NCBI GenBank assembly: GCA_035533015.1
Contig: DATLUQ010000008.1
Location: 1-35,432, forward strand
Direction: 5' to 3'
DNA: 35,432 nucleotides
Source of the DNA: Gemmatimonadaceae bacterium
GTDB taxonomy: Bacteria > Gemmatimonadota > Gemmatimonadetes > Gemmatimonadales > Gemmatimonadaceae
A program made the position numbers and the translations under genes. A model generated the notes under the pieces. It was not told the DNA's origin, did no database searches, and saw nothing but the letters and a program-made list of their open reading frames with translations. Below are positions 1 through 35,432 of the stretch, one piece after another (the first letter of the stretch is position 1; every line of letters starts with the position of its first letter).

Positions 1-141
1 CCGACGATCACGGTGGGCGCTGGCTACTGGACGGCGACGATCACGCACAGCATGCTGACCGGGCACACCTGCGCCATCGCCATCAACACCACGAACCCGC
101 TGGTCACGAGCGCGGGCGAAGGCGAGCCGGTCTGTAACTGA
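1..141 (+). CDS. Type IV pilin-like protein, C-terminal fragment
   Basis: Reading frame 1 is open from the left edge to a TGA at 139-141 and gives 46 residues, so the gene start lies outside the window. The peptide contains GYWTATITH, then a Cys in TCAIAINTT, and ends EGEPVCN. A short beta-rich tail with two cysteines and a GEPVC-type ending is typical of the C-terminal disulfide region of type IV pilin or GspG-like prepilins as I know them. The N-terminal methylation motif that would prove this is not in the window. The ORF ends 26 bases before a strong hairpin. An alternative is a general secretion pseudopilin; the two cannot be separated from this piece. Confidence 0.62.
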   Translation, partial: PTITVGAGYWTATITHSMLTGHTCAIAINTTNPLVTSAGEGEPVCN

Positions 142-166
142 GTCGCGCAACCCGCATGCACGAAGT

Positions 167-197
167 GGGGCCGGGCGAATGATGCCCGGCCCCGCTT
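167..197. terminator. Bidirectional intrinsic terminator between convergent genes
   Basis: A perfect 10-bp stem (GGGGCCGGGC at 167-176 and GCCCGGCCCC at 184-193) closes a 7-base loop and is followed by a short T stretch (GCTTTG). It lies between the stop of the pilin gene on the plus strand and the stop of moeA on the minus strand, so it can serve both. The T run is short on the plus side and absent on the minus side, so termination may be partial. Confidence 0.7.
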
Positions 198-219
198 TGC
201 GTTGGTCACGAGCGCCGAG

Positions 220-1473
220 CTAGAGGTCGACCGATTCGCCGAGCAGCGTCTCATTGCCGAGGAGCAGAGCGCCCAGCGTCTCGCCCGCCTCCACGACCTC
301 GCGATCCGCCGGCACGACGAGCAGGGCGTTGGCCCGCGCCATGCTCGTGAGCAGTCCCGATCCCTGAGCCCCGGTGAGACGCGCGGCCAGCACGCCGTCG
401 CCGTCCGGGTGTACCACCGCCCGCAGGAAATGCGTGAGGCCGGCGAGGGTCACGACCCGCTGGGTGAGGCGCACCGGCACGCGCTGCGCGAACACCCGCG
501 CCACGCCCTGCAGACGGCGGAGCGCCGGCCGCGCGAATAGCTCGAACGTCACCATGCTCGAAACCGGATTCCCCGGCAGTCCGATCCACGGCGCACCGCG
601 CCAGGTGCCGAAGCCCAATGGCGCTCCCGGCCGGATCTTGACACGCCAGAACCGCAGCTCGGCGCCCAGATCGGCCAGCACTCGCCGCGTGTGATCGAAC
701 TCCCCCACCGAGATGCCGCCCGATGTGAGCAGCAGATCGTGGGGCGGTGCCGCCGCGAGACAAGCGCGCAGCGCGGCCGGATCGTCGCGTACGAGCCCGA
801 GTAGCACGGGCTCCCCGCCCGCCGTTCGCACGAGCGCCTCCAGGGTGTAGCTGTTCGACGTTACGATGCGCTCGCCGCGGCGCACCTCGTCGAACCGGTC
901 CACGTCCACGAGTTCGTCGCCCGTGGCGAGAATGGCCACGCGCGGCCGGCGCGCGACGCGCACCGTGGCGCTGCCGACCGACGCGAGCACGCCAAGGTGT
1001 GCGGGGTCCAGCCGCGTGCCGCGGGCGACCGCCAGAGCGCCGGCGGCGAGGTCTTCGCCCCTCGGCCGGACGTTGCGCCCCACGTCGCGGTCGTCGCGAA
1101 TCGTCACGCGCTCCACGCCCGCGTCGGTATCCTCCACGCGGACCACCGTATCGGCGCCCGGGGGCAATGGAGCGCCCGTCATGATGCGATATGCTTCCGC
1201 GGTTCCCAGGGGGCGATCGGCCCGCGCACCGGCGGCGATCGTCCCGATCACGGCCAGCGTCACCGGATGCGCCAACGAGGCGCCGCGCACGTCACCGGAG
1301 CGCACCGCATAGCCGTCCATCGACGAATTGTTCCATGGCGGTAGATCCAACGGCGACATCACATCGGCGGCGAGCACGCGACCCAAGGCGCGGCGCAGCG
1401 GCACGTCCTCCGCGTCGATTGTGTGGATGGCCGCGACGATCTCGGTGGCGGCCTGCGCGACGGTGTGCGCCAT
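220..1473 (-). CDS. moeA: Molybdopterin molybdenumtransferase MoeA
   Basis: This 417-residue protein has the usual MoeA length. MoeA inserts molybdate into adenylylated molybdopterin, the last step of molybdenum cofactor synthesis in the cytoplasm. The N-terminal part carries PPWNNSSMDGYAVR, the hallmark of the family. The central MoCF-biosynthesis domain has ATGDEL, TSGGISVGEFDH and the GLPGNPVSS loop, and a short C-terminal domain IV follows. The ATG at 1471-1473 is the natural start because residue 1 lies just ahead of the conserved N-terminal helix; the frame stays open further upstream only as an overlap with dacB. One base separates it from the dacB stop, so the two are co-transcribed. 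It is the last gene of the gpmI operon, and mobA two genes upstream belongs to the same pathway. Confidence 0.95.
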   Translation of the reverse strand: MAHTVAQAATEIVAAIHTIDAEDVPLRRALGRVLAADVMSPLDLPPWNNSSMDGYAVRSGDVRGASLAHPVTLAVIGTIAAGARADRPLGTAEAYRIMTGAPLPPGADTVVRVEDTDAGVERVTIRDDRDVGRNVRPRGEDLAAGALAVARGTRLDPAHLGVLASVGSATVRVARRPRVAILATGDELVDVDRFDEVRRGERIVTSNSYTLEALVRTAGGEPVLLGLVRDDPAALRACLAAAPPHDLLLTSGGISVGEFDHTRRVLADLGAELRFWRVKIRPGAPLGFGTWRGAPWIGLPGNPVSSMVTFELFARPALRRLQGVARVFAQRVPVRLTQRVVTLAGLTHFLRAVVHPDGDGVLAARLTGAQGSGLLTSMARANALLVVPADREVVEAGETLGALLLGNETLLGESVDL

Positions 1474-1474
1474 C

Positions 1475-3031
1475 TCAGCGCAGGCGCAGCGACGCGAGGC
1501 GCGCCGCGATGGAATCCTCCACAGCGAGCACCTGCGAGGGCGCCGCGGTGAAGTTGTTGCAGATGACGCTGAACACGAGCTGGTGACCGTCGGTGGTCGA
1601 CGCGTAACCCGACAGCGACCGCACGTTGGCCAACGACCCCGTCTTCGCGTGCACGTTTCCGAAAGCGGCGGTGCCGCGCATCCGCGTCTCCAGCGTTCCG
1701 TCCACGCCCGCCACCGGCAGGGCCGCGTACCATGCATCGAACGCCGGCGAGGTGCGCATCGCGTCCAGGACGCGCACGATCGTTTCGGGCGACAGGTAGT
1801 CGTACCGCGACAACCCGCTCCCGTCGCGGAGCACGAATCCGTCGGGCGACGCCCCCCACGCTTCGAGCTGGGCCGTCTCGACGCGCACGCCGCTGTCAAC
1901 CACGCCCGCGCCGGTCTGCACGAGCGCCAGCGTACGCAGCAGCATCTCGGCCATCTGATTCTGGGATGGTTTGAGCACGGCCGGGAGCATCCGCGCCAGC
2001 GGCACCGACTCGAGGCGCGCAAGCGTGTCAACGGACGCGGTGGAGTCCGTGGCCGCTCCGTCCACCGCGATCCCCCGGTCTTCGAGCGCCTCGCGCAGCG
2101 CCGCCAGGTACGCGGCGTCGGGACGTACCAGAGGCACGGCGAGCGACGCCGAATCGCCAGCCGCGAGCGTGCCGAGCAACTCCACGACGCCGGTTGCCGT
2201 GTCGGTCGCCGCGCGAAGGGGGGCGGCGTGGAGCTGCGCCGTATCGGACGCGGAGACGGTGCGCACCGCGACGCGCAGTATGGGATACCGGTTGGCGGGT
2301 GCGGTGGCCGCCCGCACCGAATCGCCCGGCGCGGGGCCGGCGTGCACCCGCACATCGGCGAACCCGTCGTTGAACAGCAGTTCGTCCACCGGCGCGCCGT
2401 AGGTGGCCCCGAGGTCGTCCCACGACCACCCGAAGCCGAGGGTCGGCCCGGGGAAGGCGTCGGCGCCTACCAAGAGGCGGCCGGCGATGTGCCGGACCCC
2501 CGCCGCGTAAAGCGAATCGGCCATGGCGCGCAGCGGCGCCATGGCGTCGCCGCTCATCGAGTCGCTCACCGTCGGGTCGCCGCGCCCGTACACGAGCAGA
2601 TCCCCGTGCAGTACGCCGTCGCGCAACGGACCGCGCGCGGCGAGCGTGGTGACGTAGCGGTAGTCGGCGCCCAGCTTGGTGAGCGCGACCGCGGTCGTGA
2701 CCAGCTTCATGTTCGAAGCCGGCAGGAACAGTTTGTCGGCGTTGCGCGAATACAGCGTATCGCCACTCTCGGGGTCCACCACCAGCACGCCCCACAGCGC
2801 GTTGCGAAACTCGGGTAACGCGACGAGCGAATCCACGGCCTGCCGCAACTCGGCGCGCGTGTCGGGCCACGGGCCCGGCGCGCGGTGGTGCGAGGCGATG
2901 GCCACGGGGGCGGGGCTGGGGGGCGGGGCGGGCGGACCGGCGGCGGGTGCACAAGCGGTGCCCGGCGCCGCGAGCGCAACGGCGCAGGCCCATCGGATGA
3001 GCTTGGCGGCAGGAAGGATCACGGTACCCAA
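1475..3031 (-). CDS. dacB: D-alanyl-D-alanine carboxypeptidase/endopeptidase, PBP4 (S13) family
   Basis: The 518-residue exported protein has all three penicillin-binding active-site motifs of the S13 family: SNMK (S106-K109, catalytic Ser), SQN (356-358) and KTG (463-465). GDPTVSD near 151 is also typical. It trims or cleaves peptidoglycan cross-links in the periplasm. Residues 11-27 are hydrophobic and end GTAC, so a signal peptide is likely; Cys27 makes a lipoprotein possible but the lipobox is poor. A Pro/Ala-rich linker follows. The start is uncertain: no ATG is available, and either the TTG at 3029-3031 or the in-frame GTG at 3020-3022 could be used, neither with a good Shine-Dalgarno. 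It lies 4 bases after mobA and 1 base before moeA in the same operon, with no obvious functional link to them. Confidence 0.93.
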   Translation of the reverse strand: MGTVILPAAKLIRWACAVALAAPGTACAPAAGPPAPPPSPAPVAIASHHRAPGPWPDTRAELRQAVDSLVALPEFRNALWGVLVVDPESGDTLYSRNADKLFLPASNMKLVTTAVALTKLGADYRYVTTLAARGPLRDGVLHGDLLVYGRGDPTVSDSMSGDAMAPLRAMADSLYAAGVRHIAGRLLVGADAFPGPTLGFGWSWDDLGATYGAPVDELLFNDGFADVRVHAGPAPGDSVRAATAPANRYPILRVAVRTVSASDTAQLHAAPLRAATDTATGVVELLGTLAAGDSASLAVPLVRPDAAYLAALREALEDRGIAVDGAATDSTASVDTLARLESVPLARMLPAVLKPSQNQMAEMLLRTLALVQTGAGVVDSGVRVETAQLEAWGASPDGFVLRDGSGLSRYDYLSPETIVRVLDAMRTSPAFDAWYAALPVAGVDGTLETRMRGTAAFGNVHAKTGSLANVRSLSGYASTTDGHQLVFSVICNNFTAAPSQVLAVEDSIAARLASLRLR

Positions 3032-3035
3032 GAAG

Positions 3036-3674
3036 CTACACTTGGCGGACGGCCATCGCTTCGGCGCGGGCGAGGTCGGCCTGTGAGTTCACGCTCAGCA
3101 GCAGCCGCGCGGGGTCCCCCAGCGCGGCGACCTCGGCAGCCGACAGCCACGCGGCACGCTTGAGCGAGCGCGCGAACCGTGCTCCGCCGAAGTCTCCGGC
3201 ACGCAGCGCCGTTTCGAGGTCTGCGATGCATCCCGGACCGTAGCAGGCGCAGAACGGTTCCATTCCCACCGGCGAGGCGCTCTCGGGAAAACAGGCGTCG
3301 GCGCCGGCCTCCAGGTACCTGCGCCAGAGCGCCCGCAGCAGCGGCGCGGTAACGAACGGCATGTCCCAGGCGACGACCAGTGCCGCCCGGCCCGTGTGGA
3401 CGAGGGCAGCGTGCACCCCACTCAGCCCGCCGCCACCGGGAATCCGGTCGGGAATGCACGGCACGCCAGGTAGACACGCCGCAGATGCCGAATCGTTGGC
3501 AACGAGTAACAGTTCGCCCCCCGCGTCGCGGAGCGCGCGCGCCACGCGGTCCACGATCCGCACCCCGCCCACCACCGCCAGTCCCTTGGGTGCGCCGAAC
3601 CGTGTGCTCGCGCCCCCGGCGAGAATGATGCCGACCGGAGGGTGGGCTGGCGACGAGGCGGCGCGCGGTGGCAC
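3036..3674 (-). CDS. mobA: Molybdenum cofactor guanylyltransferase MobA
   Basis: MobA transfers GMP from GTP to molybdenum cofactor to give the MGD form. The 212-residue product begins with the nucleotidyltransferase loop LAGGASTRFGAPKG (residues about 18-31) and has the acidic WDMPF motif near 104, both characteristic of the family. The start is the GTG at 3672-3674, which places about 15 residues before the nucleotide loop; no strong ribosome site is visible. Only 21 bases separate it from the preceding PTPS-family gene, and dacB follows after 4 bases. With moeA in the same operon this gives two molybdenum cofactor genes. Related CTP/GTP-using nucleotidyltransferases are possible, but the context supports MobA. 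Confidence 0.88.
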   Translation of the reverse strand: MPPRAASSPAHPPVGIILAGGASTRFGAPKGLAVVGGVRIVDRVARALRDAGGELLLVANDSASAACLPGVPCIPDRIPGGGGLSGVHAALVHTGRAALVVAWDMPFVTAPLLRALWRRYLEAGADACFPESASPVGMEPFCACYGPGCIADLETALRAGDFGGARFARSLKRAAWLSAAEVAALGDPARLLLSVNSQADLARAEAMAVRQV

Positions 3675-3695
3675 GGAGAAGCGGCGCTTGCGGCG

Positions 3696-4118
3696 CTACT
3701 CGCCGCGGTAGGCGGCGCTCAGCGTGGCATCCTCGGCCACGCGCACTTCGTGCACCGCCACACCACCGGTCAGCGCGTCTCGCACTGCGTTGAAAATGAA
3801 TCGCGCGAGGTTCTCGCCGGTCGGCATAAGGCGCCCTTCCGCGAACTCGGGAACGTCGAGATTCAGATTGGTGTGATCGAACCGCGCGCGGACGTCGCGC
3901 TCGAGCACGCGATCCACTTCACCGAGATCGACGATCATGCCGGTGTGTTCATCGATTTCTCCGCGCACCGTCACGTCGCACGTGTAGGTATGGCCGTGAT
4001 AGTTGGGACGCGCGCACAGCCCGAACCTGCGAGCGTTCTCCGCGTCGCTCAACTCGGGCAGGCGATACCGATGGGCGGCGGCGAAGCTGATACGGCGGGT
4101 GAGGTAGGCGATCGCCAC
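3696..4118 (-). CDS. 6-pyruvoyl-tetrahydropterin synthase / QueD family protein
   Basis: The 140-residue protein belongs to the PTPS/QueD (COG0720-type) family of zinc-dependent tunnelling-fold enzymes that act on dihydroneopterin triphosphate. The first zinc His lies in FAAAHR, and the other two lie in the HGH of CARPNYHGHTY; the Cys there is the family nucleophile. FDHTNLN and PTGENLA complete the signature. The spacing from Cys to HGH is five residues, as in PTPS enzymes, whereas QueD of E. coli has three as I recall, so a role in queuosine synthesis is possible but not assured. The start is the GTG at 4116-4118. It lies 6 bases after the barrel-protein gene and 21 before mobA. No other queuosine or folate gene is nearby. 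Confidence 0.85.
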   Translation of the reverse strand: MAIAYLTRRISFAAAHRYRLPELSDAENARRFGLCARPNYHGHTYTCDVTVRGEIDEHTGMIVDLGEVDRVLERDVRARFDHTNLNLDVPEFAEGRLMPTGENLARFIFNAVRDALTGGVAVHEVRVAEDATLSAAYRGE

Positions 4119-4124
4119 GCGCGA

Positions 4125-4814
4125 TCAGTGGGAGAAGAGGTAGGAGATGCCGATGGTCAACGACGGGTTGTTCCGCCAGAACGACTTGGACAGAGTGGCC
4201 GGGACGATCGTCGTGTTGTTCTTGCCCACGGTGTAGTACGTCTGCGGGTAGCCCATCGAGTACATCCGGTTGTTCAGGTCGGCGCGTAGCGCCCACCGGT
4301 TGCTCGCCACCCAGCGGATGGTGAAACCCCAGACGAACTCGAAGCGCGTCCCGAACTGGTAGCTGCCTACGTCACTCTGCGTGTGGCGGTCGGAGATGAA
4401 CCCCATGCCAAGATTGGCCAACGGCATGAAACCGTGGAAGGTGCGATCGCCGGTCAGTGAGAGCGACGCCGTGCCATCCACCGCCCAGAGCGGCCAATCC
4501 CAGAGTCCAACGTCGGGGTTGCTCCGCGAGGGGTCGAGGACCTTGCGCACGGAGCTCGTGCGCGAGAGCGAGGCGTTGAGGAAGAGCGGGCCCGCGGCAT
4601 GCCACCCGTAGAGGAACGACCACAAGGCGCCGCCCTGGGGCGCGACGCCGGCTGGATCGGGGGCTGCCGAGAAGTGGCCCGTGAGCAGCGCGATCTCCAT
4701 CGTCTGGTCGACGTCCTGGTACGGGCTTCGCGACGGGGCATACCCGACCTGCTGTTGGGCGCGGGCGGACACGGCCGAGACGGCCAGAAGAATGGCGGGC
4801 AACATTCGCTTCAA
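4125..4814 (-). CDS. Exported beta-barrel-like outer membrane protein, unknown function
   Basis: I do not recognise a named family. The 229-residue product starts with a clear signal peptide (MKRMLPAILL, then AVSAVSARAQ, cleavage expected after ARA). The rest alternates polar and aromatic residues in short stretches such as FVWGFTIRWVA and ALRADLNNRMY, and ends SLTIGISYLF plus two residues, which looks like an outer-membrane beta barrel with a near-terminal aromatic. I prefer the TTG at 4812-4814 over the ATG at 4803-4805: GGGAG sits 7 bases before the TTG, it supplies the basic n-region, and it gives a 4-base TTGA overlap with the gpmI stop. It lies in the gpmI operon and its substrate, if any, cannot be guessed. 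Confidence 0.72.
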   Translation of the reverse strand: MKRMLPAILLAVSAVSARAQQQVGYAPSRSPYQDVDQTMEIALLTGHFSAAPDPAGVAPQGGALWSFLYGWHAAGPLFLNASLSRTSSVRKVLDPSRSNPDVGLWDWPLWAVDGTASLSLTGDRTFHGFMPLANLGMGFISDRHTQSDVGSYQFGTRFEFVWGFTIRWVASNRWALRADLNNRMYSMGYPQTYYTVGKNNTTIVPATLSKSFWRNNPSLTIGISYLFSH

Positions 4815-6385
4815 GAGTCGGCTCCCAGCGTTCGTAGGTCCTTCCCCGTCATCTCGGGCGGCGTTTCCAGCCCAAGCATGCGGAGGAGGGTCGGCCCAAC
4901 ATCGCACAATGCACCGCCGGAGCGAAGGGGGAAGGCTCCCCCGCCGTGCGCCGGTGCGGCCGCCCCCGCGTCGACAGCCAGAATCGGCACCGGGTTCGTC
5001 GTATGCGCGGTGTGCGGGCCCCCCGTTTCGGGATCGATCATCTGCTCGCAGTTCCCATGGTCGGCCGTGATCAGCAGCCGGGCGCCGACACGTTCCGCGG
5101 AGGTGAGCAGGCGCGCCAGGCAGGCGTCCACGGTCTCCACCGCCCGGATCGTAGCCGGGAGCGACCCGGTATGGCCGACCATGTCGCTGTTCGCATAGTT
5201 GCAAAGAATGAAGTCGTGTTCGCGTGCCTCCACCGCGCTGCACAATGCGTCGGTCACGCCGGCGGCGCTCATCTCGGGCGCGAGGTCGTACGTCGCCACC
5301 TTCTGGCTGGGCACGAGCAGCCGGTCCTCGCCTTTGAACGGCGTCTCCCGGCCCCCGTTGAAGAAGTAGGTCACGTGCGCGTACTTCTCGGTTTCCGCGG
5401 TACGCAGTTGCGTCATGCCGGCGTCGGAAATCACCTCGCCGACGATGTTCACGAGGCTGCGCGGGGCGAACGCGATCGGCACGGAGAACGTCTGGTCGTA
5501 CTGCGTCATGGACACCACATACACCGTGGGCCGGGGGGCGGTGGCAAACCCGTCGAACCCGTCCATGGTCAGCGCGCGGACGATCTGGCGCATCCGGTCG
5601 GCGCGGTAGTTGAAGCAGATCAGCGCGTCGCCGTCGCGGATCGGCGCTACTGGCTTCCCGTTCTCGACGATGGTCGTTGGCGCGATGAACTCGTCGGTCT
5701 CGTCCCGTTCGTAGGCGGCGCGGATCACGGCCAGCGGATCCGCTCCGGCCGGTCCCGTGCCCTGGACTGCCGCCCGGTACCATTTCTCGGTTCGATCCCA
5801 TCGTTTGTCGCGATCCATACCGAAGTATCGGCCGCCCAGGCTGGCCACGCGCGCGCGCCCCCTCGCCCGCTCCAGCGTTTCGCGCATGAAGCCAAGGCCC
5901 GAACGGGGCATCGTGTCGCGTCCGTCGAGCAGGGCGTGGATGGCCACGTGGGGCAGTCGCTCGCGCTCGGCCAGATCGATGAGCGCGAACAGGTGCTGGT
6001 CGAGGGCATGTACGCCTCCGTTCCCGACGAGCCCCATGAGGTGGAGCGTGCCTCCCGATGCGCGGACGCGGCGGCAGGCCTCGAGAAGCGCCTCATTGCG
6101 AAAGAACGACCCGTCCTTGATGGCCTGCGAGATGCGGACGAGGTCCTGCATCACCACGCGGCCCGCGCCGAGGTTGAGGTGCCCCACTTCGCTATTCCCC
6201 ATCTGGCCCTCGGGTAGCCCCACCGCGAGCCCCGAGGCGGCGAGCAGGGTGCGCGGATACCGCTCCACGAGCCGGTCCCAGGTGGGCGTGCGCGCGAGGG
6301 CGATCGCGTTCCCCTCGCGCTCGGCGCGATATCCCCAACCGTCGAGAACGACCAGGACGACCGGCTGTTTGGTGTGAGGCGGCAT
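4811..6385 (-). CDS. gpmI: 2,3-bisphosphoglycerate-independent phosphoglycerate mutase
   Basis: GpmI interconverts 2- and 3-phosphoglycerate in glycolysis and gluconeogenesis using two Mn ions. The 524-residue length is normal. The phosphatase-domain metal ligands appear in VVLDGWG (D15) and in MGNSEVGHLN, where S65 is the catalytic phosphoserine; LLDGRDTMP and the late ITADHGNCE motif complete the set. An upstream in-frame ATG exists at 6440-6442, but the ATG at 6383-6385 has GGAG five bases ahead and places the conserved VLDGWG at the usual distance, so it is preferred. It is the first gene of a six-gene minus-strand operon that runs to moeA; a promoter candidate lies at 6458-6486. It is divergent from the SH3-type gene at 6490. 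Confidence 0.96.
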   Translation of the reverse strand: MPPHTKQPVVLVVLDGWGYRAEREGNAIALARTPTWDRLVERYPRTLLAASGLAVGLPEGQMGNSEVGHLNLGAGRVVMQDLVRISQAIKDGSFFRNEALLEACRRVRASGGTLHLMGLVGNGGVHALDQHLFALIDLAERERLPHVAIHALLDGRDTMPRSGLGFMRETLERARGRARVASLGGRYFGMDRDKRWDRTEKWYRAAVQGTGPAGADPLAVIRAAYERDETDEFIAPTTIVENGKPVAPIRDGDALICFNYRADRMRQIVRALTMDGFDGFATAPRPTVYVVSMTQYDQTFSVPIAFAPRSLVNIVGEVISDAGMTQLRTAETEKYAHVTYFFNGGRETPFKGEDRLLVPSQKVATYDLAPEMSAAGVTDALCSAVEAREHDFILCNYANSDMVGHTGSLPATIRAVETVDACLARLLTSAERVGARLLITADHGNCEQMIDPETGGPHTAHTTNPVPILAVDAGAAAPAHGGGAFPLRSGGALCDVGPTLLRMLGLETPPEMTGKDLRTLGADS

Positions 6386-6457
6386 CGATCTCCGTTCGGG
6401 CGCTTGCTCTGCCGCGCCCAACCTTTCATACTCGAACGTCATACGCGGCGGTCACGA

Positions 6458-6486
6458 AATGTACCCGTCGCCCTAGCCCCGACCAA
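6458..6486 (-). promoter_or_regulatory. Candidate promoter of the gpmI-moeA operon
   Basis: Read on the minus strand, TTGGTC (6486-6481) and TACATT (6463-6458) are separated by exactly 17 bases. The predicted start of transcription near 6451 would give a leader of about 65 bases before the gpmI ATG, which carries a good GGAG. The -10 fits the TAnnTT pattern seen elsewhere in this window. Confidence 0.5.
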
Positions 6487-6489
6487 GCG

Positions 6490-7524
6490 ATGCGCCTTCG
6501 TACTCTTCTCGCGGTGACTCTGCTCTCCGCTGCACCGGCCGCGCCTATTGCGTGGGCGCAGTCCACGACCGGCCCCACTGTGTTCTACTCGGGTCCGGGT
6601 ACGCAGAAGCTCGCCACCGTCACCCAGGGCACTGTGGTCGCGCCGGCCGGCCAGTCGGGGAAGTACCTTCGAGTGATCCTGCGTGGCTACATCGCTACCT
6701 CGCTGCTCGGGGGCCCGAGCGATTCCTTCGCGACGAGAGTGACCGGCACCGACGCGCGGCTACGCACCAGCGCATCGACATCGGCCCCTGTGGCGGCCGC
6801 ACTGGAGCAGGGCGTGGGGTTCCACGTGGTGAAGCGTGGCGGCGGCTGGACGAAGGTGGAACGGGCCGGATGGATACTCCGCTCGGCACTGCCCGCCACG
6901 TTGCCCGCCGATCCTGCGCCATCTGTGCTGCACCTGGCACCCCCGGCACAGATCAAGCAATCTCCGGTGGCGCCGCCCGTCACCCCGGCCACTCCGGACA
7001 CCACCCCGCCGGGGGCAGGGCAGGCCGGTGACGTCACGCCCGTTGGCACCACTGGCCTCGCCCCGGCGCCGGACGTGGCTCCGGTGGCTACCGTGCAGCA
7101 TGGGGCCGTACTCACCCCGTTGGCGCGGGAGCGCGGGTGGGTGCGCGTGCGGCTGGAAGGTTGGGTGCGCGAGGCCGACGTTGCGGCGGCCGACAGTTCG
7201 CTCGCCCGGCTGAGCGCGGCCGATCTGCGCGCCAGTCCTCAGCAATACGTGGGGCGAACGGTTCGGTGGACAGTGACGTCGCTGGCGTTCCAGACCGCCG
7301 ACGCCCTGCGGCACGACATGAAGCCCGACGAGCCCTATCTGCTGGCGCGCGGGCCTGGGGCGGAAACGTCGCTCCTGTACCTGGCGTTGCCTCCCGACCT
7401 AGTGGCCAGGGCGCAAGCTCTACCGCCAATGGCGCAGTTGATCATCACGGCCACGGTACGGACGGGCCGGTCGGACCCCGCAGGGGTACCGATCCTGGAT
7501 GTGTCGTCGATGACAACGAGGTGA
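6490..7524 (+). CDS. Exported protein with two SH3-like segments, unknown function
   Basis: The 344-residue protein begins with a signal peptide (MRLRTLLAVTLLSAAPAAPI, cleavage near AWAQ). Residues about 28-75 form a first beta-rich unit. Residues about 85-135 look like a bacterial SH3 domain, with LRTSAS, GWTKVERAGWI and the paired Gly-Trp pattern. A Pro/Thr/Ala-rich linker runs from about 140 to 195. A second SH3-like unit follows with RGWVRVRLEGWVRE. The last 100 residues, starting at RASPQQYVGRTVRW, look like a small OB-like beta domain. Such domains often bind cell-wall peptides, but no enzyme motif is visible. It is divergent from gpmI. No Shine-Dalgarno is seen before the ATG. Confidence 0.7.
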   Translation: MRLRTLLAVTLLSAAPAAPIAWAQSTTGPTVFYSGPGTQKLATVTQGTVVAPAGQSGKYLRVILRGYIATSLLGGPSDSFATRVTGTDARLRTSASTSAPVAAALEQGVGFHVVKRGGGWTKVERAGWILRSALPATLPADPAPSVLHLAPPAQIKQSPVAPPVTPATPDTTPPGAGQAGDVTPVGTTGLAPAPDVAPVATVQHGAVLTPLARERGWVRVRLEGWVREADVAAADSSLARLSAADLRASPQQYVGRTVRWTVTSLAFQTADALRHDMKPDEPYLLARGPGAETSLLYLALPPDLVARAQALPPMAQLIITATVRTGRSDPAGVPILDVSSMTTR

Positions 7525-7525
7525 A

Positions 7526-7581
7526 CTGACCAAGTGGTCAGAATTGTCTACGATGCTATGGATATGGACCTGAATTGGTCC
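7526..7581. promoter_or_regulatory. Two nested GACC/GGTC inverted repeats, possible operator or hairpins
   Basis: CTGACCA-AG-TGGTCAG (7526-7541) is a perfect inverted repeat with 7-base arms. A second one, GGACC-TGAATT-GGTCC, lies at 7566-7581. Both contain GACC and GGTC half-sites, spaced by 4 and 6 bases. They sit directly after the SH3-type gene and about 80-130 bases before the M15-type peptidase start. They could be an operator for that gene or weak hairpins ending the upstream transcript; neither is followed by a T run. Confidence 0.35.
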
Positions 7582-7659
7582 CGGGCGGTAGGTACAGCTG
7601 GGCAAGGCAGCGCATGAATTTCGGTGGTTCTGGCAGTCTTCATCAACATTCGGAGTGGC

Positions 7660-8691
7660 ATGGAGTCAAGGCGTTTCGGACCGCGATCGGCGTACAGTGA
7701 CCCTCGCCGCCGCCTTGCGCGGGTGCACGTGCGCACTCTCACGTACCTCGTGGCCGGTGCGGCGAGCCTCGCGGCGTTCACCCGTCCGGCGGAGCTCGCG
7801 GCAGTGGACATCACCCGGCCGGCGGTTCCGGACGTGATCGCCACCGCCGAGGCGGCGGGGGCGAGTCATGCCGTAGAACTCACGGTGGCCATGCCCGGCG
7901 ACTCGGTGGACATGCCGATGGATCTGGGGGCCGATTCGCTCAACGTGCGCTACGAATGGGTGGCCGAGGGCGACCCGGTGCGTCCGGCGTACACGCATGG
8001 CTTCGCCCGTAGCGCGCTGTTGGCCCCGGCCACGCCCGGGTTCTACCATTTGGCGCTGTTCCGGGACACGTCGCGAGTGCTGCTCGACACCCCGACGCTG
8101 GCCGTGCTGATGCCGTTCGGTGAGAAACGTGGGGGCAAGATCAACGGGTACCGGATCGGAACGTATCGGGGTGAGCGGCAGGGGACGGACGCGCACCCGG
8201 AGGGCTTCCTGGCGGTGGAGCCCGGCGACGCCGATCTTCCGGTGAGCGCGCATCTGCGCGTGTCGGACTTCATCACACACGATTCGCAGCAGGACGTGTG
8301 GCCCAAGTACGTGGCGCTCGATCCGCGGCTGCTCGACAAGCTGGAGTTGGTACTTGATCAATTGGAGCGTGGAGCGGGCCAACGAGCGCCCATGCGCCTC
8401 GATTTTGACGTGCACTCTGGTTTCCGGACACCGCTCTATAACCGCACCGTGCCAGGGGCGGCCGAGGAGAGCCAACACCAGTTCGGCGACGCGGCGGACG
8501 TCACGCTCGATGCCAACGGCGACGGTCGGATCGACCGGGCCGACGTGGAGGCCATCGTGCACGCCGTAGACGTTGTGGAGGCGGCACATCCGGAATTGGT
8601 GGGCGGGCTGGGGATCTACACCAGCTCGCGCTATCCGACACCGTACGTGCACATCGACACGCGGGGCGAGCGCGAACGCTGGCACGGCTAG
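7660..8691 (+). CDS. Membrane-anchored M15/DUF882-type murein peptidase with EF-hand loop
   Basis: The 343-residue protein has a basic N-terminus and one hydrophobic segment (LTYLVAGAASLAAF, about residues 28-43), so it is exported or anchored. The C-terminal third has the signature of zinc peptidases of the M15/YcbK type that cut peptidoglycan peptides: HSGFRTPLYN, then SQHQFGDAAD with likely zinc ligands H273 and D280, and TPYVHID with H331. Between them residues 284-295 (8509-8544) form a canonical EF-hand/dockerin loop, DANGDGRIDRAD. The start is the ATG at 7660, with GGAG four bases upstream; the longer reading frame from 7624 lacks such a site. The middle region (about 85-200) is a beta-rich domain I cannot name. 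The next gene follows after 23 bases. Confidence 0.78.
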   Translation: MESRRFGPRSAYSDPRRRLARVHVRTLTYLVAGAASLAAFTRPAELAAVDITRPAVPDVIATAEAAGASHAVELTVAMPGDSVDMPMDLGADSLNVRYEWVAEGDPVRPAYTHGFARSALLAPATPGFYHLALFRDTSRVLLDTPTLAVLMPFGEKRGGKINGYRIGTYRGERQGTDAHPEGFLAVEPGDADLPVSAHLRVSDFITHDSQQDVWPKYVALDPRLLDKLELVLDQLERGAGQRAPMRLDFDVHSGFRTPLYNRTVPGAAEESQHQFGDAADVTLDANGDGRIDRADVEAIVHAVDVVEAAHPELVGGLGIYTSSRYPTPYVHIDTRGERERWHG

Positions 8692-8714
8692 CCACTCTGG
8701 GGACGGGGGCGTCC

Positions 8715-9158
8715 ATGAACGAACATTTGCGGGATCGCATACTGAGAAGGCTCGACACCCTGTCCGACGAGCGGGGCTATCAGGCGCTGGACTACATCGA
8801 ATTCCTCGAGTCGAAATACGCCGAGCGGCAGTCGCCGGCGGCTAACGCGTTCACGCGGCTCACCGAATCGGTGGAGGACACGCTCCGCGCGGGCCGGGTG
8901 TCGGCATCGGTGATCGCCGAAACGATGGCATTTCTCAACCGTGCCTCCGGCGTGTTGAACAGCGCGCTGGCGGCGGGAAAATCGGTTGCCGACGATGTGG
9001 TCAAGGTCGCGAAGCAGGCGACAACTCAGCCGGGTATCGTGCCGGTAATTGGAGCGCCAACGAGTACGGCGCCAACGGGTACCGCGACGACAAGCGCGGC
9101 GCCAACGAGGCCAGCGCCGGCAAGGCCAGCGCCGGCACGACCAGCACAGGACCGATAG
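8715..9158 (+). CDS. Small helical protein with repetitive Ala/Pro/Thr tail, unknown function
   Basis: I do not recognise this 147-residue protein. Residues 1-40 (MNEHLRDRIL, then a segment with LDYIEFLESKYAER) form a charged amphipathic helix pair. Residues 45-105 are mostly helical with AAGKSVADDVVKVAKQ. From about residue 112 the sequence becomes a low-complexity run of Ala, Pro, Thr and Arg ending RPAPARPAPARPAQ. No signal peptide or membrane segment is seen. It follows the M15-type gene by 23 bases and could be co-transcribed. The tail is encoded by short tandem DNA repeats, so its length may vary among relatives. Confidence 0.72.
   Translation: MNEHLRDRILRRLDTLSDERGYQALDYIEFLESKYAERQSPAANAFTRLTESVEDTLRAGRVSASVIAETMAFLNRASGVLNSALAAGKSVADDVVKVAKQATTQPGIVPVIGAPTSTAPTGTATTSAAPTRPAPARPAPARPAQDR
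9108..9137 (+). repeat. 15-base tandem repeat in a coding tail
   Basis: AGGCCAGCGCCGGCA occurs twice in a row (9108-9122 and 9123-9137), and a decayed third copy follows. Just upstream, GCGCCAACG recurs at about 9054, 9069 and 9100. In frame the repeats encode Arg-Pro-Ala-Pro-Ala units at the end of the small protein. Confidence 0.8.
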
Positions 9159-9284
9159 AGCGCGGAAGCGGCACGTGGCAAACAGAGACCTGAGGCCGGC
9201 CGTAACGTTCGCAGCTTGAAGGTCGAAGGCGGTTCTGAATTCCGCGCTTCATTCGGCGCCGCCGGTTCTGCCCCGCGTGCTTGC

Positions 9285-9313
9285 TTGCGCCCCTTTTCTG
9301 TCCCGCCTATTTT
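9285..9313 (+). promoter_or_regulatory. Candidate guaB promoter, nearly leaderless
   Basis: TTGCGC (9285-9290), a 17-base spacer and TATTTT (9308-9313) lie immediately upstream of the guaB ATG at 9319. Only 5 bases separate the -10 element from the start codon, and no Shine-Dalgarno is present, so transcription would begin at or within a base or two of the ATG. Confidence 0.5.
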
Positions 9314-9318
9314 TCGCC

Positions 9319-10863
9319 ATGGCAACCACAACTCGCCAAGCAACCAGGCCCGCCCAGTCCGGCACCACGGACGGCGGGCTTTCGCGTATAGCCGAACCGC
9401 GCGGTGCCGAACGGGTCCGTGACCCGGTCGCCCTGACGTTCGACGACGTCCTGCTCGTGCCGGCCCACGCGATGACCCATCCCAAGGACGTCACGCTCAC
9501 CACGCGGTTCAGCCGCGGCATCGTGCTCAATGTGCCGCTCGTGGCGGCCGCCATGGACACGGTGACGGAAAGTGACATGGCGATCGCCATGGCGCGGGCC
9601 GGCGGGCTTGCCGTGCTCCACAAGAACATGTCCATCGACCGGCAGGCTGCCGAGGTGGACCGCGTCAAGCGCAGCGAGAGCGGAATGATCCTCAATCCGA
9701 TCACGCTTCGGTCCACGGACACGGTACGCGAAGCCACGGCGCTCATGCGCCGATTCAGCATCTCCGGCGTGCCGATCGTGGACGAGGAGGGGCGGCTGGT
9801 GGGTATCATCACCAACCGGGACCTGCAGTTCGAGAAGGAGCTTGACCGGTTGCTCGCCGACGCGATGACCAAGGAAGGGCTGGTCACGGCTCCGATCGGT
9901 ACGACGCTCGAGGAAGCCGAGCGCATCCTCGCCAAGGGACGGATCGAGAAGCTCCCCGTGGTGGATTCCGACGGGAAGCTCAGGGGTCTGATCACGGTCA
10001 AGGACATCCACAAGCGGCGGCAGTATCCCGGGGCCAACAAGGACGAGCACGGACGCCTGCGAGTGGCAGCGGCGATCGGTGCGGCAGGGGACTTCCTTCC
10101 CCGGGCGCGGGCCCTGGTCGAGGCCGGGGTGGATGCGTTGATCATCGACACGGCGCACGGGCACGCCGACGGAGTGCTGCGCGCCACGGCCGAGGTACGC
10201 GAGAAGTTTCCTCAGGTGCAGCTGGTGGCCGGGAATGTGGCCACGCGCGAGGGCGCGCGGGCGCTGGTGGAGCGCGGAGTGGACGCCGTGAAGGTGGGAG
10301 TGGGTCCGGGGTCGATCTGCACTACGCGAGTCGTCACCGGTGTCGGGGTGCCGCAGCTCACCGCCATTTTCGACGCTGTGGAAGGCGCCGGTGACGTGCC
10401 GGTGATCGCCGACGGCGGCATCAAGTATTCGGGCGACGCGGTCAAGGCGCTGGCCGCCGGCGCGTCGAGCGTGATGATGGGTTCGATGCTCGCCGGCACC
10501 GAGGAGAGCCCCGGCGAGGCGTTCCTGCTCGAGGGGCGCCGATTCAAGATGGTGCGCGGCATGGGGTCGCTTTCCGCCATGCAGGACGGCAGCGCCGACC
10601 GGTACTTCCAGGAGGGCGAGCTGTCGCCCAAGAAGCTGGTGCCCGAAGGCATCGAGGGCCGGGTGCCTTACAAGGGCCCGGTGGGCGACGTGCTGTTCCA
10701 GATGGTGGGCGGGCTCCGCAGCGGGATGGGCTACGTGGGGTGCGCCACGATCGACGAACTGCGCACGCGGCCGTCGTTCGTGCGGATCACCGCGGCGGGT
10801 CTGCGTGAGTCGCACCCGCACGACGTGACGATCACCAGAGAAGCGCCGAACTACTCACTCTAG
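9319..10863 (+). CDS. guaB: Inosine-5'-monophosphate dehydrogenase
   Basis: GuaB oxidises IMP to XMP with NAD, the committed step of GMP synthesis. The 514-residue protein has the (beta/alpha)8 catalytic domain split by a pair of CBS domains (about residues 130-250; [16 protein letters not shown] and [14 protein letters not shown]). The catalytic Cys lies in GPGSICTTR, the IMP loop in [11 protein letters not shown], and the flap region in MQDGSADRY. About 40 residues precede the usual [12 protein letters not shown] motif, somewhat more than usual, and are low in complexity. The ATG at 9319 is preferred over a GTG at 9277 because the promoter candidate lies directly before it. A hairpin about 70 bases after the stop may end the transcript. 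Confidence 0.97.
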
Positions 10864-10916
10864 ATCCCGGCTGCGCATTCGCGCCATGGGCGTGACGGGC
10901 CGTTTCAGAGCGAGCG

Positions 10917-10945
10917 TTGACAAAGTCCGCGCGCCGGGACAACTT
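10917..10945 (+). promoter_or_regulatory. Candidate promoter of the permease gene
   Basis: A perfect TTGACA (10917-10922) is followed after 17 bases by CAACTT (10940-10945), which differs in its first base from the TAACTT used upstream of the chemoreceptor gene. The leader to the permease ATG would be about 80 bases. The -10 overlaps the loop of the guaB hairpin, so the site may be shared or only one of the two may be real. Confidence 0.35.
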
Positions 10946-10964
10946 GCCCCGGCGCGATTTGTAT
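10930..10964 (+). terminator. Hairpin after guaB, probable terminator
   Basis: A perfect 9-bp stem, CGCGCCGGG (10930-10938) and CCCGGCGCG (10948-10956), encloses a 9-base loop and is followed by ATTTGTAT. It lies between the guaB stop (10863) and the permease start (11031). The T-rich tail is short, so it could also act in the permease leader. Confidence 0.5.
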
Positions 10965-11030
10965 ACAGAATTTCCCATCCACCCCGCGACGCTTCCGTCG
11001 CCTCCGTTCTACAAATCAGAGGATGACCGA

Positions 11031-12485
11031 ATGAACCTGTTCCGACGCAAGAGCGTTACCGCGCTCCAAGCCGAGGCAATGTCCGATCACAGCCTGCAAC
11101 GCGTCCTGGGTCCACTCAATCTGACGACGCTGGGGATCGGCGCGATCATTGGCACCGGCATCTTCGTCCTTACGGGTGAGGTAGCGGCGCAAAATGCGGG
11201 GCCCGCGGTCGTGCTGTCGTTCATCTTCGCCGGGGTGGCGTCGGTCTTCGCAGCACTCTGCTACTCCGAGTTCGCGGCGCTCATCCCCATGGCCGGGAGC
11301 GCCTATACGTATGGCTACGCGACGCTCGGCGAGTTCGTCGCATGGATCATCGGCTGGGATTTGATCCTCGAGTATGCGCTCGGTGCGGTGACGGTCGCCA
11401 TCGGGTGGTCGGGTTATGTCGTGAGCTTCCTCCGCGACGTCGGCATCAACGTACCCTGCGCGTTCTCGGCGGCCCGCGGAATTTCCGTCCATTGCGCGGA
11501 CGGTTCCACGGCGACGGCGATCTTCAATCTGCCGGCCGTCATCATCATCGCGGTCGTCACCGCGTTGCTCGTCGTCGGGATCAAGGAATCCGCGAACGTG
11601 AACAACGTGATTGTCATGATCAAGGTTGCCGTCGTGTTGCTGTTCATCTTCGCTGCGGTTCACGCCGTCCACCCGGCCAACTGGCATCCCTTCATCCCCC
11701 CGGCGACGGGCAAGCGGGGTGAGTTCGGCTGGGGTGGCGTCACAACCGGCGCCGGCATTGTGTTCTTCGCCTATATAGGATTTGACGCGGTGTCCACCGC
11801 CGCGCAGGAAGCGAAGAACCCGCAGCGAGACATGCCGATCGGCATCATCGGGTCGCTCGTCATCTGCACGCTTCTGTACATCGCGGTGAGCGCCATTGCC
11901 ACGGGCGTGATGAGCTACAAGCTTCTCAACGTGCCCGATCCGATCGCAGTCGCGGCGGACGCGGCGGGTCTGGGCTGGATGGCGTCGCTGATCAAACTCG
12001 GCGCCATCGCTGGCCTGTCGTCAGTGATTCTCGTGATGCTGCTCGGGCAGTCGCGCGTGTTCTATTCCATGGCACGCGACGGACTGCTGCCGCCGATCGT
12101 GAACAAGGTGCACCCCAAGTTCCACACGCCGTACGTGACGTCGATCGTCACTGGCGTGATCGTGGCGTTCTTCGCGGCCATTCTGCCCATCGCCGACGCC
12201 GCCAACCTCGTTTCGATCGGCACCCTGATGGCGTTCGTCATCGTTTCGATCGGTGTGGTTGTGCTCCGTGTCCGCGAGCCTGACCTGCCACGGGCGTTCA
12301 AGACGCCCATGGTCTGGGCGGTCGGGCCGCTCGGCGCGCTCTCCGCCGCGTACCTCATGTACAGATTGCCGTGGGAAACCTGGGTGCGGCTGATCGTCTG
12401 GTTCGTGCTCGGCATGATCATCTATTGGACGTACAGCCTGTGGCACTCGAATCTGGCGAAGGCATCGCCCGAAGCGAGCGATTGA
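11031..12485 (+). CDS. APC-superfamily amino acid permease, cationic amino acid transporter type
   Basis: The 484-residue product is an integral membrane transporter of the amino acid-polyamine-organocation superfamily. The first transmembrane helix has the unwound GAIIGTGIFVLTG motif that binds the substrate backbone, and about twelve hydrophobic segments follow, including VVLSFIFAGVASVFAALCYSE and the conserved GFDAVSTAAQEAKNP between helices 6 and 7, which marks the CAT/YfnA branch. Substrate is likely a basic or small neutral amino acid but is not set by sequence. The ATG at 11031 is chosen because GAGG lies 8 bases upstream; the frame upstream of it is non-conserved. The C-terminus is followed closely by a strong terminator, so the gene is probably transcribed alone. 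Confidence 0.9.
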   Translation: MNLFRRKSVTALQAEAMSDHSLQRVLGPLNLTTLGIGAIIGTGIFVLTGEVAAQNAGPAVVLSFIFAGVASVFAALCYSEFAALIPMAGSAYTYGYATLGEFVAWIIGWDLILEYALGAVTVAIGWSGYVVSFLRDVGINVPCAFSAARGISVHCADGSTATAIFNLPAVIIIAVVTALLVVGIKESANVNNVIVMIKVAVVLLFIFAAVHAVHPANWHPFIPPATGKRGEFGWGGVTTGAGIVFFAYIGFDAVSTAAQEAKNPQRDMPIGIIGSLVICTLLYIAVSAIATGVMSYKLLNVPDPIAVAADAAGLGWMASLIKLGAIAGLSSVILVMLLGQSRVFYSMARDGLLPPIVNKVHPKFHTPYVTSIVTGVIVAFFAAILPIADAANLVSIGTLMAFVIVSIGVVVLRVREPDLPRAFKTPMVWAVGPLGALSAAYLMYRLPWETWVRLIVWFVLGMIIYWTYSLWHSNLAKASPEASD

Positions 12486-12505
12486 TCCTCGTGCGCGTTA
12501 GCTTT

Positions 12506-12542
12506 GAAACGGCGCCCGACTCCGGGCGCCGTTTCGCTTTTT
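12506..12542 (+). terminator. Strong intrinsic terminator after the permease gene
   Basis: A perfect 13-bp stem, GAAACGGCGCCCG (12506-12518) and CGGGCGCCGTTTC (12523-12535), has an ACTC loop and is followed by GCTTTTT. It is the clearest rho-independent terminator in the window. It ends only 10 bases before the nrnA start codon. Confidence 0.92.
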
Positions 12543-12552
12543 CCGACGCCCC

Positions 12553-13596
12553 GTGACCGTTCAAGACTACCTCGCCGTTCCCGCCGCGCGACGCGACGCG
12601 ATCCTCCGCCTGGCCGAGTACTGGCAGCCGGGTCGTGTCGTCGCGCTGTCCACGCACATCAACGCCGACGGCGACGGCTGTGGCTCCGAGGCGGCGCTGG
12701 CCCGGCTGCTCGCCGAGCGCGGGCTCACGGTACGCATCGTGAATCCCACCCCCTGGCCCGACCTGTTCCGGTTCCTGCTCGGCGACGACGTGCAGGACGC
12801 GTCCGCCCAGGGTGCCGAGGCGCTGCTCGGGGTCGACGCCCTGGTGGTGGTGGACATCAACGACGTAACGCGCCTGGGCCAGCTCACGGAGACGGTGCGC
12901 GCGCTCACCGTGCCGCGGCTCGTGGTCGACCACCACGTGGTCTCGGCGGACCCGGCGGGCGACGTGATCGTGAGCGACACGCATGCTTGCGCGACCGGCG
13001 AGCTGATCTACGACGTGGCCTCCGTGCTCGAACTCGAGATCACGCCGGCTATCGCGGAGTCGCTCTACACGGCGATCCTCACCGACACCGGCGGCTTCCG
13101 GTTCAGCAACACGTCGCCGCGCGCCCATGCCATTGCCGCCGACCTGATGACGCGCGGGGTGGATCCCGAGGCGATGTACCGCCGCGTGTACGCTTCCGCC
13201 CCGGTGGGCCGCGTGCGGCTACTCGCCGAGGTGCTCCAGACGCTTGGGGTGGACCAAGCCCTCGGGCTGTCGTGGCTCTCGATGCGCGCTGGCGCCCTGG
13301 GCGAATACGGAGTGAAACAGGAGGACCTGGACGGCATCGTCGAGCATGCGCGGTCGATCGCCGGCACCAAGCTGGCGATCTTCTTCCGCGACCTGGGCAA
13401 CAAGAAGGTCAAGGCGAGCTTCCGCAGCACGGGCGCGTTCGACGCGAACGCCTTTGCGCGGCGCTACGGTGGCGGAGGGCACGTCCGCGCTGCGGGCGCC
13501 CTGATCGCCGGGCCCATGGACACGGTGCGCGACCGCGTGCTGGCCGATGCGCGCGGTGAACTGGCGTCGCTTGGAAAGGGGTCGGGCCCGGCGTAG
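12553..13596 (+). CDS. nrnA: DHH-DHHA1 phosphoesterase, oligoribonuclease/pAp phosphatase NrnA type
   Basis: NrnA-type enzymes degrade short RNA oligonucleotides from the 5' end and dephosphorylate 3'-phosphoadenosine 5'-phosphate. The 347-residue length fits. The DHH domain has HINADGDGCGSE (about 35-46), DIND, VVDHHVV and DTGGFRFSNT, which together hold two Mn ions. The DHHA1 domain near the C-terminus ends with GGGGHVRAAG, the substrate-binding glycine motif. The start is the GTG at 12553; no ATG lies between the upstream terminator and the conserved region. It has no visible ribosome site. The mrp gene follows 10 bases after the stop, but has its own promoter candidate inside the end of nrnA. 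Confidence 0.9.
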   Translation: MTVQDYLAVPAARRDAILRLAEYWQPGRVVALSTHINADGDGCGSEAALARLLAERGLTVRIVNPTPWPDLFRFLLGDDVQDASAQGAEALLGVDALVVVDINDVTRLGQLTETVRALTVPRLVVDHHVVSADPAGDVIVSDTHACATGELIYDVASVLELEITPAIAESLYTAILTDTGGFRFSNTSPRAHAIAADLMTRGVDPEAMYRRVYASAPVGRVRLLAEVLQTLGVDQALGLSWLSMRAGALGEYGVKQEDLDGIVEHARSIAGTKLAIFFRDLGNKKVKASFRSTGAFDANAFARRYGGGGHVRAAGALIAGPMDTVRDRVLADARGELASLGKGSGPA

Positions 13597-13599
13597 TTT
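13571..13599 (+). promoter_or_regulatory. Candidate mrp promoter, leaderless
   Basis: TTGGAA (13571-13576), 17 bases, TAGTTT (13594-13599), then CCCTGAC and the ATG at 13607. The -10 contains the nrnA stop codon. A start of transcription 7 bases after the -10 falls on the A of the ATG. No Shine-Dalgarno is present. Confidence 0.55.
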
Positions 13600-13606
13600 C
13601 CCTGAC

Positions 13607-14713
13607 ATGTCCGATACCCTCCAGCAGCGCATCGCGACCGCGCTCTCCAAGCTCCGCAATCCGCGCACCGGTCACGATATCGTGTCCGACAACATGGTGC
13701 GCGACGTGGGCACCACCACCAGCGGCAAGGTGCGGCTGTCGCTCTTGCTCGCGGCCGACGATCCGGCCACCCTGGTGCGCGATGTGCGGGTGGCGCTCGA
13801 ACGCGTGGAGGGCGTGACCGGAGTGCACGTGGACGTGAAGGATGCCGCGCAGGCAGCACCCAAGCCGCCCGCATCGCGCAGCCTGCCGGTGATGGACGAC
13901 CGGCCCGCCGCCCCGCGCGCGAGCGCGCCCACGCCAGTGGCCTATCCGAACCTCGGCAACATCATCGCGGTGTCGAGCGGCAAGGGCGGGGTGGGCAAGT
14001 CCACCGTCGCCACGAACCTCGCCGTGGCGCTGGCTGCTGGCGGTGCGCGCGTCGGGCTCATGGACGCCGATATCTACGGCCCCAATGTGCCCCGCATGAT
14101 GGGCGTGGATGCGCCGCCTGCCGTAGTGAACGAGAAGATCGTGCCGCTCGAGGCGTTCGGGGTGAAGGTCATCTCGCTCGGCTTCATGATCGACCGCGAC
14201 CAGCCGGCGATCTGGCGCGGGCCGATCGTGATGAAAATCATCACGCAGTTCCTGCGCGACGTGGCCTGGGGCGAGCTCGACTATTTCATCGTCGACATGC
14301 CGCCCGGCACGGGCGACGCGCAGCTGTCGCTGGTGCAAGCCACGATGCTGCGCGGCGCGCTCATCGTGACCACGCCGCAGGAGATGGCCACCGGCGACGC
14401 GCTGCGGGGCGTGCGCATGTTCCAGCGCGTGGGCGTGCCGGTGCTGGGCATCGTGGAGAACATGAGCTGGTTCGAGTGCCCGCACTGCGGCAAGCCGACG
14501 CCGATTTTCGGCGCCGGCGGCGGGGAGCGGTTGGCAGCGGAAACCGAGCTGCCGTTGTTGGGGCAGATCCCGCTCCATCCGCAGGTGCTCGAGAATGCCG
14601 AGGTCGGCCAGCCGATCGTGGTGGCCGACGCCACGTCGGCCGCGGGCCGAGCCCTCCTGGCGCTTGCCGACCGCGTGATCCAGGCCGTGCACGAGCTGGC
14701 GGCCGCGCCATGA
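13607..14713 (+). CDS. Mrp/ApbC-family iron-sulfur cluster carrier ATPase
   Basis: The 368-residue protein is an Mrp/NBP35-type P-loop ATPase that holds and passes on Fe-S clusters. An N-terminal region of about 80 residues, with VTGVHVDVKD, resembles the MIP18/DUF59 domain usual in bacterial Mrp. A Pro/Ala linker follows. The deviant Walker A GKGGVGKST lies at 125-133, then MDADIYGPNVPRMMG and VDMPPGTGDAQL. The CPHC pair that bridges a cluster between two subunits is present near the C-terminus. The ATG at 13607 is preferred: an upstream in-frame start would lie inside nrnA, and a promoter sits just ahead. The DUF62 gene starts 7 bases after the stop. Confidence 0.93.
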   Translation: MSDTLQQRIATALSKLRNPRTGHDIVSDNMVRDVGTTTSGKVRLSLLLAADDPATLVRDVRVALERVEGVTGVHVDVKDAAQAAPKPPASRSLPVMDDRPAAPRASAPTPVAYPNLGNIIAVSSGKGGVGKSTVATNLAVALAAGGARVGLMDADIYGPNVPRMMGVDAPPAVVNEKIVPLEAFGVKVISLGFMIDRDQPAIWRGPIVMKIITQFLRDVAWGELDYFIVDMPPGTGDAQLSLVQATMLRGALIVTTPQEMATGDALRGVRMFQRVGVPVLGIVENMSWFECPHCGKPTPIFGAGGGERLAAETELPLLGQIPLHPQVLENAEVGQPIVVADATSAAGRALLALADRVIQAVHELAAAP

Positions 14714-14720
14714 CTTGACG

Positions 14721-15473
14721 ATGTCTCGCGCCCTGGTCACGCTGCTCACCGACTTCGGCACCGCCGACGGCTACGTCGCGGAGATGAAGGGTGTGCTGCT
14801 GACCGGCGCGCGCGAGGCTGTGATCGTCGACGTGTCGCACGACATTGCCCCGCAGGACCTCGAGGCGGGGCGGCTGGCGCTGGCCCGCTACTGGAGGCGC
14901 TTTCCCGAGGGCACGATCCACATCGCGGTGATCGATCCCGGGGTGGGCTCGGGGCGCGGCGCGCTGGCGGTGGAGAGCCAACGGCGCTATCTCGTTGGGC
15001 CCGACAACGGGCTGCTCTCGCCGGCGCTTCTGGCACCGGGCGCGCGCGTGGTGCGGCTGGGCGTGCCGCCCTCGGCCTCGCCGACGTTCCACGGACGCGA
15101 CGTGTTCGCGCCGGCCGCCGTCCACCTGGCGAATGGGCAGGCGTTCGACGCGCTCGGCGCGCCGGTGTCGGACCCCGTGATCCGGCGGACGCCAGAGCCC
15201 CACCGTGCCGCCGACGGCTCGATCGAGGGGCGTGTGGTGACGGTGGACCGGTTCGGCAACTTGATCACAAATCTGATCGGCGTGCGCGGGGGCGAGGTGA
15301 CGATCGCCGGGCACACCGTGCCGGTTCGGCACACGTACAGCGACGTGAACGCAGGAGAGATCGTGGCCGTGGTGGGGTCGTCGGGGCTGCTCGAGGTCGC
15401 GGTGCGCGACGGTAACGCGGCGGTGCTGCTCGGCGTGGCTCGCGGCACGGTGGTCGCGTTACGCGCGGGCTAG
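14721..15473 (+). CDS. S-adenosyl-L-methionine hydrolase (adenosine-forming), DUF62 family
   Basis: Members of this family, relatives of fluorinase and chlorinase, use water to split S-adenosylmethionine into adenosine and methionine. The 250-residue protein has LLTDFGTADGYVAEMKG at the N-terminus, DVSHDI, IDPGVGSGRG (family Asp and Arg of the catalytic triad) and FHGRDVFAPAA (His of the triad). The C-terminal domain contains VDRFGNLITN, which contacts adenine in relatives. I take the ATG at 14721; a TTG two codons earlier is possible. It follows mrp by 7 bases and likely shares its transcript. Its stop is one base from the stop of the convergent gene. Halogenase activity is unlikely because triad residues of the hydrolases are kept. 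Confidence 0.9.
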   Translation: MSRALVTLLTDFGTADGYVAEMKGVLLTGAREAVIVDVSHDIAPQDLEAGRLALARYWRRFPEGTIHIAVIDPGVGSGRGALAVESQRRYLVGPDNGLLSPALLAPGARVVRLGVPPSASPTFHGRDVFAPAAVHLANGQAFDALGAPVSDPVIRRTPEPHRAADGSIEGRVVTVDRFGNLITNLIGVRGGEVTIAGHTVPVRHTYSDVNAGEIVAVVGSSGLLEVAVRDGNAAVLLGVARGTVVALRAG

Positions 15474-15474
15474 C

Positions 15475-16338
15475 TCAGGGCGTCGCCGAAGCTCCGAAGC
15501 GGTCGAGCGTGATGCCTCCCAACGCCGTCTGCACGTGCAGACGCAGATGGTATTTGGCCGTGTCCCAGTTGTCGGAATAGTAGGCGCCGTCGCGCTTCAC
15601 GAGCCCGTCGTTGTCGAACGAGGTGAGGAAGCGCCGCATGTCGAGCTGCACCCCGACGTCGCGCGGCACGCGCAGCGTGATCTTGCCCAACGTCACCTCG
15701 ACGTCGGCATCGAGGTCACCCGTCCAGTTGCCGCCGAAGCCGAGATCCAGCGACCCGACCCCGCCCTTGACCACCAGCGATGCGGCGTTGGCGTTGCCGA
15801 GATTGCGGGCCGTGAGGTCGGCCGCCCCCACGTCGATCGTTATGGTGCCGATCTTGGCCAGGTTGGGCGAGCTGAAGTCGACCGTCGCTGCGGCCGCGCC
15901 CGATTCCATGTTCAGCCCGCGCAGGGTGAGGCCGCCCAGGTCGATGTCGGCGTCGGTGGCGCCCAGCGACATCGAGAGGTCGATCGGCACCGTGGGCGCG
16001 AGGGCGAGCGTCATCTGGGCCTTGTTGTCGGCGTCCGTTCGCCGGGCGGTCCAGTTCATCGAGACGTCCTTGATTCCGATGTCGAGCCTGCCAGCCGCGG
16101 CGTCGAACGTGTACAGGGGTGTGGTGCGGTCCTCGTCGTAGCGCAGGTGCATGGCGTACAGCACCGGTTGGGTCGCGGCGCGCAGCGTGAACCGGCCGGC
16201 GGCGTACTGCACGTGGACGCGCATCTCGTTCGAGTCGCGGAGTTGCCGCGACACGTCCACCGTCTGCCAGGACTGCGCACCGGCCAGTGCCGGCGCGCAG
16301 ACGGCGAGCACCGCCGCGGGCAGCAGGGCGCGCCTCAT
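15475..16338 (-). CDS. Exported beta-repeat protein, LiaF/DUF4097-like (toast-rack type)
   Basis: The 287-residue protein begins with a signal peptide (MRRALLPAAVLAVCAPALAG, cleavage near AGAQ). The rest is rich in short alternating beta strands such as ADIDLGGLTLRGLNME, TITIDVGAADLTARNL and DVEVTLGKITLRVPRDVGV. Such ladders with repeated L-x-V and G-D are what the DUF4097/LiaF-type beta domain looks like to me; I see no catalytic motif. In other bacteria domains of this kind sense or scaffold at the envelope. A good GAGGGA site precedes the ATG, which overlaps the upstream gene by ATGA. It is the last gene of the sigma-factor operon. A filamentous adhesin-like role is an alternative. Confidence 0.68.
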   Translation of the reverse strand: MRRALLPAAVLAVCAPALAGAQSWQTVDVSRQLRDSNEMRVHVQYAAGRFTLRAATQPVLYAMHLRYDEDRTTPLYTFDAAAGRLDIGIKDVSMNWTARRTDADNKAQMTLALAPTVPIDLSMSLGATDADIDLGGLTLRGLNMESGAAAATVDFSSPNLAKIGTITIDVGAADLTARNLGNANAASLVVKGGVGSLDLGFGGNWTGDLDADVEVTLGKITLRVPRDVGVQLDMRRFLTSFDNDGLVKRDGAYYSDNWDTAKYHLRLHVQTALGGITLDRFGASATP

Positions 16339-17462
16339 GGAAGGTCCCTCGTGACCGGCGCCGGGCGGCGGGCGGCAGCCACGCCGGCCACGGGGGTCGG
16401 CGTTTGCCAGGCAAGCGGTTCCGCCCCGCCGGGGGCGGAGCGTGGTGTGGTCCCGGCGCGCTCGTGCTGTGTGCCGGCGCGCGAGAGCACCGTGGCTCCG
16501 AGTCCGGCCGTGAGGGCCACCCAGGTGACGGCCACGGCCACGGCGCGCAGCAGCGGCTGCACGCCGGGCATCCAGGTGAGCGCGGCGACCACGAACCAGA
16601 GTCCCAGATAGACGACCAGTCCGGTGAACATGGCGCGCACGCTCACGCCGCGCTCGCCGGCGTCGGGTTCGGCGCGAAAGAGGCCGCGCCCGGTGAACCG
16701 TGCCACGGCCAGGAATCCAAGGGCCAGCAGCCCCGCCAAGGCGATGATGTAGGCCACGATGGCGAAGGGAATGAGCAACACGCCGATGATGGTGATGGCC
16801 AGCGCGACGATGACCAGGAGCAGCAGCGGCACGAGCCCCAGCTCGGTGAGGAGGCCCACCCAGAAGGCGCGTGCGAGGTGGCGCTCGAGCACTGCCACCA
16901 CCCCGTCGAGGTTGTGCTCGGCGAAGAGCAGCACGCCGATGCCGATGATGGCAAGGACGGCGAACCAGGCAAGCACCAGCTTCATGGCGCCCGCGGTGGT
17001 GAGCGGGGCCTGGGGGGCCGTGCCGGCACGGGCGTTGGGGGCCGCGAGATCGCTCAAGGAGCGCATCTCGCCGTACACATTGCCGCCGTCGATCTTCACG
17101 TGCCCGCCAATCGACACGGCGTCGCCGGTCACGACGCCGCCGGTGTGGATGACCACGTCCCCGTGGAGGGCGATGGCGTCGCCATTCACGCGGCCGCTGA
17201 TCTCCAAGGGGCCGTTGGCCGCAGCCACGGTTCCGGCCACGGTGGTGCTAGCGGGGATGGTCCGGCCGCCCATGGCAAAGCTATCGGCCGGGGGGACGTG
17301 GAGAAGGTTCGCCGACCGGGCGATGCGGCCGATGTCTGCCCGGAGTTGGGCGTCCATCTGTTGCGGAGCGGCGGTCGTGGCCGGAGGGGCGGCGGACTGC
17401 GCCCGAACCGGCGCGGCCGCTGCGAGTGTGACCAGCGCAAGGCAGGTCGAGAGGGCCCGCAT
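16335..17462 (-). CDS. Membrane protein with exported bactofilin-like segment
   Basis: The 375-residue protein has a signal peptide (MRALSTCLALVTLAAAAPVR, cleavage near RAQ). Residues about 66-130 contain a short right-handed-helix-like repeat (VAGTVAAANGPLEISGRVNGD, DVVIHTGGVVTGDAVSIGGHV), the pattern of bactofilins, here placed outside the cytoplasm. Five or six hydrophobic segments follow: one near 160-182, two or three within about 200-255, and two within about 285-335. The tail is a Pro/Ala-rich stretch. Classical bactofilins are cytoplasmic single-domain proteins, so this layout differs. GGAGG lies 9 bases before the ATG. It overlaps the toast-rack gene by 4 bases and follows the anti-sigma gene after 3, so it belongs to the sigma operon. 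Confidence 0.7.
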   Translation of the reverse strand: MRALSTCLALVTLAAAAPVRAQSAAPPATTAAPQQMDAQLRADIGRIARSANLLHVPPADSFAMGGRTIPASTTVAGTVAAANGPLEISGRVNGDAIALHGDVVIHTGGVVTGDAVSIGGHVKIDGGNVYGEMRSLSDLAAPNARAGTAPQAPLTTAGAMKLVLAWFAVLAIIGIGVLLFAEHNLDGVVAVLERHLARAFWVGLLTELGLVPLLLLVIVALAITIIGVLLIPFAIVAYIIALAGLLALGFLAVARFTGRGLFRAEPDAGERGVSVRAMFTGLVVYLGLWFVVAALTWMPGVQPLLRAVAVAVTWVALTAGLGATVLSRAGTQHERAGTTPRSAPGGAEPLAWQTPTPVAGVAAARRPAPVTRDLP

Positions 17463-17465
17463 GGG

Positions 17466-18053
17466 TCAACCCCTCCGGCGGGCGGCGGAGGCGATGGCGC
17501 GGAGGCCGAAGGCGGACGCCGTGGCGGCCGCCAGGAACCCAGCCGCGACGGCGCCGATTCCGAAAAGTCCGCCCTGCTGGAGGGTGTCCATCACCGCCGG
17601 CCCGAACAGGGTGACCATCCCGCCCTGGACGGCCTGGACGACCGCGCCGCGCAGGTGGTTGCCGACCACGTCGGCGGCCAGGGTGACGAGGTCGCCGCGG
17701 GACACCAGCCAGAGTGCGCCGCCCGTGAGCGTGGCGCCGGCGGTGGCCAGGAGGCCGGCCACGGCCAAGCGGCCGGGACGGGAATGCGGCAGGAGACGGG
17801 TGACTGTTTCGACGGCGGCCACGTGCCAGGGCACGAACACCGGAACCTGGCTCATCACCTTGTTGGCCAGGGTGAAGGATGGGGCGAACCGCGGAAGCTC
17901 CTCGAGGGCGGTGACGACCAGTCGAGCATCTTCAAGCTGGGCACGGCACTGCGCGCACTCCCGCGCGTGTTCGCGCAGGGGGGCGACACCGAACCCGACT
18001 TCGTCGTCGAGCAGGAGATCGAATTCTTCTGGGAGCAGATGCCGGTGATTCAC
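17466..18053 (-). CDS. Zinc-finger (HxxxCxxC) transmembrane anti-sigma factor
   Basis: The 195-residue protein starts with an anti-sigma domain of the ZAS type: LREHARECAQCRAQL places H29, C33 and C36 in the H-x3-C-x2-C order that binds the sigma factor through zinc. Two hydrophobic segments follow, about residues 96-116 and 165-188, so it is anchored in the inner membrane. There is no large periplasmic domain. The start is the GTG at 18051-18053, with GGAGG 4 bases ahead. It lies 85 bases after the rpoE-like gene; that gap can form two small hairpins. By family rules it would hold the neighbouring sigma factor inactive until an envelope signal releases it. The signal is unknown. Confidence 0.86.
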   Translation of the reverse strand: MNHRHLLPEEFDLLLDDEVGFGVAPLREHARECAQCRAQLEDARLVVTALEELPRFAPSFTLANKVMSQVPVFVPWHVAAVETVTRLLPHSRPGRLAVAGLLATAGATLTGGALWLVSRGDLVTLAADVVGNHLRGAVVQAVQGGMVTLFGPAVMDTLQQGGLFGIGAVAAGFLAAATASAFGLRAIASAARRRG

Positions 18054-18138
18054 GGAGCCTCCAGGGTGTCCTACGGCCGGCAGGGAGCGCCGGTTTCAGG
18101 GGAAACGGGGGTGCGGAGAGTGCGCTGGGTGGGGTACG

Positions 18139-18741
18139 TCACTGCTTGAGGTGCTCCAGAAGCCCGCGTAGCTCGTGGCGGGCGCGATGGATGTAGGTCT
18201 TGACAGTGCCCAGCGGCAGATCGAGGGTGGCGGCGATCTCCTCATAGGACTTGTCTTCCACGTGGCGGAGCAGGATACAGGCCCGGTATTCGGGCCGGAG
18301 CTGGCCGATGGCGGTCTCGATGGCGGCGCCCAACTCCTTGGCCTGGAGCTGGTCGAGGGCCGACTCCTCGTGCACCGATACGTCGAACGACGTGGCGTCC
18401 ACAGCGTCACCGGTCACGGCATGGGGGGAGCCGTCCATACTCACGGTGTCGAGCTGCCGCCGGCGCAGGTGATCGATGGCGACGTTATTGGCGATCTTGA
18501 ACAGCCAGCTCGAGAACTTGAATTCCGGACGGTACCGGTCGATGTGCTGGAGGACCTTGATGAAGGTGTCCTGCGTCAGGTCCTCGGCCAGCTCGCGATT
18601 GCGCACCATGCGGAAGACGAGCGAGAACACGGGTCGCTCGTACCGCTTGATGAGTTCGCGATACGCGGCCTCGCGCCCTCGCTGAGCGAGCGCGACGACG
18701 TCGGCGTCCGGGAGGTTGGCGAGGTCGAGAGCTGGGGGCAT
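18139..18741 (-). CDS. ECF-type RNA polymerase sigma factor, RpoE/SigW group
   Basis: The 200-residue protein has only sigma regions 2 and 4, as ECF sigma factors do. Region 2 (about 22-92) has ELAEDLTQDTFIKV and SWLFKIANNVAIDHLRR; region 4 (about 145-195) has LRPEYRACILLRHVEDKSYEEI and the recognition helix LPLGTVKTYIHRAR. The two are joined by an acidic linker. The partner anti-sigma factor is encoded next. The ATG at 18739-18741 lacks a Shine-Dalgarno. On the minus strand a TAGGTT at 18798-18793 fits the local -10 pattern, but its -35 is weak, and I cannot see a clear ECF-type GAAC site for autoregulation. It is divergent from ubiE. Confidence 0.93.
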   Translation of the reverse strand: MPPALDLANLPDADVVALAQRGREAAYRELIKRYERPVFSLVFRMVRNRELAEDLTQDTFIKVLQHIDRYRPEFKFSSWLFKIANNVAIDHLRRRQLDTVSMDGSPHAVTGDAVDATSFDVSVHEESALDQLQAKELGAAIETAIGQLRPEYRACILLRHVEDKSYEEIAATLDLPLGTVKTYIHRARHELRGLLEHLKQ

Positions 18742-18830
18742 CGAGCGGGTGCGCGGGCCGAGCAGAACACGCGGCGCGCGGTGTCGTAGGGGAACCTATG
18801 CACCGGGGCAGCCACGAGCCAGCGGTTCGC

Positions 18831-18859
18831 TTGCCGGCGCCGGGTTGGGCGGCGAAGTT
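18831..18859 (+). promoter_or_regulatory. Candidate ubiE promoter, leaderless
   Basis: TTGCCG (18831-18836), 17 bases, GAAGTT (18854-18859), then TCGCAG and the ATG at 18866. The -10 deviates from TAnnTT in its first base. There is no Shine-Dalgarno. This is the weakest of the four close-spaced cases. Confidence 0.35.
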
Positions 18860-18865
18860 TCGCAG

Positions 18866-19636
18866 ATGCCCGTGAATCACCTGGAAGCCGCGGAGGCGGA
18901 GGCCGCCGCCGCGTGGGGCGAAGAGAAACGCGCCTATGTGCAGCGGATCTTCTCGGAGATCGCGCCGCGCTACGATCTGCTCAATCGCGTGCTGAGCTTC
19001 AACGTCGACCGGCGTTGGCGGCGGCGTGCGATCGCGGCGCTCGACTGGACGCGCCGGCCCACCGGCCGCTATCTCGACCTCTGCGCCGGCACGCTGGATG
19101 TGGCGGCGCAACTGGCGCGCACCCCGGGGTTCCGCGGCACGGTGATCGGCGCCGACTTCGCGGAGCCGATGTTGCGCGCGGGGGCCGGCAAGTCGCCGGC
19201 CGGCGTGGTGCGGCCAGTGGTGGCCGATGCGTTGGGGTTGCCATTCGCGCCGGCGTCGATGGCGGGCGCCATCGTGGCATTCGGCATCCGCAACCTGGCC
19301 GATCTGGACGCGGGGCTCGGCGAGGTGCTGCGCGTGCTCGAGCCCGGCGGCCGGTTGGTGGTCCTCGAATTCTCCACGCCGTCCTCAGCGTTCGTGCGCG
19401 CCGGCTATCATGCGTACTTCCATCACGTGCTGCCCTTCGTGGGCGGGGTGGTGAGCGGCCACGGGACGGCGTATCGATACCTGCCGCAGTCGGTGGCCAG
19501 CTTTCCCTCGCAGCAAGCGCTCGGCACCCGCATGGAACGCGCCGGGTTCACGGCCGTGCGGTGGCAGTCATTGACCTTCGGCATCGCGGCGCTGCACGTG
19601 GGCGAGAAAGCCGCGACCCGTTCCGTTCCGACATGA
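18866..19636 (+). CDS. ubiE: Menaquinone/ubiquinone C-methyltransferase UbiE (MenG)
   Basis: UbiE/MenG methylates demethylmenaquinone with SAM, the last step of menaquinone synthesis. The 256-residue product has YDLLNRVLSFNVDRRWRRRA, the family start motif, then the SAM-binding DLCAGTLDVAAQL (about 73-85), FGIRNLADLDAGL and FSTPSS. An additional 50-codon stretch upstream is open but is non-conserved and overlaps the divergent sigma region, so the ATG at 18866 is preferred. It is the first gene of a five-gene operon; the stop overlaps the ubiD start as ATGA. Since ubiD, ubiA and ubiX follow but no ubiquinone hydroxylase does, menaquinone rather than ubiquinone is the more probable product. Confidence 0.94.
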   Translation: MPVNHLEAAEAEAAAAWGEEKRAYVQRIFSEIAPRYDLLNRVLSFNVDRRWRRRAIAALDWTRRPTGRYLDLCAGTLDVAAQLARTPGFRGTVIGADFAEPMLRAGAGKSPAGVVRPVVADALGLPFAPASMAGAIVAFGIRNLADLDAGLGEVLRVLEPGGRLVVLEFSTPSSAFVRAGYHAYFHHVLPFVGGVVSGHGTAYRYLPQSVASFPSQQALGTRMERAGFTAVRWQSLTFGIAALHVGEKAATRSVPT

Positions 19637-21114
19637 CGCTCGATACCCTGGGCGCATTCGTCGACGCGCTGGACCGCGCTGGTGAGTTGGTGCGGGTCGC
19701 CCAGCCCGTGTCGGTGGATCTGGAAATGTGCGAGATCGCGGATCGGGCCATGAAGCAGCCGGGGGGCGGCCCGGCGCTCCTGTTCGAGCGGCCCGTGCTC
19801 CGCGACGGCACGGCGTCATCGTACCCGGTGGGCATCAATCTGTTCGGTTCGATGCGGCGCATGGCGATGGCCCTCGGCGTGGCCGACCTCGACGCGATCG
19901 GCTTGCGGATCACCGAACTGCTCGCCATGAAGGTTCCCGAGGGGTTGGTCGCCAAGCTGTCGCTGTTGCCGCGGCTGCTGGAACTATCCAAGTTTCCGCC
20001 GCGGACGCACGACGGTGGGGCGCCCTGCCACGAGGTGGTGTGGCGCGGCGGCGAGGTGGACCTCGACCGACTGCCGCTGCTCACGTGCTGGCCGGAGGAC
20101 GGGGGCGCCTATATCACTTTCCCAATGGTGATCACGCGCGACCCCGTGCGCGGCATCCGCAACGTGGGCATGTACCGCGTGATGCAGACGGGCAAGGCCA
20201 CGCTCGCCATGCACTGGCAGCGCCACAAGGTGGGCGCCGCGCACTGGCGCGAGATGGCGGAGCGCGGCGAGCGGATGCCGGTGTGCATCGCGCTGGGGGG
20301 CGATCCGCCGTCCATGTATTCGGCCAGCGCGCCGCTGCCGCCCACGGTGGATGAGTTCCTGTTCGCGGGGTTCCTGCGCAAGAACCACGTGCATCTCACC
20401 AAGGCCCTCACGTGCGACCTCGAAGTGCCCGCCGAGGCGGACTTCGTGATCGAGGGGTACATCGACCCCGCCGAGCCGCTGGTGACCGAGGGGCCATTCG
20501 GCGATCACACCGGCTTCTACTCGCTGGCCGATCTGTATCCGCAGGTGCACGTCACGGCGGTGACGATGCGCCGCCAGCCGATCTTCCCTGCCACGATCGT
20601 CGGGCGGCCGCCCATGGAGGACTTCTACCTCGGGCACGCGACCGAGCGCATCTTCCTGCCGCTGCTCAAGCTCACGGTGCCCGAGATCGTGGACTACCAC
20701 ATGCCGGCCGAGGGGATCTTTCACAATCTCGTCTTCGTATCGATCGACAAGCAGTATCCGGGCCAGGCGCAGAAGGTGATGAACGCGCTGTGGGGCCAGG
20801 GGTTGATGTCGCTGGCCAAGGTGCTGGTGGTGGTGGACAAGTGGGTGAACGTGCGCGACCCCAAGGAAGTGTGGTGGGTGGCGCTCAACAATCTCGATCC
20901 GGAGCGTGACGCGCGATTCACCATGGGCCCGGTGGACGTGCTCGACCACTCGAGTCGTACGTTCACGTACGGGTCCAAGATGGGGCTCGACGGCACGCGC
21001 AAGCTTCCCGAAGAGGGATTCACGCGCGACTGGCCCAAGCTGATCGAGATGGATGCCGAGACGAAGCGCGCCGTGGACGCGAAGTGGGCTAAGCTGGGGT
21101 TCCCGTGGCGATGA
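19633..21114 (+). CDS. ubiD: UbiD-family prenylated-FMN decarboxylase, probably MqnL-like
   Basis: UbiD enzymes decarboxylate prenylated aromatic acids using prenylated FMN made by UbiX, whose gene is two genes downstream. The 493-residue length is normal. The active-site acidic cluster lies in FVIEGYIDPAEPL and EGPFGDHTGFYS (about 271-296). Conserved patches around RNVGMYRVM (176-184) and WQRHK (195-199), and later VGRPPMED, also match the family. In the futalosine route the UbiD homologue MqnL removes the carboxylate from the prenylated dihydroxynaphthoate; I infer that role from the operon. It overlaps ubiE by 4 bases and ubiA by 4 bases. A true ubiquinone UbiD or an unrelated aryl decarboxylase is a lesser option. 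Confidence 0.93.
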   Translation: MTLDTLGAFVDALDRAGELVRVAQPVSVDLEMCEIADRAMKQPGGGPALLFERPVLRDGTASSYPVGINLFGSMRRMAMALGVADLDAIGLRITELLAMKVPEGLVAKLSLLPRLLELSKFPPRTHDGGAPCHEVVWRGGEVDLDRLPLLTCWPEDGGAYITFPMVITRDPVRGIRNVGMYRVMQTGKATLAMHWQRHKVGAAHWREMAERGERMPVCIALGGDPPSMYSASAPLPPTVDEFLFAGFLRKNHVHLTKALTCDLEVPAEADFVIEGYIDPAEPLVTEGPFGDHTGFYSLADLYPQVHVTAVTMRRQPIFPATIVGRPPMEDFYLGHATERIFLPLLKLTVPEIVDYHMPAEGIFHNLVFVSIDKQYPGQAQKVMNALWGQGLMSLAKVLVVVDKWVNVRDPKEVWWVALNNLDPERDARFTMGPVDVLDHSSRTFTYGSKMGLDGTRKLPEEGFTRDWPKLIEMDAETKRAVDAKWAKLGFPWR

Positions 21115-22040
21115 GTGGGCCCGAGGGGCAGACATTCACCGATCGCGGGTCGCGCGTCATCGCCTACGTCAATCTGGTGAAGCTGCCGCACACGGTGTTC
21201 GCGTTGCCGTTCGCACTCGTGGGCGTGACCCTGGCGTCGTACCGGCGACCGCTCCACCTGGGGCAGGTGCTGTGGGTGGTGGTCGCGTTCACGGCGGCGC
21301 GGTTCGCCGCTATGGCGTTCAACCGTATCGTGGATCGCGATATCGACGCCCGCAATCCGCGCACGGCGATGCGGGAAATTCCGCAGGGGCGGCTGAGCGT
21401 GGCCGAGGCGTGGGGATCGGTGGTCGTGGCGTCGGCCCTGTTCGGGTTCGCCGCCTGGCGGCTCAATCCGCTGTGCTTCGCGCTGTCGCCGGTGGCGCTC
21501 GTCTGGGTGTTCTTCTACAGCCACACCAAGCGGTTCACGCGGTGGGCGCACCTGGTGCTGGGCACCGGCACGGCGATCGCGCCGGTGGGTGGGTATCTGG
21601 CGGTGAGCGGCCAGTGGAGCCGGCCCTGGTGGATGCTGGTCGCGCTGGCCGCGGCCGTGATGACGTGGGTGGGGGGGTTCGATGTGTTCTACTCGCTGGC
21701 CGACGCCGAGTTCGACCGCGCCAACGCCCTCCACTCGCTGCCCGCCAAACTCGGCGAGCGGCGGGCGATCGAGATCGCCCACCTGCTGCACGTGGTGACG
21801 ATCGCTGCGCTGGCCGCGGTGGGCGTGGCCACGCACGCCGGGGGATTCTACTGGGCCGGGGTGGTGCTGGCGGCGGTGATCCTCGGGTATGAGCATTGGC
21901 TGGTGCGCCCCGACGATCTGTCCAAGCTCGACGCGGCATTCTTCTCGATGAATGGGATGCTGAGCCTGGCATTCTTCTTCTTCGTACTCGCCGAGCGGGT
22001 GCGGCCGATGCTGATGATGAGCCTCGGGCGGGGGCGGTAG
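21111..22040 (+). CDS. ubiA: UbiA-family prenyltransferase, probably MqnP-like
   Basis: The 309-residue integral membrane protein attaches an isoprenoid chain to an aromatic acid. The first Mg-binding motif is NRIVDRDIDARNPRT and the second is DVFYSLADAEFD, the two Asp-rich sites of the family; SHTKRFT lies between. About eight to nine hydrophobic helices are seen. In a futalosine-type pathway the UbiA homologue MqnP prenylates 1,4-dihydroxy-6-naphthoate before UbiD acts, and this gene order fits. The ATG at 21111 overlaps the ubiD stop as ATGA; a GTG two codons upstream is also possible. ubiX begins 2 bases after its stop. Confidence 0.93.
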   Translation: MSGPEGQTFTDRGSRVIAYVNLVKLPHTVFALPFALVGVTLASYRRPLHLGQVLWVVVAFTAARFAAMAFNRIVDRDIDARNPRTAMREIPQGRLSVAEAWGSVVVASALFGFAAWRLNPLCFALSPVALVWVFFYSHTKRFTRWAHLVLGTGTAIAPVGGYLAVSGQWSRPWWMLVALAAAVMTWVGGFDVFYSLADAEFDRANALHSLPAKLGERRAIEIAHLLHVVTIAALAAVGVATHAGGFYWAGVVLAAVILGYEHWLVRPDDLSKLDAAFFSMNGMLSLAFFFFVLAERVRPMLMMSLGRGR

Positions 22041-22042
22041 CG

Positions 22043-22669
22043 GTGCCGGCCGGGCGTCCGATCGTGTTCGCCATCACTGGCGCGTCGGGGGCGCCGTACG
22101 CCGTGCGGCTGCTCGAGCAGTTGGTGGCGGCGCGGCGTCCGGTGCAGCTCATCGTGTCGAGCCATGGGCTGCGGCTGCTGCGCACCGAGACGGAGCTCAA
22201 GGGTGTGGACGACCTGCGCCAAGCCGTCGGCGCCGCGCGGTGGGACCGCTACGTGACGGTGTATGACGACGCGGATCGCGGGGCGGCGCCGGCGTCGGGG
22301 TCGGCGCTCAGCGCCGGCATGGTGATCTGCCCGTGCTCGATGGGGACATTGTCGGCGGTGAGCGCGGGCGCGTCGCGGTCGCTGGTGGAGCGGGCGGCCG
22401 ACGTGGCGCTCAAGGAGCGGCGCAAGCTGGTGCTGGTGACGCGCGAAACGCCGCTCAGCGCCATCCACTTGGAGAACATGCTGCGGCTGGCGCGCGCCGG
22501 CGCGGTGGTGATGCCGGCATCGCCGGGGTTCTACCACCGCCCGCAGCGCATCGACGAGCTGGTGGACTTCATCGTGGCGCGCGTGCTCGACCATCTGGGC
22601 GTGCCGCAGGGCCTGGTCGCGCGGTGGCAGGGCGAGGCGCCCGCGGGCCGGCGGCGCCGCCCGCAGTGA
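22043..22669 (+). CDS. ubiX: Flavin prenyltransferase UbiX
   Basis: UbiX joins a dimethylallyl group to FMN to make the cofactor of UbiD. The 208-residue protein has the flavin loop ITGASGAPYA (about 10-19), the CPCSMGTLSAV segment, the RETPLSAIHLENM motif and PASPGFYH near the C-terminus, all diagnostic. The start is the GTG at 22043-22045, three bases after the ubiA stop codon begins to end, with G-rich sequence ahead. The C-terminus has a basic Arg-rich tail (RRRRPQ). Its stop overlaps the next gene start by GTGA. Presence in the same operon as ubiD supports direct supply of the cofactor. Confidence 0.96.
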   Translation: MPAGRPIVFAITGASGAPYAVRLLEQLVAARRPVQLIVSSHGLRLLRTETELKGVDDLRQAVGAARWDRYVTVYDDADRGAAPASGSALSAGMVICPCSMGTLSAVSAGASRSLVERAADVALKERRKLVLVTRETPLSAIHLENMLRLARAGAVVMPASPGFYHRPQRIDELVDFIVARVLDHLGVPQGLVARWQGEAPAGRRRRPQ

Positions 22670-23145
22670 GCGGGGGTGAGCGGCTGGTCGGGCTGATCGC
22701 CGACACGCACGGGCTGGTGCGGCCGGAGCTGTTCGCGGCGCTGGCCGGGGTGGAGGTGATCCTCCATGCGGGCGACGTGGGCGAGGGAGTGCTCGAGGAT
22801 CTGTCGGCGATCGCGCCCGTGCGGGCCGTTTATGGAAATACGGATAGGACCGACGATCCGCGGCTGCCGGTCGAGCGGCTGGAAGAGTTCGACGGCGTGC
22901 GGGTGCACGTGAGCCACGGGCACGAGTTGGGGAGTCCGACGCCCGAAGCGCTGCTGGCGGCTTACGACGCCGACGTGCTCGTGTACGGACACACGCACCG
23001 CCCGCTGCTCGTGCGAGCAGACGGGCGGTGGGTGGTGAATCCAGGGGCAGCGGGGCCGCGGCGGTTCGACATCGTGCCGAGCATCGCCCGCATGCGACTC
23101 TCAGGTCACGACATCCGTATCGACCACGTACTCCTCATTCCCTGA
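22666..23145 (+). CDS. YfcE/MJ0936-type metallophosphoesterase
   Basis: The 159-residue protein has the calcineurin-like phosphoesterase motifs in order: ADTHG, GDVGEG, GNTD, SHGHE and GHTH, which hold two metal ions. YfcE-like enzymes hydrolyse phosphodiesters; the natural substrate is uncertain. It starts at the GTG at 22666, overlapping ubiX by four bases, so it is the last gene of the quinone operon. That link is positional; no reason for it in quinone synthesis is known to me. Its stop is 12 bases from the stop of the convergent hsp20 gene. Confidence 0.87.
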   Translation: MSGGERLVGLIADTHGLVRPELFAALAGVEVILHAGDVGEGVLEDLSAIAPVRAVYGNTDRTDDPRLPVERLEEFDGVRVHVSHGHELGSPTPEALLAAYDADVLVYGHTHRPLLVRADGRWVVNPGAAGPRRFDIVPSIARMRLSGHDIRIDHVLLIP

Positions 23146-23157
23146 ATTCGACCATCG

Positions 23158-23646
23158 TTACTTGGACGTGATGGCGATCTTCTTGCCGCTGACCTTGGAT
23201 TCCTTGGTCTTGGGCAGGACGACCGAGAGAACCCCTTGCTCGAATGACGCCTTGATCTTGTCCTGGTCCACGGACGACGGGAACGAGAACGTCCGCTCGA
23301 ACGAGCCATAGCTCCGCTCCCACACGTAGTACTTCTTTTCCTTCTCGCTCTTCGTCTCGGTCTTCTCGCCCTTGATGGTGAGCACGCCGTTCTCGAAATC
23401 CGCGCTCACGTCCTTGGCGGCGAGCCCCGGCAGTTCGGCCATGACGGTGAACTCGTCGGGCGATTCAGCGATTTCCACCGCCGGGTTCCAACCCAGCGAT
23501 TGCACGAGCGAGGGGGCAAACGGTTCGTACGCGGGGAAATTGAACGCCCGGCGCAAACGGTTCTGCATCTCGTCCAGGTCGCGCGTGATCGTTGAAACGA
23601 AGGGCAGCCGCGGAGTCGCGGTGCGGGTGATTTGGATGTCCGGCAT
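23158..23646 (-). CDS. Small heat-shock protein, Hsp20/alpha-crystallin family
   Basis: This is a 162-residue small heat-shock protein, a holdase for unfolded proteins. The alpha-crystallin domain runs from about residue 45 to 145, with WNPAVEIAESPDEF, ELPGLAAKDV, GVLTIKGEKTET, YGSFERTFSFP and the closing GVLSVVLPK. The C-terminal IAI in KKIAITSK is the I-x-I motif used for assembly. The ATG at 23646 has AGGAGG about 5 bases upstream; the open frame above it is not conserved. No own promoter of the TAnnTT type is visible, so it may be transcribed with the CBS gene through a 9-bp stem-loop in the 80-base gap. No CIRCE element is seen. Confidence 0.95.
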   Translation of the reverse strand: MPDIQITRTATPRLPFVSTITRDLDEMQNRLRRAFNFPAYEPFAPSLVQSLGWNPAVEIAESPDEFTVMAELPGLAAKDVSADFENGVLTIKGEKTETKSEKEKKYYVWERSYGSFERTFSFPSSVDQDKIKASFEQGVLSVVLPKTKESKVSGKKIAITSK

Positions 23647-23704
23647 GGATGCCTCCTGCTTGGTGGTGCGTGGGGGGTGAGCAGGCCGGGTCGCGGTGCG
23701 CGAT

Positions 23705-23726
23705 CCGGCCCGCTGTCGCGGGCCGG
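23705..23726 (-). other. Stem-loop directly after the CBS gene stop
   Basis: CCGGCCCGC (23705-23713), TGTC, GCGGGCCGG (23718-23726) form a perfect 9-bp stem touching the TGA of the CBS-pair gene. On the minus strand no T run follows, so it is a poor intrinsic terminator; it may stabilise the mRNA end or weaken transcription into hsp20. Confidence 0.5.
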
Positions 23727-24311
23727 TCATGGGCGCCCTGGCGCGAACGTCCCGGCGTGCGGCGCGAACACGTACGTGTGCTTGGTCAGGCGGTGATCCC
23801 CGACCGCCGCGGCGATGTCGAGCGCACTGACGATCCCGATCAGGCGGCCGGCGTCGAGCACGAGCAGGCGGTGAATCTCGCCGCGTGCCATGTACTCGGC
23901 GGCCGACTCCACGGTCGCGTCGGGAGGAATCGAGAACACGACGTGCGTCATCGCTTCGTTCACCGTGTGCTCGGAGAGGACGTCCCAGTCGCGCCGGTCC
24001 ACGTTGCGCATCCGCTCCACGACGTCGGTGACGTCACCTGCCACCGCATCGGAATAGAACGCAGCGATGGCTTCCGATCCATCGTCGTCGCCCTCGATGT
24101 CGCGCGCGCCTTCGTCGGCCGGCACGCCCGGTGAGTTCGCGATGAATTCCACGATGTCCGATAGTGACAGCACGCCCAGGACGGCGTCGCCGCTCACCAC
24201 CGGCGCCCCGGAAATGTGTGGACCAGCAAGGCGCTCCGCGGCCTCGCGCAGGGTCAGATCGGGCCCCAACGTGATCGGGTCGGCCGTCATGATCTCGCGG
24301 ACCTTGAGCAT
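23727..24311 (-). CDS. CBS-domain pair protein
   Basis: This 194-residue protein consists of two CBS domains and little else. The first spans about residues 6-60 (MTADPITLGPDLTLREAAERL, HISGAPVV, LGVLSLSDIVE). An acidic insertion of about 70 residues follows, with EGDDDGSEA. The second spans about 125-180 (AMTHVVFSIPPDATVESAAEYM, IHRLLVLD, LIGIVSALDIAAAV). CBS pairs bind adenosine nucleotides and often regulate partners in response to energy state, but no enzyme domain is attached and the partner is unknown. The ATG at 24311 has an extended GAGGAGGGAGGG run upstream and is preferred to an ATG 30 codons earlier. On the minus strand TACTTT sits about 20 bases upstream, without a good -35. Confidence 0.88.
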   Translation of the reverse strand: MLKVREIMTADPITLGPDLTLREAAERLAGPHISGAPVVSGDAVLGVLSLSDIVEFIANSPGVPADEGARDIEGDDDGSEAIAAFYSDAVAGDVTDVVERMRNVDRRDWDVLSEHTVNEAMTHVVFSIPPDATVESAAEYMARGEIHRLLVLDAGRLIGIVSALDIAAAVGDHRLTKHTYVFAPHAGTFAPGRP

Positions 24312-24437
24312 CCCTCCCTCCTCGATGCAACAGAAAGTAGACGAGGTCCGCTCGGCGGTCTGTCGGTGTTCCGGGGCGCGATTGTCCGGGAGCATCCCCA
24401 ACTCGATGTGGGGGAATGCCGGGCCGCGGTCGGGCCG

Positions 24438-25541
24438 CTACGGACGACGCGTATGCTTCATCTGTTCCGGATGCGCGCGAAACCAGCTCGAGAGCAGCAT
24501 CAGTTCGTCGATCTCGTGCGTGGGCACCCGCGCCCCGATGGGGTCGGCGGCGCCGAATACCTCGGTCTTGAGCACCTTCAGTGCACGCTGCTCGGTGCGT
24601 GTGCGCGGAGCCGGCCGCTCACCGCGCACGCGACCGCGGCGAATGAGGTAGACCCGATCGTCGCCCTCGAAGCCCGGCACGTGGTAGGCAAAGGAGAGCG
24701 ATTCGATCGCGAATCGCAACCGGGCGAACTGCTCGCGCAACGTCTCGAGCCGCCCGAGTTTGTCGCGCAGTGACGCGGCGCGTTCGAACTCGAGCCGCCC
24801 GGCGCTCGCCTCCATGTCGGCGCGCAACGTCTCCACGGGGCCATCGTTCTCGCCATCGAGGTACGCCCGGGCCATGCGCACCCGCTCGGCGTACGCCGCC
24901 GCCGTGCAGGCGCCGGCACAGGGACCGAGGCAGCGTCCGATTTCGAGCCGGATGCAGCCCGGTGTGCGCGCGGGCGCGTCGAACAGCTCCGCCTGATCGG
25001 CGTAGACCACGCGCTGTGTGAGCCGGCAGTCGCGCAGACCGAGCACGTCACTCAATTCGCGAAGCGACTCCTGCAGCTGCCGCGCGCCGTGAAAGGGGCC
25101 GTAGTAGATCGCGCTGTCGTCGCCGCTGGGGCCGCGGACGGCGAGCAGCTTGGGCGCCATGCCGCGGGTGAGCTTGATGAACGCGAAATGCCGGGCATCG
25201 CGCTTCATGGCCACGTTGAGCCGCGGGCGGTCGCGCTTGATGGCCCGCATCTCCGCGAGCAGCGCGGCGAACTCGCTCGGGACGTACTCCCATTCGATGG
25301 ACGCCGCCTCGCGGACGATGCGGGCGCCCTTTTCGGCGGGGAACGACGCGCGGAAGTAGCTGAGCAGCCGCGTGCGCACCCGCTTGGACTTGCCCACGTA
25401 CACCACCTCACCGTCGGCAGCGATCATGCGATAGATGCCCGGGCGGTCGGCCGCCGTGGCGCGCACGTGGTCGCGCATGGCACGAAGCTGTGCCGGCGAG
25501 GTGCGTTGCGGAACGAGGGCTAGTGCTGGCAGCGCGCACAT
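24438..25541 (-). CDS. GIY-YIG nuclease with UVR motif, half-length UvrC / Cho-like
   Basis: The 367-residue protein matches only the N-terminal half of UvrC. The GIY-YIG nuclease domain (about 33-115) has GIYRM, VYVGKSKRVRTR and the Glu in PSEFAALLAE. A Cys cluster follows: C172, C196, C204, C208; the last three keep the C-x7-C-x3-C spacing that binds the Fe-S cluster in UvrC as I recall. A UVR motif lies at about 237-271 (GRLEFERAASLRDKL). The second (RNase H-like) nuclease and HhH domains are absent, and a 95-residue tail of unknown type takes their place. Such proteins, like Cho, make a 3' incision in UV-type repair. The start is the ATG at 25541, with GGAG 9 bases upstream, and it overlaps mutM by 22 bases. 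Confidence 0.83.
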   Translation of the reverse strand: MCALPALALVPQRTSPAQLRAMRDHVRATAADRPGIYRMIAADGEVVYVGKSKRVRTRLLSYFRASFPAEKGARIVREAASIEWEYVPSEFAALLAEMRAIKRDRPRLNVAMKRDARHFAFIKLTRGMAPKLLAVRGPSGDDSAIYYGPFHGARQLQESLRELSDVLGLRDCRLTQRVVYADQAELFDAPARTPGCIRLEIGRCLGPCAGACTAAAYAERVRMARAYLDGENDGPVETLRADMEASAGRLEFERAASLRDKLGRLETLREQFARLRFAIESLSFAYHVPGFEGDDRVYLIRRGRVRGERPAPRTRTEQRALKVLKTEVFGAADPIGARVPTHEIDELMLLSSWFRAHPEQMKHTRRP

Positions 25542-26347
25542 AGCACCGTGCTCCGTCCGTCGATGGCGTGGGTGCCGGCCAGCCGGGTTCCGCAGCGCGG
25601 GCAGGGCTGACCGGCGCGACCGTATACGGCCAGCCGTTCGGCAAATCCGCCGGCGTTGCCATGGGCGTCGCGGTAGTCGCGGAAGCTCGTGCCGCGCGCG
25701 TCGATGGACTCGAGCAGCACCGCGGTGAGCGCGGCGTGCAGGGCGCGCGCTTCCGCGGCGGTCACGCCGCGCGCCGCCCGCGAGGGGTCGAGCCCGGCGC
25801 GCCAGAGCGCTTCGTTCGCGTAGATATTGCCGATGCCGGCTATGCGCCGCTGGTCCATGAGCACTTTCTTCACCGCCTGGCGACTGACTCGAAGAATGGC
25901 CGATAGTTCACCCGGACCGAACGTCCGGTCAAGAGGCTCCACTCCCAGTGCGGCCGCATACCGGGTGAATCGGTCCGGTGACATGAGAGCGACGGTGCCG
26001 AGGCGCCGGATGTCACGGTAGAGCAGGGTGCGACCATCGGCGAGTCCCAGCCGGACCGTGGCGTAGGCGCGTTCGCGTTGGTCGAGTTGGCCCGCGTCGA
26101 GCAGCAGGGCGCCGGTGAACCGCGGCTGCACCACGAGCCGGTCGCCGCTCGACAGGTCGAGCACCACCAGCTTGGCGCGCCGCCAGCAGTGGACGATGCG
26201 GGTTCCCATGATGCGGCGCCGCAGGGCGATGGCGCCGACCTCACGCAGAACGTCGGGCTTGGGCACTCCCACCTTCACGATCGTCGCGCCCGTCACCTGC
26301 CGGTCGAGGTCGCGCGCGATGGTCTCGGTTTCGGGGAGTTCAGGCAC
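25520..26347 (-). CDS. mutM: Formamidopyrimidine-DNA glycosylase, Fpg/Nei family
   Basis: This 275-residue bifunctional glycosylase/AP lyase removes oxidised purines. The initiator GTG at 26345-26347 leaves Pro2 and Glu3 (VPELPETET), the catalytic N-terminus of the family, so the longer upstream frame must be wrong. KLVVLDL supplies the conserved Lys, GIGNIYANEALW is the H2TH region, and CPRCGT plus CARCQ form the C-terminal zinc finger. Two of the three void-filling residues differ from the E. coli enzyme: the Met of HLGMSG is Phe in QPRFTG, and the Phe of DPRRFG is Leu in DIRRLG. The gene overlaps purD by 8 bases and the UvrC-like gene by 22, so it sits inside a tight DNA-repair/purine operon. 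Confidence 0.93.
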   Translation of the reverse strand: MPELPETETIARDLDRQVTGATIVKVGVPKPDVLREVGAIALRRRIMGTRIVHCWRRAKLVVLDLSSGDRLVVQPRFTGALLLDAGQLDQRERAYATVRLGLADGRTLLYRDIRRLGTVALMSPDRFTRYAAALGVEPLDRTFGPGELSAILRVSRQAVKKVLMDQRRIAGIGNIYANEALWRAGLDPSRAARGVTAAEARALHAALTAVLLESIDARGTSFRDYRDAHGNAGGFAERLAVYGRAGQPCPRCGTRLAGTHAIDGRSTVLCARCQH

Positions 26348-27635
26348 CGCGGGCGCGCTCGCGCCAACCGATGTCGTCGCGATACTGCTTGCCGGCGAAC
26401 GCCACCTGAGCGGCAACCTCGGCGCTCACGCGCTGCGCGTCCGCAAAGGTGGCGCCCAGTCCGGTCACGGCCAGCACGCGTCCCCCGGCGGTGATGAGGC
26501 GGCCATCGTCGTCGCGGGCCGTACCGGCGTGGAAGACGATGGCGTCGGCCCTGGGCGGGGGGAGGATGATGCCGTCGCCGCGGCGCGGATGGTCGGGATA
26601 GCCGGCGGCGGCGAGCACCGTCGTGACGGCGTGGCCGGCGGCGCGGCAGCGGGCGCCCACGGGCAGGCCGTCGCCGCGGGCCACCGCGAGCATCACCTCG
26701 AGCAGCGAGGGCGTGAGGTGGGCGATGGGGAGGACGGCCTGTGCTTCGGGATCGCCGAACCGGCAGTTGAATTCCACCACCTTGGGGCCTTGGGCGGTGA
26801 TCATGAGCCCCGCATACAACAGCCCCGTGAACGGGCGGCCCCGCTCGCGCATGGCGGCGAGTGTGGGGAGGAGGATCCGGGATTCCACATTCATTAGTAA
26901 ATCACTATAATCCCCGGCCGGTGCGCCGAGCGCTGCCGGGGCGTAGGCGCCCATGCCGCCGGTGTTGGGGCCGCGGTCGCCGGCCAGCAGACGCTTGTGG
27001 TCCTGCGCCGGCACCAGGGAGAGCACGCGCTGCCCGTCGGTGAGGGCGAACACGCTCAACTCCTCGCCTTGCATGAACTCCTCCACCAGCACCTGGTGGC
27101 CGCTGGCGCCGAACGCGTTGCCCACGAGCATCGATTCGATGGCGGCGTCGGCTTGGGCGATCGTCTCGCAGACGATCACGCCCTTGCCGGCGGCGAGCCC
27201 CGAGGCCTTGATCACCACGGGAGCGCCGTAGTCGCGGGCGCAGTCCTTGGCTTCGGGCACGGTCTCGAATATCCGGGCGCGGGCCGTCGGCACGTCGGCG
27301 TCGAGCATGAGCTGCTTGGCGAACGCCTTGGACGTCTCGATCTCGGCGGCGGCCTGCGTGGGACCGAAGGTGGGTATACCGGCCTCGCGGAAGCGGTCGA
27401 CGATACCCGCGGCGAGCGGGGCTTCGGGGCCGATCACGGTGAGGTCCACCGATCGATCGATGGCCAGTTCCAGGAGGCGCTCGACGTCCGTAGCGGCGAG
27501 GTTGACGCACTCGGCGAGGTCGGCGATGCCCGGGTTGCCGGGCGCGGCGATGAGCGCGAGTGAAGGGTCGTCTTGCTTCAGCTTCCAGGCGAGCGCGTGT
27601 TCGCGCCCGCCGCCGCCGACCAGCAGCACCGTCAT
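26340..27635 (-). CDS. purD: Phosphoribosylamine-glycine ligase (GAR synthetase)
   Basis: PurD joins glycine to phosphoribosylamine with ATP, step two of purine synthesis. The 431-residue protein has the PurD N-terminal loop VLLVGGGGREHALAWKL, IGPEAPLAAGI, the ATP-grasp motif APVVIKASGLAAGKGVIV, DHKRLLAGDRGPNTGGMGAY and VEFNCRFGDPEAQAVLP. The ATG at 27635 overlaps the M48 stop as ATGA, which makes it more likely than an ATG six codons upstream. About 26889-26913, which encodes DYSDLLMN, is a marked AT-rich patch with TTA and CTA codons in a GC-rich gene. The gene overlaps mutM at its 3' end. Confidence 0.96.
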   Translation of the reverse strand: MTVLLVGGGGREHALAWKLKQDDPSLALIAAPGNPGIADLAECVNLAATDVERLLELAIDRSVDLTVIGPEAPLAAGIVDRFREAGIPTFGPTQAAAEIETSKAFAKQLMLDADVPTARARIFETVPEAKDCARDYGAPVVIKASGLAAGKGVIVCETIAQADAAIESMLVGNAFGASGHQVLVEEFMQGEELSVFALTDGQRVLSLVPAQDHKRLLAGDRGPNTGGMGAYAPAALGAPAGDYSDLLMNVESRILLPTLAAMRERGRPFTGLLYAGLMITAQGPKVVEFNCRFGDPEAQAVLPIAHLTPSLLEVMLAVARGDGLPVGARCRAAGHAVTTVLAAAGYPDHPRRGDGIILPPPRADAIVFHAGTARDDDGRLITAGGRVLAVTGLGATFADAQRVSAEVAAQVAFAGKQYRDDIGWRERARGA

Positions 27636-28606
27636 TTTGGAGAGCCGCGCCATGCCTCGTCGATCGCGGCTTTGGCGCGCGAGAATACGTCGCCGACCTG
27701 CTGGAAGGTGGAACGCGTCTGGTCGCCGTAGTAGCCGGCGGCGTCGGCGTAGTCATCGGTGAGCGGGCGTGCGTCGTCGCCGCGGCGCTGGTAGGTGCCG
27801 GCGATGATCGCATCGAACTGCCCGCTCTTGTGCCACGTGAGCAGCTCCGATGCGCGTACGGTGTTGAACGGATGGTCGCGGAACGCCGTGTTCAGCACCT
27901 TGAACACGGTGTCCCAGGCGTTGCCGCCGGTCTCGTATTCCTCGGCCTGGCGCATGAATTCTTCCAGGCTCGCCTGGTCGCCCTCCGGCGCGGTGCCGCC
28001 CGCCAGCTTCATGAACGCCCCCATAGCCACGTTCAGGTCCTGCGTCCCGAGCAGACCGGCGCGGTCGGAGGAGAGTTCGCTCTTGCGGTACCACTCCAGC
28101 AGGGCGAGCTGGAATGGCAGCAGCGCAATCCCGGCGAGGAAGGGCAGGTTGCTGATGCCCACCGTGAGGATGATGATGGCGATCGTGCGGTAGGTCGTGT
28201 GCCCGCTCATGATATGGCCCAACTCGTGGGCCAGGATGAACCGTTGCTCCTCTTTGTCGAGCATGGCGAGCGTGGCCGAATTCATGACGATGAAGGGGTC
28301 GTCGAATCCCACGGCGCCGGCGTTGACGAACGGGGTCTGCGTCACGTAAAGCTGCGGTCGAGTGGGCCAGTCGAGCGTCTCCAGTACGTCGCTGTAGAGC
28401 GCGTTGAGCTTGGGCCGCTGGTGTTCCGAGACTCTGACCGCGTTGGCCAGGAAGAGCTGGCGGATGCCGCGTTCCCCGAAGAATCCGGCGACCTTACGCA
28501 CGACTTCGTCGAAGCCGGGAATCGACCGCAGCGTATTGAGGGCCGCGCGGTCGGCCGGGTGTTCCCAGGAGCGCGACGAGATTTGAACGAGCTGAATGCG
28601 TGGCAT
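27632..28606 (-). CDS. M48-family zinc metalloprotease, membrane-associated
   Basis: The 324-residue protein has the M48 catalytic site LAHELGHIMSGH (H127, E128, H131) and the third ligand Glu in KSELSSDRAG (E177). One or two hydrophobic segments lie between them (about 140-170), as in HtpX-like enzymes, but the protein lacks the two N-terminal transmembrane helices of HtpX. The FVNAGAVG and FIVMNS strands that precede the zinc site are conserved in the family. It likely degrades membrane or secreted proteins. No Shine-Dalgarno precedes the ATG at 28606. It overlaps purD by four bases; the functional reason for that linkage is not evident. Confidence 0.88.
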   Translation of the reverse strand: MPRIQLVQISSRSWEHPADRAALNTLRSIPGFDEVVRKVAGFFGERGIRQLFLANAVRVSEHQRPKLNALYSDVLETLDWPTRPQLYVTQTPFVNAGAVGFDDPFIVMNSATLAMLDKEEQRFILAHELGHIMSGHTTYRTIAIIILTVGISNLPFLAGIALLPFQLALLEWYRKSELSSDRAGLLGTQDLNVAMGAFMKLAGGTAPEGDQASLEEFMRQAEEYETGGNAWDTVFKVLNTAFRDHPFNTVRASELLTWHKSGQFDAIIAGTYQRRGDDARPLTDDYADAAGYYGDQTRSTFQQVGDVFSRAKAAIDEAWRGSPK

Positions 28607-28633
28607 AGGAGGGACGCGGAAGAAGGAATGCCG

Positions 28634-28686
28634 AAAAGGGGTGTCGCCGGCGGCGGGCGCCCCTGGGGACCAACCTCTCAGGTCCC
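28634..28686 (-). terminator. Tandem hairpins after the PLP-enzyme gene, weak terminator
   Basis: On the minus strand, GGGACC (28686-28681) and GGTCCC (28671-28666) form a 6-bp stem with a 9-base loop. A second stem follows, GGGGCGCC pairing with GGCG-ACA-CCCC (28663-28638, a 3-base bulge), then TTTT (28637-28634). The pair lies in the 93-base gap between the PLP-enzyme stop and the M48 start. Confidence 0.4.
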
Positions 28687-28699
28687 TACGGGGGCGGTG

Positions 28700-29932
28700 T
28701 CACGCAGGTGTCGCGGCGGCTTTGGCGGGGCGGCTGCCGCCGGCGGTCCTGCTGGCCAGTTCCGGCAGTCCCTGGCATGCCTGGTCGAGGTCGGCCAGCA
28801 GGTCGCCGATGTCTTCCACGCCGCAGGAGAGCCGGACGAGCCCGTCGGTGATGCCCAGAGCGATCCTGCGCTCGGGCTCGACGGAGGCGTGGGTCATCAT
28901 CGCGGGGTGGCTGATCAGCGATTCCACCCCGCCCAGCGATTCGGCCAGTGAGAATACGTGCACCCGTCCGAGGAGGTGGGCGGCGCGCTCTTTGGTGCCC
29001 ATCTCCACGCTCATCATGCCGCCGAATCCGCTCATCTGGCGCTTGGCCAGGTCGTGCTGTGGGTGGGTGGGGAGGCCGATGTAGTTGACGTGTTCGGGGC
29101 CCAGGCGTTCGGCGAGCCAGGCGGCAACGGCGCGGCCGTTGGCGTCGTGCCGCGGCATGCGCAGGTGCAAGGTCTTGGTGCCGCGCAGGGCGAGCCAGGA
29201 ATCGAACGGGCCCGGCACGGCGCCGGCAGCGTTCTGGATGAAATTGAGCTTGTCAGCCAGCCCGTCGTCGTTCACCAGAGCGATGCCGCCCACCATGTCG
29301 CTGTGGCCGTTGAGATACTTGGTGGTGGAGTGGAAGACGATGTCGGCGCCGAACCGGAACGGCTGCTGGAAGAACGGCGACGCGAAGGTGTTGTCGACGA
29401 TGAGCAGGGCGCCGCCCTGCCTGGCCACCGTCGAGACGGCCGCCAGGTCGGTGAGCCGCATGAGCGGGTTGGTCGGCGTTTCCACGAGGATGGCCCGGGT
29501 GGCAGGCGTGAGGGCATCAGCCACCCGCTGGGGGTCGCGGGTATCGACGTAGCTGAACCGCAGGCCCATGTGCTGCAGGATCTTGTCGAACAGGCGGAAG
29601 GTGCCGCCGTACACGTTCTCGCCGCAGATGATGTGATCGCCGGCGCGGAACAGTTTCATGATCGAGTCGACGCATCCCATGCCGCTCGAGAAGGCAAAGC
29701 CGTGCTGGGCGCCCTCGAGCGCTGCTACGTTACGCTCCAGAGCCTGGCGCGTTGGATTCTTGCCACGCGCGTACTCGTAGCCCTTATTCTCCCCGAGGGC
29801 TTGCTGGACGTACGTGGAGGTCAGATATACGGGCGTCATGATGGCGCCCGCGAGGGGTTCGGGGCGCTGGCCCGCGTGCACCGCGCGGGTCGCAAAGCCG
29901 GCGGCGAGGTCGTCGTCGTAAACGCGAGTCAT
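28700..29932 (-). CDS. Cys/Met-metabolism PLP-dependent enzyme (cystathionine gamma-synthase or gamma-lyase)
   Basis: The 410-residue protein belongs to the transsulfuration (Cys/Met metabolism) family. YARGKNPTRQALERNVAALE, SSGMGCVDSIM, ENVYGGTFRLFD, ETPTNPLM, VDNTFASP and the PLP-lysine motif HSTTKYLNGHSD are all present, as is SLAESLGGVESL. These motifs are shared by cystathionine gamma-synthase, beta-lyase and gamma-lyase, so the exact reaction is not decided here. The ATG at 29932 is the first in-frame start after the divergent promoter region; no strong ribosome site is seen. TATCTT on the minus strand at 29968-29963 may be its -10. A Pro/Ala/Arg-rich tail ends the protein. It faces away from the REC-HD gene. 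Confidence 0.9.
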   Translation of the reverse strand: MTRVYDDDLAAGFATRAVHAGQRPEPLAGAIMTPVYLTSTYVQQALGENKGYEYARGKNPTRQALERNVAALEGAQHGFAFSSGMGCVDSIMKLFRAGDHIICGENVYGGTFRLFDKILQHMGLRFSYVDTRDPQRVADALTPATRAILVETPTNPLMRLTDLAAVSTVARQGGALLIVDNTFASPFFQQPFRFGADIVFHSTTKYLNGHSDMVGGIALVNDDGLADKLNFIQNAAGAVPGPFDSWLALRGTKTLHLRMPRHDANGRAVAAWLAERLGPEHVNYIGLPTHPQHDLAKRQMSGFGGMMSVEMGTKERAAHLLGRVHVFSLAESLGGVESLISHPAMMTHASVEPERRIALGITDGLVRLSCGVEDIGDLLADLDQACQGLPELASRTAGGSRPAKAAATPA

Positions 29933-29973
29933 GCCGAATCTCGGTCGGTGGGAGACACGGGTAAGATAATCGT

Positions 29974-29990
29974 CGCCGGGGGGCCCGGCG
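29974..29990. other. Perfect hairpin in the divergent PLP-enzyme/REC-HD intergenic region
   Basis: CGCCGGG-GGG-CCCGGCG is a perfect 7-bp stem with a 3-base loop. It sits in the middle of the 87-base gap between two divergent genes, where operators usually lie. It may be a protein-binding site or an RNA hairpin in the leader of the REC-HD gene. Confidence 0.4.
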
Positions 29991-30019
29991 AGCACGGGCA
30001 GCGCAGCGGATGGAGTGTC

Positions 30020-31081
30020 ATGGAGAAGATCGGACGGGCCTCGTGCCTCCTGGTGGACGACGAAGCGCCCCTGCGGCAGGTGCTGGTCCAATTGATGCGC
30101 GGAGACGGCTTCGAGTGCCTCGAAGCGGCCAATGGGCGCGAGGCGCTCACCAGTCTCGAGACCCACCGGGTTACCCTGGTGATCTCGGACCTCCGGATGC
30201 CGGAGGTGGACGGGATCGAGTTGCTGCGCGAGATCCGGGCGCGCTACCCCGACACGGCGGTCATCATGCTCACCGCGGTGGCGGACGTGGAGATGGCGGT
30301 GAAGTGCCTGGCGATCGGCGCCATGGACTACCTCACCAAGCCGTTCCACCTGGAGGAGGTGCGGGCGCGGGTGGGACAGGCGCTCGAGCGCCGCCGGCTG
30401 ATCCTGGAGAACCGCGACTATCAGGAGCGGCTGGAGGAGCGGGTGGCGGCGCAGGCGCGCCGGCTGGAGGAACTGTTCCTCACCGGCATCCAGTCGCTGG
30501 CCGAGGCCCTGGAAGTGAAGGATCCGTACACGCGGGGCCACTCCATCCGCGTGAGCACGTATTCCAGCGTCATTGCCCGCGCGCTGCGACTCGACGACGA
30601 GATGATCTGGCAGATCGAGCTGGGCGGGCACGTGCACGACCTGGGCAAGATCGGGGTGCGCGAGGCGGTGCTGAACAAGCCCGGCCGGCTGACCCCGGAG
30701 GAATATGAGCATATCATGATCCATCCGGTGGTCGGCTGGCGGATTCTGGCACCGCTGCTCGGCGATGCGCCGATCGCGCTCAACATCGTGCGCTCGCATC
30801 ACGAGCGGATGGATGGGCGGGGGGTGCCGGACCAACTGCGGGGACGCGCGATTCCGCTCGAGGCGCGCATCGCCGCGGTGGCCGACGCCCTCGACGCGAT
30901 GACCAGCGGCCGGCCGTACCGCAGTGCCGAACTGACGCTCGAGGGAGCCGTGGGCGAGTTACGGAGGAACCGGGGCGTCCAGTTCGACGCCGACGTCGTC
31001 GAGGCCGTGTTGCAGGCGGTGGCGGACGGCGCCTTGGTGTTGGTTCCGAGACCGGCGACGATCGTCGAAGTGAACGGCTGA
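30020..31081 (+). CDS. Response regulator with REC and HD (HD-GYP-like) domains
   Basis: The 353-residue protein has an N-terminal receiver domain (1-125) with the acidic pair DDE (13-15), phosphoacceptor D57 in VISDLRMPE, and the KPF loop near 107. A coiled-coil stretch follows (about 128-150). The C-terminal HD domain (about 155-330) has GHSIRVSTYS, HVHDLGKIGV, HPVVGWRIL and HHERMDGRGVPDQLRG. In c-di-GMP phosphodiesterases of the HD-GYP type the last part reads DGxGYP; here the Tyr is Val. Metal ligands otherwise look kept. The start is the ATG at 30020, with GGAG four bases ahead. No histidine kinase is nearby. It could degrade c-di-GMP or have lost that activity. Confidence 0.88.
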   Translation: MEKIGRASCLLVDDEAPLRQVLVQLMRGDGFECLEAANGREALTSLETHRVTLVISDLRMPEVDGIELLREIRARYPDTAVIMLTAVADVEMAVKCLAIGAMDYLTKPFHLEEVRARVGQALERRRLILENRDYQERLEERVAAQARRLEELFLTGIQSLAEALEVKDPYTRGHSIRVSTYSSVIARALRLDDEMIWQIELGGHVHDLGKIGVREAVLNKPGRLTPEEYEHIMIHPVVGWRILAPLLGDAPIALNIVRSHHERMDGRGVPDQLRGRAIPLEARIAAVADALDAMTSGRPYRSAELTLEGAVGELRRNRGVQFDADVVEAVLQAVADGALVLVPRPATIVEVNG

Positions 31082-31092
31082 GCAGGCTTCGG

Positions 31093-32538
31093 TCAGCCGC
31101 CGCTGACGATCACGCTCGCCGGCTGCTTGTAGGCGCTCAGCCGTGTCTCGCACCACTGGCGAATCGCGTCGGCCGTGACCGTGCCGTCGACGTCGAGCGC
31201 GATGTCGAAATCTCGCAACGGTTCCGGGATGGCGCGCACCCTCACCTCGCGTACGCCGGGCAACTCCGACACCGCCTGCCGGATTTCTTCGGGATAGATA
31301 TTGAAGCCGTTGCGCGTGAACATCGGCTTGATCACGCCCTCGAACACCACGGCCCCGCCCGCGCGCACAGCCCCGCGGTCGCCGGTGTACAGCCACCCAT
31401 CGCGTACGGGCAGCCCCGCCTCTCCGCCGCTCACGTACCCGGTGAACACGTTGGCGCCGCGCACGCAGATCTCTCCCGATTCGCCGTCGGGAAGCTCCGG
31501 CGTGGCCGGCCCGCCGGGGCCGCTGCCCGGACGCCGGACGGATACCTCCACGCCAGGGAAGGACACGCCCAGCGCACCGCGCACGTTGGGCCGGTCGATG
31601 CGGTTGAACAGGCACACGGGCGCTGCCTCGGTGAGTCCGTAGCCCTGGCGCAGCTCCACACCCGTGATGTCGAACCACTGCTCCTGCAGGGCAACGGGCA
31701 GCGGCGCGCCACCGCAGACGCATACCCGCAGCTCCCCCACGCCGGCGCGACGGCGCTCGACGGCGGCGAGCAGCGTCCTGAACACGGCCGGCACGCCGAC
31801 GACCTCGGTGATTCCGGCCGTGGCGAGCAGCTCGGCGGCACGCGACGGATCAAACCGTTCCATGGTGGTGACGCGGGCGCCGGCGAACAGCGGGGCCGTG
31901 CCCGTCACCGTGAGGCCGAAAAGATGAGCGAATGGTAATAGCGCGAGCACATGGTCGCCGGCGTCCTGGCGCACGGCCTCGACGGTGCTCCGGGCGTTGG
32001 CGATCAGGTTGCGATGGGAGAGCACGGCGCCCAACGGGCGCCCGGCCATGCCCGAGGTGTACACGATCACCGCTTCCTCGTCGCACCCATCCACGCCGCG
32101 CTCGCCCGCGAGCGCCAGCCCGTGGTGCGATCCCAGGTCCACTTCGCGGGCCGTGCCGCCGGTGACGAAGCGCGCCGAACGCGGGGCGTCGTCCAGCAGC
32201 ACGAACGGCACGCCGTGGGGCACCAGCGTCGCGAGCGCGGTCGTGGTGAACACCGCGCCGACGTTCGCGTCGCGCACCTGCGTGGCGACCTCAATCGGTG
32301 CGGCCAGCGGGTTGACGAGCACTGCCCCCCGACCATCACTGGCCGACAGCGCCGTGAGATATGCGGGGCAGGCCGGAAGCAAGATGGCCGACCGCCGCCC
32401 GGACAGCGCCCGCACGAGCGGCGCGCACCGCTGGAGCAGGGTGAGGCCCGCCGCCACGAGTTGCGGCGCCGGATAATCTCCCAACTGGCCACCCCCTGCG
32501 GCGGCGGCCAGCGGCAGCAACGAGAGCGGATCGGTCAC
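31093..32538 (-). CDS. ANL-superfamily acyl-CoA synthetase-like protein, C-terminally truncated
   Basis: The 481-residue protein has adenylate-forming motifs: [16 protein letters not shown] (usually TSGTTGxPKG), [33 protein letters not shown] and, near the end, LSAYKQP. The C-terminal motif PRTxxGKxxR, whose Lys catalyses adenylation, is not present: the reading frame stops right after VIVSGG, where that motif should begin. The Lys of PKG in the P-loop is also replaced by Leu. Both changes argue for a weak or altered enzyme. The start is the GTG at 32536-32538, which overlaps the chemoreceptor stop as GTGA. Its stop is 11 bases from that of the convergent REC-HD gene. It could act as an acyl-binding partner, or thioesterify without adenylating; that is speculation. 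Confidence 0.82.
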
Positions 32539-34295
32539 AGGTTGAAACGCGACATCGACTGCTTGAGCCGCTCGGCGATCGATGCCAGATGCTGGCTGGA
32601 CTGCACCACGGCATTCATCGATCCCGTCTGCTGCTCCACCACGCCGCTCACCTGCTCGGCGGTGGCCGCGTTCTGCTCGGCGGCCAGCTGCAGGGCCTCG
32701 ATCTCGCGGGCCAGGGCGGCGGCGTCGTCGCGCTGGGCTTCGGCCGAGGCGACGATGAGGTCCACCGCGCCGCGGCTCGCTTCGATCTCCTTGCCGATCT
32801 GGGCCAGCGCGCCCGACGACGCGCGGATCACGCCCTCTCCCATCGCCACCCGGTCGGTGACCTGGGCGATCTGCTCCTCGGTGCGGATGGCGGCCGTGCG
32901 GATTTCCGCGGCCAGGGTGCGGATGTTGTCGAGCGCGTTCGCGGTCTGGTTGGCGAGCTTGCGCACCTCGTCGGCCACGACGGCGAAGCCCTTGCCGTGC
33001 TCGCCCGCCCGGGCCGCCTCGATGGCCGCGTTGAGCGCGAGCAGGTTGGTCTGCTTGGCGATGGCGGCAATCGTCTCGGTGATCTTGCCTATCCGCTGCG
33101 ACTTCTCCCCCAACTCCACCACAGCCGGCACGGCGTCGTGCGTCACGGCCGTGATCGCCGTCATGCTTTCCAGCGCCTGGCCGGCCGCCGTCACGCCGCG
33201 CGCCGCCGAGCGCGCCATGATGTCCGATGCGTTCTGCGCGTTGCGCGCGTGCCCGGCCACGGTGAATGCGCGGTCGGCCACGCGGGTGGCCCCCTCGGTG
33301 GCCGCCGTCACGTTGCTGGTCTGGGTGGCCGCGGCACTCGCGATCGCGCGCGCCGCGTCCGAGACCTGATCGGTGGTGGCCGCCATCTCCTCGGCGCTCG
33401 CGGCCAGTTCCTCGGCGGTGGCTGCCACTTCGCCCGCGCCCGCGTCGAGTTCGGTCAGCAGGCTGCGCAGCCCGACGGTCATACGGCGCACTGACTCGGC
33501 CATGGCGCCGATCTCATCGGCCGCGATGTAGTGCAACTCGTGGCGCAACTGCCCCATGGCCACGGCGTCGGTCTGACGCGTGACTTCATCGAGCCCGCGG
33601 GTGAGCCGCGCCGCGCCCCAGTACGAGAGGCCGAGGGCGAGCAGCAGCGCGACCAGGGGGAAAGGCGTGAACCGGATCAGCTGCCAGCGCAGTTCGCTCA
33701 GGAACTGGTCCGCGCGGAGCGTGGCCACGATGAAACCGGCAATCGAGCCATCGGGACGGCGCACGGGCACCTCGGCCGACAGCAGCGATCCCTCGTCCGT
33801 CACGTACACCCCGGTGTACGCTTCTCGCCCGATCTCCATGCTGTCGGACAGCCCGGGCGGCGAGACCCACCGCCGCGCATACTGCGCCTGGCCGGCCTGC
33901 CACGAGGCGTGCACGAGCACCCGCCAGGCCCCGGTGCGGTCCGCGCGGACGACAGCCAGTCCGTTCACGAGGTCGCTCTCGCTCGCGCCGTTGGCTACCC
34001 AGGCGTGCAGGAGCGCGGATCGGCTATCGCGGAATGCCGTCGTTTCTTGCCCCTTGGCCGCGATGACATCCAGCGAGTCGGCGTTCACCACGAGCGTCGC
34101 GCCGCGGGCCATGCCGAGCAGGCGATCGCCGTGCACCTTGGCCAACTGGCTCCGGGTGCCCACGTACACGGGCACCATGATCACGCCCAGCGTCAGCACG
34201 ACGGCCGCGGCGCTGATCGCGGCCATTTTGAGCCGGAAGGGAAAGCGGATTGTACCGCGTTTGTCGTTCGGCTTATTCAGTGGGCCGTTGTCCAT
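32535..34295 (-). CDS. Methyl-accepting chemotaxis protein with periplasmic sensor domain
   Basis: The 586-residue receptor has a first transmembrane helix at about 26-46, a periplasmic domain to about 209 with no motif I can name (it resembles dCache/sCache beta segments such as [16 protein letters not shown]), and a second helix at about 210-230. A HAMP domain (231-283) follows, then a long coiled coil. The kinase-control tip [20 protein letters not shown] and [15 protein letters not shown] (about 410-448) is highly conserved. Adaptation regions rich in Glu/Gln/Ala flank it. No CheW-binding pentapeptide is seen at the C-terminus. The ATG at 34295 is preferred, since its promoter lies 13 bases upstream. 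No other che gene is in the window. Confidence 0.95.
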
Positions 34296-34308
34296 GGCGG
34301 GCGGCGTC

Positions 34309-34337
34309 AAGTTAGACCACGGCGGAGAGGGTGTAAA
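34309..34337 (-). promoter_or_regulatory. Candidate mcp promoter, very short leader
   Basis: On the minus strand TTTACA (34337-34332), 17 bases, TAACTT (34314-34309), then 13 bases to the ATG at 34295. A start 7 bases after the -10 gives a leader of about 6 bases, without a Shine-Dalgarno. The matches to consensus are the best of the set. Confidence 0.6.
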
Positions 34338-34356
34338 GCGCTGGCGGCCCCTCGCT

Positions 34357-34384
34357 TTGCGCGTTCCCTCGGCAGGGCTAGCTT
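34357..34384 (+). promoter_or_regulatory. Candidate glmM promoter
   Basis: TTGCGC (34357-34362), 16 bases, TAGCTT (34379-34384). The leader of about 17 bases contains GGAGG (34399-34403), four bases before the glmM ATG, so this promoter would give a conventional transcript. It is back to back with the mcp promoter; the two -35 elements lie 19 bases apart. Confidence 0.45.
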
Positions 34385-34407
34385 TCGCTCGCGCATATGG
34401 AGGATGC

Positions 34408-35432
34408 ATGGGCCACGACGGGCTGATGGTGAGCGTATCGGGAATTCGCGGCCGGGTGGGCGAGGCGCTCACCCCGGAAGTGGTCGCGCGCTACGCCGCG
34501 GCTTTCGGTGCCTGGGCGGCCGGTTCGGGGCGCTCGCGTACCGTGGTGCTGGGGCGCGATAGCCGCGTCTCGGGGCCGATGTTCCACCGAATCGCGGTCG
34601 GGGCTCTCCAGTCTGTTGGCTGCACCGTTATGGACATCGGCCTGACCACGACCCCGACCTGCCAGTTGGCGGTGGAGCACCACCATGCGGCAGGCGGGTT
34701 GATGCTCTCGGCCAGTCACAACCCCATCGAGTGGAACGCGCTCAAGTTCATCGGACCGACGGGGCTGTTTCTCGAAGCCGCCGAGGGCGCGGAGATGCGA
34801 CGGATTGCCGAGGCGGGCATTCCGTACGCGACGTGGGACAAGTTGGGCGTGGTGGAGCACGACGATCGTGCCGCTCTGCGACACATCGACTGTGTCCTTT
34901 CGCTTCCGTACGTGGACGTGGAAGGGCTGCGCCGGCGGCGCTTCAAAGTGGCGTTGGACTGCTGTCGCGGTGCTGGATCGGTGATCATGCCGGCGTTGCT
35001 CGACCGGCTGGGCTGCGTGGTGAGCGTCATCAACGCCGAGCCGGACGGCCGCTTTCCGCGGTCTCCCGAGCCGGTGGCCGAGAACCTCGGCGAACTGCAA
35101 CGATTCGTGCAAGAGACCGGTGCCGACGTCGGGTTCGCGGTGGACCCGGACGTGGATCGGCTGGCCATCGTATCCAATGAGGGGCGGGCGATCGGCGAGG
35201 ACTATACGCTGGCGCTGGCCACGCGGCTGGTGCTGCGGCATCGCAAGGGGCCCGTGGTCACGAATCTCTCGACAAGTCGCGTGGTAGAGGACGCGGCGGT
35301 GGCCGGCGGGTCGGTGTTGCTCCGGGCGCCGGTGGGCGAGGTGAACGTGGCGGTGGCGATGCGCGACGCGAAGGCCGTGGTCGGGGGTGAGGGAAACGGA
35401 GGGGTCATCCTGCCCGAAGTGCATCTCGGGAG
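34408..35432 (+). CDS. glmM: Phosphohexomutase, archaeal-type GlmM (phosphoglucosamine mutase), partial
   Basis: The frame is open from the ATG at 34408 to the right edge (341 residues), so the last quarter or so is missing. Family motifs: SGIRGRVG near the start, the phosphoserine site MLSASHNP, the Mg loop VDPDVDRLA and the sugar-binding loop GGEGNGGV. The last reads GEGNGG rather than the GEQSGH of E. coli GlmM, which matches the archaeal-type GlmM/phosphomannomutase branch as I remember it. It converts glucosamine-6-phosphate to the 1-phosphate for peptidoglycan, or handles mannose or glucose phosphates. GGAGG lies 4 bases before the ATG. It is divergent from the chemoreceptor. Confidence 0.9.

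Follow-up and report, generated by a model that had tools for sequence, protein, structure and literature searches.

Enzymes of the ANL superfamily abound, and annotation labels them as ligases as a matter of course. In the window analysed here, the whole stretch of 35,432 nucleotides taken from a Gemmatimonadaceae contig (DATLUQ010000008.1, assembly GCA_035533015.1), one gene encodes a protein that matches the Pfam AMP-binding family (E=4.2e-53) and stops where the block with the catalytic lysine is expected. Is this protein a crippled ligase, half of an enzyme, or a product with another job? The coordinates of the features that bear on the question are collected in Table 1.

Table 1. The ANL gene, its motifs and its neighbours in the window
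Feature	Position	Strand	Remarks
Putative pseudo-ANL gene	31093..32538	-	481 aa, GTG start
N-terminal module, residues 1-160	32059..32538	-	Conserved in long and short orthologues (conservation profile, dN/dS, N-terminal profile search)
Degenerate A3 P-loop, Met164 and Leu169	32029..32061	-	Motif columns of long forms
A5 motif RQGYGLTE, kept	31627..31650	-	Glu304 invariant in 44/44 long forms with the column filled
A7 motif GWLYTGD, kept	31378..31398	-	Asp387 invariant in 45/45 long forms
A8 region, Arg lost (Val402), hinge Lys404 and Gly411 kept	31282..31344	-	Motif columns
YKQP, final conserved motif ahead of the stop	31120..31131	-	Tyr470 45/45, Pro473 45/45
8-residue tail and stop codon, where A10 would be expected next	31093..31119	-	
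Methyl-accepting chemotaxis protein (MCP) gene	32535..34295	-	586 aa from ATG; MCPsignal and HAMP; 4-base overlap with the ANL start
Response-regulator gene, convergent	30020..31081	+	353 aa; strong adjacent homologue in 55/86 ANL pieces
glmM, partial, divergent	34408..35430	+	Fixed locus landmark

Catalytic motifs of the gene product and its long orthologues

The earlier note on this DNA had reported that the protein stops before the A10 motif (motif names A3 to A10 follow the usage in PMC8388817), that the PKG lysine of the P-loop is a leucine, and that a simple frameshift is not the cause, and all three observations stand. The window protein shares 77% identity with its orthologue in another genome of the genus (G001), and we called an orthologue long when Y(K/R)(Q/R/M)P lies within the last 40 residues of the gene product. 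All 45 long forms, the orthologues that reach this region, end 6 to 17 residues beyond that motif without A10. The comparison with homologues that the note had proposed therefore finds the truncation conserved, with no relative carrying the full motif: an A10-like sequence (Px4GK) is absent from 45/45 long and 52/52 short genes. In the window, no P-x(3-5)-GK block was found in the three minus-strand frames from 31100 to 30792, and 11 bp separate the stop from the end (31081) of the convergent response-regulator gene. The protein does have the C-terminal domain, and the missing part is the last stretch with A10. PF00501 matches all 24 long forms scanned and PF13193 matches 16 of them at E<=0.01, a threshold at which it finds no match in the window protein.

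Upstream of this end the motifs have fared unequally. The earlier note had considered all of them present, which holds for A5 and A7; the A3 Thr-Thr pair is replaced in the long forms, by Met-Ala in the window protein, and the A8 arginine has become Val402. In the P-loop, the lysine position is leucine in all 44 long forms with the column filled and the fourth position is methionine in 43/43, and the surrounding segment TSxMxGx(P/A/S)LG occurs in 43 of the 45, the other two being cut by contig ends. At A8, Rx(D/K)x6G, the arginine column holds Leu (33) or Val (12), yet the lysine and glycine of the same motif are kept in 45/45. The A4 residues are intact alongside A5 and A7, and Tyr470 is as invariant across the long forms as Glu304, Asp387, Lys404 and Gly411. 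By contrast with these degenerate members, canonical ANL paralogues picked from the hit lists of the family-genome protein searches have the P-loop lysine in 20/20 cases and the A10 motif in 19/20; the remaining one (L229), a weaker match than the others, shows none within the final 130 residues of its frame. One full-support branch of a quick tree, which gave a long-branch warning for one paralogue, separates the 20 paralogues from 21 members of the family. The long forms are thus members of the ANL superfamily by descent and fold, with the C-terminal domain present. Judged by their motifs, they lack the A10, A3 and A8 signatures of a functional ANL adenylating enzyme, and they retain its A5 glutamate and A7 aspartate.

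How much these losses would cost can be estimated from characterised relatives. The portions of PMC8388817 on these motifs assign the A10 lysine the key catalytic role in adenylation and describe the A8 arginine as contacting the ribose hydroxyls. For mutants of 4-chlorobenzoate-CoA ligase, that paper gives a 100-fold loss for the A8 arginine, 1000-fold for the P-loop Gly163 and only 4-fold for the P-loop lysine (the last in its Table 2). Loss of the lysine alone is therefore no proof of inactivity. It is the joint and invariant loss of the A3 Thr-Thr and Lys, the A8 Arg and A10 that argues against ATP-dependent acid activation by the long form. We also considered Arg526 of acetyl-CoA synthetase, as treated in part of PMC10455477, as the A8 arginine, but by motif order it lies rather in the loop after it, and it is left out of the argument.

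Short orthologues and constraint on the N-terminal region

Protein searches of 60 and later 179 family genomes, together with an N-terminal profile run on the same 179, placed orthologues in 99 genomes from 20 of 35 genera. Genes were extracted from 84 genomes (86 pieces) and then from the remaining 15, all short, which gives 45 long, 52 short and two unclassed genomes (G157, G117), whose pieces are truncated at the 3' side; G002 and G061, each with a piece truncated likewise, are counted as long through a piece on another contig. Among 395 genomes taken from the phylum, strong matches to the N-terminal profile were confined to one family. Partial matches (2.7e-13 to 9.3e-9) came from seven genomes in a second family of the class (f6), and we tentatively take these for ordinary ANL enzymes. 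A genome-collection scan, based on one peptide pattern and not a full census, returned 47 loci, all titled Gemmatimonadota, Gemmatimonadetes, Gemmatimonadaceae, Gemmatimonas or Roseisolibacter. Metagenome assemblies make up most of the named records, and Roseisolibacter sp. H3M3-2 and the single-contig genomes agree with them. Eighty of the 179 family genomes, some of them incomplete, yielded no copy of the gene, so its role is dispensable. No remnant was seen in the 18 of 20 fetched ANL-less loci that could be read through, L207 and L210 ending before the slot. In one genome where no ANL gene was found (G022), a different predicted protein of 332 aa occupies the slot between the MCP and response-regulator genes (L194:2506-3504).

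In 52 genomes, the same glmM-flanked locus carries a shorter gene of 187 to 423 aa, without the C-terminal domain. None of the 52 has a PKG-type P-loop or the family segment TSxMxGx(P/A/S)LG; L080, which is cut at its start and is among the 37 short pieces of the first extraction, keeps GTPLG. A5 is still recognisable in two short forms (L071, L080), and the PF00501 cut-off is reached by three of nine scanned. What they share with the long forms lies at the other end. The motif DLG[ST]H occurs in 41/52 short forms, 33/45 long forms and 0/20 paralogues, with one short and two long forms among the misses not covering that region. Over residues 1-40, 41-80, 81-120 and 121-160, mean information is 3.2, 3.2, 2.6 and 2.7 bits in the 37 short forms, against 3.3, 3.7, 3.1 and 2.9 bits in the long ones, and over residues 161-280 it is about 2.2 bits in the short forms versus 3.2-3.3 in the long. 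Along the N-terminal 160 residues or so, the short forms thus nearly match the conservation of the long forms, and decay begins downstream. No complete short form ends inside this N-terminal module, the shortest being the one of 187 aa.

In five genomes of 1.8-2.3 Mb from one genus group (g23), the genes (L186, L187, L188, L189 and L190) are cut down to 200-211 aa and end soon past an LLxPLLxG-like stretch, similar to APLFAG in the long form. Shortening in this group may accompany small genomes, with G176 (2.3 Mb, 329 aa) as a counter-case.

A quick tree of 73 loci, built from their neighbouring GlmM, GlmS and cystathionine lyase homologues, requires at least seven long/short changes, all seven forced by starred branches. 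Thirteen of the 86 pieces were omitted, five by name and the others for too little sequence, and of the four pieces truncated at the 3' side, L023 and L073 entered the tree as long and L097 and L098 as short. The count itself carries no direction; we read the changes as losses because regaining a full-length ANL sequence is implausible.

Nei-Gojobori counts over the 28 closest pairs, in which dS reaches 1.3, give the N-terminal part a dN/dS of 0.05-0.28. Where both parts could be measured in short-short pairs, which share genomes and are not independent, the N-terminal value is lower than the downstream one in 9 of 10 (the exception being L104/L105, with the higher dN/dS in the N-terminal part), and the downstream ratio rises to 0.54. 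These values indicate that the N-terminal ~160 residues are under purifying selection even in the short genes. In long pairs, the downstream dN/dS of 0.07-0.40 reveals constraint over the whole length, which implies that the pocket still matters there and could be catalytic. As far as codon counts and motif columns tell, catalytic residues have been lost in orthologues that stay under purifying selection, the combination that distinguishes a pseudoenzyme. The short orthologues, present in 52 of the 99 genomes, would therefore shift attention from a damaged ligase towards an N-terminal module that works without catalysis.

Predicted structures and a putative ligand-gated pseudoenzyme

AlphaFold predictions based on the family alignment are confident for both classes, with pLDDT 92.1 and pTM 0.91 for the long protein, whose C-terminal domain is modelled as far as residue 479, and pLDDT 91.6 and pTM 0.90 for a short form of 208 aa (L142). 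The short model superposes on the N-terminal part of an NRPS adenylation core (Z 16.2, rmsd 3.0 A, 176 residues) and covers chain residues 9-211 of that 387-residue core, roughly its first half. The short form is thus predicted to be a piece of the ANL fold able to stand alone.

The long model matches ANL structures with Z 38-43 among the matches listed (best 43.2), and the best structures by Z are aligned over only ~370 residues. Aligned length distinguishes the domain states: 450 residues on 5bsr (AMP+CoA) versus 373 on 5bsm (ATP), 444 on 3cw9 (thioester-forming) versus 386 on 3cw8 (adenylate), and 457 on 4zjz, benzoate ligase BadA, for which the relevant part of PMC8388817 gives a thiolation conformation. 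The TM-scores show the same trend in favour of thioester-state structures, on which the model superposes through its last residue, with less length covered on adenylation-state ones. These comparisons are no more than suggestive of a thioester-like domain pose of the long form. Against 4-chlorobenzoate-CoA ligase, the alignment of the long model ends with residue 481 on residue 484 (3cw9), and another alignment places query 154-475 on chain 154-478. By this register, which is not a residue-by-residue alignment, Phe473 and Arg475, the residues that bind CoA in that ligase according to the pertinent part of PMC10455477, would fall on Tyr470 and Gln472, so that the protein would end just past a CoA-pocket motif, YKQP.

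We regard it as fairly probable, while leaving real room for doubt, that this family, which our searches met only in the Gemmatimonadaceae, is an ANL pseudoenzyme derived from a fatty-acyl- or aryl-CoA ligase, whose shared function is non-catalytic and resides in the N-terminal subdomain, with ligand gating in the long form. Within this reading, there is good support for classing the protein as a pseudoenzyme and for regarding its N-terminal module as important, and the gene product probably now does a non-enzymatic job. The long form, whose lost residues belong to the adenylation side and whose kept ones include those of the AMP and CoA sides, would no longer make an acyl-adenylate. The function common to all members would be borne by the N-terminal subdomain without catalysis, most likely through binding another protein. 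More speculatively, the kept pocket of the long form (A5 Glu, A7 Asp, hinge Lys, the A8 glycine loop and YKQP) might bind a ligand of the AMP, acyl-AMP or CoA type in the thioester-like pose, and the filled pocket might gate the N-terminal interaction; the short forms may then have dropped the gate and kept the output module alone. Put in evolutionary terms, it is a little better than an even bet that, within one bacterial family, about seven separate losses of the catalytic portion have turned the N-terminal subdomain of an acyl-CoA ligase into a new, self-sufficient, non-catalytic domain of ~190-280 residues without a P-loop, with the long, adenylation-dead form as its ligand-gated precursor.

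In its predicted two-domain fold and in A4, A5, A7 and most of A8, the long form resembles MatB, 4-coumarate-CoA ligase, feruloyl-CoA synthetase and 4-chlorobenzoate-CoA ligase. Unlike ANL acyl-CoA ligases, the long forms are without the A3 Thr-Thr and Lys, the A8 Arg and A10, and some orthologues amount to less than half the protein. Core constructs of ANL enzymes (Acore and deltaAsub structures) demonstrate that the C-terminal subdomain is not needed for the N-terminal region to fold, which is also the prediction for the short forms; those constructs, however, keep the whole core (~360-460 residues, by titles and lengths), whereas the 208-aa form corresponds to about the first half and has no ANL P-loop. 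Pseudoenzymes are proteins that have lost catalytic residues and kept their fold for binding or regulation, and the present family agrees with pseudoenzymes in general in that selection continues to purify after the catalytic residues are gone. Among the matches listed from open-licence PubMed Central, no ANL pseudoenzyme family of such kind is described.

Alternative readings, gene neighbours and meaning of the family

Could the long form still perform half of the reaction? It might have lost the adenylation half and move an acyl group from external acyl-AMP to CoA or another acceptor, or hydrolyse it. Most of what is lost (A10 Lys, P-loop Thr-Thr and Lys) does belong to the adenylation side, Glu304, Asp387, hinge Lys404, Gly411 and Tyr470 are among the kept residues, aligned length and TM-score both point to a thioester-like pose of the model, and purifying selection extends over the full length of the long forms. 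However, the ribose-contacting arginine, which would be expected to help hold acyl-AMP, is gone in 45/45, the short orthologues do without most or all of the pocket, and free acyl-AMP supplied as a substrate would be unusual. We therefore consider such a half-reaction unlikely, though worth keeping in mind.

A functionless gene that persists for lack of time to disappear would account for the repeated shortening, for the genomes without gene or visible remnant, and for the relaxed downstream region of the short forms. It would not explain why the genes stay open in 52 short-form genomes, why the N-terminal dN/dS is so low at the dS reached, why no complete short form stops within the N-terminal module, or why the short form has a confident predicted fold; simple decay seems improbable to us.

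Equally improbable is that the protein serves as a cytosolic ligand or adaptor of the adjacent chemoreceptor. The 4-base overlap pointed out in the earlier note is real (GTGA, 32535-32538, joining the ANL start to the chemoreceptor stop), the same arrangement occurs in two same-genus loci, and the remaining MCP-bearing pieces, with a single exception, have gaps below 100 bases. A functional partnership finds no support across the family, as an MCP gene adjoins the ANL gene in only 17 of 86 pieces, or 15 when the count is limited to the 78 that include glmM, and is kept in 4 of 20 ANL-less loci (L194, L197, L205 and L207, from G022, G027, G034 and G143), which excludes it as an obligate partner. 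The MCP gene is a facultative neighbour, patchy in distribution and kept independently.

The rest of the neighbourhood is steadier. A glmM homologue stands on the strand opposite to the ANL gene in all 78 pieces with glmM in the fetched DNA, and glmM or a cystathionine lyase homologue lies near it in 86/86; glmM, glmS and cystathionine lyase are names that we presume from reading the sequences, as is the HD-GYP output that we attribute to the response regulator. Response-regulator hits were obtained in 60 pieces, five of them weak or non-adjacent. In the window, the cystathionine lyase homologue is overlapped in antisense by a plus-strand open reading frame of 707 aa (28958-31081), and the response-regulator gene proper starts from the ATG at 30020. 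Because ANL-less loci have glmM and mostly also the response-regulator and cystathionine lyase homologues, the neighbourhood is uninformative on a partner. A canonical ligase paralogue was likewise rejected as an obligate partner, since the ANL-less genomes G013, G018, G007 and G026 still have one.

That the long form is an ordinary but slow acyl-CoA ligase, with another residue standing in for the A10 lysine, appears very improbable. The 4-fold effect of the P-loop lysine mutation in 4-chlorobenzoate-CoA ligase (PMC8388817, Table 2) and the intact A4, A5 and A7 residues would allow it, but the A3 Thr-Thr and Lys, the A8 Arg (100-fold in the same ligase) and A10 are lost together and invariantly, and no stand-alone A10 domain was found in the four genomes of the genus. 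Supply of A10 in trans by a small separate domain was rejected because all 14 PF13193 matches in these four genomes (E<=0.001) lie in frames of >=527 aa. Finally, truncation of a normal ligase by a sequencing or assembly error, conceivable for a 66-contig assembly, can hardly be credited and is ruled out together with a frameshift by the same end in 45 genomes, including Roseisolibacter sp. H3M3-2 (L144, whose title does not mark it as a metagenome assembly) and the single-contig genome G177, and by the lack of an A10 block in the other frames.

In this family the lysines of both the P-loop and A10 have disappeared, and a natural deletion series shows which part of the protein selection has kept. 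Such genes call for caution against automatic annotation as CoA ligases. The family would offer a direct route to asking what an ANL N-terminal subdomain does alone, and the long and short orthologues at one locus would provide ready pairs in which ligand gating may be set against constitutive action.
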